From positions 1 to 64,000 of IMG/VR virus record IMGVR_UViG_3300013132_000048: DNA of 64,000 bases, one strand, 5' to 3'. How positions within the stretch are numbered: position 1 is the first letter of the stretch; the number at the start of each line of letters is the position of its first letter. A program made the position numbers and the translations under genes. The notes under the pieces were generated by a model that saw only the letters and a list, made by a program, of their open reading frames with translations, made no database searches and had not been told where the DNA came from. This stretch comes from a virus. This document shows, in pieces, positions 1 through 64,000 of this stretch.

Positions 1-166
1 CACTTTCTTTATTTGTCCTATAGAATGGATTAAGTTTAGTTAACTCTTGTTTTTCTAAATTTTTATAAAATTTAATTGTATCAAATATAACAATTCTTGT
101 AAAGATTGCTTCTTTGATAAAATGTATTTTAATATTCTTGGTAAGATTTGATAATTTCTTTTTCAT
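1..166 (-). CDS. Partial hypothetical protein, 3' end outside the window
   Basis: On the minus strand an open frame begins with ATG at 166-164, starting MKKKLSNLTKNIK, and stays open to the window edge (55 codons). It is lysine- and isoleucine-rich. No family is recognised. It is divergent from the plus-strand gene at 229. No clear Shine-Dalgarno site precedes the ATG, but several confident genes here also have weak sites. The gap between the two divergent genes (167-228) is very AT-rich and would have to hold both promoters if both are real. The call rests on the open frame and on the absence of any competing gene. Confidence 0.45.
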   Translation of the reverse strand, partial: MKKKLSNLTKNIKIHFIKEAIFTRIVIFDTIKFYKNLEKQELTKLNPFYRTNKES

Positions 167-228
167 ATATTAAAATTATAAAATTGTAAACTATGTTCTT
201 ATTATATTTAATAGATTGCAAGAAGTAA

Positions 229-693
229 ATGATTATGAATAAAAGAAAACAACATCAAATTTTAGAACCTACATCAAACGTTCAAATACCAGATGATACT
301 TTGGATACAATCGAAAAAGAGCATGATGAACTTGATTCAAAAATTGAAAAACAAATGCAAGATTTTGCTTTCTTATTAGATTCTCTTTCGACCGTAGAAG
401 AAAAAACAAAAGCTTTGTGGCGACAAATATATGAAAATGCTGTTCAAGATAGAAGAAATTCATATTTAATGTGGATAGATCTATATAAAAGTGTCCATGG
501 AAAAATTACTGAACATGCTATACATGGAGCTACTTTAGCAAAATACATGGAAAGAATGAATAAAACAAACGAACAATTGATTAAATTAGCTGAATTAGTT
601 GGCAAGGCTAGCGAAGAAGAAATAGAAGAAAATGTAACTGAAGAAGATATGTATGAACGTATTAGTAAACTGAATACAAACAAGGTGCAGTGA
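229..693 (+). CDS. Hypothetical coiled-coil protein at the head of the tail operon
   Basis: This 154-aa protein is rich in Glu and Lys. It is predicted by eye to be largely helical, with heptad-like stretches around residues 28-60 and 110-150. No enzymatic motif or membrane segment is visible and no family is recognised. ATG codons at 229 and 235 are both possible starts; an AAGAAG stretch lies upstream. It ends 3 bases before the spike-like gene and is the first gene of the long plus-strand virion operon, so a role in tail or baseplate assembly (for example a small chaperone or structural component) is inferred from position only. Confidence 0.7.
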   Translation: MIMNKRKQHQILEPTSNVQIPDDTLDTIEKEHDELDSKIEKQMQDFAFLLDSLSTVEEKTKALWRQIYENAVQDRRNSYLMWIDLYKSVHGKITEHAIHGATLAKYMERMNKTNEQLIKLAELVGKASEEEIEENVTEEDMYERISKLNTNKVQ

Positions 694-696
694 AAT

Positions 697-2325
697 ATGC
701 CATTTACAGGTAGAGGAGTAACAGTTGCTAGGAGAATTGTAGGTAAGTCTACAGCTAGTAATATATCAGAAGAAATAAGAAATGTAAGAACTGCTGGAAC
801 TCCTCCTGTTTTACAAAGAGCTATAGCAATAGAAGTAATCTCTGACCCCTTTTCATTAACACAAGAGTACATAGATGAATTGGCTACCTCAGTCAATAAT
901 CCTCAAATTATTGATGTTATGCCGGTCAATTCTCTCGTTGCAAGATTAATAAGTGCAAATCAAGGAATAGATGGCACAGGAAATATAATTTTATTTCCAT
1001 TTTTTTCATCTCATTTTCTTTTACCTGTAAATCCTGGTGAAGTTGTTTATGTAATTTTTGAAAATTATCAAACATTAGGCACTAAAATAGGGTATTGGCT
1101 TACAAGAACACATGCTCCAAGAACAGTAGAAGATTTAAATTATACGCATTTAGACAGAATGTACCAAGTAAATTTAAATCCTGGGAATTATTCGACTTCT
1201 GAACGAACAGATAGACCTGATGAAAGCAATCCTCCTGGTTTTCCAAATGGTGCTGGAACTGCTGAATCTGTTTCTATAACTCCCGCAGAAGAAAATGCAG
1301 ATGCATATCAAAACATTATAGATAATTCTTTAACGTATCCTTTGACTACACCAGAAGCAATCCCAAGATGGATCAAAAGACCCCAGGAATTGGTTGTACA
1401 GGGCTCTAATAACGCTCTAATAATGCTTGGTGAAGATAGAAATGGAAGCATATATGGAGCTTCTGGCTCTAATCCTATAGACATCAAAGGATCCGCCGGA
1501 ACGATTGATTTGGTTACAGGCAGAGGAAGATATAAGGCTCCTGCTGGAGAAAATCCTGGTGATGATAACTCTCCTACAAGTTGCAGAGTAATTGTTAATG
1601 AAAGAGGAAATGAGGAAAACGATAAAGCACCTTATACCAGAAATCAAAATAATACTGAAAATATAAACGAAGGAAATCCAGATCCCGTTAGTGATGCAGC
1701 AAGAGTTTACATTACTCAACAAAGTAATGTTGATCTAAACTATTTGTTAGCCGGAGATGCAGAAGGAGTTCAGGAATATCCAAGTGACGCACTACCTCCC
1801 GTCCAACCTGATCCAACAGGAGATTTAGATCAATACAATAGATCTTATGTAGTAAGCAAAGCAGATCATATAAGAATTATTGCAAGAAAAGACGAAGAAA
1901 AAGAAATAAATGGTACCGTTTTGATAATCAAACATGGGACACCAGCCGGTGGTGGTGTAGGCGATGCCCCCGCTGCCGATGAAGATCTAGCTTACATTTA
2001 CATTAATGAAGAAGGAAAAATTCAAATTGATGGAAATAGAATTTATTTCGGCAGAACAGCGGGTGATGGTGAGCAGCCTTATATTAAATTTACAGAATAT
2101 GAAACAACTATAAAAAAATTACATGATCAAATAAAAAATTTAAGGGATGATTATAATAATTTTAAAACTTTAGTTAAAATTGCATTTAATGCTGCTACTG
2201 CAATACCCTATAGCCCTGTTGCCTCATTGCAATCATCTGGAGGAAATATACAAGATGCAGTCTCTATAGAATCTATTCAATCTGAGATTGATGCTTGTAA
2301 ATCTACGAAAATATTTGGTGAATGA
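697..2325 (+). CDS. Putative baseplate central spike/hub protein with gp5-type OB-fold region
   Basis: This 542-aa protein has around residues 85-150 the segment PGEVVYVIFENY followed by GYWLTRTHAP, which resembles the OB-fold near the N-terminus of T4 gp5-like spike proteins. A Gly/Asn/Pro-rich middle follows, with NALIMLGEDRNG typical of the repeats that precede a spike. A coiled-coil-like helix (about 465-495) lies near the C-terminus. No lysozyme domain is seen. A good ribosome site (AAGGTG) precedes the ATG at 697. It lies just upstream of gp25- and gp6-like genes, the expected neighbourhood for a hub/spike. Assignment to the gp5 family is inference from short motifs and context; a generic baseplate protein is the alternative. 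Confidence 0.55.
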   Translation: MPFTGRGVTVARRIVGKSTASNISEEIRNVRTAGTPPVLQRAIAIEVISDPFSLTQEYIDELATSVNNPQIIDVMPVNSLVARLISANQGIDGTGNIILFPFFSSHFLLPVNPGEVVYVIFENYQTLGTKIGYWLTRTHAPRTVEDLNYTHLDRMYQVNLNPGNYSTSERTDRPDESNPPGFPNGAGTAESVSITPAEENADAYQNIIDNSLTYPLTTPEAIPRWIKRPQELVVQGSNNALIMLGEDRNGSIYGASGSNPIDIKGSAGTIDLVTGRGRYKAPAGENPGDDNSPTSCRVIVNERGNEENDKAPYTRNQNNTENINEGNPDPVSDAARVYITQQSNVDLNYLLAGDAEGVQEYPSDALPPVQPDPTGDLDQYNRSYVVSKADHIRIIARKDEEKEINGTVLIIKHGTPAGGGVGDAPAADEDLAYIYINEEGKIQIDGNRIYFGRTAGDGEQPYIKFTEYETTIKKLHDQIKNLRDDYNNFKTLVKIAFNAATAIPYSPVASLQSSGGNIQDAVSIESIQSEIDACKSTKIFGE

Positions 2326-2326
2326 T

Positions 2327-2665
2327 ATGTCAATAAAAAATAAACAAGAATTAATCGATTTAATAAAAAATGCATTGGTTGAAGATTTATCAAAAATTCA
2401 AGATAAAATTGACATAGTAATTGAAGGCGGCACCAATCCAAAAATAGAAACAATTTATCCAAGAAAGCAATTAGATTTACAAGCAGAAAAACTTGCCAAT
2501 GTAATGATTACATATGTTAATTCAGAAATTCAAAATTTGTTTTCTTCATTAAATCAACAAAATGCCTATACCATAGCCAGCTCGACTACAAATAGTGCAT
2601 TTAACAGTATAACAATAGCTCCTTCTCAGATAATAAACTATAAACCATTGATTCCTGTAGAATGA
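2327..2665 (+). CDS. Small hypothetical tail-operon protein
   Basis: A 112-aa protein beginning MSIKNKQELIDLIKNALVE. The ATG at 2327 comes one base after the stop of the spike-like gene, so that start is preferred over upstream in-frame TTG/ATG codons that would overlap the previous gene. The N-terminal half looks helical and the C-terminal half is Ser/Thr/Asn-rich. No family is recognised. Its place between the spike-like gene and gp25 suggests a small structural or assembly component of the baseplate; that is inferred from position alone. Confidence 0.7.
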   Translation: MSIKNKQELIDLIKNALVEDLSKIQDKIDIVIEGGTNPKIETIYPRKQLDLQAEKLANVMITYVNSEIQNLFSSLNQQNAYTIASSTTNSAFNSITIAPSQIINYKPLIPVE

Positions 2666-2712
2666 TTAGAAAAAAATCATTAAAAATGAAATTAAAAAGT
2701 AATTAAAAAGGT

Positions 2713-3183
2713 ATGGCATTGATTTCTTTCAAAGATGTTGGAATTAAAGGATTTAACAGTAACAATTTAGGTAGAACTGTTAATCAAATACCTTTTGGAA
2801 TAAAAACGCCTTTAGAAATAGACGCGGAAGGAAAAAGTCTATTTGCCATGCATTATGATCTTGGCGCTCAAATGGATGATAATTTACGAAATATCGTACA
2901 AACAAACCATGGAGAAAGACTTGGATTGTATACGTTTGGAGCAAATTTAAAACCTCTATTAACAGAATATTCAACTAAAGATGATTTTGACTCAGAGGCT
3001 ATGTTGCGAATAAATACTGCTGTTTCGATATACTTACCATTTGTTACTTTAGTTGGATTTGAGTCAAAACCAGATTTAGAAAACAATGAATTTACTGGTA
3101 AAATAAAAATTACCATTATGTATTCAGTTCCTGCTGCCAATTTAAATCAAAGAATGTGCGAAGTAGATCTATTTGTAATATAA
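2713..3183 (+). CDS. Baseplate wedge protein, gp25-like
   Basis: This 156-aa protein shows the gp25/IraD-type pattern: a central NHGERLGLYTFGANLKPLL segment, equivalent to the conserved G-E-R-x-x-x-P-x-F-G stretch of T4 gp25 and type VI secretion TssE, followed by a C-terminal beta-rich part. Proteins of this family form part of the baseplate wedge and help start sheath assembly in contractile tails. The length fits the family (T4 gp25 is 132 aa). It sits directly before the gp6-like gene, the usual order in myoviruses and contractile injection systems. Confidence 0.8.
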   Translation: MALISFKDVGIKGFNSNNLGRTVNQIPFGIKTPLEIDAEGKSLFAMHYDLGAQMDDNLRNIVQTNHGERLGLYTFGANLKPLLTEYSTKDDFDSEAMLRINTAVSIYLPFVTLVGFESKPDLENNEFTGKIKITIMYSVPAANLNQRMCEVDLFVI

Positions 3184-3187
3184 AATT

Positions 3188-5041
3188 ATGACATCTTCAA
3201 GTAAAAAAGAATTATTAAAAACAATAAAGGAAAGAAGTTATTTAAATAAGGACTTTGATTCTTTAAGAGCAGATCTTTTACAATATGCAAGAACTTATTT
3301 CCCAGATGCAATTAGAGATTTTAGCGAAGCTGGTTTAGGTGGATTATTGCTTGAAATGTGTGCTTATGTTGGTGATGTTCAAAGTTTTTATTTGGATCAT
3401 CAATTTCAAGAAAATTTCCCAGATTCTTCTATAGAAACTAATAACATACAAAGACATTTAAAAAATGCAGGAGTTCAAATTACAGGGGCTTCGCCAGCAG
3501 TGGTTTCAGTAACATTCTATATAGAAGTACCAGCCGATGCAACTTCTGCGACCGGTGGACCTCTTAGAGATGCTTTGCCAAAAATTCAAGCAGGAACGAG
3601 TTGCAAATCAAATGGCGGTACAGAATTTGAACTAACAGAAGATTTAGATTTTGGTGCTGTTGATAATGCAGGAAATTTATTAGCAACAGTCACAATCTCA
3701 AATAGAGATTCAAATAATAAACCAACCTCATATATTTTAACATTATCTGGCATAGCCCTATCCGGCGCTCGCAGAGTAGATTCTTTTCAAGTGAATGGAT
3801 TTGAAAAATTTAAAAAAATAACTCTTGCTCAGGAAAATATAACAGAAATAATTTCTGTTCGTGATTCTAAAGGTAATGAATATTACGAAGTTGAAAGCCT
3901 AACGCAAGATACTGTTTATAAAGCCACAATTAATAATTCTCCTGATACTCAATTAGTAAAAGAAAATTTAATTCCAATACCAGCTCCATATAGATTTACT
4001 AAAGAAGGTCAATTATCAACAAGATTTACTACGCTGACATTTGGCGGAGGCTCTGCTGAGTCATTAGATGATGATATGATTCCTGATCCAAGTGAATTCG
4101 CTGTGCCATTATATGGCAAAAAAGTATTTTCTAGATTTACAATAAATCCTGGTAATTTGTTACAAACATCTACTCTTGGTATATTAAGTCCTAATACAAC
4201 TTTAACAATTGAATATCGTTTTGGCGGGGGCTTATCTCATAATATTGAAGCAAATACCATTAGAAGTATTTCTAGATTAGTAATATCTTTTCCCAGAAAT
4301 CCTTCATCTGCTGTTGCACAGTTTGTTAGAAGTTCTCTTGATGTTAAGAACCTTGCCCCGGCTAGTGGAGGAGAAGATGCTCCAACTATTGATGATTTAA
4401 AAGCTAGAGTAAGTTCTTTTAGAAATTCTCAATCTAGAATTGTAACAAAAGAAGATTTATTAGCAAGAATATATACGATGCCAAGTAACTTCGGCAGAGT
4501 ATTTAGAGCATCTGTTCAGCCAAATCCTAACAATCCTTTAGCAACGCAACTTTTTATTATTTCTAGAAACATTCGCAAACAATTAGTCGTTTCTCCAGAT
4601 TCATTAAAGAAAAATTTAGCATTTTATTTGAATCAATACAGAATGATTTCTGATGCAATAGATATTTTAGATGCAAAAATTATAAATTATCAAGTAAAGT
4701 TTCAAGTAGTTATAGATCCAAATATGAATAAAAGTTTAGTAATGAAAAATATAATGTCAAAATTAACTAAATTTTTTGACATTAAAAATTATTACATTGA
4801 CCAGCCAATTATTTTAGCAGAAGTACAGAATATAATCTTTAATACTAGAGGCGTAATCTCAATTGTTTCAATTTCACTTGAAAATATATCAGGACAGGTT
4901 GGAGATTCAAATCCAAGATCATATTCGGAATTTGAATTTGATATCGCAGCTAATACACTAAATGGAATCGTGTTTCCTCCCCCTGGTGGAATTTTTGAAT
5001 TAAGATTCAAAGACTTTGATTTAATTGGAGCTGCTCTCTGA
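3188..5041 (+). CDS. Baseplate wedge protein, gp6/baseplate J-like
   Basis: This 617-aa protein starts with a region typical of gp6/J-like wedge proteins: YLNKDFDSLRADLLQYART, then GLGGLLLEMCAYVGDVQSFY, and DAPTIDDLKARVSSFRNSQ with RIVTKEDLLARI near residues 395-430. In T4 six gp6 dimers form the inner ring of the baseplate. It begins 4 bases after gp25, consistent with co-translation. T4 gp6 is 660 aa, so the length fits. No frameshift or missing segment is visible. The family call rests on the N-terminal and J-like core motifs and on gene order. Confidence 0.8.
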   Translation: MTSSSKKELLKTIKERSYLNKDFDSLRADLLQYARTYFPDAIRDFSEAGLGGLLLEMCAYVGDVQSFYLDHQFQENFPDSSIETNNIQRHLKNAGVQITGASPAVVSVTFYIEVPADATSATGGPLRDALPKIQAGTSCKSNGGTEFELTEDLDFGAVDNAGNLLATVTISNRDSNNKPTSYILTLSGIALSGARRVDSFQVNGFEKFKKITLAQENITEIISVRDSKGNEYYEVESLTQDTVYKATINNSPDTQLVKENLIPIPAPYRFTKEGQLSTRFTTLTFGGGSAESLDDDMIPDPSEFAVPLYGKKVFSRFTINPGNLLQTSTLGILSPNTTLTIEYRFGGGLSHNIEANTIRSISRLVISFPRNPSSAVAQFVRSSLDVKNLAPASGGEDAPTIDDLKARVSSFRNSQSRIVTKEDLLARIYTMPSNFGRVFRASVQPNPNNPLATQLFIISRNIRKQLVVSPDSLKKNLAFYLNQYRMISDAIDILDAKIINYQVKFQVVIDPNMNKSLVMKNIMSKLTKFFDIKNYYIDQPIILAEVQNIIFNTRGVISIVSISLENISGQVGDSNPRSYSEFEFDIAANTLNGIVFPPPGGIFELRFKDFDLIGAAL

Positions 5042-5051
5042 TAGGTAAAAA

Positions 5052-6632
5052 ATGTATAGAATATTAAGTGCCAGTAAAGACAGTTATATTACAAATAAAG
5101 TAATTGCAAACAAAAGATGTGAAACATCTAATGTTGGACAGGCAGGAACTTTAGATCTATTTCATTTATATAATGAAAGTATAATTTCTGGCTACACCGG
5201 CAGTGTCGAAGAATTATCAAGAATATTAATTGAATTTGATTATTCTCCAATAGCCGAATTAACATCTTCAATCTTGGATCTTAATGATTCATCATTCAAG
5301 GCTTATTTAAATTTAAAAAATATATATGGTGGTCAAACAGTTCCTAGTAATTTTACATTAAGAGCCATACCAGTTTCTAGAGCATGGGACGAAGGAAGAG
5401 GATTTGATGTAATTGCGTTTAGAGATTTAGATACAGTAAACTATATCAGTGCATCTAAAAGCTCTGGGACCGCTGTAAGCTGGTCTTTAGCTGGCGCGGG
5501 TGCCTCGGGGACGCTTGGAGCACTAAATATTGATATAATCGTATCTGGCAATATAGGCAATGGACTAGAAGATCTTACTGTTTCACAATTCTTTCCAAGA
5601 GGTGATGAAGATTTAATACTAGATGTAACAAAATTAGTTTCTGCAAGTATATGTGGAAATATAGAAAATAATGGTTTTAGAATTGGATTTATTGATTCCG
5701 AAGAGCTAGACCAAACAACTAGATTTGTTAAAAGATTTGCATCAAGACATACAAATGATAAAACTTTACATCCAAAAGTAATTGTTACCTATAATGATGT
5801 TCTGCAAGATGATTCTGGGCATCCTCAATTTAATGTATCTCAAAGTATCTTTGTATACAATTCCATAAATGGAAATTACGCAAATTTTATATCTGGTAGT
5901 AGTCCAATTACAGGTTTAAATTCTTTAGTTTATGAACTAATAGCAAGTAAAAGTATCTCATATTACACAAGCAGTTTTAGCATTTCTCATTCTGCTAGCA
6001 TTACACATAAAACTAGTTCCCTGTCCTATTTAACAAGATCATATTCTGGCTCTCAGTTTAATATTGGAACAATTCCACAAATAGGCATTTATTATGCAGA
6101 TTTAAATTTAAATACAGCAGAAGATGCTGGATTACAAGCCTATCTCTCAGGTGCCTCAGAACAAACATTCTTAGCCTCTTGGAAAAGTTTAGATAAAACA
6201 ATTTTATTTGCTCAACAATATGTAACTTATCAAATTCCATTTGGAACATTTAGCAATACTTTTGAAAAAAATTATACTGTTAATATTACCAATTTAAAAC
6301 AAACTTATAACAAAGATGAAATTGCTAGACTTAGAGTCTTTATTCAAAATAACAATACAGAAATGGTTGCTTACAAGTTTCCAACAGAAACAAAATCTTT
6401 GATATTAAAAGATATAAAATGGAGACTAATACAAGCGTATACTAAAAAAGAAGTAATTCCGTTTACTAGTTCTGCTACAAAATTGTCTACCGATAATTTG
6501 GGTATGTATTTTGATCTATATTTAAAAGATTTAAATGTGAATGAACTCTATGAAATAGAATTGATGATTACAGAAGCTAATAGAGATTATTATATAAAAG
6601 ACAAAGGGTTTATATTTAAAATTATAAGCTAA
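5052..6632 (+). CDS. Virion protein with DNRLRE/CBM96-like N-terminal domain
   Basis: A 526-aa protein. Residues 1-190 show the spacing of DNRLRE/CBM96-type carbohydrate-binding domains: SKDSYITNK at the start, an SRILIEFDYS strand, and SRAWDEGRGFDV late in the domain. The rest is Ser/Thr/Asn-rich and beta-like. A good ribosome site (TAGGTAAAA) precedes the ATG. Placed after gp6 and before a LamG protein, it is probably a peripheral baseplate or fibre-attachment protein that may contact host surface glycans. The domain call is by pattern only; no catalytic residues are suggested. Confidence 0.6.
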   Translation: MYRILSASKDSYITNKVIANKRCETSNVGQAGTLDLFHLYNESIISGYTGSVEELSRILIEFDYSPIAELTSSILDLNDSSFKAYLNLKNIYGGQTVPSNFTLRAIPVSRAWDEGRGFDVIAFRDLDTVNYISASKSSGTAVSWSLAGAGASGTLGALNIDIIVSGNIGNGLEDLTVSQFFPRGDEDLILDVTKLVSASICGNIENNGFRIGFIDSEELDQTTRFVKRFASRHTNDKTLHPKVIVTYNDVLQDDSGHPQFNVSQSIFVYNSINGNYANFISGSSPITGLNSLVYELIASKSISYYTSSFSISHSASITHKTSSLSYLTRSYSGSQFNIGTIPQIGIYYADLNLNTAEDAGLQAYLSGASEQTFLASWKSLDKTILFAQQYVTYQIPFGTFSNTFEKNYTVNITNLKQTYNKDEIARLRVFIQNNNTEMVAYKFPTETKSLILKDIKWRLIQAYTKKEVIPFTSSATKLSTDNLGMYFDLYLKDLNVNELYEIELMITEANRDYYIKDKGFIFKIIS

Positions 6633-6635
6633 TAT

Positions 6636-9600
6636 ATGGCACAAAATACATCAAAAAATATATTAGAAAATAAGCCAAGCTTATTTACTCCGTCTGTTGT
6701 TAGAAATTTAAAAAATCAAATGTCTAACAATGCCGAATATAAAGTAACATACGGAGAAGTAGTTGCGGATACGGATATAGAATCAACTAGTTCTATAAAA
6801 TATGCATTACCAGGTGAAGGAATTAAATCTACTCAGCAACTAAACATAGATTGGAGCAGATTTGAAAATCATACATTTTTTAATTCAGCTCAAGTAAAAA
6901 CAAATGTAGCTTTTGATAAAATTATTAATGAATATCCATTTGATGGCAAAGAGCAAGAAATTGAAAATTATTTAGATAATTTAACCGGTTTTGAAAAATG
7001 GATCTATGATTCTTATCCAAAATATAAAGGTTATTTATTTTTCTCTGGAACAAATGTTGGAGAATCATCTGGCGGAACATATGTAACGGTTAAAGATATT
7101 GCTGGTGCAGCTTATCCGACAGTTTCCCGGAAAACAAATGGCGTACCAATTTTAAGCCCTGGTAATAAATCATTATCTATAGAATTTTACTTATTTGTAC
7201 CAGAACAATCAAATACGTCGCAGGTTTTGTTAGATAAACACATTGAAAGCGGAACAAATAAGCAAGGATTTTATTTGGGTCTTGAAGCTGCTGCTTCTAC
7301 TACTCAAACATCTATGAGCTTTTATATTCTTTCTGGTACGGTAAACAGTAAAGTTACTGTAGATATAGACAAAGGTTCATGGAATCATTTTGCATTTGTT
7401 TGGGATAGAACACCGGGAATTTATAAAACACTTGCATATAAAAATGGCGAATTAGAGGCTAGTAGCTCATATGGAATTGAATTTAATGAAATATTTGCAT
7501 CTCAACCAGACCTCTTAATAGGTTCTGGGAGTGCTGTTACTGGGCTATTTACTCCACAGACTACATTTTCTGGCGCATTAGATGAGTTAAGAATTTGGCA
7601 CTCTGTTAGGAGTTTAAATGATATTCAGCAAAATATGCAAAAGGCAATTTTTGCAGATAATAATTTAAAATTATATTATCGTCTTAATGAACCGGCAAAT
7701 ATAAACAGTGCTCTTGTGATTGATTATTCATCTAATTCATTACATGGAAAACTATCAAATAGTGGGTTAACGTTAGGAGTAAGGGAGATAGCAACTGGTT
7801 CTGTTGCCGGATCTACTCCAATGGCATATGAAAAATTAGAATATTGTCCAGTATTATTTCCAAGTTATCCGGACATTAGTAATTTCAGGTATGAACTTTT
7901 ATATAGTGGATCAATATATGATAAATCAAATCCAAATTTAATTACAAAACTAATACCTCCTCATTATCTTTATGAAGGTCAAATAGAAAGTGCTCTGGAG
8001 ACTGAAGAGGGAGAAATTGTAACAACGTTACAAGGTGGCACAGATCCAAGATCCGTGAAGCTCGGTGCGACTCAGACACTACTGTTATTACTTTATACTT
8101 GGGCTAAATTCTTTGATGAAATGAAATTGTTTATTCAAGCATTTGCTGATATTAATTTTATTGACTATGATCAAACTGATACTGTGCCAGATCAATTCTT
8201 ATTACAATTTGCAAAAAACTATGGAATTGATTTACCACCATTATTCTCCGGCGCATCCGTTGGACAATTTTTAAATGCAGAAAATATTCAAGATAATATT
8301 AGTACAAATAATTTGTCTTTACAATACATTCAAAATCAAATTTGGAGAAGAATATTAAACAATTTACAAGATGTAATTCAATCAAAAGGAACAATACATT
8401 CTGTTAAATCTTTTATTAGATCCGTAGGAATTGACCCAGATAATAATTTTAGAATAAGAGAATATGGCGGACCTACAAAAAGAGCTTTATCTTTCGTAAG
8501 AGATAATCGTTCTGAAGTTTCTACTGCATTATCTTTTATATCCGGTGGTTTAATTACTAGTCCATTTTTAAGTGCCTCTCGTATAGAGCCTGGGATACCT
8601 TTGCCCGTTGGTACAGCTAATGATGATTTATTTACTTCTGGCTCTTGGACCTATGAAGCCACTTATGTTTTTTCTAAAGATAAGAGATATCAAACATCAC
8701 AATCTTTATTAAGATTAAATACAACAGGATCCGGTATTTCTGGACCAGAAGTTTGGGGAAATCTTGTATTTGTTTCTGGCACAAACGATGGAACATTAAA
8801 TGCCTTTCTAAGACCAAATACAAACTCATCGAGCCCTGTGCTTACATTAACATTAACAGGAGTAGATTTATTTGACGGTAATCAATGGTATGTTTCTTTT
8901 GGAAGAACTAGAAATGATTTATTGCCATCAAACATGATTTCTCTAGTTTCATCTTCATATTTCTTAAGAGCAGGAAAACAAAACTTTGGCTCTATTTCAC
9001 AACAAACTCAAACATTATCTTATTTTGATGATTCATTAGGTGGCGGAAACAATATACAACAGGTCTTAGATACCAGTTTTAATGCTTCTGGCTCTTATTT
9101 TACAATAGGATCACAATCAATAGATACTACTTTACCAGCATTTTTAAATGCTAGCATGATAACCAGTCCGGTTCATGGAGTTACTAATTTTAATGGAAAA
9201 ATAACCCAAATAAGATTTTGGACAAAAGCTCTTACAGAAAAAGAATGGAAAGAACATATCTTAGATTATAAGTCAGTTGGCGTACAAGATCCATTAACTA
9301 ATTTTAATTTCATAACAAATAAAAGCGGTTCATGGGAAAGAATAAGAATTGATGCATCTACAGATCAAATAGATTTGGAAACAAACACAGCAGGAAATAT
9401 TAATATATTCGATTTCACTCAAAATAATTTTCATTTATCTGGTACTAATTTTCCAGCAACATCATCTATAATAAATCCAGAAAGATTTTATTACAGTTAT
9501 ATTTCGCCAAAATTTGATGAAGCTAGCACAGTAGATAAAGTAAGAGTTAGAAGTTTTCAGGAATTTGAAAATGTACAACTATATCCATGGGCAGAAGTAG

Positions 9601-10067
9601 CACCAGTTTATCAATTGATTCCATCAGAATTACCGACTGACAATACTAGATTTACAATAGATTTTAGCGTTATAGACGCTCTTGATCAAGATATAATAAC
9701 CATATTCTCGACACTAGATAGCCTAGATAATATTCTAGGAAATCCAGAATTACTATTTGCTCCTGATTATCCAGGGTTATCAAATTTAAGAGAAATTTAT
9801 TTTAATAAATTAGTTGATAAAATTAATATTAAAAACTTTTTTGAATTTTTCAAATGGTTTGATACGAATATAGGAACATTTGTTGCTCAACTTATACCAA
9901 GAAAAACTAAATTTTTAGGGACAAATTTTGTAATTCAGAGTCATATGTTAGAACGACCAAAGATGGAATATTTATATAACGAAATTTATCTTGGTGATAG
10001 TAACAGAGACGCATTAAGATCTGTAATATTATTACAATTATTTACAGGAACTTTCGTCAAATATTGA
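6636..10067 (+). CDS. Large baseplate/tail protein with two LamG-like domains and a P2 gpI-like segment
   Basis: An 1143-aa protein. Residues about 172-330 form a LamG/concanavalin-like domain (SLSIEFYLFVP, GSWNHFAFVW, GALDELRIWH). Residues about 480-612 resemble the P2 gpI / T4 baseplate wedge tail region: a helical TQTLLLLLYTWAKFFDEM stretch and IWRRILNNLQDVIQSKGT followed by SVKSFIRSVGID. A second LamG-like domain lies at about 663-875, ending KITQIRFWTKALTEKEW. The C-terminus has another helical wedge-like part (KLVDKINIKNFFEFFKWF). This mix suggests a wedge protein that links the baseplate to fibres and carries glycan-binding folds. It begins 3 bases after the preceding gene. Confidence 0.65.
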   Translation: MAQNTSKNILENKPSLFTPSVVRNLKNQMSNNAEYKVTYGEVVADTDIESTSSIKYALPGEGIKSTQQLNIDWSRFENHTFFNSAQVKTNVAFDKIINEYPFDGKEQEIENYLDNLTGFEKWIYDSYPKYKGYLFFSGTNVGESSGGTYVTVKDIAGAAYPTVSRKTNGVPILSPGNKSLSIEFYLFVPEQSNTSQVLLDKHIESGTNKQGFYLGLEAAASTTQTSMSFYILSGTVNSKVTVDIDKGSWNHFAFVWDRTPGIYKTLAYKNGELEASSSYGIEFNEIFASQPDLLIGSGSAVTGLFTPQTTFSGALDELRIWHSVRSLNDIQQNMQKAIFADNNLKLYYRLNEPANINSALVIDYSSNSLHGKLSNSGLTLGVREIATGSVAGSTPMAYEKLEYCPVLFPSYPDISNFRYELLYSGSIYDKSNPNLITKLIPPHYLYEGQIESALETEEGEIVTTLQGGTDPRSVKLGATQTLLLLLYTWAKFFDEMKLFIQAFADINFIDYDQTDTVPDQFLLQFAKNYGIDLPPLFSGASVGQFLNAENIQDNISTNNLSLQYIQNQIWRRILNNLQDVIQSKGTIHSVKSFIRSVGIDPDNNFRIREYGGPTKRALSFVRDNRSEVSTALSFISGGLITSPFLSASRIEPGIPLPVGTANDDLFTSGSWTYEATYVFSKDKRYQTSQSLLRLNTTGSGISGPEVWGNLVFVSGTNDGTLNAFLRPNTNSSSPVLTLTLTGVDLFDGNQWYVSFGRTRNDLLPSNMISLVSSSYFLRAGKQNFGSISQQTQTLSYFDDSLGGGNNIQQVLDTSFNASGSYFTIGSQSIDTTLPAFLNASMITSPVHGVTNFNGKITQIRFWTKALTEKEWKEHILDYKSVGVQDPLTNFNFITNKSGSWERIRIDASTDQIDLETNTAGNINIFDFTQNNFHLSGTNFPATSSIINPERFYYSYISPKFDEASTVDKVRVRSFQEFENVQLYPWAEVAPVYQLIPSELPTDNTRFTIDFSVIDALDQDIITIFSTLDSLDNILGNPELLFAPDYPGLSNLREIYFNKLVDKINIKNFFEFFKWFDTNIGTFVAQLIPRKTKFLGTNFVIQSHMLERPKMEYLYNEIYLGDSNRDALRSVILLQLFTGTFVKY

Positions 10068-10092
10068 TCAAGTAAAAAGATAGATAGAAATA

Positions 10093-10134
10093 AATTATTA
10101 TTATAATAATTCATTTTTTGTTTTAATAATAATT
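10093..10134. repeat. AT-only palindrome and inverted repeat in the 94-base gap
   Basis: The arm AATTATTAT (10093-10101) is followed after one base by its exact reverse complement (10103-10111), and a further copy of that arm type, AATAATAATT, lies at 10125-10134. The segment can fold in two alternative ways. No U-run follows, so it is not a classical terminator. It sits between the 1143-aa and 299-aa virion genes in the widest gap of the tail operon, so it may be a processing, attenuation or promoter-proximal element. AT-rich chance pairing cannot be excluded. Confidence 0.4.
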
Positions 10135-10161
10135 AAGAATTAGCTGTTTCATAGGAAATGA

Positions 10162-11061
10162 ATGTCTACATTAGCACAAGTAGAAAGTAGTCTTGGATTA
10201 AGATTTACACCGTTTGACGATTCTCAACAGATTTCTGTAGATGTATTGATTGCAATTAGGAATCAAGTTTCTTCTGGATATAATACGAGAAACATTGATC
10301 AATATCGTCAGGGAGTAGAAATTACCGCAGGCAAATATCTTTTCAATTCTACTCAGCCAAAATTATGGGCAGGAAATATTTTTCAAATCGTAAACCTTTC
10401 AACTTTAGGACAAGCAAGAAGTTGGACCGAATATACAAATAGTGAAATTTATAACGATTTAATAATTGATTTCAATCCAGTTCAATATATTCTTTCTGGT
10501 AAAAATTATCCATTTCCAATTTATTTTAATAATGGACCTATGCAGGAAGAAGAGGCAATAATAGAGCCCTTAACAATTCCATATCGAAAAGATTATATTT
10601 GGGGAGCAAATCCTCCAAGACAAATACATGCTGAATTAGAAGATGGAAATAATTTTGCAGATCCAAAAAAGGGTTCAAGTTTAATAAAACAATTTATAGA
10701 ATATGACCCACCGTTAGATCCATATTATTTTCTAGATGATGGACAGCAATATTTTGGAACTTCTGTTACATCTTCCGTAATAATAGAAGGATTCTCTCCT
10801 ATATTAATTAGAAACATTGATCCTTTTAATGATACTAATGATGAGAAAATTGTAGCACAAATTTCTTCTTCGCTAAATAATACTGTTGCAAATATGGATT
10901 TTATTTCTCAATTAAAACTTTTACATTTAGAATTAGATGATGATATTAGAGAAACCTATACACAAAAATCTGCTACTGCTGGATATTCTGTATATGGACC
11001 GCAACAAGCAATATATGGTACAGATTCTATTGCATACAATGGATGGCTAAGGGGTAGCTGA
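10162..11061 (+). CDS. Hypothetical virion protein
   Basis: A 299-aa protein beginning MSTLAQVESSLGLRFTPFDD. No enzymatic motif, signal peptide or membrane segment is visible. Composition is that of a beta-rich structural protein with a helical C-terminal third (FISQLKLLHLELDDDIRET). A strong ribosome site (TAGGAAATGA) precedes the ATG after a 94-base gap containing an AT palindrome, so this may be the first gene of a sub-operon. It is followed after 5 bases by a LamG protein. Function is inferred only from its place among tail genes. Confidence 0.7.
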   Translation: MSTLAQVESSLGLRFTPFDDSQQISVDVLIAIRNQVSSGYNTRNIDQYRQGVEITAGKYLFNSTQPKLWAGNIFQIVNLSTLGQARSWTEYTNSEIYNDLIIDFNPVQYILSGKNYPFPIYFNNGPMQEEEAIIEPLTIPYRKDYIWGANPPRQIHAELEDGNNFADPKKGSSLIKQFIEYDPPLDPYYFLDDGQQYFGTSVTSSVIIEGFSPILIRNIDPFNDTNDEKIVAQISSSLNNTVANMDFISQLKLLHLELDDDIRETYTQKSATAGYSVYGPQQAIYGTDSIAYNGWLRGS

Positions 11062-11066
11062 ATATT

Positions 11067-13721
11067 ATGTCGAGACAAGAAAAAAAGACAAGAATGAGAA
11101 TGCTACCGCCTAGAGTGCAGCTACAACAACGAGATGCTCTTACCGGTTCTTATCCTACTACCGTTAGATTTTCTACAGACGGGAGAACAGGTAAATATCC
11201 AATTAGTTTTGATGATACTGAAACAATTAATTTTAATACCTATTATAGTAGCTCTTTATATGATTTAACTTCTTTAAAAGTAGACGTTATTCATTATCAA
11301 AGGTGGAATGAACAAGAGTTTATAGATAATGATGGCACCAATATATTTTTTAAACAAACATATGTTGGCACTCCATATAATGGAACAGAAGATACAAATA
11401 TTAAAAATATTAACGATACAGGAACGATAGGTACAAACAATTGGTTTAAAGGACCATCTTTAGATTCTAATTCAAATTCTACTTGGCCAGGTAACACTAC
11501 TCCGCATCCTAAACTAAGCTCTATATATATTGCCGATACAGATTTAAATAGAATTGATAACACGTATGATTATACAGATGTGGATCCAAATAGAGATTTT
11601 ACAATAGCCATGTGGATTAATCCTGAAAGCTTTACACTTGATACGCCATTAGTAAGACTTTCACAAACAAATAATAGCTTGGCTGGCAGTCAATCATGGT
11701 ATTTTGCGTTATTTTTTGGTCAACTTTGTTTAGTTTTAATTGATGAAACTGGCACCTATGATTCTGGTCCATATGCATTAGCATATTCTGATGATATTGC
11801 AGATTCTATAGGCAACTATCAAAATAAATGGGTCCATGTAGCAGCAACTTATTCTGGCGGTGGAAGTGCTGGAATCAAATTATATATTAATGGTCTGCCA
11901 GTAACAAATAGCACCTCCGATTTGGGTGTATATATTAAAATGAGCTCATCCAGTACGAGATTAATTTATGGTTCAAGCGGCGGGGCTGGGAATAATTTAT
12001 ATTATGGATATATGTCTGAATTTGCATATATTGGTAAAACGTTAACGGATCAAGAAATTAACGACCTTTATAATCTTAATTTGATAGGCAAAGCGATATA
12101 CGATAAAGTAGATATCGGTTATTCTCCAGCGATTGGTTTACCTAATACCAATAATTGGCTACAGCAACCAGATGCATCAGATGTTGAAGAAATTATATAT
12201 TCAACAATTGTTGCTCCAACCGGCTCTGTAATATCGAGCGTGATTGATAATCTTCCATTCATACACTTTACTCCAGGACAAGAAATCACTCCGTTTCGTG
12301 ACAGTGATCAACCTGCTGTAGATGGTAAATCTTCTGGTGATTCTTTCTATGCTACTGGTAGTGCCGTTGCAGATGTTGGAGAAGGATTTACGTCTCCTCT
12401 TTGGAGTAAAAATAAAATTGAAATTGATATCTCTACTGATACTTCTGCCTCCTTGTATACATATGCCAGGAAAGCAGATATAACAAAAAATTTAGCATAT
12501 TATAATTTTATAACAAAAAAATGGGAATTGCTTGCAGGAGATCATGGTCCATATCTTTTTAATCAATTTGGAACAGCAAGGATGGCATTTAGTCCAAGCC
12601 TAATGACTTGGACTAATGGTTTAGATCCAGGAAACAAAGGATTAGCTACCACAACATTTGGTTTTCCTTTTCATTCTTTATATGCGGCAACCAGTTCTCA
12701 GCTACTTTCAATGAAAAATTATATAAATGAACCTTTTCTTTTGGAAAAGGTTGTAATTGATTTCACGGGATCATTTCAATCAGGATTTAGTCAAGTATTT
12801 CAACCTGGTACTTTATTTTCTGGCGAAGATCCTCCTTTGCCATATGATCCGACTGCCCCAATTGAATTTTCAAGTAGTTATGCGGTTAATAACTTTTTCA
12901 TATTAAATCAAAGATTATATAATGCATCAACTAGGCTATTTTCTGGTTGGTCTGCTAACAACACACCGTATTATATAAATTTTTCTTTACCTAATGGTAC
13001 AATCAATACTGTTCGTGATTTAATTGGTTATGGTTCTATTGCATCTTTTAACAATGCTTTTGGATGGGCATATACAGCTTCTAATAATCCGGACGCTCTA
13101 TATGGTGGAAGATGGAAAAGAGATTTAAATATTATCAATACTATAAGTTCTGACGCAACAAAATCATTATGGTCTGGACATTATGAAATGTCATTTTCTA
13201 TAAAATCACCAAATAGATTTGGCGATACTCCAAATGAGATTAATCCAAGTATATCTACTCCCAAAGCATTAGGATGGCAAGTTTTTAATCTTGGCAATAC
13301 GCCCGCAGGAGTTGGACATCTTCAAAATGGGGGAACTTTGGGTCTGAGTTCTATTACTCCCAGTGGTCGAAATACGGTTTCTCCACTTGCACAATTAAAT
13401 GTTATAAGTTCTTCTGCTCCTATTAACTCATTAGTAAAAGTACCTTATATAAATTTTAAAGAATACAATAAAATAAATCCATATTTGCTTTTTCCAACAG
13501 ATAATTTAATAATTGGATGGGCTGCGGCGACAATGGATGACTATACATTTATAGGTAATGTAGCTGCTTCATCAACAAATTTAACGGCTTCAATGTTAAC
13601 AATTGCCGCAGGACCAGCAAAAATTACTTTATATGGTTCCTACATAAGAGAAGGACGAGAATATAATGATGGAACAAATCAGCTTCTATCATCAGATAGC
13701 GTACATGAGGTAATAGAATAA
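11067..13721 (+). CDS. Virion protein with LamG-like domain
   Basis: This 884-aa protein has a basic N-terminus (MSRQEKKTRMRMLPPRVQL) and a LamG/concanavalin-like domain at about residues 175-340: FTIAMWINPESF, KWVHVAATYSGG, LYINGLPV and a closing MSEFAYIGKTLTDQEIND. The C-terminus contains ITLYGSYIREGREYND, a segment I associate with other large-phage structural proteins. It is one of three LamG-type proteins in the window (others at 6636 and 29825). A role as baseplate appendage or fibre component is inferred. No catalytic residues were identified. Confidence 0.65.
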   Translation: MSRQEKKTRMRMLPPRVQLQQRDALTGSYPTTVRFSTDGRTGKYPISFDDTETINFNTYYSSSLYDLTSLKVDVIHYQRWNEQEFIDNDGTNIFFKQTYVGTPYNGTEDTNIKNINDTGTIGTNNWFKGPSLDSNSNSTWPGNTTPHPKLSSIYIADTDLNRIDNTYDYTDVDPNRDFTIAMWINPESFTLDTPLVRLSQTNNSLAGSQSWYFALFFGQLCLVLIDETGTYDSGPYALAYSDDIADSIGNYQNKWVHVAATYSGGGSAGIKLYINGLPVTNSTSDLGVYIKMSSSSTRLIYGSSGGAGNNLYYGYMSEFAYIGKTLTDQEINDLYNLNLIGKAIYDKVDIGYSPAIGLPNTNNWLQQPDASDVEEIIYSTIVAPTGSVISSVIDNLPFIHFTPGQEITPFRDSDQPAVDGKSSGDSFYATGSAVADVGEGFTSPLWSKNKIEIDISTDTSASLYTYARKADITKNLAYYNFITKKWELLAGDHGPYLFNQFGTARMAFSPSLMTWTNGLDPGNKGLATTTFGFPFHSLYAATSSQLLSMKNYINEPFLLEKVVIDFTGSFQSGFSQVFQPGTLFSGEDPPLPYDPTAPIEFSSSYAVNNFFILNQRLYNASTRLFSGWSANNTPYYINFSLPNGTINTVRDLIGYGSIASFNNAFGWAYTASNNPDALYGGRWKRDLNIINTISSDATKSLWSGHYEMSFSIKSPNRFGDTPNEINPSISTPKALGWQVFNLGNTPAGVGHLQNGGTLGLSSITPSGRNTVSPLAQLNVISSSAPINSLVKVPYINFKEYNKINPYLLFPTDNLIIGWAAATMDDYTFIGNVAASSTNLTASMLTIAAGPAKITLYGSYIREGREYNDGTNQLLSSDSVHEVIE

Positions 13722-13722
13722 T

Positions 13723-15048
13723 ATGCCAATCTTTGACACATTTGAAACCGAGTCCATAAGTTCATATAGTGGTAGTTATATTTCGGATTATTATGCTTAT
13801 CTCGATTCAACAGTTAATGCAAATGGAATTAATCCTGCCGGTTCTTACTTTTCTTCTAGAGTAGGTACAAACGCTTCTGGAAGAGGAAAAATTTTTGATT
13901 TAGCATCTAGACAAAAAACATCTTACTATGGAGAAGTTGAATTTGATTTGGAAACCTACCTGAAAATCAATAATATAAATTATATTGGTAGACCGCAAAA
14001 ATTTGTTAATTTTTTTTCTGAAGAAGAATTTTATTTTGATTCAGTAATGCCTTATCCATTTGATATCCACACAGCAAATGGAGCAAAAAGTGTATTTAGC
14101 GATGTAACATACACTTTATTAGGAAATAGGATAGGACATACTTTATATTTAACTCTTGGAACAGAATTAACTGCTTCTAATGATTTCGTAAATATCGCAG
14201 ATAAAAAATGGATTTTTAGTTTTCCATTTAGCTCTAAATATAAAAATTTAAAGAGATTAATAGACAATACTACAATAGAACAAACAATCGAATATTATCC
14301 ATCTGGAATTTTTGGGAGCGAAACTCCTAAACAAAACGTTGAATGGCAAGTATGGAAATATGGCACAGGAACTAATCCTGGGATTTTACCTAGTCCTATT
14401 AAAACTACTACCCCCCAATTTTTTGTTGCATGGCTAGTTCCATCGCAATCTTTTCCAAACGGAACTTTGTCTGAGTCTGGTTCTTTGTTTTCTACAGATA
14501 GAAATCTAAATAATACTTTTATAATCCCTTGGAATAGAAAAATTAAAAATAATATTTTTACAGATACAATCGAAAATCTAACATTGGAAAGCCAATATAA
14601 TTCTTATTTTGGATTTGGTAATTCTTCAAGATATAAATTACCTTCTTATGTAGAACAAACTAATTTACGTTCCATATTTCCAATATTTCCAATTACAACA
14701 GGATCAAATGGACAATCAATATTAAAATTAGGCGTTGGAACTCTTTTAAGAGGATATAAATATGGAATCATTTCCGCAAATCTACTAAAGACAAAAAATG
14801 TATTTAGAACTGGTAAATTTGGACAATTCAGAGATATGCTAGAACAAAGACCAAATACACAATTTATCATAAAGGGTAATTTTTTTTCCAGCAGATTTTT
14901 TCCAATAGATGTAACATTTGTCACAGGTTCTACCATATATACACAAGCAATTGATTATGTAACAGCAACAAATCCTAGTTACAATCCATATGATAGTGGT
15001 ATTTATGATTACCATTATAGAAGTGGACAACCCTTTACGGATAGATAA
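13723..15048 (+). CDS. Hypothetical virion protein
   Basis: A 441-aa protein, Ser/Tyr/Phe/Asn-rich and beta-like, starting MPIFDTFETESISSYSGSY. No known domain is recognised. It starts one base after the previous stop and ends one base before the next start, so it is tightly embedded in the tail operon. A structural role is inferred from composition and context. The aromatic-rich, low-lysine composition resembles tail appendage proteins in neighbouring genes rather than an enzyme. Confidence 0.7.
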   Translation: MPIFDTFETESISSYSGSYISDYYAYLDSTVNANGINPAGSYFSSRVGTNASGRGKIFDLASRQKTSYYGEVEFDLETYLKINNINYIGRPQKFVNFFSEEEFYFDSVMPYPFDIHTANGAKSVFSDVTYTLLGNRIGHTLYLTLGTELTASNDFVNIADKKWIFSFPFSSKYKNLKRLIDNTTIEQTIEYYPSGIFGSETPKQNVEWQVWKYGTGTNPGILPSPIKTTTPQFFVAWLVPSQSFPNGTLSESGSLFSTDRNLNNTFIIPWNRKIKNNIFTDTIENLTLESQYNSYFGFGNSSRYKLPSYVEQTNLRSIFPIFPITTGSNGQSILKLGVGTLLRGYKYGIISANLLKTKNVFRTGKFGQFRDMLEQRPNTQFIIKGNFFSSRFFPIDVTFVTGSTIYTQAIDYVTATNPSYNPYDSGIYDYHYRSGQPFTDR

Positions 15049-15049
15049 A

Positions 15050-16009
15050 ATGACGGGAATCTTAGATCCAAAGCAAAGAATATTTGACTCGATAATAACT
15101 CAAGAAGGTCGAGCACAAATCGCCTCTGGTAAGTTAAAGGCAGAGTATTATTCTTTTTCAGATTCTGGCGCTATCTATCAATTAGATACAATTGTATCTG
15201 GCGGTTTAGATGTAACATATCGTCTATGTTTTGAAGCAACAAATTTACCCCAAGATATGATTACATTAGAAGCAGATGATTCTGGAAAATTAATTGGCAA
15301 ATTTCCAGGACAAGCAAATGAACAAATTATAATTTCTAATGGTCAAATTTTATCAGGAGCAACCAGGGAAGAGCAAGCTCCTGTATCTGGATCCCAATTT
15401 AATTCTTTAGCTGGAATATTGCTAAGTTCTAGTATAGATAACTTTAAAAAGCTACAAATTTTAGCTAGTCCAGATCCAATAGATAAAAATTACAATGAAT
15501 TTATAATAAATCCTAAAGAAATAAATTTCAAAATAACAGATGGAAATCTTCCAATAGAAACAAACGGCATAGAAACAATAACAATAAATGAAGTAGAAAG
15601 CTTATTTCAAGATAAAAGATTAAGTCATGTTCCTAATTTTGATTTTTTACCGCCAGTTAATAGAGCAAGAATAGGTTCTACCGAAAAAAATTCATTAGGT
15701 GATTATGTTAATATAAATCAATCACCAATTCTCACATATGAAGATTTAGAATCTGAAATAAAACAGTCAAGAAATAAAGGATATTCAAATTCAATTTATT
15801 TTACAGAAACTTCTAGAGAAAATAATTTAGTATGTCAATTTTTTGAAATATCAAAAGGACAAATGATAAAATTAGATGTAATTGACTTTGGGTTATTTCC
15901 AGGTGAAAATGAACAAACATCGAAACATGTATTTTTTGCCGGTAAGATATTTATCGATGACAATGGTTCGTCTACCTTTGTTAATATGTTTACATTAATT
16001 TTTTCTTAA
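15050..16009 (+). CDS. Virion protein with a shared N-terminal 'ILDxxxTxxGR' motif
   Basis: A 319-aa protein starting at the ATG at 15050, one base after the previous stop; upstream in-frame codons would overlap that gene by 60 bases and are rejected. Residues 1-40 (TGILDPKQRIFDSIITQEGR followed by a YYSFSD segment) match in layout the start of the 26328 product (IILDAVLTDQGRQFL, then FALGDDEVDY). The shared motif implies two related virion proteins that use a common N-terminal domain. Function is unknown; tail or baseplate attachment is a reasonable inference. Confidence 0.7.
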   Translation: MTGILDPKQRIFDSIITQEGRAQIASGKLKAEYYSFSDSGAIYQLDTIVSGGLDVTYRLCFEATNLPQDMITLEADDSGKLIGKFPGQANEQIIISNGQILSGATREEQAPVSGSQFNSLAGILLSSSIDNFKKLQILASPDPIDKNYNEFIINPKEINFKITDGNLPIETNGIETITINEVESLFQDKRLSHVPNFDFLPPVNRARIGSTEKNSLGDYVNINQSPILTYEDLESEIKQSRNKGYSNSIYFTETSRENNLVCQFFEISKGQMIKLDVIDFGLFPGENEQTSKHVFFAGKIFIDDNGSSTFVNMFTLIFS

Positions 16010-16010
16010 T

Positions 16011-18473
16011 ATGAAAATATTTGCTAAAAGAGATAGAGGATATCTAGAAATACCAGAAGATTTTGCTGTATTAAGCCAAATCTCTAAAAATGGTAAATTT
16101 GTATATGAAATAACATATCGGGTAGATCCAGTAAAAGCTGTTCAATCTAATGCTTTTACTGTAATGATTCATATATCTACAAAACCATATATTAAAAAAA
16201 TAAATCCAATTTTTGCAAATGGTAAAAATTCTAATGAAAATATTATTTTGAATATTTTACAAAAAAAATCAAAACAAAAAGATTATGTAAGACAACAAAA
16301 AACAGAATATATTTTGTCTCAAAAGTCTGATATTACTACTAAAATTCCAAATAATCTAACTGGAGCCTTGAGCAACGCCAGTACAAGACAAACAATATCT
16401 ATTAAAAATATTAAACAACTATCCCCTGCGCCAGTAGAAGAATTAAATAATTCAAATTTAAATTTACCTGTTCTTGAAATGAATCTGAATAAAATAGATT
16501 TAAATAGTAATTCTGTTACTACTGAAAATACACAATTTATAAAAAATCAAGCTAATTTTTTGCTCTATGAAAAAAATATAGATCCCGCTAATTTATATGG
16601 TCTAAAAACAAATACTATTGTTAGTGCTAGACAAGTAATAGATGGTACTATTGCAAAAAAACCATATTATAATCAGAAATTATTACAATATAATCCAGGC
16701 GCTTCTACTTTAGTAGAAAATTTCTTAAATAAAACAATATTAACTTCACAAACAGAATTAAATGCAACTGATTACTTGAATATATTAGTTAATAAACAAA
16801 TAACTTATGTTGAAGTTACAGAAACAATAGAAATTCCTCCTGCTGCAATTACAGATAATGAATTTTATGTAATTTTTGAATTACAAAATACCAAAACTAC
16901 TCTTGAAATTGAATCTGTATATGTAAATCATGGTAATAATCTAGCATCGATTAATATTCCAACGGAACCTCCTTCAATTGTTGATTTAGCAGTAAATAAG
17001 CCTGGGAAAGTTTCTTTTTTGGTTAAACAAGAAGATGAAAATGCAGTTGCAATAAATGTTTATAAAAAAGAATTAAAACCAACGGTCGTAAACACAGATT
17101 CTGTTTATAATTTTGTTGGAAGAATTGATTTAAATAAAGAAAAAGGATATCAAAGGTTTGAAGATATTGCTGCAAGCCTACATCCTATAATCTATAGATT
17201 TATTCCAGTGAATTCAAATGGAATATTATCTTCAGTTTTTACAAGTAAAGTTATAAAATTTGACACATCACAAATTTCTAAAAATATAAAGAAAAAAAGA
17301 AAACAATATTTTATAGGATATAATGCAACAATCAATGCACAGAGTATTAGCATTGAAATCAACAATGTGCCATCTGGTGCTAAAATTTTACGTATCTTAA
17401 AAAAAGATAAAAAGATTTTACAAAAAGATTTTATACAGGTTGGAGAAAACTTTAATATCGAAGGAAATACATCTAATGTTGTTATTTATGAAGATTATAA
17501 TGTAAAAAAAGACAGAATATATGAATATATTTGTGAAATTGAATATAAAGATGGCACAGTAGAAAAATCAGCAAATAATATTATAGTAGAATATAGTCCA
17601 ATAACAAATAATATTTTGTCAATAGAATTAAATGATGCAAACATAATCGAATCTGGTCAAAATTTTGATGCAATTTTTAATATTAAATGGTCTTATATAT
17701 CAAATTCTTTTGAATTAGTTAAAAAGCTATTAACAGAACAAAATCTTCTTTCACAGTTTAACCAAGATATTTTTGATAACAGAGAAAATTTAAATAAATT
17801 ATTTTCTTTTGGCGTTACAAGAACAAACGTAACTACAAATCAGGTTGATTCTTTTGGCATAATAGATAGTTTAAATTTTTCTGACTTAAAATATGGAAAA
17901 CCAAAGGGCATTCCTCCTATAAAATCGGGATTTGAATATCGTTATACAGTAACTGCTTATTTAAGAAATCCAGAAACCTTGCTTCCTAAGTTATCTAGAA
18001 CAGTTGCTACAAGTCAAAATCTTTCCTATAGTTTTCGTCCATCTAAATGGTTACAGCCTGTAACGTTAAACGCTGGTAATATAGTTACAGAAAGAAGTCT
18101 GGCTTCACATTATGCAAAAAATGATTTTACTTTTGGCAGAGTTGTAGAAATAAAATCCGTGACTCTTTCTTTGGCAGATACTTTACCTTCAGTTTCTGAT
18201 GTTAAAGCTACTAGATTGAGAAAAAACGAAGTTTTAGTCCAATGGAAAATTTTAGGAAACGTTGGAAAAATTGATCATTTTGTTATAGTATTAAATGTGT
18301 TAGAAATGCAAACAATAATTGGAAAAGCACACAATATTACTAATTCAAATTATTTTCAATTTTTAGATAAATTGACAAACGGAGAAACTGGAGCATTAAC
18401 ATATTCAATAATTCCTGTATACTTCGATTATAGCCCTGGCACAGCAACAAAAACTAATTTAGTGATTATTTAA
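16011..18473 (+). CDS. Large virion protein with FN3-like C-terminal domain
   Basis: An 820-aa protein rich in Asn, Lys and Ile. Beta-sandwich-like stretches are visible, including a C-terminal FN3-like unit at about 725-815 (LPSVSDVKATRLRKNEVLVQW, read as the strand pattern before a DHFVIVLNV strand). The N-terminal 200 residues are basic and low-complexity. No catalytic motif is present. It starts one base after the previous gene and is followed 4 bases later by the 1420-aa protein. FN3 and Ig-like domains are common in phage tail proteins and often mediate surface contacts; the detailed role is unknown. Confidence 0.6.
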   Translation: MKIFAKRDRGYLEIPEDFAVLSQISKNGKFVYEITYRVDPVKAVQSNAFTVMIHISTKPYIKKINPIFANGKNSNENIILNILQKKSKQKDYVRQQKTEYILSQKSDITTKIPNNLTGALSNASTRQTISIKNIKQLSPAPVEELNNSNLNLPVLEMNLNKIDLNSNSVTTENTQFIKNQANFLLYEKNIDPANLYGLKTNTIVSARQVIDGTIAKKPYYNQKLLQYNPGASTLVENFLNKTILTSQTELNATDYLNILVNKQITYVEVTETIEIPPAAITDNEFYVIFELQNTKTTLEIESVYVNHGNNLASINIPTEPPSIVDLAVNKPGKVSFLVKQEDENAVAINVYKKELKPTVVNTDSVYNFVGRIDLNKEKGYQRFEDIAASLHPIIYRFIPVNSNGILSSVFTSKVIKFDTSQISKNIKKKRKQYFIGYNATINAQSISIEINNVPSGAKILRILKKDKKILQKDFIQVGENFNIEGNTSNVVIYEDYNVKKDRIYEYICEIEYKDGTVEKSANNIIVEYSPITNNILSIELNDANIIESGQNFDAIFNIKWSYISNSFELVKKLLTEQNLLSQFNQDIFDNRENLNKLFSFGVTRTNVTTNQVDSFGIIDSLNFSDLKYGKPKGIPPIKSGFEYRYTVTAYLRNPETLLPKLSRTVATSQNLSYSFRPSKWLQPVTLNAGNIVTERSLASHYAKNDFTFGRVVEIKSVTLSLADTLPSVSDVKATRLRKNEVLVQWKILGNVGKIDHFVIVLNVLEMQTIIGKAHNITNSNYFQFLDKLTNGETGALTYSIIPVYFDYSPGTATKTNLVII

Positions 18474-18477
18474 TTAT

Positions 18478-21400
18478 ATGACTCCAAGATTTGGTATACC
18501 ATTAAGAAACGATAGCACCCTATCTTTGGGCGGATTAAGTACGCAACCAAGAAGTGCAACTACCAGTACATCTGAAGATCGAAGTAGATTTGGTTCTGGC
18601 GGAACAGGTGTAGGAAGTTTTTCTGGTGCTTCAACAAATCCTGGAAGTATTCCTAATATCTTACCTGGAAGCCCTTTCCTTCAAACAAATCCCGCAGTCC
18701 AATTATTACGACCACTTTTTCCATTTAGAAATATCAAAACATATGATATTGATAATTTATCTGTTGCACAAACAACCATAATAAATGGTCAGTTTGAGCC
18801 AATAGCAAAAAATGGAATATCTCCTCTCCGACCAGAAATATTATCAGTAATAGATTTTTTACCAATCTATACAGGAGATAGTTCATCTAGGGCAGAAAAT
18901 TTCTTTCTAACAAAAAATACTACTCCCGCTGGAGATTTGATTGATTTACAATATCAAGCCTCTAACCTTAGACAAGAAACATTAGTTAGAATGATGAGTA
19001 ATATCGAAAAGGCTGCTGTAAAAAATACAAATAATTCGATTACTCAAAGTTCAAAAATTACAACTTCTCAAGCCCTAATATATCCTAAACTTTTAAAAGG
19101 AAATTCTAAAAAGACTCCGGTAAATATAACAGAGAATTCTTCTAGAGCTAGATTAAGTCCTCGTGAAGAAAAAATAAAAGAGATACAGAATAAAATAAAT
19201 GAAATTAGAACCGAATATGATCAAACAATAAGAGATTTAGATTCCACAGTTTCTTTTTTCTCAAATGCATTATCTACAATTGAAATTGTTAAAAAATCTC
19301 TAAATTTAAAAACAATACCATCTAATCTTTATAATAGAAATTTTCTTTCACTGGATCGGTTCTTTGAGAAGAAAATGCAGTATAATCTTGCAAAATTTTC
19401 TTCATTCTCAGATACAAAAATAATATTGCAATTATTATCAGATTTTAGATCAATATTAGAGACTTATTCTTTTTCTCTATTGGATATAAAGGATGACGAT
19501 AGAGTAAGTGATACATCTCCTATAAAAATTGACCAATCATATACAATTTCAAAAAGTTTTAATTTTAATATTTCCACACTACGTTCATCTAGCAGGGTCA
19601 TAAATGCTACAGAACCGAATTTCTTTAATTCTTTCATAAATTCTTTACCTGAAAATCCAGATGATAGAATTAAAATTCTAACTACCCTTATTAGTAAAGA
19701 ATATCGTGTTTCAAAAGGTTTAGGTCAAAAAAATATTCAATTAACTTTAGCTGGTAGATTCAATGCCCAACCTAATGGTAATCCATTTGATAATATAATT
19801 GGCGAGGTTGGATCTAACATTTTTGAAAAACCTGAAGGTACCAATAGTTTATCTTCCTTACTCTATGTCACAGATTTAGGCGGAGGAATGATTCTGCCAT
19901 TTGAAAGCAAATACATAGATTCTGAAGAACAAAGACAAGTTTATGTTCCAGGCAGCAATTATTTTGTTGATTCAATAATAAATGTCAATCAAAATACTCC
20001 TGCATTTAATACAAAACCTTATACAGATTATGTAACAAAATTTAATACATTAGTCAATAGTGCGAGAGGAATCATTGAAGATATCTTTGATTTTGACAAT
20101 CCAACAAGTCCATTAATATCTACTAAAATAAATGATTCATTTTTAAATGCCATAAAAAATAATTTATCCACATTAACAGATTTAAACTTAACAAGAAATT
20201 TAAATCTAAATCAAGTTATCGTCTCAGCTTTATTTAAATTAGCAAATAGAGATCCGCAGTTAAAAAACTTATTATTTCAATATCTTTGTCTGGCAGGTAT
20301 TACTGCTAATAAATTAACTGTTAGATCAGAAAAAAGAGAAATATATAATTTATTGGCAAATGACTTAGTGTCAACAACCAATTTAACTGCTGCGGCGGCT
20401 ACTGGTATTGTAAGAAAATTAAACGATAACGAAGTAGCTGGGAATTTAAGCGTAATTTTAGGTCTTATCGCAAGGCAAATTGAAGACAGGGTGTTTACAA
20501 TCACAAACATTGTTCCACCAAGCTATGCTTCAACTTTCGATTTTAGCGAAACAGAAGGACTACGCCGACCGGGAATACGAGCATTTACTAATGATGGACT
20601 TAATACTGCTATTTCTAGGAGAAGTTTCTCTCCAAATACTTTTGATACTACAACCAGTTCAGTTTCTTCTGTAAATAATTTTACTAAAATTAAATTTCAA
20701 AAAGGTAAAATATATAGAGCATTAATACATGAAACTTTAAATCCCGGTAGTGGTACCACTAATTTTATTCAAGAATTTATAAAAATTTCAGATTCTTTAC
20801 AAGATGCCGCTGTCTCCCAAGGTACCAATTCTTATCTATTAGACGACGGCACCCGCAGAACAAGATACAATTATTTAAGTACATCAACTCAATTGTTAAT
20901 GATATTCGAAATTTTTGCCAGCTATATAAACAAATATGTTTATTGTACTTATGAACGTTCTGATAACTTGTTAGAAGGGATGTTAACAGTTGATAACTTT
21001 GGAAATAAAAATACATTATATGCAGTAAATGAAATTTTAGCACTCCCAGTTACTCCTATTACCAAAGATGACATATCTAACAAGATACAGAAGTCTAATT
21101 TCATTGATCTTTCTACAAAAAGAAATCTAGATCTTTCTTTCTTACAACAAGGAAGAAATCCAACACTTAGAACTGGTTTAGATACAAGATTTGGAACAAT
21201 TTCTACAATTGCAGGAAACAATTCTTCGCAAAGAAATTCACCAAATACATCAACTTCTGCAAATATCTCTAATCAAGTTAGTAGAGAAGTTCAAAATGCA
21301 TTCGATAGTTCTGGAGATGTAAACGAATTAATTTCTTCAAATTATCAGGAAGCTTCTTCGTTAGCTAATATTTCTACTTATATTGTTCAAAATAGTCTAA

Positions 21401-22740
21401 ATCCTAATTTGATACTTTCTTACAAATCTCCTTATGCAGTTGCCCGAGCCAACCTATTCACTATAAGAAATAAAATTAATGATGAGGAAAAAACTATTGC
21501 AAATATACTTCACATTCTTTACGTTATTTCTTCCTGGTTACTACAAGGTTCAAGATATGCAACAACATTTTTCAATCAAAATACTCTTTTAACATTTTTA
21601 AAAAACAACAATATAACTACATTAGATCTATTACAAAACCCCACTCAAATTAGAAACAGCGTGTATACTTTAGATTTAATCAAAGAAAAAATACCAAATA
21701 AAACATTTAGCCAGGATTTAGGAACAACATATAATAATGTTATTATTTCAGATATAATTCAGCCAGAAGAAAATAGAGCATTGAATTCACTGCTCCAACA
21801 ATTTGAATATACTGTCAGAAACAAAGCAGATAAAAAAATTAAATTATTAACTGTTGGTGTTCCATCTGGCTTTTCTAAACAACTTTCCGATAGAGTAGAT
21901 ATACGGAATATAAATGAGAGAACTTTTAGAGATAAGCAATTTGATGTAATCTCGGTAAATGTTTATAAGAGAGATGCAAGATTTGATGATTTAGTTTTTA
22001 AACCTCAAAAATTTTTATTTGACATAAGCCTCTATCAAAAAGAAATAGATGTTGTAAATATTAAACCAAGAGCATTGGAAAGTTTTAGAAATTTAATAGG
22101 ACGAGCAACTGTTACAGATTATGAAGATACTAAATCTAAACAGCAAATAAACTATAGGAATATTTCGTTAAATCCTAAATATAATTTTTTAACTAATGAC
22201 CAAAAAAGAGAATTAATCAATAATCACTTAACAAGTTATTTACTGGCATCATATATTAATTTATTAACTGGAATAAGATTTTATGAAGATGAATTCTTAG
22301 AAAAAGAATATACTCAGGGAACTCAAATAAATTCAAAAGTTTTAAGTTTGGTTTATGATTATATTGTAAATGTTATAGGAATACAAATTCCACAGAATCT
22401 AACATTAGAAGAAATGTTGAAATTGCCAAATTTAAATGCAGATGCTAAAGATATTTTAACCCTAGTATCTTATGGTAGTTTTGTATTTGAACCAGAGTAT
22501 ATTAAAGCCTCTGTCATTCAGCCAAAATTATTTGAAAGAATATTTACAATACCTTTAGATATAACTAAATTTGAAATAGATGAAAGTCTGACTATTGCCA
22601 CAGACAGTGGAAGATTAGCATACAGATCAAGCTATATTCAGGAAAAACTTACAAGAGTAAATAATAAAATTTATTTAAAAGAAAATACAGATGGTCTTAT
22701 TTTCGAAGATTATTTTATAACAATTGAAGCAGGATTCTAA
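18478..22740 (+). CDS. Very large virion protein of unknown family
   Basis: At 1420 aa this is the longest protein in the window. The first 90 residues are Ser/Gly/Pro/Thr-rich (RFGSGGTGVGSFSGAS) and likely disordered. The centre has helical segments (SPREEKIKEIQNKINEIR at about 226-243) and the rest is mixed alpha/beta with many Asn and Ser. No transmembrane segments or tape-measure-like hydrophobic repeats are evident. It overlaps the next gene by one base (TAATG). It may be a baseplate-ring or tail-fibre-network component. I do not recognise its family. Confidence 0.65.
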   Translation: MTPRFGIPLRNDSTLSLGGLSTQPRSATTSTSEDRSRFGSGGTGVGSFSGASTNPGSIPNILPGSPFLQTNPAVQLLRPLFPFRNIKTYDIDNLSVAQTTIINGQFEPIAKNGISPLRPEILSVIDFLPIYTGDSSSRAENFFLTKNTTPAGDLIDLQYQASNLRQETLVRMMSNIEKAAVKNTNNSITQSSKITTSQALIYPKLLKGNSKKTPVNITENSSRARLSPREEKIKEIQNKINEIRTEYDQTIRDLDSTVSFFSNALSTIEIVKKSLNLKTIPSNLYNRNFLSLDRFFEKKMQYNLAKFSSFSDTKIILQLLSDFRSILETYSFSLLDIKDDDRVSDTSPIKIDQSYTISKSFNFNISTLRSSSRVINATEPNFFNSFINSLPENPDDRIKILTTLISKEYRVSKGLGQKNIQLTLAGRFNAQPNGNPFDNIIGEVGSNIFEKPEGTNSLSSLLYVTDLGGGMILPFESKYIDSEEQRQVYVPGSNYFVDSIINVNQNTPAFNTKPYTDYVTKFNTLVNSARGIIEDIFDFDNPTSPLISTKINDSFLNAIKNNLSTLTDLNLTRNLNLNQVIVSALFKLANRDPQLKNLLFQYLCLAGITANKLTVRSEKREIYNLLANDLVSTTNLTAAAATGIVRKLNDNEVAGNLSVILGLIARQIEDRVFTITNIVPPSYASTFDFSETEGLRRPGIRAFTNDGLNTAISRRSFSPNTFDTTTSSVSSVNNFTKIKFQKGKIYRALIHETLNPGSGTTNFIQEFIKISDSLQDAAVSQGTNSYLLDDGTRRTRYNYLSTSTQLLMIFEIFASYINKYVYCTYERSDNLLEGMLTVDNFGNKNTLYAVNEILALPVTPITKDDISNKIQKSNFIDLSTKRNLDLSFLQQGRNPTLRTGLDTRFGTISTIAGNNSSQRNSPNTSTSANISNQVSREVQNAFDSSGDVNELISSNYQEASSLANISTYIVQNSLNPNLILSYKSPYAVARANLFTIRNKINDEEKTIANILHILYVISSWLLQGSRYATTFFNQNTLLTFLKNNNITTLDLLQNPTQIRNSVYTLDLIKEKIPNKTFSQDLGTTYNNVIISDIIQPEENRALNSLLQQFEYTVRNKADKKIKLLTVGVPSGFSKQLSDRVDIRNINERTFRDKQFDVISVNVYKRDARFDDLVFKPQKFLFDISLYQKEIDVVNIKPRALESFRNLIGRATVTDYEDTKSKQQINYRNISLNPKYNFLTNDQKRELINNHLTSYLLASYINLLTGIRFYEDEFLEKEYTQGTQINSKVLSLVYDYIVNVIGIQIPQNLTLEEMLKLPNLNADAKDILTLVSYGSFVFEPEYIKASVIQPKLFERIFTIPLDITKFEIDESLTIATDSGRLAYRSSYIQEKLTRVNNKIYLKENTDGLIFEDYFITIEAGF

Positions 22741-24566
22741 TGGCTCAAACATTACCGTCAAAAAGAGCAATTGTTGTTGATGCGCCTGAAGTACCCAAGT
22801 TCATAGGTGAATTTGTTTATAATTTCTTTACAAAGGATGAAAGACTAAATGATTCTGGAAATGAAACTATAGAAGGATTGCGTGAACGTCCTTCTGAGAA
22901 TTTAAACTCTGTTGTTTTAGATTCCATTAATTTTAAAAGATTTATCCCTAGATTAGTTAGATTCGAATGGAAAAGTGTTCCATATGGAAATCGACCAGAT
23001 CTAGCTATTAATATTTCAATAAAAAGAAATATAAATAAGATTCACAGCGAAGAAAATTTTATTTCTGACGAATACACAAATATTTCTTTTCAAGACAATG
23101 GACAAGATCAAAAGCTTCAATATTTTATTAAAAGACAACTTTCTGAAATTATTGCAGATCAAAACAACGTAGATTCAGCTTTGAATCCTAGCAAAGCAGC
23201 CCAAAGACAAAAATTAATAGATGGATCACAACTAGATATAGTTAAATTTATAAATGATAACACTTCAGATTTAATTGATGGAAATTTTTTAGCTAAAGCA
23301 TTCGTACAGATGAGAAATAATGGTATTTTATTTCTAAATAATTCTGGACCGGGCGTAGATGCACTGTCAAAACAAATAGAAAATAGAACAAGAGGCGTAA
23401 AAGTTCGTGCTCAATTAAATAATAAGTTTGTTAACTCGATACTAAAAACTTCTCAAAATAATACAATATCCCTGTTTAAAGATGAATTACAGCCAATTTT
23501 AGAGGAAACAAAAAATATTCAAGAAAAAGCTCTGACAGAAAAAGATTCTTCAATGCTAAACGGATCAGATTATGATTTTGAATTTTATGATTTCCTTGAC
23601 TTTAGATCTGGTATAGATCCTAATGCTTTTGATTCTACAGTACAAGTAGTTGGGTATATTATAGAGAAAAAAGAATATTTTTCTGATGGTACTTCAATAG
23701 ATAGAGAACCAATAGTTGTTGAAAATAAAAATGCTTCCACAACCGCAGATATTAAAATCAAATACGGAACTACCTACGGATACAAAATAAAAAGTGTAGT
23801 TTATGTTGAAATAGCTGTTGAAGATAGTGAGTTTAATTCCGTTGCTGCTTTATCTTTTCTCGTTTCTTCAAAACCAAGCAATGAAATAATTGTTAAAACT
23901 GAAGAATTTGTAGCACCACCTGAAGTAGCAGATTTTAAAGTAGGCTGGGATTCTTTTAGACAGGCTGCAAGATTAACCTGGTCTTTTCCTCCAAATCCTC
24001 AAAGAGATATAAAATATTTCCAAATTTTTAGAAGAAGCAGAATTGAAGAACCATTTGAATTATTAAAAATGTATGATTTCAACGATAGCTCAGTTCCACT
24101 AGTACTACCAGAAACTCCAAATAGAGAACTAGTAGAAAAATTAACTTCTCCAAAAAGTTATTATTTAGATGCAGAATTTACAAAAGATTCACGATTTATA
24201 TATACAGTATGTGCAATAGACGCACATGGCTATAGTTCAAATTATAGCATTCAATTTGAATGTTACTTTGATAAATTTGCAAATAAAATTATTATTAAAC
24301 CAATTTCTTTAGCAGGAGCACCTAAAGTTTATCCAAATGCATATTTGTTAAGAGATACATTCGTAGACACAATCAGAGATAGTAATCATAAAAATTTAGA
24401 AATTGTTTTCAATCCTGAATTCATGACTGTTTTGGACACAAATTCAAATAATTTAAATGTATTAAAAACAGATGCCGATTCCTCGTATCAACTACAACTC
24501 ATAAATGTAGATTTGCAAACGCAAGAAAATATTAAAATTAATTTAATTAACAATAGAAGATCTTAA
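22740..24566 (+). CDS. Virion protein with FN3-like domain
   Basis: A 608-aa protein whose ATG overlaps the last base of the preceding stop codon, implying coupled translation. A fibronectin type III-like domain spans about 395-510: PEVADFKVGWDSF, AARLTWSFPP, KYFQIFRRS and FIYTVCAIDAHGYSS in the expected order of strands. The preceding region has a second Ig-like pattern (GTTYGYKIKSVVYVEIA). It ends 3 bases before a convergent minus-strand endonuclease gene, so the tail operon is interrupted directly after it. A structural, possibly surface-exposed role is inferred. Confidence 0.65.
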   Translation: MAQTLPSKRAIVVDAPEVPKFIGEFVYNFFTKDERLNDSGNETIEGLRERPSENLNSVVLDSINFKRFIPRLVRFEWKSVPYGNRPDLAINISIKRNINKIHSEENFISDEYTNISFQDNGQDQKLQYFIKRQLSEIIADQNNVDSALNPSKAAQRQKLIDGSQLDIVKFINDNTSDLIDGNFLAKAFVQMRNNGILFLNNSGPGVDALSKQIENRTRGVKVRAQLNNKFVNSILKTSQNNTISLFKDELQPILEETKNIQEKALTEKDSSMLNGSDYDFEFYDFLDFRSGIDPNAFDSTVQVVGYIIEKKEYFSDGTSIDREPIVVENKNASTTADIKIKYGTTYGYKIKSVVYVEIAVEDSEFNSVAALSFLVSSKPSNEIIVKTEEFVAPPEVADFKVGWDSFRQAARLTWSFPPNPQRDIKYFQIFRRSRIEEPFELLKMYDFNDSSVPLVLPETPNRELVEKLTSPKSYYLDAEFTKDSRFIYTVCAIDAHGYSSNYSIQFECYFDKFANKIIIKPISLAGAPKVYPNAYLLRDTFVDTIRDSNHKNLEIVFNPEFMTVLDTNSNNLNVLKTDADSSYQLQLINVDLQTQENIKINLINNRRS

Positions 24567-24569
24567 AAA

Positions 24570-26222
24570 TTATAAGGTCTTTATATACAATCTTTGACCG
24601 GCATCATAAATTCTTTCCCAGCCTAACTCTTCAGAGTATTCTTTCTCTGTTAATTTCCTGCTATCCATATTTGCTCTGCAACGAAGCCGGTTGTAAGTCT
24701 TAGTATAGTCAGTCCATTTCCATCCTAATGTGTCTCTAGTGGCTCTAAAACCTTTTTCTTCTAAATGTTTGCCTAATCCATAGCGTAAGTCCACCCAGTT
24801 GTGTATCTCGCTTACATTCGAATATAGGAAATTATTTTCAAGATACTTCAATAGTTTAGAAAATCCGCCAACTACAGATGTAGTAGTTTGCGAACAAAAT
24901 CTTTCTATTTTGCAGATATTGCTTTTTTGTTTATACGATAATATCGAAACAAGTTTGCCATTAAATTTTAATCCTAAATGTTTTGCATTTGTTGTTCCCA
25001 TTAAATGATTTTGTTCAAGAAACAGATCAGCATCTTCTTGTGTAATAAGGCATAGTTCACATTTTCTTGCATATATTTTATATTGTGTTTTACCTAGAGC
25101 ATTATCAATAATAGACTGGACGATTGCAGTTTTATTTTTTATTTCATCTTCTCTAAATTGAAAAATTCTTAAATTTAATTCTTCAAAATCTTTTCTAAGA
25201 TTGAAATGATATTCTTTTTCTTTTTGTACGTCTGAGTGCCAATAGAGTCCATCCACATTTACAAATATGTTTTCTGATAATTTAAAATCTGGTTTGTATG
25301 GTTTTGCAAGCTGCTCTATTTTTTTATTATAATGTTTGCTGTTAAAAACACTCTCAGAATAAATTTCTAACGATGTCTTTTTTTCATCAAATTGTGAAAG
25401 TATTTTTTCTAGTTGTTCTTTTTTAATCTCATTTTCCCCTATGAAATGTTTTAATATCCAACCATAAGAAGGCTTGATACCAGATTGAGATTTATACCAT
25501 TCTTTAATAGTTGTATTTTCACCAGTGATAATTTTAGTAGGTTTTAGCCAAGAATTAGTTGTGCCATATCTTTCAATCATTGTTTGATTTTTTTTATCAA
25601 CAACACCAGACAGAGCAAATGGATGCTCAACATTATATTTTTCTAAGAATGTATTTTTTTTACGATTTTTTATCGTTTCATTTTTACTAGGATGTTCGAC
25701 ATTATATTTTTCCATACTAGTATTTTTAAATTTTTCTTTTACTTCTATGGATTGCATATGATGTGCAACGCCAAAATGTCTGATAGTAGTTTCTCTTTTT
25801 TTATTTTTTATTTCTTCTAATTGGGATACATGCTCTACCCCATATTTTTCTTTTAATTTAGTTGAAATTTTTTCTTTTATTTCTTTTGATTTAAATGGAT
25901 TATCAGCACCATATTTCTTTACTAATGTTTTTTTAACTTTTTCTTGAATTTTTTTTGCTGTATCGGTATCACCATGTAGCGAACAATTATTGCCATATTT
26001 TTCTATATTTGTATTTTTTCTATTTTCTACAGATCTTGCGGGATGACATGATTTTTGCACATAAACATTTTTTGGTATAGCCCAAAACCAATCTTTAACA
26101 ATCTTATCCCAAAATTTAGATTTTTCTTTCCATCCGTTGTATTCATCTTCACATAAAACAATATCAGTTCTTCCTTGTAACTGGAAACGTTCTAGTGCTT
26201 TTTCATAACTTATTTTTTTCAC
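24570..26222 (-). CDS. Free-standing homing-type endonuclease (KYG repeats plus Vsr-like nuclease)
   Basis: About 550 aa from a GTG at 26222, preceded by AGGTATATA; an in-frame ATG at 26324 would add 34 hydrophobic residues and run into the neighbouring gene's ribosome site, so GTG is preferred. Residues about 71-245 hold seven copies of a roughly 28-residue unit with the core KYGVEHP or variants (IEKYGNN, VKKYGAD, KEKYGVEH, EKYNVEHP twice). Residues about 300-385 form a Vsr/PD-(D/E)XK-like nuclease (YKPDFKL, VNVDGLYWHSD, FQFREDEIKNK). Such repeat proteins are widespread phage mobile endonucleases. The gene is antisense inside the tail operon, with about 3 bases to the left-hand tail gene. 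The repeats probably bind DNA (inference). Confidence 0.75.
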   Translation of the reverse strand: MKKISYEKALERFQLQGRTDIVLCEDEYNGWKEKSKFWDKIVKDWFWAIPKNVYVQKSCHPARSVENRKNTNIEKYGNNCSLHGDTDTAKKIQEKVKKTLVKKYGADNPFKSKEIKEKISTKLKEKYGVEHVSQLEEIKNKKRETTIRHFGVAHHMQSIEVKEKFKNTSMEKYNVEHPSKNETIKNRKKNTFLEKYNVEHPFALSGVVDKKNQTMIERYGTTNSWLKPTKIITGENTTIKEWYKSQSGIKPSYGWILKHFIGENEIKKEQLEKILSQFDEKKTSLEIYSESVFNSKHYNKKIEQLAKPYKPDFKLSENIFVNVDGLYWHSDVQKEKEYHFNLRKDFEELNLRIFQFREDEIKNKTAIVQSIIDNALGKTQYKIYARKCELCLITQEDADLFLEQNHLMGTTNAKHLGLKFNGKLVSILSYKQKSNICKIERFCSQTTTSVVGGFSKLLKYLENNFLYSNVSEIHNWVDLRYGLGKHLEEKGFRATRDTLGWKWTDYTKTYNRLRCRANMDSRKLTEKEYSEELGWERIYDAGQRLYIKTL

Positions 26223-26327
26223 TATATACCTATACAAAATGTTCAAAATTAAAAATTCTTCATACTTAATGAAATAGAATGTTGTACCATAATTATACAA
26301 CAGGATTATTGCAAAGGATAACAAACA

Positions 26328-27041
26328 GTGGGATTTTTACAAGGCGATACCAATAACATTATTTTAGATGCAGTTCTAACAGATCAAGGTAGACAATTTC
26401 TTTCCCGAAATGATGGAAGTTTTAGCATAGTAAAATTTGCCCTTGGGGATGATGAAGTTGACTATTCTATTATTCAAAAATATGGACGAACTGTAGGAAA
26501 AGAAAAGATTGAAAAAAATACCCCAATTTTTGAAGCTCTTACAAACGGATCATTAGCTCAAAAATATCGCTGTATTTCTGTATCAAATCCAAATCTTATT
26601 CGTTTGCCAAATATTACTTTTACTGGCGAAGGAGTAGATTTAACAAACAATATTCTTTCAATTGGAAATACGACACAAAAAAGACGTACAATTACGGTAT
26701 CTCAAGATATACAAAATGAAACAAGTATCGATGTTGAATTACGAGATCAATCATTTATTGTTGAAATGAATAACCAATTCCTACAAGTTATTGGAACTGC
26801 GCCAGATAATATCGATGGTCAACAAAAAGCAACTTATATTATTGCTCGGGATGCTGGAGAAACCTCTCTCGGAGGCTCAAAACTTACTATTACTATTGCT
26901 ACCAAGTCTATCACAGAAAGTCAATTCCAAGTTTATGGCGCAGCATTCAACAAAAATTTAATAACAACTTACGTAAAAGTTTCCGGCGTCCAATCTGGTG
27001 CCGTATTAGAATTCCAAACTCAAATTAATAAAACAATTTGA
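26328..27041 (+). CDS. Virion protein with the shared N-terminal motif
   Basis: A 237-aa protein starting at GTG 26328 with an AAAGGAT ribosome site about 9 bases upstream; no in-frame ATG fits. The start region (IILDAVLTDQGRQFL, FALGDDEVDY) matches the layout of the 15050 product, and the rest is beta-rich with no catalytic motif. This LD-x-x-x-T-x-x-G-R plus GDDE pattern is one I associate with structural proteins of large phages. The gene lies directly next to the promoter side of the antisense endonuclease at 24570-26222. Confidence 0.65.
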   Translation: MGFLQGDTNNIILDAVLTDQGRQFLSRNDGSFSIVKFALGDDEVDYSIIQKYGRTVGKEKIEKNTPIFEALTNGSLAQKYRCISVSNPNLIRLPNITFTGEGVDLTNNILSIGNTTQKRRTITVSQDIQNETSIDVELRDQSFIVEMNNQFLQVIGTAPDNIDGQQKATYIIARDAGETSLGGSKLTITIATKSITESQFQVYGAAFNKNLITTYVKVSGVQSGAVLEFQTQINKTI

Positions 27042-27089
27042 AATTTTCATAAAAAATAATAATTAGAGTTTAAAGAAAATAGGTAAACC

Positions 27090-28319
27090 GTGGCAATATT
27101 TAAAGAATTCAGCGCCGATGATATTAAAAGTAATCGTTCATATCTAAATCAATTAGTCGATATACTTGGGTCTGATATCTCCAGTTCAGCTACCAGAAGA
27201 CAATATCAGGTTTTCGTTACAGGTGGGCTCGGTCCAGGAGTAACATCATCATTATTTCAAACCGTATTTGATCAAGATTTTACTCTACAAACAGCAAATG
27301 CTGTATTTGATGTTACCTTCGGATTACACGAAGAATCTGCCGTTGTTACAAATACAAATCCATCAATAGATACAAATGGGAAATATATATTTCCTGCATC
27401 ATCACTAATGATGAGAGAAAAAATGGATATTTATCGTCTTTTTGCACAAAATCTTCTTGGAGATTCAACGGCAAAGTTTACAACGCAAGTATCTGGTTCT
27501 ACTCAAAATGAAATAAATGAAGCTTTATTCTTTTGCTTTAAACGTTTATTTGCTCGTGATGCGGTTAAGCGTGAAACGTTTGCAATCAGATTTTTTACAA
27601 CTGCTGCAAACCCAGGTGCTACAGGAGAAAATTTAATTAAAGTTTCATCAACCGGATCAGTAATTGTAACAGATATTAATTCCAGTACAAATAAATTCTT
27701 TGCTGCTGGTGGTCAAGTGTCAACTCTTGTAAATTCTGCTGATGTTAATTATCCTATCGGTTTATTATTCCTAGATAAAGGAATAGTAGTTCTAGATATT
27801 TCAAAAAGTTTTGATTTGGCTGGTCCAATTACTGGTGCATTAAGCAGTGTTCAATTTTCTTCAGGCATACAGGCAAATTTCTCTGGTTCCTTTACTCAAC
27901 TCATGGCGTCAGCGTCAATGGATGATTTCTTGGACCATGTTTGCTCAACAAGATTTACAGGATCTGATGAAACATCAATTACATTCCAAAATATAACTAA
28001 CATTAATAGTACATTGTTCTTTTGCCGATCAGCAGCAGATGAATTCAATTACTCATCTAATCCAACATTCGTAGATGCAAATAATAGAATTGTTGTAATA
28101 GATGAAGGTCAAGAAGAAATTCAAAGAACATTCACGTTTGTCAGTAGCATTGGATTATATGACGCTAATGATAATCTTTTAGCAGTTGCTAAAGTTAGCC
28201 GCCCGGTTCTCAAGGACGATGAAAGGGATTTAACATTCAAAGTCAGACTCGATTTTGCAAAAATAAGAAAAACAAAAGATATTCTTAAAAAGAAAATAAA
28301 GTTTTCAACAAAAAAATAA
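27090..28319 (+). CDS. Virion protein with shared C-terminal 'KVRLDF' motif
   Basis: A 409-aa protein starting at GTG 27090 with AGGT 9 bases upstream. The middle is Ser/Thr/Ala/Phe-rich. Near the C-terminus it has YDANDNLLAVAKVSRPV followed by LTFKVRLDF, which matches the end of the 29825 product (HDDNLNVIARTNIAQPI then FKYKMDF). Here the motif is followed by a basic tail ending KKKIKFSTKK. The shared ending suggests a common docking domain among virion proteins. It is flanked on both sides by mobile endonuclease genes. Confidence 0.65.
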   Translation: MAIFKEFSADDIKSNRSYLNQLVDILGSDISSSATRRQYQVFVTGGLGPGVTSSLFQTVFDQDFTLQTANAVFDVTFGLHEESAVVTNTNPSIDTNGKYIFPASSLMMREKMDIYRLFAQNLLGDSTAKFTTQVSGSTQNEINEALFFCFKRLFARDAVKRETFAIRFFTTAANPGATGENLIKVSSTGSVIVTDINSSTNKFFAAGGQVSTLVNSADVNYPIGLLFLDKGIVVLDISKSFDLAGPITGALSSVQFSSGIQANFSGSFTQLMASASMDDFLDHVCSTRFTGSDETSITFQNITNINSTLFFCRSAADEFNYSSNPTFVDANNRIVVIDEGQEEIQRTFTFVSSIGLYDANDNLLAVAKVSRPVLKDDERDLTFKVRLDFAKIRKTKDILKKKIKFSTKK

Positions 28320-28379
28320 TTTTTATAAACTAAAATCTTCTTATTTTATTATATCTCATATAAGATAAAAAAATTTTTT

Positions 28380-29477
28380 ATGAAAAAATATGATTATATA
28401 TGTATAACATGTAATAATAATTTTCAACACAGAAAATCAAATCGAAAATATTGTTCGATTGAATGTTGCAAAAAAGATAAAAGAGATCGTCGCAAAGCAA
28501 TATGTAAATCTTGCAATAAAGAATTTTTTAAATATTCATCAAATCTTATAATGAAATATTGTTCAAGAATTTGTGCTTCTAAAATTATTGGAGAACAAAA
28601 AACATTAAAAAGCACATTTCAAACAGAATGCACTTGGTGTAAAAAAATTATAAAAAAATGTTTAAGTCGAAAAGGAAAAACAGGAAATTTTTGTTCAATT
28701 ATTTGTGGAGAAGCGTTTAAACGTGGAATTGAACAAAAATATATAATAAAAGCTTGTAAACGATGTAATAAAGAATATGAAACATTATATCGTAAAAAAA
28801 CCGAATATTGTTCACGTAAATGTTCTTCGAATTATCAACCAGGAGAAAAACATAGTGGATATGGCAAGGAAGGTCCAACGAAAGGAATAAAACCTTGGAC
28901 TTACGGTTTGAAAAAAGAAACAGATATAAGAATCTTAAACCTTTCTGAAAAGATAAGAAAAATACATAAAGAACAGTTTGCTTCTGGTTTGCGAAGCAAT
29001 GCTATGGAAAATAATCCAAATTGGGGTAAGAAAAGAGAATCTCGAACAAAAGAACAATTAGAAAATTATTCTAAAGCTGCGATTAAAAGAATAGCAACCA
29101 TGGCAAAAGGAGGATATATTAAAGGATATTATATTAGTGAAAAAGCAATTAAAAGAAAAATGTATTATCGCTCTTCTTATGAATTGCTTTTCATGAAATT
29201 ATCAGACATTGATGATAATGTAATCACATATGAATATGAACCGTTTTATATTAAATATAATATAGGAAAAAGATACCTGCCTGATTTTATTGTTCATTTT
29301 AAAGATGGTTCTAAAACCATAATTGAAATTAAATCTGATTATACTAAAAATTTAAAAAACTTTAAAGAAAAAGAAAAAATTGCAAGAATTTATTGTGAAA
29401 CAAATAATATGATATATAAAATATATACACTAGAAGACATTAAAGAATATGAAAAAAAATTGAAAAATTTAATATGA
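28380..29477 (+). CDS. Zinc-ribbon homing-type endonuclease with PD-(D/E)XK domain
   Basis: A 365-aa protein. The N-terminal 155 residues carry repeated zinc-knuckle-like modules (CITCNNNF with KYCSIEC; CKSCNKEF with KYCSRIC; CTWCKK with FCSIIC; CKRCNKEY with EYCSRKC). Residues about 262-325 form a PD-(D/E)XK nuclease: YRSSYELLFM, YLPDFIVHF, then IIEIKSDY giving the E...D...ExK pattern. It is more AT-rich than the tail genes around it and interrupts them after a 60-base gap, typical of a mobile free-standing endonuclease. Its stop overlaps the start of the next gene (ATGA), so the two may move together. Confidence 0.75.
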   Translation: MKKYDYICITCNNNFQHRKSNRKYCSIECCKKDKRDRRKAICKSCNKEFFKYSSNLIMKYCSRICASKIIGEQKTLKSTFQTECTWCKKIIKKCLSRKGKTGNFCSIICGEAFKRGIEQKYIIKACKRCNKEYETLYRKKTEYCSRKCSSNYQPGEKHSGYGKEGPTKGIKPWTYGLKKETDIRILNLSEKIRKIHKEQFASGLRSNAMENNPNWGKKRESRTKEQLENYSKAAIKRIATMAKGGYIKGYYISEKAIKRKMYYRSSYELLFMKLSDIDDNVITYEYEPFYIKYNIGKRYLPDFIVHFKDGSKTIIEIKSDYTKNLKNFKEKEKIARIYCETNNMIYKIYTLEDIKEYEKKLKNLI

Positions 29478-29812
29478 AAAATCAAAAAATAAAAATCGGA
29501 GCAAGAATATACAATATTTCAATAGAAACATCAGAAGAAAATTCTGTATTTAAAGAGCATGAAGATGCATATGGATATATTGAATATCCTACATCTGAAA
29601 TACATATCCGATCTAATTTAGAAAAAACTTTTCAAAAAGAAATATTGATTCATGAAATTTTACATGGATTATTAGACAATACTGGTATTGCTGAAATTAA
29701 TACAGATAAAATAACAGAGGCATTGGCTCCTCGCATATATGCATTTTTAGTAGATAATCCAGATTTTCAAAAAAAACTTTTACAATTTGAAAAAGAAGAT
29801 GACAATACTTAA
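29474..29812 (+). CDS. Small HExxH zinc metallopeptidase-like protein
   Basis: A 112-aa protein with HEILH at residues 60-64, the zinc-binding HExxH signature, preceded by a strand-rich IHIRSNLE and FQKEILI helix as in small ImmA/IrrE- or SprT-like phage zincins. No signal peptide or membrane segment is seen. Translation is probably coupled to the upstream endonuclease through an ATGA overlap. Possible roles include cleavage of a host regulator or a virion precursor; neither is supported beyond the motif. A third zinc ligand is not certain from sequence. Confidence 0.6.
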   Translation: MKNQKIKIGARIYNISIETSEENSVFKEHEDAYGYIEYPTSEIHIRSNLEKTFQKEILIHEILHGLLDNTGIAEINTDKITEALAPRIYAFLVDNPDFQKKLLQFEKEDDNT

Positions 29813-29824
29813 TATACACGTATT

Positions 29825-32164
29825 ATGTCAATTCAGAAAATAAATCCGGATGATATTGAAAGTTTTACACTAGAAACAAATCCATATAGAACATACACTA
29901 GTTCATCTAATGGAGTTACTGGCTCTGTTAATTTATTTGCTCGTCGCTCATCTTATGAAAAAGAAATATTTCCATTGTCGCTTTTCAAAAAAAGTGAATA
30001 CAATGACGATAATTTAGAAAATTTAAGAAAATTAGTATTAGCAAATACTTCAAGCAATATAACAGATTCTGTTTCAGGATATTTGTTTTCTGTAAATAAT
30101 CAGCAATCTTCTGCTAGAAAAGAACAAAAATTAGACATTTTTAGATTTGAACCTCCGTTTGTTTTTAATTCCAATACACTAAGAAAGAAAATAACAACGG
30201 AAATTTTAATGCCATATTACAGGATAACATATCCAAATGCACAATTTGCGATATCCAATTATCATTGTTTAAATTTTTATACTGCCAGTAATGTTCCAGA
30301 TAGTTCTGTTTTGTTATATGCAAATCCTAGCAGAACAGGAACTAATCCAGATGATTTATCAATATATGGCTTTTCTGGGTCTTTTAGTTTTGATTTTTGG
30401 ATTAAACCAAAATATACTTCATATGATTATAAAGCTGGTGCGATTGCTCATTTAACCGGGTCTTATTGTCTTTCTTTGCATAGTGGTTCTTCTAAAGATA
30501 TTAACGGATATCCAGATGCATTTAAATTAATTTTACAATTAACTGATTCTGCAAATATTCCACCTTCTTTAATAACATCAGGTCAATATATTTTTTCCTC
30601 TTCTGATAATGCTATAAAAAGAGATGAATGGAGTCACGTTACTGTTCGATGGGGCGGTCCATTTTATAATAATGGAACAGGATCTTTTTCAATTAATACT
30701 GTTGAAAATTCGCAGTTTACTATTACAAATTCATTAATTTTTGGTGATTATCCAAATGGCAACCCTTCTGTATTGTGCATTGGAAACTATTACGAAGGTG
30801 AAAATGATGCATCAAATGATAGTGCATTAGATTATTTCTTCACACAAGAAGTAACAGAAAGAGAAGGGCTAACAACGTTAATCACTAGTGATCCTGGTGT
30901 ATTTTATCCTCCATCTGGTGTTTTTGGCTTTACACATCCATTAAATGCAGAAATTCAAGAGTTTAAAATTTATGACCGCTATTTGTTTGTTAATGAAATT
31001 CAACAATTAAATGTATCAGCCCCGGCAACAAATACTTCTAACTTGTTATTTTATTTACCACCATTCTTTACAGAAGAATCTCCGTATAGAAAATATTATC
31101 TTGGAGACGGAGGAATACCTATAACACCATTCCAGAGCCAAGATGGTTCCTCTAGGCATCCTTTCTCTGTTGACATGGCATTTTCTGTTGGCGGCTTGTA
31201 TATGAATTTAGAAAATTATGTAAGAGATTTTGCCACAGGAAATTATCCAAGATTATGGTCTCTAACCTGTTCTCTTATAAATGATAATTTTCAAACTCCT
31301 GAATCTGCAAATACCATATTATATAATACAGGATCAAATAGAAAAAGATTGTTCACAATATTACCATCTGATAATGGCAAAACTTTTCCAAATTATAGTT
31401 TCTTAACATCCCTTTCCCGATCTCAATTTGTAGCAGACACAGGAACATACGCCCCTGGATATGTTACATTAAAAAATCTGGTTCCAGAACCAGAATCAAC
31501 AAAATATTTTCCATATGAATCTGGATCATTTTTTGATCAATTAGTCGGACCAAATCCAGGATCTTATACAGTTCAGAATTTTTCTAGTAGTAGTTTAGCT
31601 ATTGTTAGAAGAACAAAAGATACCTCTTCTAATCAGATAGCGATATTTGATATAAGTAACTTATTCTACGGGAAACAAATTAAGCCAGGTAGTTTTAATA
31701 TAACAGATATCGCAATATCTGGATCCGATAGGACACAAAAAATAACTCTTAAAGATGATAATTTAGGCAATCTTTATAGAGCAGATGCTTTAGGAGAGCA
31801 TCCAACATGGGCTAGTGTTGGAAATATCTTTTATAATGAAGGAATTGTTATAGTAAAGAGTCCGCAATTAACATTTTTCGGAAGTGAACAATTTGAAATT
31901 AATTTTCAAGGCGTTCAGGATATTCACGTATTAACAATCAATGCATTTGCTAGAAGTTTACAGTTGATTTCATCTTCAAATACTTCATACACAACTCAAA
32001 GTATTGATACTAATGCAAACAATACAGATTCAAGATATGTGTATATTACAAGTTTATTAATTCATGATGACAATTTAAATGTTATTGCTAGAACAAATAT
32101 AGCACAGCCAATTGTAAAATATAGCTCGGATAAATATCTGTTTAAGTACAAAATGGATTTTTGA
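29825..32164 (+). CDS. Virion protein with LamG-like domain and shared C-terminal motif
   Basis: A 779-aa protein. Residues about 180-395 form a LamG/concanavalin-like domain (GSFSFDFWIKPKY, DEWSHVTVRWGG, NAEIQEFKIYDRYLFVNEI). The C-terminus (LLIHDDNLNVIARTN, then YLFKYKMDF at the very end) matches that of the 27090 product. It is the last tail gene on the plus strand before the DNA-processing block. It likely builds an outer baseplate or fibre structure; the LamG fold suggests glycan contact, an inference from family behaviour. Confidence 0.65.
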   Translation: MSIQKINPDDIESFTLETNPYRTYTSSSNGVTGSVNLFARRSSYEKEIFPLSLFKKSEYNDDNLENLRKLVLANTSSNITDSVSGYLFSVNNQQSSARKEQKLDIFRFEPPFVFNSNTLRKKITTEILMPYYRITYPNAQFAISNYHCLNFYTASNVPDSSVLLYANPSRTGTNPDDLSIYGFSGSFSFDFWIKPKYTSYDYKAGAIAHLTGSYCLSLHSGSSKDINGYPDAFKLILQLTDSANIPPSLITSGQYIFSSSDNAIKRDEWSHVTVRWGGPFYNNGTGSFSINTVENSQFTITNSLIFGDYPNGNPSVLCIGNYYEGENDASNDSALDYFFTQEVTEREGLTTLITSDPGVFYPPSGVFGFTHPLNAEIQEFKIYDRYLFVNEIQQLNVSAPATNTSNLLFYLPPFFTEESPYRKYYLGDGGIPITPFQSQDGSSRHPFSVDMAFSVGGLYMNLENYVRDFATGNYPRLWSLTCSLINDNFQTPESANTILYNTGSNRKRLFTILPSDNGKTFPNYSFLTSLSRSQFVADTGTYAPGYVTLKNLVPEPESTKYFPYESGSFFDQLVGPNPGSYTVQNFSSSSLAIVRRTKDTSSNQIAIFDISNLFYGKQIKPGSFNITDIAISGSDRTQKITLKDDNLGNLYRADALGEHPTWASVGNIFYNEGIVIVKSPQLTFFGSEQFEINFQGVQDIHVLTINAFARSLQLISSSNTSYTTQSIDTNANNTDSRYVYITSLLIHDDNLNVIARTNIAQPIVKYSSDKYLFKYKMDF

Positions 32165-32214
32165 TAAATTAATTCATTGCTCTCTCTTCTTACTAGGGTA
32201 GGGTTCCACTAGCG

Positions 32215-32688
32215 ATGCTAAAACGCCAGAAAAAAAGAAAAAGAAGAAAAAGAAAATCTAGATATATTACTGGAATCTATAAATCTGTAAAATGTTTAAA
32301 TGAAATTCGCTATCGCTCTTCTTGGGAATTTTATGTTTGCAAATTTCTTGATGAGCAACTTGATGTTATTTCTTACGAATATGAATCAATTAAAATACCA
32401 TATATTTCAAATATAAAAACTAAAAGAATTAGAAATTATATACCTGATTTTGTTGTAAATTATATTGATGGAAGTAAAAAAATAATTGAAGTCAAAAGAA
32501 AAACTGCGATCAATAATGATATAGTTGTGAAGAAAGCAGAGGCAGCAAGAAAATGGTGCGAAGATCTAACAAAACAAGGAAATCAAGTGACTTACGAGAT
32601 GTGGACGGAAGCAATAATATTCCCGATACGTCAACGATTTCTACTGTTAGAGAAAATACAGAAACAACAACGGAAGAAAAAAGATTAG
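32215..32688 (+). CDS. PD-(D/E)XK nuclease-like protein overlapping the resolvase gene
   Basis: A 157-aa protein with a very basic start (KRQKKRKRRKRKSR). The nuclease core is IRYRSSWEFYV, NYIPDFVVNY and KKIIEVKRK, giving the E...D...ExK arrangement seen also in the endonuclease at 28380. It continues AARKWCEDLTKQ and a final WTE segment. The last 136 bases are shared in another frame with the RuvC-like gene. No convincing ribosome site precedes the ATG. It could be a phage head-completion or DNA-processing nuclease (gp4-like) or a degenerated mobile endonuclease; motif evidence for the fold is good, the role is open. Confidence 0.65.
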   Translation: MLKRQKKRKRRKRKSRYITGIYKSVKCLNEIRYRSSWEFYVCKFLDEQLDVISYEYESIKIPYISNIKTKRIRNYIPDFVVNYIDGSKKIIEVKRKTAINNDIVVKKAEAARKWCEDLTKQGNQVTYEMWTEAIIFPIRQRFLLLEKIQKQQRKKKD

Positions 32689-33230
32689 TAGATTTGGGTC
32701 TTGATATTTCCACGTCAGTTGTCGGTATATGTGCATTGGACAGTAAAACAGGACAGCTTGTTAAGTTAACTCACAAGAAGCTTGTTAAGTTTGACGATGA
32801 ATATGAGAAGGCAGATAACTTCCTTGCAGATTGGGTAGAACCATCTTGGAAAGTTCGCCGCATATACATTGAAGAAGCTGCCAAAAAGTTTACACCAGGG
32901 TTTTCCTCTGCTGACACAATAATGACATTAGGACGTTTCAATGGTATCGTTTCTTATTTGGTTTATCAGTTATTCGGCATTAAGCCTATTATGGTTAATG
33001 TACGCTCTGCACGCTCTAAACTTAACATTAAAATAGATTATAAAGATAAAACCTCCACTACCAAGGATAAAGTATTCTTGGCTGTAAGAACTCTTAATCC
33101 CAGCTTTCCTTGGATAATCCGTGAAGCAAAGAGTGGTCAGTTTAAAGGGCAAATGATATATGATAAAGTAGGGGAGGATATGTCCGATGCGTGGGTTATT
33201 TGCCGTGGCGGAATGTTATTAAATCCTTGA
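32553..33230 (+). CDS. RuvC-like Holliday junction resolvase
   Basis: A 225-aa protein with a RNase H-fold resolvase pattern: DLGLDISTSVVGICALD (Asp51), IYIEEAA (Glu107/108) and GEDMSDAWVICRG (Asp209 or Asp212), matching the acidic residues of RuvC. It is expected to cut four-way junctions during replication, recombination or packaging. The first 43 residues look disordered and are encoded within the overlap with the upstream nuclease gene. The ATG at 32553 has a GAGG 10 bases upstream; GTG at 32601 is an alternative start that would shorten the overlap. It is followed by methyltransferase and primase genes. Confidence 0.7.
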   Translation: MVRRSNKTRKSSDLRDVDGSNNIPDTSTISTVRENTETTTEEKRLVDLGLDISTSVVGICALDSKTGQLVKLTHKKLVKFDDEYEKADNFLADWVEPSWKVRRIYIEEAAKKFTPGFSSADTIMTLGRFNGIVSYLVYQLFGIKPIMVNVRSARSKLNIKIDYKDKTSTTKDKVFLAVRTLNPSFPWIIREAKSGQFKGQMIYDKVGEDMSDAWVICRGGMLLNP

Positions 33231-33236
33231 GGAAAT

Positions 33237-33857
33237 ATGTCATCTACAAAAAGAAAGAAAAAAGGACCAGCGTTTGATTATTACCCTACGCCAAAATGGT
33301 GCGTAACAAGATTATTAGAAAAGGTAAATTTTAGAACTTCTAATAGTCATTGGCTTGAGCCTGCTGTTGGCGACTGTTCTATTGTTGATGCTGTAAATGA
33401 ATATTGCGAAACAAAGAATCAACTAAAGCCTAATTGGTCTGGATTAGAAATCCAACCAGGATTTGAAGAAGCAATTAAACAGAGAAATATAAATTATCAA
33501 ATTGGAGATTTCTTTAATCGTTCTCTAGATTTAGGAAATCCAAATATTATCATAACGAACCCGCCCTTTAGTTCTGCATTGGAATTTATTAAAAGGGCTA
33601 TAGAGCTTCAACCGGAGCATGTATGCATGTTGCTTCGTTTAAATTTCCTTGGCTCTGAGGAGCGTTCTAGCTACCTTAGAGAGCATACTCCAGACATCTA
33701 CGTGATTCCTAATAGACCATCCTTCAATGGTGGCAAAACAGATAGTATTGAGTATGCTTGGTTGGTATGGTCCTCAAGAAATAACTACGGTTTAAATCAG
33801 CATGGTTCTATGTGTATTCTTGATTCTACAAATAAAAACGAGAGAAAAAAGAAATAA
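33237..33857 (+). CDS. DNA adenine N6-methyltransferase-like protein
   Basis: A 206-aa protein with the motif NPPF at residues 108-111 (motif IV of amino-methyltransferases), preceded by GDFFNR and LGNPNIIIT, and with WLEPAVGDCSIV in the place of motif I. The start DYYPTPKWCVTRLLEK is typical of phage adenine methyltransferases. It likely methylates adenine in phage DNA, possibly against host restriction. No restriction partner or target-recognition domain is seen nearby, suggesting an orphan enzyme. Good ribosome site (GAGGAAAT); its stop overlaps the primase start (TAATG). Confidence 0.7.
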   Translation: MSSTKRKKKGPAFDYYPTPKWCVTRLLEKVNFRTSNSHWLEPAVGDCSIVDAVNEYCETKNQLKPNWSGLEIQPGFEEAIKQRNINYQIGDFFNRSLDLGNPNIIITNPPFSSALEFIKRAIELQPEHVCMLLRLNFLGSEERSSYLREHTPDIYVIPNRPSFNGGKTDSIEYAWLVWSSRNNYGLNQHGSMCILDSTNKNERKKK

Positions 33858-34837
33858 TGCACACAAGAGGACAGGTTATAGAGTTTATTGAAAAAGTTTT
33901 TGGTAATGGGATTCAATCTAATCAAGGATTGAATATCTCAGTTGCTTGTCCTATTTGTAGAAAAACAAAAGATTCTACATATGATAAGAAAAAATTAGTA
34001 ATACGTACTGATAATTTCTTAACTCATTGTTGGATATGTGGTTATAAATCTAAAAATATATTAGAATTAATTCAAAAATTTCGCAAAGAATATTCTGAGG
34101 AATATGTTAAAGGATTCTTAAATTCTGAAGAATTATTTGCCGAAGTAAAAGAAAATTTAAAAGAGGATCAATCTATCAGATTGCCTAATGATTTTGAATT
34201 ATTAGCTACAGCAGATCGACAAGATCCGGTAGTCAGAAGATATATTGCATATCTAAAATCAAGAGGCATTAAAAACATAAACTTAGAAAATTCTTTGTGG
34301 TACTGGAGATTTGGATTTAGTCGAAATGATCCAAGATATAAAGATCGAATTATCTTTCCATCGTTTGATAGAATTGGCAATTTAAATTATTTCACCGCAA
34401 GAAGTATCAATAAATTTACAAAACCCAAATATGTGAACCCTCCAGTAAATCGTAATTCAATCATATTTAATGAAATTATAATTGATTGGAAGAAGCCTTT
34501 GGTTCTTGTTGAAGGTCCATTTGATTTGATTAAATGCACTGAAAATGCAACCTGCATTTTAGGTTCTGAACTGAATAATGATTATTTACTATTTCAGAAT
34601 ATTATTCGCAACAATACTCCTATAATTTTGGCATTAGATCCAGATGCACAAGATAAGCAAAATAAAATTGCTAAAGAATTATATTCATGGAATATTGATG
34701 TAAAAGTATTAGAGATACCAGAAAAATATTCTGACGTTGGAGAGATGGACTCAGAAGTGTTTATATCTATTTTAAAAGATGCTATTCCATTTAGTATCAA
34801 GTACTCCCTAAAGAGTAAAATTGCGAGGATAATATAA
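33857..34837 (+). CDS. DNA primase (DnaG/gp61-like)
   Basis: A 326-aa protein with an N-terminal zinc-binding module (CPIC at 31-34 and CWIC at 58-61) and a TOPRIM core: LVLVEGPFDLIK near 217-228 and ALDPDAQDKQ near 259-268. This is the layout of DnaG-type primases, which make RNA primers for the lagging strand. It is shorter than bacterial DnaG and lacks an obvious C-terminal helicase-binding domain. The start overlaps the methyltransferase stop, and its own stop overlaps the next start, so three genes are coupled. The DnaB-like helicase at 40031 is the expected partner. Confidence 0.8.
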   Translation: MHTRGQVIEFIEKVFGNGIQSNQGLNISVACPICRKTKDSTYDKKKLVIRTDNFLTHCWICGYKSKNILELIQKFRKEYSEEYVKGFLNSEELFAEVKENLKEDQSIRLPNDFELLATADRQDPVVRRYIAYLKSRGIKNINLENSLWYWRFGFSRNDPRYKDRIIFPSFDRIGNLNYFTARSINKFTKPKYVNPPVNRNSIIFNEIIIDWKKPLVLVEGPFDLIKCTENATCILGSELNNDYLLFQNIIRNNTPIILALDPDAQDKQNKIAKELYSWNIDVKVLEIPEKYSDVGEMDSEVFISILKDAIPFSIKYSLKSKIARII

Positions 34838-37800
34838 TGTTAACGGTTCAAATATCCGATATTCACTGGCGAGGAATTACACGACATCAAGAATATACGG
34901 AAGCTTTTAATCGTTTATACGATAAAATAAAAGCTATTAAGCCTGATTTAATAATAAATACCGGAGATTCATTCCACACAAAGACTCAGGGTATTACGCC
35001 AGAAGTAATTGAAAAACTTACATGGATGTTTAGGAGTTTAGATGAAATCGCTCCTACAATTACAATACTTGGAAATCATGATGGTAATCTATCCAATAAT
35101 GATAGACAAGATATTGTTTCTCCAATGTTTGATGCATTAAGATTACCAAGATCTATTTTATGCAAACAATCTTTTAGTTTTAATTTAGAAGATAAATTGC
35201 CGCAAATTAAAGGTGCATCTAAATTTAGATTTCATATCTATTCTCCCTTTGATCAAGATAATTGGGATAAAATCCAAATAGATTCAAGAAGAATAAATAT
35301 TGGCTTATTTCATGGTTCTATGCTTGGCTGCGAAACAGATCAAGATTTTATGCTAATCGAAGCAGAAGCTGATCTATCATATTTTAAAAATATTGATTTC
35401 CTATTATTAGGAGATATCCATAAACATCAATGGATTTCTAAAAGAATGGATAAAGATGAAGTGTTAAAGCCATGGGCAGCTTATCCAGGGTCGCTGATTC
35501 AGCAAAACTTTGGAGAAATAGAATCCAAAGGATTTTTAGTATGGGATTTAAGAGAAAAAAATGATTGGGATGTTAATTTTCATCAATTAGAAAATAAAAT
35601 GCCATTCATTACAATTCCTTGGATGGATAATGTTTTCGACACAATACAAAATGTTGCTGTCGAAAGAAAAGAAAATGCATTTTTACCTGGAACTAGATAT
35701 CGCATAAGTTCTTCCCAGGCGCTCTCTCAAATAGAGACTAAACAATTAATAAATGAATTAAAAGAAAATAAAAAAGCCGATGAAGTTACCTTTAAATATG
35801 AATTTATTAATCGACTTGACACAATTGATACGGATAAAGGATTATCGTTATCTAAAACAAATCTAAAAACAAATATAGATGGACTACAAGAATTGTTTCT
35901 CCAGTATCTTGAAGCTCATAAAGAGAATATTTCTCTAACAAAAGAACAATTAGCTCTTGCTCAAGATAAAATAAAAGATTATTTAAAACAGGTTAATTTA
36001 CAAGAGCCAGATCTATTACATAGAAACGTATCTTGGACGGTTAAAAATCTGGAATTCAATAACATATTCAGATATGGCGAGAAAAATTCTATAGATTTTA
36101 AAAATTTAGATGGTATTGTTGGCATTTTTGGACCCAATAAAACAGGAAAAAGTTCAATAATAGGTTCATTGATGTATGGCTTATTTAATACTACCGATAG
36201 AGGTCCAGTTAAATCATCTTATATCATTAATAAAAATAAAAATAATTGTTCTGTTGATGTTACATTCAATGTAGACAATACAGATTATCTTGCAAGACGA
36301 CAAACTTCTAGGGTAATAAGTAAAAAACAAAAAGATGATGATAAAACAGTAACTACTTTAAATCTTTATCGTTTAGAAGATGGAAAAAAAATTGAATTAA
36401 ACTCAATTACTAGAGAAGAAACAGATAGAGAAATAAAGAAACTAATAGGAACATCAAATGATTTTCTATTGACAGCCTTATCCTCTCAAGGGGATATGAA
36501 TAAATTTATCAATGAAGGCGCAACGCAAAGAAAAGCAATATTATCTAAATTTCTTAATTTAGATCTATTTGAAAAATTGCATTCTTTATGCAAAGAAGAT
36601 TATTCAATAATAAATGAAAGAACTAAAGAATATAATTCTAAAGATTGGGCTTCTACATTAAATAAAACATTCGAAGAAATAGAATTTCTTGAAAAAGTAA
36701 TAGAAGATCAAGAAAAAGAAATCCAAAATTCTAAAGAAATTATTGAATTGCATAAAATATGGTTTTCAAAAAACCAACAACAAATAGAAGATGTTGATCT
36801 TGCTAAATTACAAAATAATATTAATAAATTATCTTCTGAAATTTCTTCATTAGAAACAAACGAAGAGCTTAGTTTAAAAACGTCAACATCTTTAAAACAA
36901 CAAATTAAAGAACTAAAAAAAGCAAATACAGAAATCAATATAGAAGAATTAAAAGAAAAAGCTCTTAAACTTGATGAATTGAAAAAATTATTGCTTGATA
37001 CTAAACCTTCTCTCTCAAAAGAAACATTAATTTTAGAAAATCAAAAAAAATCTATTAAAAAACTAGAAATAGTTCCTTGTGGCGACTCGTTTCCAACATG
37101 TCATTTTATAAAAGATTCTCATGAAGATAAGAAAAATTATAAAAAACAACTAAAAGAAGTAGAAAAGATAAAATCAACTGTTCAAGAACTTGAATCTACT
37201 CTTGAGTTTCTTTTGCAAGAAAAAATAAATGAAAGATTAAATCAATTTAATCTAAACGAGCAGAAAATAAAATCATTAGAAAATGATCTTAATTCAATTT
37301 TGTCAAAATTAGATCTAATAGCAGATCAAAAGAGTTTTATCTCATTGAAATTAGCAGAAGATAAAGTAAAATTGCAAGAAATAAAATCACGAACAACAGA
37401 GGAAGTTCAGGAAGAGGCTGAAAAAAGACAAGAGACAGTTAGTTCGTTACAGGTTAAAATAAAATCATTAGAATCTGCTATAAAACAACAGTTGATAAAA
37501 ATTGGTGCTAAGTCTGAATTCTTAGAAAAGACAAAAAAAGAATATAATGAAGGCAAGGGATTAATTGAAAAACTAAAGATTCATGATGCAATATTAAATG
37601 GGTTCAGTAAAACAGGGATACCTTCAATTGTATTAAAAACACAATTACCAACCTTAAATGCCGAGATTGAAAAAATCTTAAGTGGAGTTACTGATTTTAA
37701 AATTGTTTTAGAAATGGATGTAAATAGCAATGCTATGGATGTTTTTATTCAAGACTCTCATTCTAAGAGAGTAATAGAATTAGCTTCTGGCATGGAAAAA

Positions 37801-38055
37801 ATGATTTGTTCTATCGCCTTAAGAGTAGCATTGCTAAATATATCCAGTCTTCCCAGACCTGATATGTTTATTGTTGATGAAGGATGGGGTATATTAGACG
37901 AAGACAACATAAGTCGATGTATGGAATTGTTTCTTTCTTTGAAAAATCATTTTAGAACAATTTTATTAATATCACATGTAAATCAAGTAAAAGAAATTGT
38001 AGATAAAATAATAGAAATTAAAAGTGATGGTTTAGAATCTCACGTAAGGATTTGA
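34837..38055 (+). CDS. SbcD-SbcC (gp47-gp46, Mre11-Rad50 type) fusion
   Basis: A 1072-aa protein joining both subunits of the recombination nuclease. Residues 1 to about 340 are an Mre11/SbcD phosphoesterase: SDIHWRG, NTGDSFH, LGNHDG, GLFHGS and LLGDIHKHQ. After a helical linker, residues about 405-1072 are Rad50/SbcC: Walker A GPNKTGKSS (about 430), long coiled coils, a Cys pair CGDSFPTC near 745 at the apex, signature LASGMEKM (about 981) and Walker B MFIVDEG (about 1009). In T4 these are two proteins. No frameshift or stop separates them here. It would process ends for recombination-dependent replication. The start overlaps the primase stop, with GAGGAT upstream. Confidence 0.85.
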   Translation: MLTVQISDIHWRGITRHQEYTEAFNRLYDKIKAIKPDLIINTGDSFHTKTQGITPEVIEKLTWMFRSLDEIAPTITILGNHDGNLSNNDRQDIVSPMFDALRLPRSILCKQSFSFNLEDKLPQIKGASKFRFHIYSPFDQDNWDKIQIDSRRINIGLFHGSMLGCETDQDFMLIEAEADLSYFKNIDFLLLGDIHKHQWISKRMDKDEVLKPWAAYPGSLIQQNFGEIESKGFLVWDLREKNDWDVNFHQLENKMPFITIPWMDNVFDTIQNVAVERKENAFLPGTRYRISSSQALSQIETKQLINELKENKKADEVTFKYEFINRLDTIDTDKGLSLSKTNLKTNIDGLQELFLQYLEAHKENISLTKEQLALAQDKIKDYLKQVNLQEPDLLHRNVSWTVKNLEFNNIFRYGEKNSIDFKNLDGIVGIFGPNKTGKSSIIGSLMYGLFNTTDRGPVKSSYIINKNKNNCSVDVTFNVDNTDYLARRQTSRVISKKQKDDDKTVTTLNLYRLEDGKKIELNSITREETDREIKKLIGTSNDFLLTALSSQGDMNKFINEGATQRKAILSKFLNLDLFEKLHSLCKEDYSIINERTKEYNSKDWASTLNKTFEEIEFLEKVIEDQEKEIQNSKEIIELHKIWFSKNQQQIEDVDLAKLQNNINKLSSEISSLETNEELSLKTSTSLKQQIKELKKANTEINIEELKEKALKLDELKKLLLDTKPSLSKETLILENQKKSIKKLEIVPCGDSFPTCHFIKDSHEDKKNYKKQLKEVEKIKSTVQELESTLEFLLQEKINERLNQFNLNEQKIKSLENDLNSILSKLDLIADQKSFISLKLAEDKVKLQEIKSRTTEEVQEEAEKRQETVSSLQVKIKSLESAIKQQLIKIGAKSEFLEKTKKEYNEGKGLIEKLKIHDAILNGFSKTGIPSIVLKTQLPTLNAEIEKILSGVTDFKIVLEMDVNSNAMDVFIQDSHSKRVIELASGMEKMICSIALRVALLNISSLPRPDMFIVDEGWGILDEDNISRCMELFLSLKNHFRTILLISHVNQVKEIVDKIIEIKSDGLESHVRI

Positions 38056-38056
38056 T

Positions 38057-38575
38057 ATGAAAAAAACAGAAGAGTCAGAAACAAAACAAAAAACAAAAAA
38101 ACCTCCAACTAAAACTTTGGTCAAAAAACAATTGCCAACAATAGAAGAAGAGCAAGTCGTTGTAGACCTGGATCCATCAACAAATAAGTTTATTATTGAA
38201 ACTAATATTTGTGAACCTTGGGCAGTATCTAACTTTACAATGCCAAAATTACTTTTTACAAAAAGTATTAATTCAAATGAGCAAAAAATAAAGGATAAAA
38301 GTTCAATTGGATTTGATTTGCATTATGTAACAAAGCCAAATCAACCATTATCAATTGTAAAAGCTGCAAAAAATGGAATTGAAAAATTAAAACTGCATCA
38401 TGTTGACGCCGAAGGCGCAATTCAATCTACATGGACTTTTCTAAATGCTAGAATTGCTGGAATCGATTTCGGTTCTCTCTCATATGAAGCAGATGGAACA
38501 GAAGAAAAGCCATGGAATCAAATTAAAATTGAAGTTGAATATGAGAAACTTTTAATTGATGGATTCGAAGTTTAA
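38057..38575 (+). CDS. Hypothetical protein, possible tail-tube-like fold
   Basis: A 172-aa protein with a Lys/Thr-rich disordered N-terminus (about 1-45) and a beta-rich body. The final part (WTFLNARIAGIDFGSLSYE followed by IKIEVEYEKLLIDG) resembles the last strands of phage tail-tube proteins, in which a W-x-x-x-x-A-x-I-x-x-x-x-F-G-x-L-x-Y pattern is common. The location, one base after the SbcDC fusion among replication genes, is unusual for a structural protein. The family assignment is tentative; it may equally be a small DNA-metabolism accessory protein. Confidence 0.5.
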   Translation: MKKTEESETKQKTKKPPTKTLVKKQLPTIEEEQVVVDLDPSTNKFIIETNICEPWAVSNFTMPKLLFTKSINSNEQKIKDKSSIGFDLHYVTKPNQPLSIVKAAKNGIEKLKLHHVDAEGAIQSTWTFLNARIAGIDFGSLSYEADGTEEKPWNQIKIEVEYEKLLIDGFEV

Positions 38576-38633
38576 ATCTAAATTTTGATAGGATATTATC
38601 TAATAAACCCTTAACACATAAGTTGAGAATAAA

Positions 38634-38912
38634 ATGGGAAAAAAGAAGAAAGTAACAACTGTAAATTATAACAATTCACCAAATCCAATCGTCATTAAAA
38701 TGATTAATCATTTTTCTGACCTACTAAAACTAGGGTATACGAATGATACCTGGACAGAGGCATCAATGGTTCTAAGAGATATTTCTAGAAATGTTTCTCA
38801 AGAAACCATGAATGACCTTGGGGTTCTTTGGTCGCTAGCATATGTAGCTACTGATTTAGTAGAGATTGATCGTAGAGTAGAAAAAGTAATAAGTACTCTG
38901 AATCCTCAGTGA
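38634..38912 (+). CDS. Small hypothetical protein
   Basis: A 92-aa protein starting MGKKKKVTTVNYNNSP, helical after residue 20, with no cysteines and no recognised motif. A GAGAAT stretch lies just upstream of the ATG. It is directly followed by a strong intrinsic terminator, so it ends a transcription unit. Function is unknown. The position between the recombination fusion and the FEN-type exonuclease suggests a replication accessory role (inference). Confidence 0.65.
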   Translation: MGKKKKVTTVNYNNSPNPIVIKMINHFSDLLKLGYTNDTWTEASMVLRDISRNVSQETMNDLGVLWSLAYVATDLVEIDRRVEKVISTLNPQ

Positions 38913-38919
38913 TTCAAAA

Positions 38920-38949
38920 GAAAAAGCCCAGTAAAATGGGCTTTTTTTA
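38920..38949 (+). terminator. Intrinsic (rho-independent) terminator
   Basis: A perfect hairpin with arms AAAAGCCCA and TGGGCTTTT around a GTAAAA loop is followed by a run of T. It lies 8 bases after the stop of the 92-aa gene and 18 bases before the exonuclease start. It is one of two clear terminators in the window and separates the resolvase-to-SbcDC unit from the exonuclease-helicase unit. Confidence 0.85.
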
Positions 38950-38966
38950 TTTTTATAGGATATATA

Positions 38967-39962
38967 ATGGAAAAAAGACCCATAATCTTAATTGATGGTT
39001 TTAATTTTTTTTTACGCCATTTTATGGCAAATGAAGAAATAAATGACAAAGGAGAGCCTATAGGCGGAGTTATTGGATTCTTAAAAGGAATCAATATCTT
39101 TTTAGAAAAATTTTCTCCACAAAAAATTATTGTCATTTGGGAAGCCGGTGGACCTTCTCCGAGAAGAAAAAGAATATATTCAGAATATAAATCTAATCGT
39201 GGAAAAGTAAAAGAATTTACAAAATATAAATCTGGTACAGGCGACATGAAGGATGTCCTCAGATTAGATGAAGAAACAAAAGTAAATCAACTTTTATTGT
39301 TATCAAAATTGTTAAAAACAACACCAATTCATCAAATTTTTGTTTCAGAAACAGAATGTGATGATATTATTGGATATTTGATTCGAGGGAAATTAGCAAA
39401 TGAAAAAGCTAAAAAAATAATAGTATCCTCAGATAAAGACTTTATTCAACTTTTAGATGATATTTCTGTAGAAATATATGATCCAGCAACTAAATCTTTG
39501 GTAAACGAAGAAAAAGTATTGGAAAAATATTCTATTTCACCTAAAAATTTCTGCTTGGCAAAAACTCTAGTAGGAGACGAGAGTGATAATATAAAGGGTA
39601 TTATGGGAGCAGGATGGAAAACTGTAGCAAAAAGATTTCCAGTTCTTTCAGAAAAAAATAAAGATGTAATGATTTCTGATTTATTAGAAATCTCAAAACT
39701 AAATTTAAACTCTAAAAAGCAAATTAAAATATATAATGATGTTCTTATTAATGAAGAATTAATAAAAAGAAATTGGAGTTTAATGTACCTCAATATATCT
39801 ACATTATCAGCCAGTCAAATCAATAAAATTGATAACACGATAGATAGCCAAGAATATAAAATGGATAAATTGTCATTCATAAAAATTTTACTAGAGGCAG
39901 GTGTTTCCACTAATTTAGACATAGATGGGTTTTGTTCAGATTTAAGAAATTTATTACATTAA
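38967..39962 (+). CDS. 5'-3' exonuclease / flap nuclease (RNase H, FEN-type)
   Basis: A 331-aa protein of the FEN/T4 RNase H type. Visible motifs are ILIDGFNFFLRHF at the N-terminus, ETECDDIIGYL, IIVSSDKDFIQLLDD, and LVGDESDNIKGIMGAGWKT, which combines metal-binding acids with the helix-three-turn-helix. It would remove RNA primers and flaps. Length fits the family (T4 Rnh is 305 aa). AGGAT upstream of the ATG is a good ribosome site. It begins just after the terminator, so its promoter is probably within or before the short gap. The family-A polymerase at 59089 lacks such a domain, so this is a likely partner. Confidence 0.8.
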   Translation: MEKRPIILIDGFNFFLRHFMANEEINDKGEPIGGVIGFLKGINIFLEKFSPQKIIVIWEAGGPSPRRKRIYSEYKSNRGKVKEFTKYKSGTGDMKDVLRLDEETKVNQLLLLSKLLKTTPIHQIFVSETECDDIIGYLIRGKLANEKAKKIIVSSDKDFIQLLDDISVEIYDPATKSLVNEEKVLEKYSISPKNFCLAKTLVGDESDNIKGIMGAGWKTVAKRFPVLSEKNKDVMISDLLEISKLNLNSKKQIKIYNDVLINEELIKRNWSLMYLNISTLSASQINKIDNTIDSQEYKMDKLSFIKILLEAGVSTNLDIDGFCSDLRNLLH

Positions 39963-40030
39963 ATTGAAGAATAGTTTATTCAACATTTCTAATGTGTTAG
40001 GTTCGAAGAAGTTCCTCAACTGGAGTAGTT

Positions 40031-41485
40031 ATGAATACAATGAGTGCAGTAGCAGAGAAACAAATTTTTGAAAAAGAAATTCAGCAGCAGCAACAACAAC
40101 AGCAGAGCAAAGTTTTCTCTTTTGATAGAAGCTTTCAAGAAAAAATTGTACAAGCTTGCCTTGTAGATCGGTTATGGGCTTCGCAATTTTCAGAAGTCCT
40201 AGATGTAAATTACTTTCAATTCCCATATCTTAAGCTTATAGCTTTTGAATATTTTCAATATCACAACAAATATAAGGAATTTCCTTCTTTTGAATTATTG
40301 CTTAATATTCTTAAAGATAAATTGAAATCAGACAAAGATTCTCTCTTACGAGAACAAATCAAGTCTTTTCTTGTTAAAGTAAAAGACAATGAAGATCTAG
40401 GAGATTTGGGATATGTTAAAGATAAGTCTCTAGACTTTTGTAAAAAAGTAGGATTACAGAAAGCCCTAGAACAATCAGTAGACCTTCTTGAAACGGAAAA
40501 ATACGAAAAGATCGTTGATCTTATTAAAAATGCTATTACCGCTGGCAATAGCAATACACCAGGACTAGATCTATTCTCTGATGTTGATGCTAGATATAGT
40601 GAAACATTCCGTAAAACAGTAGCTACCGGAGTAATGGAGTTAGATCAACGAAAAATTCTTAATGGCGGCTTAGGAGCTGGTGAATTAGGTGTAGTTATTG
40701 CTCCGACCGGTGCAGGTAAAACACATGTATTAGTTCATTTGGGTGCTCAAGCATTAAAACAATGCAAAAATGTTTTATATTATAGCTATGAATTAAATGA
40801 AAGAGCAATAGGCGTTCGTTTTGATTCTCATCTTTTAGAAATAAACTCTACAGATTGTTACGAACAAAGAGAGAGAATTAAAAAGTTTTATGAAGAAAAT
40901 TCAGAGAATCTTGGAAGATTAAAAGTGAAATATTATCCAACTGGTTCCGCTACTGTAAATACAATAAGATCACATGTGGAAAAATTAGGAGTACAAGAAA
41001 AATTTCGACCAGATTTAATCATTATTGATTATGCTGGTATTATGCGTTCAACAGAAAAATATGAACTTCTTCGTCTTGAATTAAAAAAGGTGTACGAAGA
41101 ATTGCGTTCTCTAGCAAATGAACTTGATGTTCCAATTTGGACAGCCTCTCAATCAAATAAAGAGGGTGCCGATAAAGATGTAGTTGATTTAACAAATATG
41201 GCAGAAGCTTATGGACAAGCTCACGTAGCAGATTTCATTCTTGGTCTTTCAAGAAAATCTGCCGATAAATCAACTGGATATGGAAATATTTTTGTTGCTA
41301 AAAATCGTGCAGGCATGGATGGTGTCAAATATCATATTCATCTTGATACTGGAAAATCATTACTTAGAGTAATAACAGAAGATGAAATCAGAAATATTTC
41401 TACCGAAGAGGAAGATGTGTCAGAAGATTCTATGAAATTCCTAAGAAGAAGATTTAAGGAAATGCAAAGAAAAAATGATCGTTGA
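40031..41485 (+). CDS. Replicative DNA helicase, DnaB/gp41-like
   Basis: A 484-aa protein with a RecA-fold helicase core: Walker A APTGAGKTH at about 224-232, YYSYELNERAIG, Walker B LIIIDYAGIM near 328-337, and WTASQSNKEG (motif H3-like). The N-terminal 200 residues are helical as in DnaB N-domains. After the start MNTMSAVAEK an eight-glutamine tract encoded by CAG/CAA repeats is present, which is unusual. A GGAG lies 5 bases before the ATG. It would unwind the fork together with the primase at 33857. T4 gp41 is 475 aa, so the length matches. Confidence 0.8.
   Translation: MNTMSAVAEKQIFEKEIQQQQQQQQSKVFSFDRSFQEKIVQACLVDRLWASQFSEVLDVNYFQFPYLKLIAFEYFQYHNKYKEFPSFELLLNILKDKLKSDKDSLLREQIKSFLVKVKDNEDLGDLGYVKDKSLDFCKKVGLQKALEQSVDLLETEKYEKIVDLIKNAITAGNSNTPGLDLFSDVDARYSETFRKTVATGVMELDQRKILNGGLGAGELGVVIAPTGAGKTHVLVHLGAQALKQCKNVLYYSYELNERAIGVRFDSHLLEINSTDCYEQRERIKKFYEENSENLGRLKVKYYPTGSATVNTIRSHVEKLGVQEKFRPDLIIIDYAGIMRSTEKYELLRLELKKVYEELRSLANELDVPIWTASQSNKEGADKDVVDLTNMAEAYGQAHVADFILGLSRKSADKSTGYGNIFVAKNRAGMDGVKYHIHLDTGKSLLRVITEDEIRNISTEEEDVSEDSMKFLRRRFKEMQRKNDR
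40082..40105 (+). repeat. CAR trinucleotide tract coding for eight glutamines
   Basis: Eight in-frame CAG/CAA codons in the order CAG x3, CAA x3, CAG x2 encode polyglutamine at the helicase N-terminus. Such a tract is rare in phage proteins and may vary in length between isolates by slippage. It lies outside the helicase core, in a likely disordered tail. Confidence 0.8.
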
Positions 41486-41533
41486 AAGAAATTCAATAAT
41501 TAAAATTTAATAATCAGACAAATTAGGTGAGAT

Positions 41534-42514
41534 ATGGCTCTATTAGAACGCAGATTAAATTATAAACCCTTTTTATATCCAGAAAGTTATAACTACTGGC
41601 TTAAGCAACAGCAAGCGCATTGGCTTTCTTCTGAGGTTACTCTTAATCAAGACCTTCTTGATTGGAATATGAACCTTACGCCCTCAGAGAAGTCTATTAT
41701 TGGTGGCATTCTAAAGGGATTTACTCAAACCGAAATATTCGTAAATGATTATTGGTCTAATAAGGTAGGTCGTTGGTTCCAGCATCCAGAAGTTGTTATG
41801 GCTGCTACAACTATGGCTTCCTTTGAAACCATCCATACACAAGCTTATTCTCTACTTGATGAAACCCTTGGATTTGCTGATTATGAAGCATTTCTTGCGG
41901 AACCAACCATCAAAGCCAAGATTGATCGTCTTGTAGAAACTGGTAATATTGATACAGCCAATATGACAACAGAGAAAAAGATGGTAATGGCTAAATCTCT
42001 TGCTGTATTCTCTGCATTTACGGAAGGCGTTTCTCTTTTCTCTTCATTTGCTGTCCTTTTGCATTTCTCTCGTTATAATAAAATGAAAGGTATGAGCCAG
42101 ATTGTCACATGGAGCATTAAGGATGAAACTCTGCATTCAGAATTTGGCTGCTATCTTTTTAGAAAGTTTATAGAAGAAAATCCTGAAATCTGGAACGATG
42201 AGTTTAAGAAAGAAATCTACCAAGCAGCAAGAGATACTGTAGCTTTAGAAGATAACTTTATTGATAATGTATTTCAACATGGAGATATTGAGGGTCTTAC
42301 AAAGGAAGATTTAAAGGATTTCATTAGACACCGCACAAACATGCAACTTGGTAAGCTCGGTTTAAAACAAAACTGGAAGAATGTAGACAAGGAAGCATTG
42401 AAACGTATGGAATGGTTTGATGCTATTGGCGCTGGAGTCAGACTTGATGATTTCTTTAGCGTTAAACCAACGGACTATAGTAAAGGTGTTGTAAACTTTG
42501 ATGAAATGTTTTAA
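41534..42514 (+). CDS. nrdB: Ribonucleotide reductase class I, beta subunit
   Basis: A 326-aa diiron-radical subunit. Metal ligands can be matched to the family: Glu67 (TQTE), Glu98 and His101 (ETIH), Glu164 (FTEG), Glu198 and His201 (DETLH). Tyr105 stands where the radical tyrosine is expected, seven residues after Glu98. The first ligand is Glu where E. coli NrdB has Asp84. The protein ends with FDEMF, a plausible tail for binding the alpha subunit. AGGTGAG precedes the ATG. It lies 75 bases before nrdA and supplies the radical for reduction of ribonucleotides to deoxyribonucleotides. Confidence 0.85.
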   Translation: MALLERRLNYKPFLYPESYNYWLKQQQAHWLSSEVTLNQDLLDWNMNLTPSEKSIIGGILKGFTQTEIFVNDYWSNKVGRWFQHPEVVMAATTMASFETIHTQAYSLLDETLGFADYEAFLAEPTIKAKIDRLVETGNIDTANMTTEKKMVMAKSLAVFSAFTEGVSLFSSFAVLLHFSRYNKMKGMSQIVTWSIKDETLHSEFGCYLFRKFIEENPEIWNDEFKKEIYQAARDTVALEDNFIDNVFQHGDIEGLTKEDLKDFIRHRTNMQLGKLGLKQNWKNVDKEALKRMEWFDAIGAGVRLDDFFSVKPTDYSKGVVNFDEMF

Positions 42515-42589
42515 TTAAGAGAAGTTTATTTTCATTTATTTTATGTGCTATTGTGTGTTTAAGATAAGGTGTCAATTTTAGAGGATTAT

Positions 42590-45500
42590 ATGAAGACATT
42601 AGAACAATTAAAAGCAGAAGGGGAAGCCCCAAGCTGGCTAACGAGCGATGCATTCCAGACTTTGAATGGCGGCTACCTTTGGAATGATGAAACTCCAAAG
42701 GCTATGTATCGCCGTGTAGCTACGAGCGTAGCCCTTTCTCTTAAGAAGCCAGAACTTGCAGATAAGTTCTTTGATATCATGTGGAAAAACTGGCTATGCC
42801 CTTCTACTCCAGTTTTATGTAACGCAGGAACAACTAGAGGATTACCTATAAGTTGCTTAACTGGAGATTCTTGGGTCAATACAAAATCCGGGGGAAAACA
42901 GATTAAAGATATCCAGATTGGAGAACTTGTTCTTACTCACAAGGGTCGTTGGCGTAGAGTTATTTCAAAAACTTCACAACAATCTAAAGATCCAATTTAT
43001 GTTCTTAAAGTTCGGACAAGAATGACTCCTATTAAAATAACAGGGAATCATTTAGTTCTAACGAATTTAGGTTGGATACGTGTCGATGAACTTAATCCAT
43101 CTAAACATTGGATTGCCGTTAATAAAGATATTGAATTTGAGGAAAAAAATCACATTATTTCATTGAAAGAATATTGTTCATATTCATATAAAGAGCACAA
43201 TGGAAAAATTTGTAAAATTCAAGAAACAAAATCAAAAAAGAAGCGAGATATCCTAAAAGAACAAATTGTATCATCTCATTCACAGCCATATGCAAATATA
43301 CCTGTTGACGAAGAAGTGGCTTGGGCTCTTGGATTATGGTTTGCAGAAGGAAGCAGATCGCAGAATCATAAAAAACTAGCGACTGGCATACGAATTACGA
43401 TAGGTTCAGATGAAGAACATTATGCAAAACGTTTTCTTGACATAATGAAAGAAAAATTTAATTTAAATGGAAATTATTATTTTTCCGAAAGACCAAACCC
43501 AAATAAACCTGGATATATGAATTCCTGGATCTCTGTAAATGTGAACGGAAGATTAATAGGAGAATTCTTTGATAAAGAATTTGGAATTGGCTGCAAGAAT
43601 AAGCAAATTCCTGAATGGATTACTGCTTTACCAAAACCAATTTTAAAATCGTTTGTTCAAGGAGTTTTAGATGGAGATGGAAGTCGTAGTGCATCTGGAA
43701 CTGATAAAATTACATTAGCAAATGGACCAATGATATTGGGACTGTATAATTCTTTATTGAAGCTTAATATTCCTTGTTCGCTACAAATGCAGACAAAAGC
43801 ATCTAAGCTTTCAAAAGATTCTTTTGTTTATACGATTGACATGTATAATGGATATGACATGTCAAAGGCAAGAAAAAGACCATCTGTAGGTATTCAATTT
43901 GAAAACAATCTTTATGCACCAATAGCAAGTTTGGTAAAAACTGATATGAAAGAAGAAGTATTTGATATTGGAGTCGAAGAAGACCATTCTTTTTCAGTGA
44001 GTGGAGTCGTTGTACACAATTGTTTTTCATCATACATGGCTGATGATACCTATGAGATCCTTGAAACCCTACAGGAAGTAGCAATGCTATCCAAGTATGG
44101 TGGTGGAACGGCTATACACGTTAATGATGTTCGTGCTAAAGGTGCTCCAATCTCTAAGGGTGGACATTCAGATGGTGTAGTTCCATTCCTTAAAATGGCA
44201 GATAGCGTTATTCTTGGCATATCTCAAGGTTCTACCCGCAGGGGGGCGTGTGCTGCATACATTGATATTGAACATGGCGATTTTGATGAGTTTTTACAAT
44301 CCCGCAGACCTACGGGAGACGTTAACAGACAATGTCTTAATCTTCATCATGGTGTATGTGTTTCTAATGCGTTTATAGACAAGGTAAAGGCTGGAGATGT
44401 AGAAGCCCGGAGACGTTGGAAAGAGCTGATTAAGAGCCGTGTAGAGACAGGAGAACCCTATGTTTTCTTTACGGACAATGCTAATGATCAAGCGCCGCCT
44501 GTATTAAAAGAAACCGGTATTAAACTTAAAGGTTCAAACCTTTGTGTAACGGGAGATCAATTAGTTGTAACTTCTAAAGGATTACGTAGTGTTCTTGATC
44601 TTGTCAATTCTGGAGAAGAATTAACTTTGTTTGATGGAACTAAGACAGTAAATGCTTCTCCCATGAAGTTAATAGAAAAAAATGTCCCTGTTTATCGTAT
44701 TACTACAAAAACTGGTCGAACACATGATGTTACGTCATATCACAAAATAAAAACAACTCGTGGAATGATTGCGTGTGAAGAACTAAAAGCTGGAGATAAA
44801 ATTTTTGTTCAACGTAAGGAAGGCTTGTTTGGAAATGCTCATAAACCAGAGTTAGCATTCTTACTAGGACTTTATCATGCAGACGGTACACAGACAGACA
44901 AATGTGTATATATTGATATCTGGGAAAATGATTTTAAGCTTCGTTCAGAGATAGAAGAAGCGGTAAAAAAAGTTTACACACAAGAGAATTGGCTTCAATA
45001 CGATGTTAAAAATCAAACCGGCAAAATTGTTGGCAAAAGGAAAGCAAAAATTCCAACTTTCATAAGGCAAAATACCGGTACGTCAAGCGTTCAAAAACTT
45101 CGTCTTGGGTCATCTAATTTAAAAAAATTTGGTTTTAAAAAAGGTGTAATACCAGACTGGATTTATCAAGGTGATAAAGAAACCATTTCTCAATATCTTA
45201 GAGGCTTATATATTGCAGATGGAACAATCAATGTTTCTAAATCGTATGGAAATCCTCTATATCTTTCATTAGTTTCAATTGATCGTGATTTTCTTGGAAA
45301 AATACAAATAATTCTTTCTAATCTTGGTATTGAATCAAAAGTATATTCATTGAGAAAAGCGGGTAAAAGTTTACTTCCTGATGGGAAGGGCGGGAACAAA
45401 TATTACGACACAAAAGAATGTTGGCGTTTAAATATTAGCAATAAAACCGATGCAATAAAGTTTGATAAGCTTACAGGATTTCTCACGTATAAAGGAAAAT

Positions 45501-46570
45501 CTATTCAAGAAAGAAAATATAGAGATAATACCCAAAAAAATGATGAAGTAATTTCAGTAACTTATTTGAATAATCAAGATGTGTATTGTACAACGGTTGA
45601 TTCAAAAGAACATGTTTGGGTTTGTAATTCTTTTATAACTTCAAATTGTTCCGAAATCTTCCTTCCAACAGACAAGGATCATACATTCGTTTGTTGCCTA
45701 TCTTCCCTTAATCTTGCAAGATGGGATGAATGGAAAGACACGGACACGGTTCAACTATCCGTATGGTTCCTTGATGGTATAATGGAAGAGTTTATCCAGA
45801 AGGCATCCGGTCTTCGTGGTTTTGAAAGAGCTTTGAGATTTGCTACAAAATCCCGTGCTCTTGGACTTGGTGTTCTCGGTCTACACTCATACTTCCAAAA
45901 GAATATGATTGCTTTTGATAGCCTACAAGCTTATCTCCAGAATAAGATTATATTCAAGAAGATTAGAGAAGAAGCTGAGTTAGCAACATCAGCCCTTGCT
46001 GCTGAATATGGTGAACCAGAGTGGTGTAAGGGTCATGGCAGAAGAAATGCTACCCTTATGGCTATAGCTCCTACTGTATCTAACTCCCTTATTGCTTCTA
46101 ACGTATCCCAAGGTATTGAGCCATGGATTGCTAATGCATTTGCCCAAAAGAGTGCAAAAGGAACATTCGTAAGAAGAAATCCAGAACTTGAGAAGCTTCT
46201 TAAGAGCATTGGACAGGATACAGACGAAGTTTGGGGTTCAATCCTAAAGAATGATGGCTCGGTTCAACAGTTAGAATGCTTAACCGCTGAACAGAAGGAA
46301 GTATTCCTTACCGCAAGAGAGTTAAATCAGTTTGCCATCGTTAAGTTGGCGGCTGAAAGACAGAAGTTTGTTGATCAAGGTCAAAGCATCAATATCTTCT
46401 TCCCAGCTAACAGCGATCCAAAGTATATCAATCAAGTTCATTTGGAAGCTGCTAATAGCGGATTAAAGAGCCTATATTATCTCCGTTCCACATCTGTTCT
46501 TAAAGCTGAACAGAACAGTAATGCGGTATATAAGAGAGAACTAACAGAATGCACTTGGTGCGAAGGATGA
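42590..46570 (+). CDS. nrdA: Ribonucleotide reductase class I, alpha subunit, with two inteins
   Basis: The precursor is 1326 aa from ATG 42590 (GAGG 5 bases upstream); an in-frame GTG at 42569 is less likely. Removing inteins at 42854-44020 and 44543-45646 gives a 569-aa enzyme in three pieces of 88, 174 and 307 aa. The extein Cys after intein 1 (CFSSYMADD) corresponds to the substrate-reducing cysteine, and the Cys after intein 2 (CSEIFLP) to the thiyl-radical cysteine with its Glu; HTFVCCLSSLNLA holds the second redox cysteine and the end CTWCEG the tail pair. Only 88 residues precede the first catalytic Cys, so the ATP-cone and part of the usual N-terminal domain are absent. Adjacent to nrdB, with which it acts. 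Confidence 0.85.
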   Translation: MKTLEQLKAEGEAPSWLTSDAFQTLNGGYLWNDETPKAMYRRVATSVALSLKKPELADKFFDIMWKNWLCPSTPVLCNAGTTRGLPISCLTGDSWVNTKSGGKQIKDIQIGELVLTHKGRWRRVISKTSQQSKDPIYVLKVRTRMTPIKITGNHLVLTNLGWIRVDELNPSKHWIAVNKDIEFEEKNHIISLKEYCSYSYKEHNGKICKIQETKSKKKRDILKEQIVSSHSQPYANIPVDEEVAWALGLWFAEGSRSQNHKKLATGIRITIGSDEEHYAKRFLDIMKEKFNLNGNYYFSERPNPNKPGYMNSWISVNVNGRLIGEFFDKEFGIGCKNKQIPEWITALPKPILKSFVQGVLDGDGSRSASGTDKITLANGPMILGLYNSLLKLNIPCSLQMQTKASKLSKDSFVYTIDMYNGYDMSKARKRPSVGIQFENNLYAPIASLVKTDMKEEVFDIGVEEDHSFSVSGVVVHNCFSSYMADDTYEILETLQEVAMLSKYGGGTAIHVNDVRAKGAPISKGGHSDGVVPFLKMADSVILGISQGSTRRGACAAYIDIEHGDFDEFLQSRRPTGDVNRQCLNLHHGVCVSNAFIDKVKAGDVEARRRWKELIKSRVETGEPYVFFTDNANDQAPPVLKETGIKLKGSNLCVTGDQLVVTSKGLRSVLDLVNSGEELTLFDGTKTVNASPMKLIEKNVPVYRITTKTGRTHDVTSYHKIKTTRGMIACEELKAGDKIFVQRKEGLFGNAHKPELAFLLGLYHADGTQTDKCVYIDIWENDFKLRSEIEEAVKKVYTQENWLQYDVKNQTGKIVGKRKAKIPTFIRQNTGTSSVQKLRLGSSNLKKFGFKKGVIPDWIYQGDKETISQYLRGLYIADGTINVSKSYGNPLYLSLVSIDRDFLGKIQIILSNLGIESKVYSLRKAGKSLLPDGKGGNKYYDTKECWRLNISNKTDAIKFDKLTGFLTYKGKSIQERKYRDNTQKNDEVISVTYLNNQDVYCTTVDSKEHVWVCNSFITSNCSEIFLPTDKDHTFVCCLSSLNLARWDEWKDTDTVQLSVWFLDGIMEEFIQKASGLRGFERALRFATKSRALGLGVLGLHSYFQKNMIAFDSLQAYLQNKIIFKKIREEAELATSALAAEYGEPEWCKGHGRRNATLMAIAPTVSNSLIASNVSQGIEPWIANAFAQKSAKGTFVRRNPELEKLLKSIGQDTDEVWGSILKNDGSVQQLECLTAEQKEVFLTARELNQFAIVKLAAERQKFVDQGQSINIFFPANSDPKYINQVHLEAANSGLKSLYYLRSTSVLKAEQNSNAVYKRELTECTWCEG
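42854..44020 (+). mobile_element. NrdA intein 1 with LAGLIDADG endonuclease
   Basis: 389 residues inserted between Ser and the first catalytic Cys of NrdA. Splicing signs are an N-terminal Cys in CLTGDSWV, a block B with ITGNHLVL, and the end VVVHN directly before Cys (His-Asn plus Cys +1). The two LAGLIDADG-type motifs are ALGLWFAEGSR (about 43326-43358) and FVQGVLDGDGS (about 43654-43686), the arrangement of a homing endonuclease. Splicing must occur to form the active site. The intein looks more AT-rich than its exteins, in line with separate origin. Confidence 0.9.
44543..45646 (+). mobile_element. NrdA intein 2 with LAGLIDADG endonuclease
   Basis: 368 residues inserted in Asn-Leu-Cys of the thiyl-radical site. 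The N-terminal Cys is in CVTGDQLVV, block B contains VTSYHKI, and the C-terminus is VCNSFITSN before Cys +1. The penultimate residue is Ser instead of the usual His, a variation known to be tolerated in some inteins. LAGLIDADG-type motifs are FLLGLYHADGT (about 44858-44890) and YLRGLYIADGT (about 45194-45226). It is a different intein from number 1 by sequence. Confidence 0.9.
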
Positions 46571-46588
46571 AAGATAATATATATTGAT

Positions 46589-47086
46589 ATGTCAGATATT
46601 ATCTTTGAAGCAAAACGTTTACAAAATTTGGCGGGTCTTTTAATTGAAGAAACTCGAAATATTTCTTATACGGCAATTGTTTTATATAAAGATTCACATC
46701 TTAAATTAATTTCTTCTCTTGAAGATTTAATTCCAAAAGATTGGAAAATTGTTGCTCATCATGTAACTATCAACATGAAATCATTTGCAGGAGATATAAA
46801 ATTGCTAAACTCCAATCACCTAGTGGAAGTTAATTCATTTGTAATAAATGATAAAGTTTGTGCATGTGGAGTTAAAATAATAACTGGCATTATAAGTGAA
46901 AATGATAATCCGCACATAACATTGGCAATTAACAAAGCTGCTGATGCAAAAGCCAAAGATTCTAACAATAAAAAACTTTGGGAAAATGCAAAAACAATAA
47001 ATTCTCTTATACTAGAAGGTAAATTAGTTGAAGTAGCTAAGGGAGAAAGTTTTTTTGCAGAAAATTATCCTACTGCTGAAACATGA
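46589..47086 (+). CDS. 2H phosphoesterase-like protein (RNA-repair type)
   Basis: A 165-aa protein with two H-x-T motifs in the expected spacing: HHVTINM (His58-Val-Thr60) and PHITLAI (His109-Ile-Thr111). Preceding it, YTAIVLYKDSHLKL fits the first strand and helix of 2H phosphoesterase domains such as those in tRNA ligases and cyclic phosphodiesterases. Likely substrates are RNA 2',3'-cyclic phosphates or small cyclic nucleotides; the sequence cannot decide. It follows nrdA by 18 bases. Together with the CCA-adding enzyme at 56983 it may serve tRNA repair (inference). Confidence 0.65.
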   Translation: MSDIIFEAKRLQNLAGLLIEETRNISYTAIVLYKDSHLKLISSLEDLIPKDWKIVAHHVTINMKSFAGDIKLLNSNHLVEVNSFVINDKVCACGVKIITGIISENDNPHITLAINKAADAKAKDSNNKKLWENAKTINSLILEGKLVEVAKGESFFAENYPTAET

Positions 47087-47095
47087 AAGGTAAAT

Positions 47096-47782
47096 ATGAC
47101 AATAAGACTAATAGACCTAAGAGCCCAACAAACAAATCCATTTCCCAGAAAAAAGAGTTCTGATGGAAAGGTAATAAACACATCCAAGGTTGTCAAAGGT
47201 AAGACTTTGGTTCGTGATCCAAAATCAATAACCGGTATTGGTATTCACCAAACAGCCTGCGTATTTGGACCATTAAATGATAGAGAAAAGGCTTATAAAC
47301 GTGCTAGCGGTATACCAGCACATGTTACAGCCTTTAGAGATGGTGTATATGTAGCTGCGGCACCATTAGATTGGTTTCTATATCATGGAAATGAGCTTAA
47401 CTCATTTAGTCTTGGATTAGAGTGCGAAGGACATTATCCAGGCTTACTAGACGACCCTAAGACGCCCATTAGAGAAGATATTAAGACAACCTGGGGCGGC
47501 ACCCCAACACCATTAGATGATAAGGCTATAGAGACGTTTAGAGCCGCCCTTAAGTGGTTGGTAGATAATGGTAGAGCCGCCGGTATGCCAATAGAATATA
47601 TCTGGGCACATAGACAATCAAATGGTCAAAAGCCTTCAGATCCTGGTATGGGTATATGGCAAAAGGTTGTATTGGAATATGGTGTTCCTGTATTGGGATT
47701 AAAGACACAACCAGAGAAGGCGTGGCGAGATGGTAAACCAATCCCAACAAATTGGGAAACTGGTGGTGTAGGCAAGTATTGA
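47096..47782 (+). CDS. N-acetylmuramoyl-L-alanine amidase, endolysin
   Basis: A 228-aa protein of the Amidase_2/PGRP type. Likely zinc ligands are His51 in GIGIHQTA, His172 in IWAHRQS and Asp182 in KPSDPG; FSLGLECEG matches the core strand. It would cut the amide bond between muramic acid and L-alanine of peptidoglycan and release progeny. No signal peptide, transmembrane segment or cell-wall-binding domain is seen, so export would need a holin. The next gene encodes a small membrane protein. AAAGGT gives a good ribosome site. Confidence 0.75.
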   Translation: MTIRLIDLRAQQTNPFPRKKSSDGKVINTSKVVKGKTLVRDPKSITGIGIHQTACVFGPLNDREKAYKRASGIPAHVTAFRDGVYVAAAPLDWFLYHGNELNSFSLGLECEGHYPGLLDDPKTPIREDIKTTWGGTPTPLDDKAIETFRAALKWLVDNGRAAGMPIEYIWAHRQSNGQKPSDPGMGIWQKVVLEYGVPVLGLKTQPEKAWRDGKPIPTNWETGGVGKY

Positions 47783-47785
47783 TTT

Positions 47786-48115
47786 ATGGATCCAATAATA
47801 TTTTTGGTTATTGCAAGTTATTTTATAGTATTTTCAATGGGCTATATGATAGCTAAATCAAATAATCAATCTGTGTTAAATTTGAACAACGTTCAACAAG
47901 ATAAACCCGTTAGCTTCTTGGCTAAAACTGTTAAAGAAGAAAAAACTGGAAATAAAAAAATAGAAATTAATGAACGGAAGTTTATAACTGAAATAAAAAC
48001 TGATACTCTAGAGAAAAAGTTTAATGAATTAGGTAAGAAAATTGTTGCACAAGATGAATCTTTAAGTGCAAATGTTTCAAAACTTGCTTCATTAAAAAAA
48101 TCTAAAGAGGGTTGA
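47786..48115 (+). CDS. Small single-pass membrane protein with helical tail
   Basis: A 109-aa protein with one N-terminal transmembrane segment (FLVIASYFIVFSMGYMIA, about residues 6-23) and a charged, helical remainder with coiled-coil character. It starts 3 bases after the endolysin stop and ends about 56 bases before the actin-like gene. Two readings are possible: a lysis accessory protein (holin or spanin-like) because of the amidase, or a membrane anchor for the actin-like filament. No lipobox or second membrane segment is seen. Confidence 0.65.
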   Translation: MDPIIFLVIASYFIVFSMGYMIAKSNNQSVLNLNNVQQDKPVSFLAKTVKEEKTGNKKIEINERKFITEIKTDTLEKKFNELGKKIVAQDESLSANVSKLASLKKSKEG

Positions 48116-48171
48116 ACGTGGGATTTAAAATACCAGAAATAGAAGAAAAGAAACAAAAGAGGAGTAAAAAA

Positions 48172-49185
48172 ATGGCTAAGTTAGGTAAAGGCTTAGATGT
48201 TGGTACATCATTCGTTGTATTAGCATCTGAACATGATAAAGGTGCAGTAGAATATAAAGATTTTCGTGATGCATTCTATGTAATCAAACCAGCAACTCCA
48301 ATCGCTGCAAAGATGATTGAAAAGGGTCTTGCTGGTAAAACATTTGTAAAAGATGCAGATGGAACCTTTGTTATTCTTGGTAAAGATGCTATTGAAAAGG
48401 CTGTAGAACGTAATGATAGCGCAAAGCGTCCTATGTTCCGTGGCGTAGTATCATCTAAAGAAAAGGATGCTCGTAGAGTCCTTTCCTATATCCTTAAGGA
48501 AGTAGCAGGCGAACCAGCAGAACAAGGCGAAAAACTTGTATTCTGTATTCCAGCCCAGCCTATCGATCAAGAAGATGAAGAGTTTGACGTTGGATATCAT
48601 GAAGACGTTGTAAAGAAAGTTCTTTCTGATCTCGGGTATGCTCCAAGAGCTATCAATGAGGCAGAAGCACTTTGTTATTCAGAGCTTGAAAAAGATGATT
48701 ATACCGGCGTTGCCTTGTCATGGGGTGCTGGTATGGTTAACGTCTGCGTAATGCTTAACGGCGAACCTGTACTAACATTCTCTACTACCAAGAGTGGTGA
48801 CTGGATTGATCGTATGGCTGCTGTTGCTACTGGACAAACAGATAGCGTAGTTCAAGCTGAGAAAGAGGGCGGCGTATTTACAATTGGAGAACCTAATGAT
48901 AATCAGGTTCTTGCTGCTGTATCTTCGTATTACGAACGTCTTATTGATTATACCACAAAGCAGTTAGCGGCAGCTCTTGCAGATCATAAGGATCTTCCAA
49001 AGTTTAAGGATCCTCTACCAGTAGTAGTAGGAGGAGGAACTACCCAGGCTAAAGGCTTTGTTCCTGTCTTTGCAAAGAAGCTAGAAGAGAATGGTTTTCC
49101 AGTTGCCGTCAAAGAAGTAAGACACGCTTCTGATCCCCTTCACGCTGTTGCTAGGGGATGCCTTATTGCTAGTCAAATACTTTGA
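48172..49185 (+). CDS. Actin/ParM-like ATPase
   Basis: A 337-aa protein starting at ATG 48172, with AGGAG about 8 bases upstream; an in-frame GTG at 48118 would add 18 residues but lacks support. Actin-superfamily nucleotide motifs appear in order: phosphate-1 GLDVGTS (7-13), phosphate-2-like LSWGAGMVNV (182-191), and adenosine motif VVVGGGTTQAKG (284-295). NEAEALCYSEL fits the connecting region. Codon use is less AT-biased than in neighbours, suggesting high expression, and a strong terminator follows. It could form filaments that position or segregate phage DNA, or act as a non-filamentous actin-fold ATPase; filament formation is not provable from sequence. Confidence 0.75.
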   Translation: MAKLGKGLDVGTSFVVLASEHDKGAVEYKDFRDAFYVIKPATPIAAKMIEKGLAGKTFVKDADGTFVILGKDAIEKAVERNDSAKRPMFRGVVSSKEKDARRVLSYILKEVAGEPAEQGEKLVFCIPAQPIDQEDEEFDVGYHEDVVKKVLSDLGYAPRAINEAEALCYSELEKDDYTGVALSWGAGMVNVCVMLNGEPVLTFSTTKSGDWIDRMAAVATGQTDSVVQAEKEGGVFTIGEPNDNQVLAAVSSYYERLIDYTTKQLAAALADHKDLPKFKDPLPVVVGGGTTQAKGFVPVFAKKLEENGFPVAVKEVRHASDPLHAVARGCLIASQIL

Positions 49186-49204
49186 CATAATCTAATGTAT
49201 GAAA

Positions 49205-49232
49205 TAAAGGACTGCGAAAGCAGTCCTTTTTC
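49205..49232 (+). terminator. Intrinsic terminator after the actin-like gene
   Basis: A hairpin with arms AAGGACTGC and GCAGTCCTT around a GAAA tetraloop is followed by T-residues, 20 bases after the actin-like gene's stop. The GNRA-type loop and perfect stem make it a strong terminator. It insulates the highly expressed-looking actin-like gene from the next gene. Confidence 0.88.
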
Positions 49233-49256
49233 ATTTGTAGAAAATATTTATTGGAC

Positions 49257-50294
49257 ATGAACAAAGATTCTTTAAAAGAAATTGTTAAAGAGATGATTGT
49301 CAAAGAGTTTATGGCAATTAGCATGGGCGGAGGAAGTTTAGTTCCTTCTGGACAAATCGCAGGAGGACCAGCTTTACCTATTGGCATGGGAGTTACAATT
49401 CCAAAAGATATTACACCTCCTGCTGGTAGAAGAAAGAAAAGAAGAAAGAAAAGAAAACTTAATGAAGCTAATTCTGTTATTGGAATGAATTTGGCAGCAT
49501 GGGGAGTGGACACTCCTGAACAATTGTTTGGAAGTAATTTTTATACGGATCCAGATACAGAAATGTATTCAGATAATGATGAGACTAATATTCCAAATAA
49601 TAAACCTGCAAAAAAAAGCAATGCACATAAACTAAATCCAAATAAAGATAGATTATCTTCCAAAAAGAATAGTATAAATTCAGACAAAGAAAGTAAAATA
49701 CTAAAAACAAGTTCTGAAAAACCTTTAAAATTAAAAAGCAATAATCCATTTCATAAATTAATGTGGGCTGGCGATGCACCTATCCCAAATATTTTAAAAG
49801 TAAAATATGTTATATTAGAGAATACTATAAAAGAAAATGAACAATATTTTGGTACTTCTGGCAATAATCAAGCTATATGTCATCTAGACAAAAATATTTC
49901 CGAGCAAGTAAAAGATGCATTGACTAATTTCCTGCAATTCTGTCAAGCAATGTTAGGCATCAAGATATTCCCAGAAATCTATATTCTATCTGAAAGAATG
50001 CCTGGAATGACAACAGGTGCATATCTTCCAAGTAAAAGAATAGTTTTGGCTCTAGCTGAAAATAGATTGATGATTGATGTATTTAGAACAATTGCTCATG
50101 AATTAACTCATTGTAAGCAGCATGAACGTGGAGAATTAGATAATTTACCTGAACGTAAAGGTGAAGATGACATGAGTGATGTTAATACGCCATATGAAAA
50201 TGAAGCTTATATGAATTCAGGAAATTTCTCAAAAGCTTGGGCAAGACTTTATAAAAACATGACAAGAGATGAAATATTTTCCGCCACAATGTGA
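49257..50294 (+). CDS. HExxH zinc metallopeptidase-like protein
   Basis: A 345-aa protein from ATG 49257 (a TTG at 49251 is possible). It begins with an amphipathic helix (NKDSLKEIVKEMIVKEF), has a basic stretch (AGRRKKRRKKRK) and a Lys/Ser/Asn-rich linker (about 110-165), and ends in a domain with AHELTHCKQHE, where His281, Glu282 and His285 form HExxH. A zinc protease or a structural zincin fold is likely. Similar short N-terminal helices occur at 51115. Substrate unknown; prohead or host protein processing are only guesses. Confidence 0.6.
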   Translation: MNKDSLKEIVKEMIVKEFMAISMGGGSLVPSGQIAGGPALPIGMGVTIPKDITPPAGRRKKRRKKRKLNEANSVIGMNLAAWGVDTPEQLFGSNFYTDPDTEMYSDNDETNIPNNKPAKKSNAHKLNPNKDRLSSKKNSINSDKESKILKTSSEKPLKLKSNNPFHKLMWAGDAPIPNILKVKYVILENTIKENEQYFGTSGNNQAICHLDKNISEQVKDALTNFLQFCQAMLGIKIFPEIYILSERMPGMTTGAYLPSKRIVLALAENRLMIDVFRTIAHELTHCKQHERGELDNLPERKGEDDMSDVNTPYENEAYMNSGNFSKAWARLYKNMTRDEIFSATM

Positions 50295-50316
50295 ATTATG
50301 AAATAATAAAACTTTA

Positions 50317-50339
50317 TCCATATATTTATGAATATGGAG
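50317..50339 (+). promoter_or_regulatory. Hairpin that could hide the protease ribosome site
   Basis: Arms TCCATAT (50317-50323) and ATATGGA (50332-50338) are perfect complements around an 8-base loop. The 3' arm contains most of the GGAG (50336-50339) that serves the ATG at 50352. In the folded state the ribosome site would be paired. A translational switch or timing control is inferred; the 7-bp stem is AT-rich and only moderately stable. Confidence 0.4.
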
Positions 50340-50351
50340 TAAAAAATATAA

Positions 50352-51128
50352 ATGAGATTTATTGTTGATTTATCATTAAGATTACTGACACTCGTTTATA
50401 TCACGTTTTTAGCCTCCTGCAATCAAAATCAAAGAACTCTAAACCATATTGGTACCCCGGAGTTAAACCTTGCTTTAGAATCTACAATAGCTTTTATTGC
50501 AGAAAGAAATTCTTCAGATATAAGAAGGACCGTTGATATTACTTGTTCTGGATTTTTCATCGATGAACGACTTATTTTAAGTGCTTTACACTGTTTTCAA
50601 AGTACAAGAGTCTTTATTCTTCCTACTGGAGAATTGGTACAGATACCAACAATCTTAGATCCTACGGGAAGAGAATTTCAATTTGTTTATCGGAATCAAA
50701 TTGATCAAAGTTCTCTTATCATTCTTAATGAAGAAATTAATATTGCAAGTGTTGTTGCGGTTGATTTAGAAATGGATTTAGCGTTATTATCTCTTACAGA
50801 AAACACAAGATCTAGCAATGCATATTTATCGGTTTCTGATTTTGAACCACAGATAGTAGATACTGTGTATACAATAGGACATCCAATTGAGTTAGCTTGG
50901 TCTATTTCCAATGGAATTATTTCTAGAATATTGTCAGATAGAAATGTAATACAAACAAATATTACAATTGTTGGTGGATATTCTGGTGGTCCGTTACTAA
51001 ATATTAGAGGCGAAGTTATTGGCGTTGCTGATTCTTATATCAGAAATGTCTCACAAGTTTCTTTCTTTATCAGCAGGCAAAGAATTCAAAATTTCTTACA
51101 AAGTTATCGTTCACATGCATCAAGATAA
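50352..51128 (+). CDS. Secreted lipoprotein, trypsin-like serine protease
   Basis: A 258-aa protein with a signal peptide (LRLLTLVYITFLASC) ending in a lipobox LASC with Cys23. The mature part has the chymotrypsin-fold triad: His80 in LSALHCF, Asp142 in LEMDLALLS, and Ser211 in GGYSGGPLLN, all in canonical contexts. It should be exported, lipid-modified and anchored in the host envelope, with an active protease domain outside the cytoplasm. This is uncommon for a phage. Roles in superinfection exclusion, receptor removal or lysis are possible. It overlaps the next gene by 14 bases. Confidence 0.75.
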   Translation: MRFIVDLSLRLLTLVYITFLASCNQNQRTLNHIGTPELNLALESTIAFIAERNSSDIRRTVDITCSGFFIDERLILSALHCFQSTRVFILPTGELVQIPTILDPTGREFQFVYRNQIDQSSLIILNEEINIASVVAVDLEMDLALLSLTENTRSSNAYLSVSDFEPQIVDTVYTIGHPIELAWSISNGIISRILSDRNVIQTNITIVGGYSGGPLLNIRGEVIGVADSYIRNVSQVSFFISRQRIQNFLQSYRSHASR

Positions 51129-51360
51129 AAAAATATTGAAAGAATTCATTAGATTGATTATAGAGAATGTTTTGGACAAGATGGGTGCCCAACATGTTAG
51201 CTCTTCTATTCGTGGCTCCTGGTTCCCTGTATACGCTTACAGAGGGGATCCCGGAGTTGCCCGCCATCGAGAAGTCATGAGAAAAGTAAGAAAAAATTTA
51301 CAAAGAAAAGCTTATTCTCACGATCCTCCAAGAATGGGATTAACTGATATAAAAGAATAA
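51115..51360 (+). CDS. Small basic hypothetical protein
   Basis: An 81-aa protein from ATG 51115, overlapping the protease gene end by 14 bases. It starts with a helix (KKILKEFIRLIIENVLDKMG) similar in style to that of the 49257 product and continues into a basic stretch with RGSWFPVYAYRGDPG and RKVRKNLQRKAYSHDPP. No family is recognised. An upstream start at 51019 would lie deep in the protease frame and is rejected. Confidence 0.55.
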   Translation: MHQDKKILKEFIRLIIENVLDKMGAQHVSSSIRGSWFPVYAYRGDPGVARHREVMRKVRKNLQRKAYSHDPPRMGLTDIKE

Positions 51361-51382
51361 TATATCGTGTTATCATAGTTGC

Positions 51383-51733
51383 ATGATAAATTGGGTAAAA
51401 AACTTCTTTTCCAGTAAACCTATAACTAAAGAAAAAAGTTTAAAAACTATTGCAAAAATTGCAAAAGATTTAGTTGTAGGCGATGATATTATAGTCTTTT
51501 TTAAAGACCCAAATAGAATTTTTTCTCCTCATCCACCAGCAAGATGGAATTTAAGTGAAGAAGAAAACAAATCTGGAAAATTAAAAGGTACAGTTACTTT
51601 AATATTAGAAGAATCAAATACTGTGACCGGTTTAGAATTATCCTGTATTTGCATTAGCAAAAATCAAAATAAATGGAGAAGTACTGTATTTTTCTTAGAT
51701 GAAATACAAGATATTGAAGTGTTGAAAGCATAA
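51383..51733 (+). CDS. Small hypothetical protein
   Basis: A 116-aa protein starting MINWVKNFFSSKPITKEKS, with an amphipathic N-terminal helix and a beta-rich body (VGDDIIVFFKD, KGTVTLILEES). No catalytic motif and no family recognised. No clear ribosome site precedes the ATG. It sits between a small basic protein and the thyX-linked 85-aa gene. Confidence 0.55.
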   Translation: MINWVKNFFSSKPITKEKSLKTIAKIAKDLVVGDDIIVFFKDPNRIFSPHPPARWNLSEEENKSGKLKGTVTLILEESNTVTGLELSCICISKNQNKWRSTVFFLDEIQDIEVLKA

Positions 51734-51742
51734 GGATATAAT

Positions 51743-52000
51743 ATGAAGACATTACACATTCACGCTCAATATGATCAGCACCTTGAAGCACGCATCTCTG
51801 GAACTAGAGAAGCCTTAGAGGCACTCCAGAAAGCCATTAATCAACTTATATCTTCTGACAAATCAGAGAAAGAAGTTATTATTGAAATGGAATGTCGTGA
51901 TGGCGAATCATATGAACTTACGTTGCAAATGAAATCAGATTTAGAAAGTGATAATCTCCCTTATATTTCATGGGGGAAATGGGATGGAGAAAGCGTATGA
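51743..52000 (+). CDS. Small hypothetical protein coupled to thyX
   Basis: An 85-aa protein with an alpha/beta pattern (HIHAQYDQHLEARISGTREA, then EVIIEMECRDGESYELTL). A good ribosome site (AAGGATATAAT) precedes the ATG. Its TGA overlaps the thyX start (ATGA), so the two are likely co-translated. The family is not recognised; a role with nucleotide synthesis is possible only by context. Confidence 0.6.
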   Translation: MKTLHIHAQYDQHLEARISGTREALEALQKAINQLISSDKSEKEVIIEMECRDGESYELTLQMKSDLESDNLPYISWGKWDGESV

Positions 52001-53760
52001 AAGAAAAACATCAAAACAAAGTAGAACTCCTAGGACATTATGGAGGGGATTTAAGTCATGCTCAATCAGCTTGGACAAGCACCGTTAGAAATATTGATGA
52101 AGCCAAGATGAATAGAATGCCGGCTCTATTAAAAATGCTTGCAGAAAATCATCACGAAACTCCATTTGAGAAATCCAGCCTTCATTTCCTCGTAACAACC
52201 GAGGTTGCATCGCATGTGCAAATTCTAAAACATAGAATTGGCGTATCTTGTCTTGCCGGGGATACTAAGATTTATATTCCCGTTCCTGGTGGTGGAGTAA
52301 AGAAAATAACATTGGAAGAACTTTATGAGCGTCAAGAAGGCGGTATCTTGTCTAAAAGCAAGAACCAAAAGTCGTACAAAAGGCATGACCCAAGAAAACT
52401 TTCCGTTCGCACAAGAGAAGACGGATCATCCTTGGTTACTAAATCAAAAATAAATAAAGTCTTTTATAATGGAATGCGAGACGTATTCGAATTTACTACC
52501 TCAAGCGGAAAGTCAATAAGAGCCACATTCGATCATAAATTTGCCACTCCTGATGGGTGGCAAGAGATTGGTAAATATCTAGGCGTTGAACTAACGGGAA
52601 GTTTGGCTACGATGAAGCATCCCGGACCAGTAGCTACTAATGGAGTTAGAATAGAAGTTCCGGAGTATCCTTATACGTTCAGAAGCTGGTGGGAACAGTA
52701 TGAAAACAAATATACTAGAATGGAAGTTGCATCATTAACTGGTATGTCATATCCTAATGTTAAAAAGTGGGGTTATATCTTTAACATTACATTCAAACTC
52801 GACAACAATAAGGATTTCAAGAAAGACATGATTCCTTGGAACTATAAAAAAACTGGCTATACAGTTAACAGGAAAAAGCATGGTTTGAGTTCAAATATCA
52901 ACAAAAACCTTTCATATAAGTCTTGGCGTGCTAGTGTAGGAAATTGGACACGCCAGCAACTTCCTACTCTGTTAGAGAAATTTCATCATACATGTCAAGC
53001 ACAGCTAGGAGAATGTTCAAGAGACTTTGTGTGTCATCACGTAGTTCCGGTTTCGGTTGATCCATCAATAGCAACAAACATAGAAAATCTAGCTTTGGTA
53101 TGCTCTTCTTGTCATAAATTTATTCATAAAACAACAGCCAACGAAATATCATATGCCGAATCTTTCCGGAAACAGGATATGAAAACAGTATTTTCTAATC
53201 GAAAGCCTAAGACCGGTCGAAAGCTAGCTTTCGACTATGAAGATATTATCAAAGTTAAATACTGCGGTTTACAGAAAGTATATGACTTGGAAGTTGATAA
53301 AACCCATTGTTACGTTGCCAATGGTTTTCTTGTACATAACTGTAATGGCGAAAGCGCACGCTATAAGGAGCTTAAAGACGACAAATACTACGTCCCCCAG
53401 GATTGGGACGACCAGGAAGTAAACCTTTATATAGAGCATATGGAGGGCAGTCTTAAGAGCTACCATGAGTGTCTAAATCGTCTTGTAGCCAAGGGTGTCT
53501 CTCGCAAGAGAGCCAAAGAGAGTGCAAGACTATATTTGCCATATGGTAATCAATTAACGGCTGATGTTATGTTTAACTTCCGTTCATTTGCTCATTTCCT
53601 TGGGTTAAGATATTCTACTCATGCTCAAGTTGAGATTAGGGAGATCGCCAGACAGATGCTTGAACAGGTGGTTAATATAGAAGGGGATCCTTTCCATCAT
53701 ACGCTACGTGCATTTAAGTTAGTAGATGAAAATGGTAAGATAAGAGAACCTTTTGAATGA
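51997..53760 (+). CDS. thyX: Flavin-dependent thymidylate synthase with an HNH intein
   Basis: The precursor is 587 aa from ATG 51997 (GGAG upstream, ATGA overlap with the previous gene). Removing the intein at 52249-53340 leaves a 223-aa ThyX, a normal length. Joined exteins restore the ThyX signature as KHRIGVS plus CNGESARY, followed by KELKDDKYYVPQDW; the C-terminal part includes FNFRSFAHFLGLRYSTHAQVEIR. The first residue of the motif is Lys rather than Arg, a form I associate with phage ThyX. The enzyme makes dTMP from dUMP with FAD and methylene-tetrahydrofolate, complementing the reductase genes. Confidence 0.88.
   Translation: MKEKHQNKVELLGHYGGDLSHAQSAWTSTVRNIDEAKMNRMPALLKMLAENHHETPFEKSSLHFLVTTEVASHVQILKHRIGVSCLAGDTKIYIPVPGGGVKKITLEELYERQEGGILSKSKNQKSYKRHDPRKLSVRTREDGSSLVTKSKINKVFYNGMRDVFEFTTSSGKSIRATFDHKFATPDGWQEIGKYLGVELTGSLATMKHPGPVATNGVRIEVPEYPYTFRSWWEQYENKYTRMEVASLTGMSYPNVKKWGYIFNITFKLDNNKDFKKDMIPWNYKKTGYTVNRKKHGLSSNINKNLSYKSWRASVGNWTRQQLPTLLEKFHHTCQAQLGECSRDFVCHHVVPVSVDPSIATNIENLALVCSSCHKFIHKTTANEISYAESFRKQDMKTVFSNRKPKTGRKLAFDYEDIIKVKYCGLQKVYDLEVDKTHCYVANGFLVHNCNGESARYKELKDDKYYVPQDWDDQEVNLYIEHMEGSLKSYHECLNRLVAKGVSRKRAKESARLYLPYGNQLTADVMFNFRSFAHFLGLRYSTHAQVEIREIARQMLEQVVNIEGDPFHHTLRAFKLVDENGKIREPFE
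52249..53340 (+). mobile_element. ThyX intein with HNH endonuclease
   Basis: 364 residues inserted between Ser and Cys inside the ThyX signature. Splicing motifs are the N-terminal Cys in CLAGDTKIY, block B with ATFDHKFATPDGW, and the C-terminal FLVHN before Cys +1 (His-Asn). The endonuclease part is HNH instead of LAGLIDADG: FVCHHVVPVSVD, then ENLALVCSSCHKFIHK, with an upstream CQAQLGEC pair that may bind zinc. A segment MEVASLTGMSYPNVKKWG looks like a helix-turn-helix. HNH inteins are much rarer than LAGLIDADG ones. Confidence 0.9.
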
Positions 53761-53764
53761 TATA

Positions 53765-54031
53765 TCAGAGCATTTCACGCCAAGATATAGAAGCAAAGTA
53801 ATCAACGTTTGAGCCACCACTATCAATACGGGTAACAGCTAATACAACTTGGTCTAGAGTATTACTAACGTCAGCAGACATAACAAGAAGAGATGTTAAA
53901 TCTCCGGCAGTTGTTGTAGTAACTGTATTTCCTTGTCCCACAACATAACCGCTTTTTATTACTGTACCGCCAGATACAGTATTTGTTCTGCCACCCTCAA
54001 CTCCTGTATCTATTGGTATATTAAATGCCAT
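53765..54031 (-). CDS. Small hypothetical beta-rich protein on the minus strand
   Basis: An 88-aa protein from an ATG at 54031-54029, starting MAFNIPIDTGVEGGRTN; a longer start exists but lacks support. Composition is Thr/Val/Ser/Gly-rich and beta-like, with no cysteine or membrane segment. A GGAA stretch lies 7 bases upstream. It is convergent with thyX, 4 bases away, and divergent from the fragment at 54106. It could be a small virion decoration-type protein; no family is recognised. Confidence 0.55.
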   Translation of the reverse strand: MAFNIPIDTGVEGGRTNTVSGGTVIKSGYVVGQGNTVTTTTAGDLTSLLVMSADVSNTLDQVVLAVTRIDSGGSNVDYFASISWREML

Positions 54032-54105
54032 ATATGTTCCAGAATTATATATTATAAATATATTCACAAAAGAGATAAGATAGTTCTAATCATAAAGAGG
54101 AAAGA
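54032..54105. promoter_or_regulatory. Divergent intergenic region with TATAAATA box
   Basis: The 74-base gap lies between two divergent starts (54031 minus, 54106 plus), so promoters in both directions are expected. A TATAAATA octamer at 54053-54060, identical to the T4 late promoter core, points toward 54106 at a 45-base distance, and AAAGAGGAAAGA directly precedes that ATG. In DNA this AT-rich the octamer can occur by chance, so promoter function is inference. Confidence 0.35.
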
Positions 54106-54198
54106 ATGGGAAAATATAAAGAACTTGCAGAACAGATTGGAAATCTTGTAGACCAAAAAAATGCAGCATGTTATGTTTGTTTTGTAAAGCTACAGTAA
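54106..54198 (+). pseudogene. 5' fragment of a gene paralogous to the one at 54777
   Basis: A 30-codon frame with an excellent ribosome site (GAGGAAAGA) reads MGKYKELAEQIGNLVDQKNA and stops at TAA 54196. The first 21 residues align without gaps to MKNYQELAKDVADLVTEKQK of the intact gene at 54777, with 9 identities in 21 and mostly conservative changes; a Phe at position 26 also matches. The homology then fades and the frame ends 9 bases before an HNH-type endonuclease gene. It is read as the stump of a gene broken by the endonuclease insertion, diverged enough at DNA level not to be a recent local duplicate. Confidence 0.6.
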
Positions 54199-54207
54199 AT
54201 TACTGAT

Positions 54208-54780
54208 ATGATTTGTATTAAATGTAATCTTGAAAAACCAAATAATGAATTCTGTAAAAAATGTTCAGCAAAATCTGGTTTCTCCAGTATTTGCAAACTT
54301 TGTCAAAGCATATATCACAAAAAACGTTACAAAGACAATCGAAAACAAATAAGAGAGTATGCAAAATCTTATTATAAAGAGAATAAAGAGTTAATTTTAC
54401 AAAAAGTCAAACGATATAGGGACCAACCAGAAATAAAAGCTAAACGAAGAAAAAAAATAAAACAAGATAAATTGGAAAACGTTGCCATATATTTGTGGAA
54501 ATATGCAAAAAGACGAGCAAAAGAAAAACAATTGCCGGTCACACTTGTATTAGAAGATATAAAAGTCCCAGAATATTGTCCAGTATTAGGTTTTAAACTT
54601 ATACCAGGAGAAGGTAAAGTGCATGATGCTTCCCCAACACTTGATAAGATAATACCATCATTAGGATATATACCAGGCAATATTATTGTAATGTCTAAAA
54701 AAGCAAATACTCTGAAAAGTAATGGAACTTTAGAAGAGCATAAAAAATTAGTAAAATGGATGGAAGAACAAAAATTATGA
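54208..54780 (+). CDS. Free-standing HNH-type homing endonuclease
   Basis: A 190-aa protein with an N-terminal zinc-ribbon-like module (CIKCNLEKP, FCKKC, ICKLCQ), a basic helical middle, and a C-terminal domain with YCPVLGFKL, SPTLDKIIPSLGYIPGN and SKKANTLKSNGTLEEH. That order is characteristic of a phage HNH-variant family in which the Leu-Asp-Lys and Gly-Tyr-x-x-Gly-Asn segments build the active site. It lies between a truncated and an intact copy of one gene and overlaps the intact one by 4 bases (ATGA). No ribosome site is visible. Confidence 0.7.
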   Translation: MICIKCNLEKPNNEFCKKCSAKSGFSSICKLCQSIYHKKRYKDNRKQIREYAKSYYKENKELILQKVKRYRDQPEIKAKRRKKIKQDKLENVAIYLWKYAKRRAKEKQLPVTLVLEDIKVPEYCPVLGFKLIPGEGKVHDASPTLDKIIPSLGYIPGNIIVMSKKANTLKSNGTLEEHKKLVKWMEEQKL

Positions 54781-55073
54781 AAAATTATCAGGAATTAGCA
54801 AAAGATGTTGCAGATTTAGTAACAGAAAAACAAAAAGCTTATGGAAATTCTTTCGATCAGGCTGGAGACTTCTTGAAATTATTATATCCGAATGGAATTC
54901 CAGTAGACTCTTATACGGATGCTTTATGCATAGTTCGTATTTTTGACAAGCTTAAAAGATTAGGAAATTCAAGTAATCTACCTGTTAATGAAGGTAAAAT
55001 AGATGCTTGGAAAGATATTGTAGGATATGGTTTACTTGGATTACACAAAGACTCTACGCCAAAAAAAGAATGA
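54777..55073 (+). CDS. Small Nmad1/DUF1599-like protein
   Basis: A 98-aa helical protein from ATG 54777, overlapping the endonuclease stop. The conserved pattern EKQKAYGNSFDQAG, YTDALCIVRIFDKLKRLG and DAWKDIVGYGLLGL resembles the DUF1599/nucleotide-modification-associated domain 1 family of phages. A role in nucleotide or base modification has been proposed for that family, but not shown by this sequence. Its N-terminus is mirrored by the fragment at 54106. The endonuclease appears to have placed itself directly before this copy. Confidence 0.6.
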   Translation: MKNYQELAKDVADLVTEKQKAYGNSFDQAGDFLKLLYPNGIPVDSYTDALCIVRIFDKLKRLGNSSNLPVNEGKIDAWKDIVGYGLLGLHKDSTPKKE

Positions 55074-55132
55074 CGTATATTTTCTACATACTGTTTGATA
55101 TTATAGATTAAACATCTAACGAAAGAAAACAA

Positions 55133-56059
55133 ATGTCATTAGGCTTGTGCTGTCAATTCCTTTCTATTGAAAAGAAGCGTACTGGTAATATTGTTTACAA
55201 TAATATTATTGAGGAAAAAACTTTACAATTGGGTGCTTATAATTCTGGAAAGTATTCTACTGAGCGCATTATAAATACCTATCATCATAATGTCGATCAA
55301 CATATCAAACTTGTTCCACTTCTAATAGCGAACGATATTCGTTCATTTCGTCTAACTTCTGGTTTGTTTCCCCTCTGGGAGTTTAGCCATCAAATGATTA
55401 AAGACGATGATTTACTTGTAGACAAGCTTGCAAAACTTGGTAAGCTATTCACAGACAATAATATTCGTGTGACTTGTCATCCAGGTCAATTTACTGTTAT
55501 TTCTAGTGATAGTGCAAATGTTGTTAAGAATAGTATTGCAGAGCTTGAATATCATGCATGGGTCTTTGATGCTATGGGTCTACCCCTTTCAAGTTATGCG
55601 GCTATTAATATTCATGGTGGTAAGGCAGAACGCTCAGATAGTATTGTAAGCGTTTACCGTTCTCTGCCAGATAATATTCGTTTGCGCCTTACCTTGGAAA
55701 ATGATGAGAAGTGCTATAGCGTAAATCAATTACTAGACATTCATGATCGTTGTGGTGTTTCTATTGTCTTTGATAGCCATCATTTTACTTTTAATACTGG
55801 CAACATGTCGTTTGCTCAAGCTTTTGATGATACTCGTTCTACTTGGGGTAATATTAAGCCTTTACAGCATATTAGCAATACAGAGCCCGGTTTTGAGAAT
55901 GCACCGTTTAATCAGAAGCGTGCCCATTCGCAATATATTCACTATATCCCCGATATGCAATTAGAGGCTATTCGAGAAGATTCTATTGATGTTGATGTAG
56001 AAGCAAAACATAAGAATCTTGCCATTCTTGCTATGCGTGAAAGATTTGACATAATTTGA
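55133..56059 (+). CDS. UV DNA damage endonuclease (UVDE/UvsE)
   Basis: A 308-aa TIM-barrel nuclease of the UVDE family. Typical metal-site motifs are seen: FRLTSGLFPLW, VTCHPGQFTVIS, AINIHGGKAE, LRLTLENDEKCYS, and IVFDSHHFTFN, followed by LQHISNTEPG. These enzymes nick DNA 5' to UV photoproducts, starting alternative excision repair. Length fits the family (about 300 aa). Codon use (CGT, CTT) is less AT-biased than in surrounding genes, which may mean acquisition or high expression. Its own promoter may lie in the 59-base gap upstream. Confidence 0.82.
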   Translation: MSLGLCCQFLSIEKKRTGNIVYNNIIEEKTLQLGAYNSGKYSTERIINTYHHNVDQHIKLVPLLIANDIRSFRLTSGLFPLWEFSHQMIKDDDLLVDKLAKLGKLFTDNNIRVTCHPGQFTVISSDSANVVKNSIAELEYHAWVFDAMGLPLSSYAAINIHGGKAERSDSIVSVYRSLPDNIRLRLTLENDEKCYSVNQLLDIHDRCGVSIVFDSHHFTFNTGNMSFAQAFDDTRSTWGNIKPLQHISNTEPGFENAPFNQKRAHSQYIHYIPDMQLEAIREDSIDVDVEAKHKNLAILAMRERFDII

Positions 56060-56098
56060 TTTATATAATCATTTTCTTTTCTTTTATGCTTTCTATAA

Positions 56099-56422
56099 AT
56101 GAAAGCAAGAAGAAAACCTGGTCAAGAAAAACTCGCCAAGGATAAATGCGAAATATGTGGCGGCAAAGAAGCTTTACATATTCATCATATTATTCCTCAA
56201 TGTGATTCTAGAAGTACCAATGACAATAGTAATCTTGCTATAGTTTGTGCTACAGATCATTCCCTAATACACGAGGGAATTATTACAATAATTGGAGTGT
56301 ATAAAACTACTGGTGGTAGAAAACTAATGTGGTTTCGTCATGGGGAAGAGCCACCATTAGAAAAAGAATATTGGCTTATAAAAGAAAATCCATTAGTTAT
56401 TTGTAAAAAACATAATAACTAA
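56099..56422 (+). CDS. Small HNH endonuclease-like protein
   Basis: A 107-aa protein with a compact HNH motif: CEICGGKE, LHIHHIIPQC, NSNLAIVCATDHSLIHEG. It lacks additional DNA-binding domains, though the C-terminal GVYKTTGGRKLMWF segment may contact DNA. Such short HNH proteins in phages act as mobile nicking endonucleases or in packaging; here, between uvdE and a membrane protein gene and far from packaging genes, a mobile element is more likely. No ribosome site is obvious. Confidence 0.7.
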   Translation: MKARRKPGQEKLAKDKCEICGGKEALHIHHIIPQCDSRSTNDNSNLAIVCATDHSLIHEGIITIIGVYKTTGGRKLMWFRHGEEPPLEKEYWLIKENPLVICKKHNN

Positions 56423-56426
56423 TACT

Positions 56427-56933
56427 ATGGATTGGTATATTTGGATTTTATTAATTTTAGAAATTCCATTAGTTTGGTTTTTGTGGACTGCTGCACATGA
56501 ATTATCTCATTTTTTATTTGCAAAATCTTTTACAGAGATATATGATGTAAAATGGTGGTTATATCCACATCGAGATGAAGCAGGAAATTTCTATTTTGCA
56601 AGAGTTCAATGGAATTGGAATGAGGCACCAGAATCTCCGGTTCAACATGCAATGATATATCTTGCACCAAGGATAATGGATATTGTTGCAGCTATAGCTC
56701 TTCCATTTGCTGCTTTACTACCATTATCTTGGATGATTGCATGGATTATATTTTGGGGCGCTGGAATTGTTGATTTTTTTGTTGGTTCATTAGGGATGTC
56801 AGAGCTTTCTGATTTACGAAAAGCTTCCATGTATTTAAATGCAGATCCAAACATATTGAGAGTTTTTGGATTTGTAATAATCGGAATTTCATTATTTCTT
56901 TGTATTCTTTTTATTTGTTTAACCCAGTTTTAA
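56427..56933 (+). CDS. Membrane protein with HExxH, M50/site-2-protease-like
   Basis: A 168-aa protein with about four hydrophobic segments (1-20, 76-100, 105-125, 145-166). The sequence TAAHELSHFLFAK places His24, Glu25 and His28 at the end of the first segment, as in site-2 proteases and related membrane zincins. A periplasmic or cytosolic loop (WWLYPHRDEAGNFYFARVQW) follows. A third ligand of the Asp type may be in RIMDIV. It could cleave membrane-bound host or phage regulators; a non-proteolytic role cannot be excluded. It starts 4 bases after the HNH gene. Confidence 0.6.
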   Translation: MDWYIWILLILEIPLVWFLWTAAHELSHFLFAKSFTEIYDVKWWLYPHRDEAGNFYFARVQWNWNEAPESPVQHAMIYLAPRIMDIVAAIALPFAALLPLSWMIAWIIFWGAGIVDFFVGSLGMSELSDLRKASMYLNADPNILRVFGFVIIGISLFLCILFICLTQF

Positions 56934-56982
56934 TAGCAATAGAAAATCTTTCTTTCTATTTAAAGAATATAAATAAGCTATT

Positions 56983-59088
56983 ATGAAAAAAGAAAAACAA
57001 ATAGAGCAAATTACAGAAGCTGTATTGCAAAATCTTATTGATCTTGCAAGAAAACCAGCAGGATTAAAATTCTTAGAAAGGTCTTCATTTTTATCAGAAC
57101 AAGTTAGACAAAAATTTGATATTGCTTTGCCGACCGATCTAGAAAGATTATCAGATATTTTTAAACGCTCTGAAAAAGAGTTCTACCTAGTAGGTGGTTC
57201 AGTAAGAGATGCATTGCTTGGAAAGGCTCCTAAAGACTTTGACGTAACTACAAATGCTACTCCTGATGAAGTAGAAGAAATATTGGGTGAGTATCCAGAG
57301 TATAAAGTTTTAGAATTAGGAAAAGCATTTGGTATTGTTAAAATAATCACTCCAGAAGGAAATGATTATGAAATTGCTACTTTTAGAACAGACATAGGAA
57401 AAGGTAGAAGACCTGATCGTGTTGAGTTCGCAACAATTGAACAAGATGTGAACCGTCGTGATTTAACAATGAATGCTCTTTTTTATGATATATCAAATAA
57501 AGAAATTGTTGATTATGTTGGCGGTATTAAAGATATAGAAAATAAAATTGTAAAAACCGTAGGCAATGCAAAAGAAAGATTCGATGAAGATAGATTAAGA
57601 ATCTTAAGAGCATTAAGATTTGCCGCTAGATTTGGAACTGAATTAGATAAAGAAGCAGATGAAGCAATAACGCAAGATAATTCTTTAGAAGGAATTTCCG
57701 GAGAAAGAATAAGAGACGAATTTTTAAAAGGAATAAAGTCTTCAATTAGTCCAATCAATTTTTATCAATTGATAGAACGTTATAATTTATGGGATCAGAT
57801 ATTCCCAGGATTAATTGTGTATAAGGAATATCCGGAAACAAAAGATATTCCGGTTGCTTTGGCACTTTTGTTGCAAGATAATGAATCAAAAGCTGTAGCT
57901 GTCAAATTGAATAGAGCAAAATATACTGGAGATGAAGTAAAACAAATTCAATTCTTACTTGATTTTAAGACCATTTCTCCAGAAACAGCATTTAAATTAA
58001 AAAAACTTTATAAAGTAAGCGGATTAAATAAATCTTTATTGCGAAATTTTGCTGAATCTATTGGAATTCCTAATAAAATAGTTGGAGCATTTATTCAATA
58101 TGAGCCATCAGTTTCTAGCGATCAATTTCCAGAATTAAGCGGAAAAGAACTTGGACTTGCAATCGCTAACCGTGAAAAAGAAAAATTTAAAGAGATTTTA
58201 TCCGAAAGTAAAACCAATCTTACAAAAGTATTAGAAAATCTTTTTATTGAAAATAACGACGTTATTGATGAAATGGCAATCAAGCAGTTTAAGACTGTTG
58301 GTGATTGGAACCGTCGTTCTTCATTTGGTGATATAGATAGAAAACTATTAACTTCGCCACGAGGCGTAGAAAAGATTAAACGTCAATGGGAAAAAACTCC
58401 ATTTGATTTTGATATGTATCTTGTAAATGATCGTAGAGTAAATAAATCTAGATTCAGAGAAGTTGGATTAGTTAATATGAGTTTCGTAAGAGATGAAATG
58501 AAATTAACGGCTGAAGAAATTCCAGATCCAGATGAAAATACAATAACAATTATATATACCAGTAATACTGGTGCTGAACGTTACATGGCTTCGGGATGGA
58601 TATTGGCACATCGTTTAGGTCATGCTCTTGCAAGAGGCAAAGGAATTACAGCAGAAAAATGGCAAGAATTTATAAAAAGTTTACGTAATCGTGTGGCTTC
58701 TATTTTAAAACAAGTTTATGGAATTGATGTTTATAATAAAACATACGATTTTCAAGGAAACGCTGATAAAGATAAGATATTAAAATATGTTGCACAGCAA
58801 CTTGGTACAATGAAAAGTGCTCGTGATAATAAAATGCGTAGCTGGTATGAATTTGCTTATGAGTTATTAGCCCAATATCTTTTAACTGGAAAGATTAAAT
58901 TTAACGAATTGCGTCAGAAAATTGTTACGGGGATTGCAGGATGGAGTCGGAAACAAACTCGTTATAGCAAAGATGAAGAAGCTCGTAACATAAGCAATGC
59001 AGAGGATTTAGAGATCATGGCATCAGAAATAGAGGTTGATTTAGAATTAATACTTGGTTCTGCTATTGGTAAAGTTTTTGTAATGTGA
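56983..59088 (+). CDS. CCA-adding enzyme (class II) fused to a C-terminal HxxxH domain
   Basis: A 701-aa protein. Residues about 45-300 are a class II tRNA nucleotidyltransferase: YLVGGSVRDALLGKAPKDFD with the DFD metal motif, RRPDRVEF, DVNRRDLTMNAL and EDRLRILRALRFAARFG. This would add or repair the tRNA 3' CCA end. From about 420 onward a separate domain contains WILAHRLGHALARG (His543 and His547, HxxxH with Arg in place of Glu), then a helical region. Class II enzymes are usually near 400 aa, so about 300 residues are extra. It ends exactly where a convergent polymerase gene begins. The role of the added domain is unknown. Confidence 0.75.
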   Translation: MKKEKQIEQITEAVLQNLIDLARKPAGLKFLERSSFLSEQVRQKFDIALPTDLERLSDIFKRSEKEFYLVGGSVRDALLGKAPKDFDVTTNATPDEVEEILGEYPEYKVLELGKAFGIVKIITPEGNDYEIATFRTDIGKGRRPDRVEFATIEQDVNRRDLTMNALFYDISNKEIVDYVGGIKDIENKIVKTVGNAKERFDEDRLRILRALRFAARFGTELDKEADEAITQDNSLEGISGERIRDEFLKGIKSSISPINFYQLIERYNLWDQIFPGLIVYKEYPETKDIPVALALLLQDNESKAVAVKLNRAKYTGDEVKQIQFLLDFKTISPETAFKLKKLYKVSGLNKSLLRNFAESIGIPNKIVGAFIQYEPSVSSDQFPELSGKELGLAIANREKEKFKEILSESKTNLTKVLENLFIENNDVIDEMAIKQFKTVGDWNRRSSFGDIDRKLLTSPRGVEKIKRQWEKTPFDFDMYLVNDRRVNKSRFREVGLVNMSFVRDEMKLTAEEIPDPDENTITIIYTSNTGAERYMASGWILAHRLGHALARGKGITAEKWQEFIKSLRNRVASILKQVYGIDVYNKTYDFQGNADKDKILKYVAQQLGTMKSARDNKMRSWYEFAYELLAQYLLTGKIKFNELRQKIVTGIAGWSRKQTRYSKDEEARNISNAEDLEIMASEIEVDLELILGSAIGKVFVM

Positions 59089-60333
59089 TTATTTTATTTT
59101 TTCTTCTTTAAGGAAGAAATTTATATCCTCAAATCCTTTGATCTTAGTTGATCCTAATTTACATAATTTTGGAATCGCATCATAAGCATCTTGATGAACA
59201 TCAAGAATAAGAGCATCATGCAAAACAAACATAGGTACAATGATATCTTGTAGCTGTGCCGAATAAATCTTTTTTATAATCTTTGTAAAACCTTGCAATG
59301 CAACATCTACTGCGGTTGATTGAATATAATAATTCAACAAGACATATGGTTTTACATCAGGGCATGTAATGTATCTACCATAATAATTCTGTATATGCTT
59401 ATTTCCAGAATTTATAAATTGTTCTTTTAAGAAAGTTCTTGTTTTTTCGATTCCAAAATAATCTTGGATCGAAGAAATGAATTCTTCTGGATCTGATATC
59501 TTTTTTTCTAATTGCCTATAAAGTGTTTCTTCATTAGCTCCATAAAGCTGAGATATCAGGGCTATTTTTACTGTATTTCTATCTAGGTTTTCTAGACCCA
59601 TCTCTTCTTTAAATTTTGCATAGATATCTTGTGGCAAACCTTTTGCCCTATCTAAATTAGATATTGCCATTAAAACTCTTGGTTCTAATGAAGAAAAATC
59701 TAAATAAACTATTTTACCTTCTGTTCCAAATCTAGATTCTAAAACATCCCTATAATCTTTTTTTAATAAAAGAATATTAGGACCAGATAAAATCGATAGT
59801 CTGCCGGTAATGGTATCTAATGTAGAATATTGTGGTGATTTGCCATAGCCCTCATTTGGTAGAAATGATTTAATCAATTCTTTTTGTCCAGGGGAAGCTA
59901 TTTCTAAATATTTAAAACAATTATTTGCATTTATTCTTGCTTGTTTTAATTTCTTGAATAAGAACTCATACTCTTCATGAGTTTTAAGATATTTTAAATC
60001 TTTACTTTCAATTTGATTAATAATGTTTGAAACAAATGCTTTCGTTGTTTCTAAAAATTCATCTTTTGGAATTATTTGTTTCCAGGGTACAGAATTAATA
60101 TTTAATTTTTCGTTTAATAATGCTCTATAGACATTAATCCATTTATCTTTTGGAAAAGATGCTATTTCTATTCCAATTAATTTGACTAATAGTTTTAATT
60201 GTTCATTATCAATATACAACATGTCTTCTATGGAACTTGGAGATGTATTAGATAATAATCTTTGTTGATCGATAAAGATATTGGATGCTTTTGTGCCAAA
60301 TATATTTTTATCAAAGTAATATGAATATGCCAT
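59089..60333 (-). CDS. Family A DNA polymerase, polymerase domain only
   Basis: A 414-aa protein with motifs in order: TGRLSILSGPN (about 176-186), motif A YLDFSSLEPRV with Asp212, motif B RNTVKIALISQLYGA with Arg252, Lys256 and Tyr264, NYYIQSTAVDVA, and motif C VLHDALIL with Asp373. Motif C has Ala where most family A enzymes have Glu (HDE). No 3'-5' exonuclease or 5' nuclease domain is present; a FEN-type nuclease is encoded at 38967. It is the last gene of a minus-strand unit otherwise made of tail genes and meets the CCA-enzyme gene end to end with no gap. Confidence 0.8.
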   Translation of the reverse strand: MAYSYYFDKNIFGTKASNIFIDQQRLLSNTSPSSIEDMLYIDNEQLKLLVKLIGIEIASFPKDKWINVYRALLNEKLNINSVPWKQIIPKDEFLETTKAFVSNIINQIESKDLKYLKTHEEYEFLFKKLKQARINANNCFKYLEIASPGQKELIKSFLPNEGYGKSPQYSTLDTITGRLSILSGPNILLLKKDYRDVLESRFGTEGKIVYLDFSSLEPRVLMAISNLDRAKGLPQDIYAKFKEEMGLENLDRNTVKIALISQLYGANEETLYRQLEKKISDPEEFISSIQDYFGIEKTRTFLKEQFINSGNKHIQNYYGRYITCPDVKPYVLLNYYIQSTAVDVALQGFTKIIKKIYSAQLQDIIVPMFVLHDALILDVHQDAYDAIPKLCKLGSTKIKGFEDINFFLKEEKIK

Positions 60334-60378
60334 GTTGTCTTATGATGACAAATGACTAAATGAATTTAAACACAAGGA

Positions 60379-63300
60379 TCATTCAGTAGGTGGTGTTGCA
60401 CTTGCTCCAGTACCATTTTGTTGTTCCAACGCTCTTTCAACAACTGTAATTTGATTTCTAATATTTGCCGTGGTGTTATAATATTGACCATAAGCATCAA
60501 ATGGAGCAAATTTAATATCTGTTGTAAAATTACCTGGAGATATCTTATGTGTTAATCCTGTAACTCCATAGATATTATCTAAACTTGTTCCCGTTTGAAA
60601 ATCAATAAAAAACTGTTGTGCATATTGAATAAGTGGGCAACCAAGTGTTGTTAAATTTAATTCAGCCGGGATTACTTGCATTGGCAATCCTCCTGGTTGT
60701 TCACCGTTTGGTTGTAATTGTGTATTCCTAGGTGATCTTAACATATTTACTGTAGATAATTGTGAATTTTGCATGGAAGACAAATTAGCTTGTTTTACAG
60801 CCGTTCCTTGAATGCCATATATGATATATGGTACAGTTTGATATAAGAAATTTTTCAATGCTCTAGAACCCCCTGCAACACGAATTAAATTTTGTTCACT
60901 TAATAACGCATCGATACTGGTATTGTTCACTGTACCAGTAGGAGATATTATTTCTAATAAGCCAAGATCTAATGCTCTTTGCAAATTTGCTCTAGCATCA
61001 GCTTCTTGATTTGCCTCTACGGGAGATGAATTATTTTCATCTGGTGCAGTTGTGTTATTTGATCTTCCAAGAGCTGCAATTTCATTGTCTCTAGTTGCAC
61101 GAAGTATTTGACCCTGAGACTCATAACAATTTGCTACACGATCATATACATGTAATCTTAATATGCTTTTAGCAGTAGATTCATCTATTTCATCCCCGTC
61201 TCTTGTACCAATTCTTTGCGGAATGCATTCAACATATATTTCTATTTGAGGCATTTGAAATGTTCCATCAGGTGTAACATTAGAAAGAATTGATTCCATT
61301 CTACCTTGCAATGCAGGAACCTCATATCTAGACTCTGTTCTTCTTACGCCATCTTCAATGTTTTCTCTATAAAATGATCCCTCGCTATCCCATAATCCGT
61401 ATGATGGTGCCGCTGGATCATCAATAATAGTTGATTGCAAAAAGGTAAAAAATTCTCTAATATTCATAGCTACAGAATTACTAGCTGCCTCTAGTCTGTT
61501 TCTTGCTAATTCTTGTGAAAAGAAGTCTAAATCTACTCTAAAACTAGCAACATTTATTTTTCTTGCATATCCTGCTTTAGAGTTAAAAGGATAAAAAAGC
61601 ATTTGTACTTCGTCATATTTTTTAGTATTTGCTAATGGTTGACCTACGAAATGCAGTAATAGAGTAGCCAAGCTAACTGTTCCCTGTACGGGATCTGTTT
61701 GATAACGATTCCTGTATTGTGTAAGTCTGGTTGAATTTCTTGGTCCTCCAAGTACTCTTCCATCAACACTGGCTGCTCTTGTTCCACCAGCAGGATTTTG
61801 ATCATTTTCACTGTCAGGTCTTAGAAATGCATCAGGTGTATTAATTGACATTTTTCTTATTTTTTCTTCAATGCCCTCTATTATAGTAGTTCTTATTTCC
61901 TCTATAATTGTATTTCCATCGGTTCTTTCTTCCCTATTTGTTGCTGATATATTATTGTAGAAATTTTCCAAAGCATCTCTTAGCTCTCTAGTTGCTGAAT
62001 TTACGTTATTATCGTTTAAACGTCTATGTAAATCTCTATATTCTCTTGTTAATTCTGATGTCATTCGAAAATTAGAAGTTGCTGTCATTGCTGCATCTAA
62101 AGCTTGAATTCCACGTATTTCTCTTGTACTAGTCCCAGAAGTCTCAGAGCCAAAAACACGATCTCTTAAACGCGCTATATTTGCTTGCAAATCTCTTAAT
62201 TGTCTAATGCTATTATTAACACTATCAGCAGTGATACCTGAATCTATTAATTCTGTGCTTAAATCCGAACCACCACGCATAGCAAGTTCTAAATTTATAT
62301 CTACATTTCCACCTTCGGTAAAGCTAAAAGAAGAATTAATTATTCCATATCTTTCTTTTACTCGCATACCGTTGATTAAATCTCCATAAGGATTATTTGG
62401 AGCAACATTTGTGACTAAAAAATTTTCTGGATGAATCCATCCATATTCTATTTCTATTTCATTTGCACTATATAAATCTGCTTTAACGAAATCAGCAATA
62501 TCATTTAATCTAGAACGATCATGAAGAACCATAGCTAATTTGGCAGTTTTAAAACTGGCTAATCCAGTACTAGGTCTAACTTCTATTGTTAGATCTTTAA
62601 TTGTTAAAAATGGTCTAAATTTATCTAATACTGGATTTGCTCTTAATTGTGGATCGTCTATTTCATCTGCATTAACTAATGTTTGTGGGGATGTAAAAAT
62701 TTCCATTCCCGCAATTGTATATTGTTCTGATTGAGGAAATTGCGAGGCTAAAGAACCAGTGATTGTGTTAGCTGACAGCATTTGATAAGTTGGAGTTCCG
62801 TTAGCTACAGATTGAGCGCCTAATAAAAATTTAATCAAACTTAATCCTTGAACTCTATTAGTAGTAGTGTCAATAACAGGTCTTGGAAGAAAGAATTTTA
62901 TTTCTGCATATGGTAGGGCTCGTGAAAATTCTATATTAGAAATACCGTTCATAAAAACACATACAGCATTTGTATTTCTAACTGTTGGAGAGATTCTGGT
63001 AGAATTTGAAAGTATTACTGATAGTCCAGGATTATCTTTTGTTGGATTAGATAAATTTTGATTTATTATATCAGATTCTAAAATCGCTCTATCTCCTTCA
63101 AAATTAGAAGGACCAACAATCGCAGCATATGTTTCTTCCACCATAGATTCTAAAACATTTAAAAATGAATTTGGATCAGTGCTTGGTCCATAATATATTT
63201 CTAAATAATTTTTAATTGCATTTTTTTGCTCTTCGGTTGCATCAGTTGTAAATGAATTAATTGTAGAAATCAATTCATATGTCAAAGGACATCCTGATGT

Positions 63301-63510
63301 TGTATCAATAAGTTGATTTAAAATAGTAGAAATAATAGAATCTACTGTTTCTGGTGTGTCACCTGACGTTGAAGTAGAATCACCAGATATTGCCGCTTGA
63401 GTTCGTTCTTCACGAATTGAAGTAGCTATTAAATCTCGAATAGAACTTAATCCAAAATATTTGGATAGTTCATTTACAGCTCTATTCATTTTTCTAGTTC
63501 TAATTGTCAT
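60379..63510 (-). CDS. Large putative baseplate/tail hub protein
   Basis: A 1043-aa protein on the minus strand. The centre has AKLAMVLHDRSRLNDIADFV followed by a DLYSANEIEIEYGWIHPEN segment (about 335-375), which I associate with large phage virion proteins. Helical stretches (IRQLRDLQANIARLRDRVFG) and Asn/Thr-rich parts follow. No catalytic motif is visible. It is 9 bases from the LysM/gp53-like gene and therefore probably acts in the baseplate hub region. An extracellular-type enzyme is not supported. Confidence 0.55.
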   Translation of the reverse strand: MTIRTRKMNRAVNELSKYFGLSSIRDLIATSIREERTQAAISGDSTSTSGDTPETVDSIISTILNQLIDTTSGCPLTYELISTINSFTTDATEEQKNAIKNYLEIYYGPSTDPNSFLNVLESMVEETYAAIVGPSNFEGDRAILESDIINQNLSNPTKDNPGLSVILSNSTRISPTVRNTNAVCVFMNGISNIEFSRALPYAEIKFFLPRPVIDTTTNRVQGLSLIKFLLGAQSVANGTPTYQMLSANTITGSLASQFPQSEQYTIAGMEIFTSPQTLVNADEIDDPQLRANPVLDKFRPFLTIKDLTIEVRPSTGLASFKTAKLAMVLHDRSRLNDIADFVKADLYSANEIEIEYGWIHPENFLVTNVAPNNPYGDLINGMRVKERYGIINSSFSFTEGGNVDINLELAMRGGSDLSTELIDSGITADSVNNSIRQLRDLQANIARLRDRVFGSETSGTSTREIRGIQALDAAMTATSNFRMTSELTREYRDLHRRLNDNNVNSATRELRDALENFYNNISATNREERTDGNTIIEEIRTTIIEGIEEKIRKMSINTPDAFLRPDSENDQNPAGGTRAASVDGRVLGGPRNSTRLTQYRNRYQTDPVQGTVSLATLLLHFVGQPLANTKKYDEVQMLFYPFNSKAGYARKINVASFRVDLDFFSQELARNRLEAASNSVAMNIREFFTFLQSTIIDDPAAPSYGLWDSEGSFYRENIEDGVRRTESRYEVPALQGRMESILSNVTPDGTFQMPQIEIYVECIPQRIGTRDGDEIDESTAKSILRLHVYDRVANCYESQGQILRATRDNEIAALGRSNNTTAPDENNSSPVEANQEADARANLQRALDLGLLEIISPTGTVNNTSIDALLSEQNLIRVAGGSRALKNFLYQTVPYIIYGIQGTAVKQANLSSMQNSQLSTVNMLRSPRNTQLQPNGEQPGGLPMQVIPAELNLTTLGCPLIQYAQQFFIDFQTGTSLDNIYGVTGLTHKISPGNFTTDIKFAPFDAYGQYYNTTANIRNQITVVERALEQQNGTGASATPPTE

Positions 63511-63519
63511 ATGAAAATA

Positions 63520-63813
63520 TCAACCAATAAATTTAACAACATCTTCTAATTTTGGAATTACAATAAAAGTACCAGGAGGAATTTGCAATCCCCAGCCGAT
63601 TCCAGATGCAGCAGCTAAAACCCACCACAATTTACCATCACCATATTCTTCTCCAGCAAGAATATCTAATCTCACATTTTCTTCACAAAGATAAGTTTTC
63701 TTTCTGATATTACCATTTGTAATATTATTTCTAATGGCTAAAATTGCTTGAGATGTACCATATTTTTCACCAAATTTTATTACCGTTGTACGGGCATATC
63801 TTTGAACTGTCAT
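63520..63813 (-). CDS. LysM-like baseplate protein (gp53 / tail protein X type)
   Basis: A 97-aa protein whose C-terminal half fits a LysM fold: NVRLDILAGEEYGDGKLWWV and a PPGTFIVIP strand. Small LysM proteins of this kind form part of the baseplate in T4 (gp53) and P2 (gpX). It is preceded on the minus strand by a partial gene and followed by the large hub-like gene. The domain is short, so gp53-like is a fold-level call. Confidence 0.7.
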   Translation of the reverse strand: MTVQRYARTTVIKFGEKYGTSQAILAIRNNITNGNIRKKTYLCEENVRLDILAGEEYGDGKLWWVLAAASGIGWGLQIPPGTFIVIPKLEDVVKFIG

Positions 63814-63838
63814 TTATTAGATACCTTTATTTTTTTAA

Positions 63839-64000
63839 TTATTCAAATTCTGTTAATATTGGTGTTACCCTTCTTCTTCTTATTTCAAAGTCGGATTCAT
63901 CATCTATTTCATCATTTATATTAAATCTAGTTGCATTGTTAAGTGTGCCAACTGGATAAATTGGTGCTCTATTAAACCCATTAGAGTCTATTCCGGGGGC
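63839..64000 (-). CDS. Partial hypothetical protein, 5' end outside the window
   Basis: A minus-strand frame open from the right edge to TAA at 63841-63839 gives 53 C-terminal residues, including FNRAPIYPVGTLNNATRFN and an acidic-basic end (DEIDDESDFEIRRRRVTPI). It lies 25 bases upstream of the LysM-like gene in the same direction and is probably another tail or baseplate protein. No family can be named from this fragment. Confidence 0.6.
   Translation of the reverse strand, partial: APGIDSNGFNRAPIYPVGTLNNATRFNINDEIDDESDFEIRRRRVTPILTEFE

Follow-up and report, generated by a model that had tools for sequence, protein, structure and literature searches.

Which kind of actin does this virus encode, what is it made with, and what could its filaments do in an infected cell? 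These questions are raised by a 337-residue open reading frame at positions 48172 to 49185 (plus strand) of IMG/VR virus record IMGVR_UViG_3300013132_000048. The source record is a fragment of about 67.7 kb (67,725 bases), and its first 64,000 nucleotides form the window analysed here. A preliminary description of this DNA had proposed a phage-encoded, ParM-like ATPase with signs of strong expression from its own unit. The following features of the gene are needed first:

48172 to 49185, plus strand: volactin-family actin gene.
48190 to 48207, plus strand: phosphate-1 motif GLDVGT, with D9, G11 and T12 invariant in 75 sequences.
48658 to 48660, plus strand: connect-1 Glu163, invariant in 75 sequences and aligned with the connect-1 Glu of MamK and MreB.
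48715 to 48735, plus strand: phosphate-2 loop LSWGAGM, in which Ser183 replaces Asp; S183, G185, G187 and M188 do not vary among the phage, bacterial and haloarchaeal members.

Family membership follows from profile searches. The protein matches the Pfam family Volactin (PF25216) at 6e-63, scoring 213.6 bits against a curated cut-off of 35, and the alignment covers residues 6-333 and profile positions 3-320 of 321, that is, the full length. Salactin and MreB were distant runners-up in Pfam, where MreB_Mbl reached 16 bits on the window protein, below its cut-off of 27. The NCBIfam MamK and MreB models gave weak matches, and these only to other members of our alignment. PHROGs had no family that covers the window protein; among 57 relatives it returned only weak, scattered matches. 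ParM was absent from the Pfam and NCBIfam results and from the top 50 PDB structure matches. Thus, the window gene encodes a Volactin-family actin that is not ParM-like, and an AlfA-like reading finds no support either. The Volactin family was known until now from haloarchaea.

The reading frame is open at the coordinates given and is a real gene. The actin motifs recognized earlier are all present and in the expected order: phosphate-1 (GLDVGT), connect-1 (NEAEA), phosphate-2 (LSWGAGM), connect-2 (GDWID) and adenosine (VVGGGTTQAKG). With a Volactin match of this strength, that order is therefore not due to chance. The alignment of 75 sequences spans phages, bacteria and haloarchaea, including four Halobacteria, and its phosphate-2 residues S183, G185, G187, M188 and N190 are invariant. 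The pattern S-x-G-x-G-M-x-N is common to the window protein and the haloarchaeal members. Profile alignment to MamK places Ser183 at the Asp of the MamK motif DIGAG and Glu163 at the MamK connect-1 Glu. The phosphate-2 loop is thus as unusual as had been suggested, but because its serine is invariant in phage and cellular members alike, it is a mark of the whole family and not of phages. Replacement of Asp by Ser could lower hydrolysis. It does not exclude polymerisation, because VolA, the namesake of the family, polymerises and the sampled haloarchaeal members carry the same serine.

Inteins occur in this loop in one relative and in two other genes of the window. At one locus of the 485-kb-phage clade (L171, positions 2977-5181), a phage volactin is split by an intein (Pfam Intein_splicing, 3e-15) that contains an HNH motif and lies exactly in the phosphate-2 loop (SFGSGMTN/C). 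Inteins favour the active sites of important proteins. In the window, the large subunit of ribonucleotide reductase (42569-46570) carries two intein-like insertions (Intein_splicing, LAGLIDADG), and a ThyX-type thymidylate synthase (51970-53760) carries an HNH intein.

Structure prediction agrees with the family assignment. An AlphaFold2 model of the phage volactin, with the 75-row alignment as input, reached a pLDDT of 94.4 and a pTM of 0.91. Its best PDB matches by Foldseek were the filaments of MamK (5ljv, TM 0.74) and BeeR (8r2n, TM 0.72), followed by MreB. PilM (TM 0.47-0.53) and FtsA (0.49-0.60) both ranked under these three, and EutJ was also among the lower-ranked matches. The predicted viral proteins of BFVD included no close relative (TM at most 0.62). 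Sequence and a confident model therefore agree with the earlier reading of a phage actin-superfamily ATPase, one whose closest structural matches are filament-forming actins. The preliminary description had named a match to a non-polymerising PilM or kinase type as the contrary outcome, and no such match came out on top.

With what is this actin made? The answer lies directly upstream, where the following features are found along with the signals that flank the gene:

47786 to 48115, plus strand: partner (adaptor) gene, whose product of 109 amino acids begins with a membrane helix and ends in a tail; all 81 clade-A loci examined carry it ahead of volactin.
47795 to 47851, plus strand: partner residues 4-22, predicted from hydropathy to form a membrane helix.
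47933 to 48109, plus strand: conserved C-terminal tail of the partner, matched by profile A4 at 2.5e-19, the sole match in the record; proposed volactin binder.
48118 to 48120, plus strand: alternative GTG start of volactin, 2 nt past the partner stop, opening a possible longer form of 355 rather than 337 amino acids.
48160 to 48164, plus strand: ribosome site AGGAG, 7 nt ahead of the ATG at 48172 and conserved in close relatives.
49206 to 49229, plus strand: terminator hairpin with a GAAA loop (z = -4.1).

In clade A, volactin and the upstream partner form a two-gene cassette. The partner is about 110 residues long across the clade and directly precedes volactin. It lies within 91 nt of the actin in 79 of 81 loci, with a median gap of 4 nt; at the other two (L043 and L045) an inserted DNA methyltransferase-like gene brings the distance to 836 nt. 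Other flanking genes vary among close relatives, and the partner gene is kept. A hydrophobic N-terminal helix was found in 74 of the 77 readable clade-A partners (the window partner has an N-terminal hydropathy of 2.32), and the tail is the charged C-terminal part. In the window, the partner is separated from the ATG at 48172 by 56 nt. The short spacing that goes with the GTG at 48118 is the usual one across clade A, and the MGFK- start that it opens is kept in four close relatives, as ATG in three (L002, L003 and L004) and as GTG in the fourth (L005). Translation of volactin may therefore begin at this GTG, as judged from the conserved MGFK- start.

This arrangement bears on the expression attributed to the gene. 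The ribosome site and the terminator with its GNRA-type loop were both correctly recognized. A transcription unit of volactin's own finds no support, because no terminator lies between the partner gene and volactin and because the partner is a constant neighbour; volactin is the second gene of two. Its codons do depart from the AT bias in the direction described (GC3 0.249), but the effect is weak, ranking 8th among 46 ORFs, and the ENC of 43.3 is not low. With codon bias so unremarkable, the idea of high expression appears weak or wrong.

The tail adaptor is not universal among phages, because clade-C phages (L083-L163) have a different conserved small protein in this place. It measures about 75-87 residues and ends in WAIPDF...KIKFGK, and a simple test placed it upstream of volactin at 61 of the 80 loci. 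It is without the shared tail: neither profile comparison nor direct search found the tail in clade C. In clade B the tail is marginal (hhalign P 0.0015; one match at E 0.006).

Outside phages, the tail follows volactin into bacteria and archaea. A profile made from clade-A phage tails only, when searched through the 14,536 ORFs of the other loci, matched three phage-like contigs and, in assemblies of Desulfobacterales (9e-5), Clostridia (1.3e-3) and Anaerolineae (0.055), the gene adjoining volactin. An iterated profile, applied without positional restriction, gave 39 matches in cellular-assembly loci, and all 39 adjoin volactin (background: 4.2% of ORFs); nearly all of its matches lie at the extreme C-terminus of the protein. 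When planctomycete and haloarchaeal members were withheld from the profile, its top 14 matches among 2,021 planctomycete ORFs and its top 6 among 2,090 haloarchaeal ORFs all fell on the immediate upstream neighbour of volactin. In a test of uniqueness on 15 whole genomes or records, most of which had supplied sequences for the profile, the tail turned up a single time in each, next to the only volactin. Among 145 genomes of one phylum there was a single volactin and a single tail, both in the same genome.

The haloarchaea give the same picture. Of 15 tail matches across 59 Halobacteria genomes, 14 fell in a DUF7139 gene that precedes volactin, and DUF7139 stands upstream of 30 of 39 volactins; these counts were made by hand from coordinates, with one haloarchaeal row in the profile, and the haloarchaeal match is short and weak for single sequences.

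Several cellular loci depart from the simple pair. Some planctomycete volactin ORFs (L191, L193, L209 and L210) are extended at the N-terminus by a long charged stretch, and the search detected no tail gene alongside them. Six Omnitrophota loci (L205, L206, L214, L217, L221 and L224) have tandem volactins, with the tail gene adjoining the second. In Halobacteria such as G031, G034 and G052, the open frames with second volactin matches run to about 1,200 codons and may be fusions.

Although the tail is common, what precedes it is not. Clade-A phage partners have one membrane helix as their head, and haloarchaeal partners have the DUF7139 membrane domain. The head of several bacterial partners is a predicted winged helix (pLDDT 81-90), with three helices and a wing of two strands, that resembles MecI, MarR-type regulators and the centromere-binding protein AspA; the rest of this partner model is poor (mean 65.5). 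A common tail with varying heads looks like an adaptor, in which the tail would serve volactin and the head the object to be held. The association of the two suggests that the tail binds volactin. In haloarchaea, the DUF7139 tail proteins are candidate partners of VolA at the filament tips that touch the membrane. In a wider reading, the volactins of viruses, bacteria and archaea would be one modular cytoskeleton composed of (i) the actin; (ii) a volactin-binding tail; and (iii) a head that sets the cargo, be it a membrane helix in phages, DUF7139 in haloarchaea, or a winged helix or other domain in bacteria. Phages would have taken this system over as a membrane-tethered infection filament. 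We regard this wider reading as finely balanced. A bacterial volactin and its tail partner were also seen inside apparent gas vesicle gene clusters (L186, L229, L183, L215 and L182), and at L186 and L229 the genes beside volactin are GvpL/GvpF by Pfam. A role of volactin in placing gas vesicles is possible.

What, then, could the cassette do during infection? The best explanation of the whole, to which we give a probability of roughly two in three, is a membrane-tethered volactin filament that is held by the partner tail and organises infection. Volactin and the small product of the preceding gene would be made jointly, and volactin would most likely assemble into ATP-driven filaments in the infected cell. 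By the positive-inside rule, the partner would insert in the inner membrane through its one N-terminal helix, N-out and C-in. This orientation would expose the conserved tail to the cytoplasm, where it would bind volactin and thereby tie the ends or sides of the filament to the membrane. By analogy with PhuZ and AlpC, the filament might then place or move a phage component, such as the replication site, capsids or the genome, relative to the membrane. This role in infection is the least certain step and is offered tentatively.

Three other explanations were weighed against the tethered filament. The membrane anchor of the partner would also suit a device directed at the host, in which a membrane-anchored actin disturbs or replaces MreB or FtsA and so changes cell shape or blocks division. 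The fold is close to that of MreB, and VolA affects cell shape in Haloferax (PMC10869688). However, the tail is a volactin-specific module common to cellular volactins, which points to a filament system of its own, and we consider a host-directed device unlikely.

DNA segregation of the ParMRC or AlpAC type, in which a DNA-binding adaptor would couple phage DNA to a pushing filament, draws on the winged-helix heads of bacterial volactin partners, with their likeness to MecI/MarR and AspA. It has a phage precedent in AlpA-AlpC, whose adaptor gene is also upstream (PMC4446434). Yet the clade-A head is a membrane helix and not a DNA-binding domain, no repeat or iteron array was found in positions 46500-49700 around the volactin gene, and the family is not that of ParM; segregation thus appears quite improbable. 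A ParM-type locus as such was rejected on the absent repeats, the membrane partner and the different family.

A non-polymerising actin-fold ATPase or switch of the PilM, FtsA or kinase-like type, which would suit the Asp-to-Ser change and the lower-ranked matches to PilM and EutJ, is very improbable given that the best structural matches form filaments and that VolA polymerises in vivo, with the same serine in the sampled haloarchaeal members.

The tethered filament would not be confined to one virus. Volactin relatives in viral contigs number 331 loci for clade A and 108 for a second clade, and a third clade is small. A phage collection yielded two volactins, in genomes of 485 kb and 595 kb, with 38% and 33% identity, and related clades occur on contigs of up to 533 kb, in addition to the 595-kb record. 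In cellular assemblies, volactin was found in Planctomycetota, Omnitrophota, Nitrospirota, Patescibacteria, Halobacteria and others. The volactin tree places three phage clades, each with 100% SH-aLRT support, among the cellular volactins. A single clade of all phage volactins was not rejected (AU p 0.47), so that the transfers to phages may have been several or one.

To our knowledge, the phage cytoskeletons described so far comprise PhuZ tubulins and a small number of ParM-like actins. Neither a phage volactin nor the common partner tail was found in the literature searched, which included no bioRxiv and few subscription journals. Actin is not mentioned in a 2020 paper on huge phages or in a 2026 review of jumbo phages, nor are phages mentioned in the volactin (PMC10869688) and salactin papers. 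A membrane-tethered viral volactin filament thus appears not to have been described before and, if true, would constitute a separate, widespread actin system of large uncultured phages.

The proposed system shares features with several known ones. The PhuZ spindle of nucleus-forming jumbo phages is likewise a phage-encoded cytoskeleton in large phages, and the likeness in function is drawn by analogy; PhuZ is a tubulin, whereas the phage volactin is an actin. Tubulin (PF00091) was found in 0 of 12 clade-A contigs, which may be incomplete.

MamK of magnetotactic bacteria offers the closest solved filament fold, and its catalytic Glu position is kept in the phage volactin. However, the two proteins are about 18% identical, MamK has Asp in its phosphate-2 motif, and their partners differ.

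ParM-ParR-parC follows a similar logic of actin plus adaptor, and in the ParM system the C-terminal tail of the adaptor contacts the filament. It differs in its actin family, in its centromere repeats, and in an adaptor gene that lies downstream rather than upstream; the phage volactin adaptor, by comparison, has a membrane head. AlpA-AlpC of prophage CGP3 in Corynebacterium glutamicum likewise pairs a phage actin with an adaptor whose gene precedes it in a shared operon, but AlpA binds DNA repeats (PMC4446434), whereas the volactin adaptor is a membrane protein and such repeats are absent.

By family, the closest is volactin itself (VolA, HVO_2015; PF25216) of Haloferax volcanii and other Halobacteria. 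It has the same family, length, motifs and serine phosphate-2 loop, and in 30 of 39 sampled genomes the gene upstream encodes a membrane protein whose tail is of this kind. The phage protein differs in being phage-encoded and about 36% identical, and its partner has one membrane helix where the haloarchaeal partner has the DUF7139 domain. In Haloferax volcanii, VolA forms dynamic filaments that span the cytoplasm, with tips that touch the membrane (PMC10869688).
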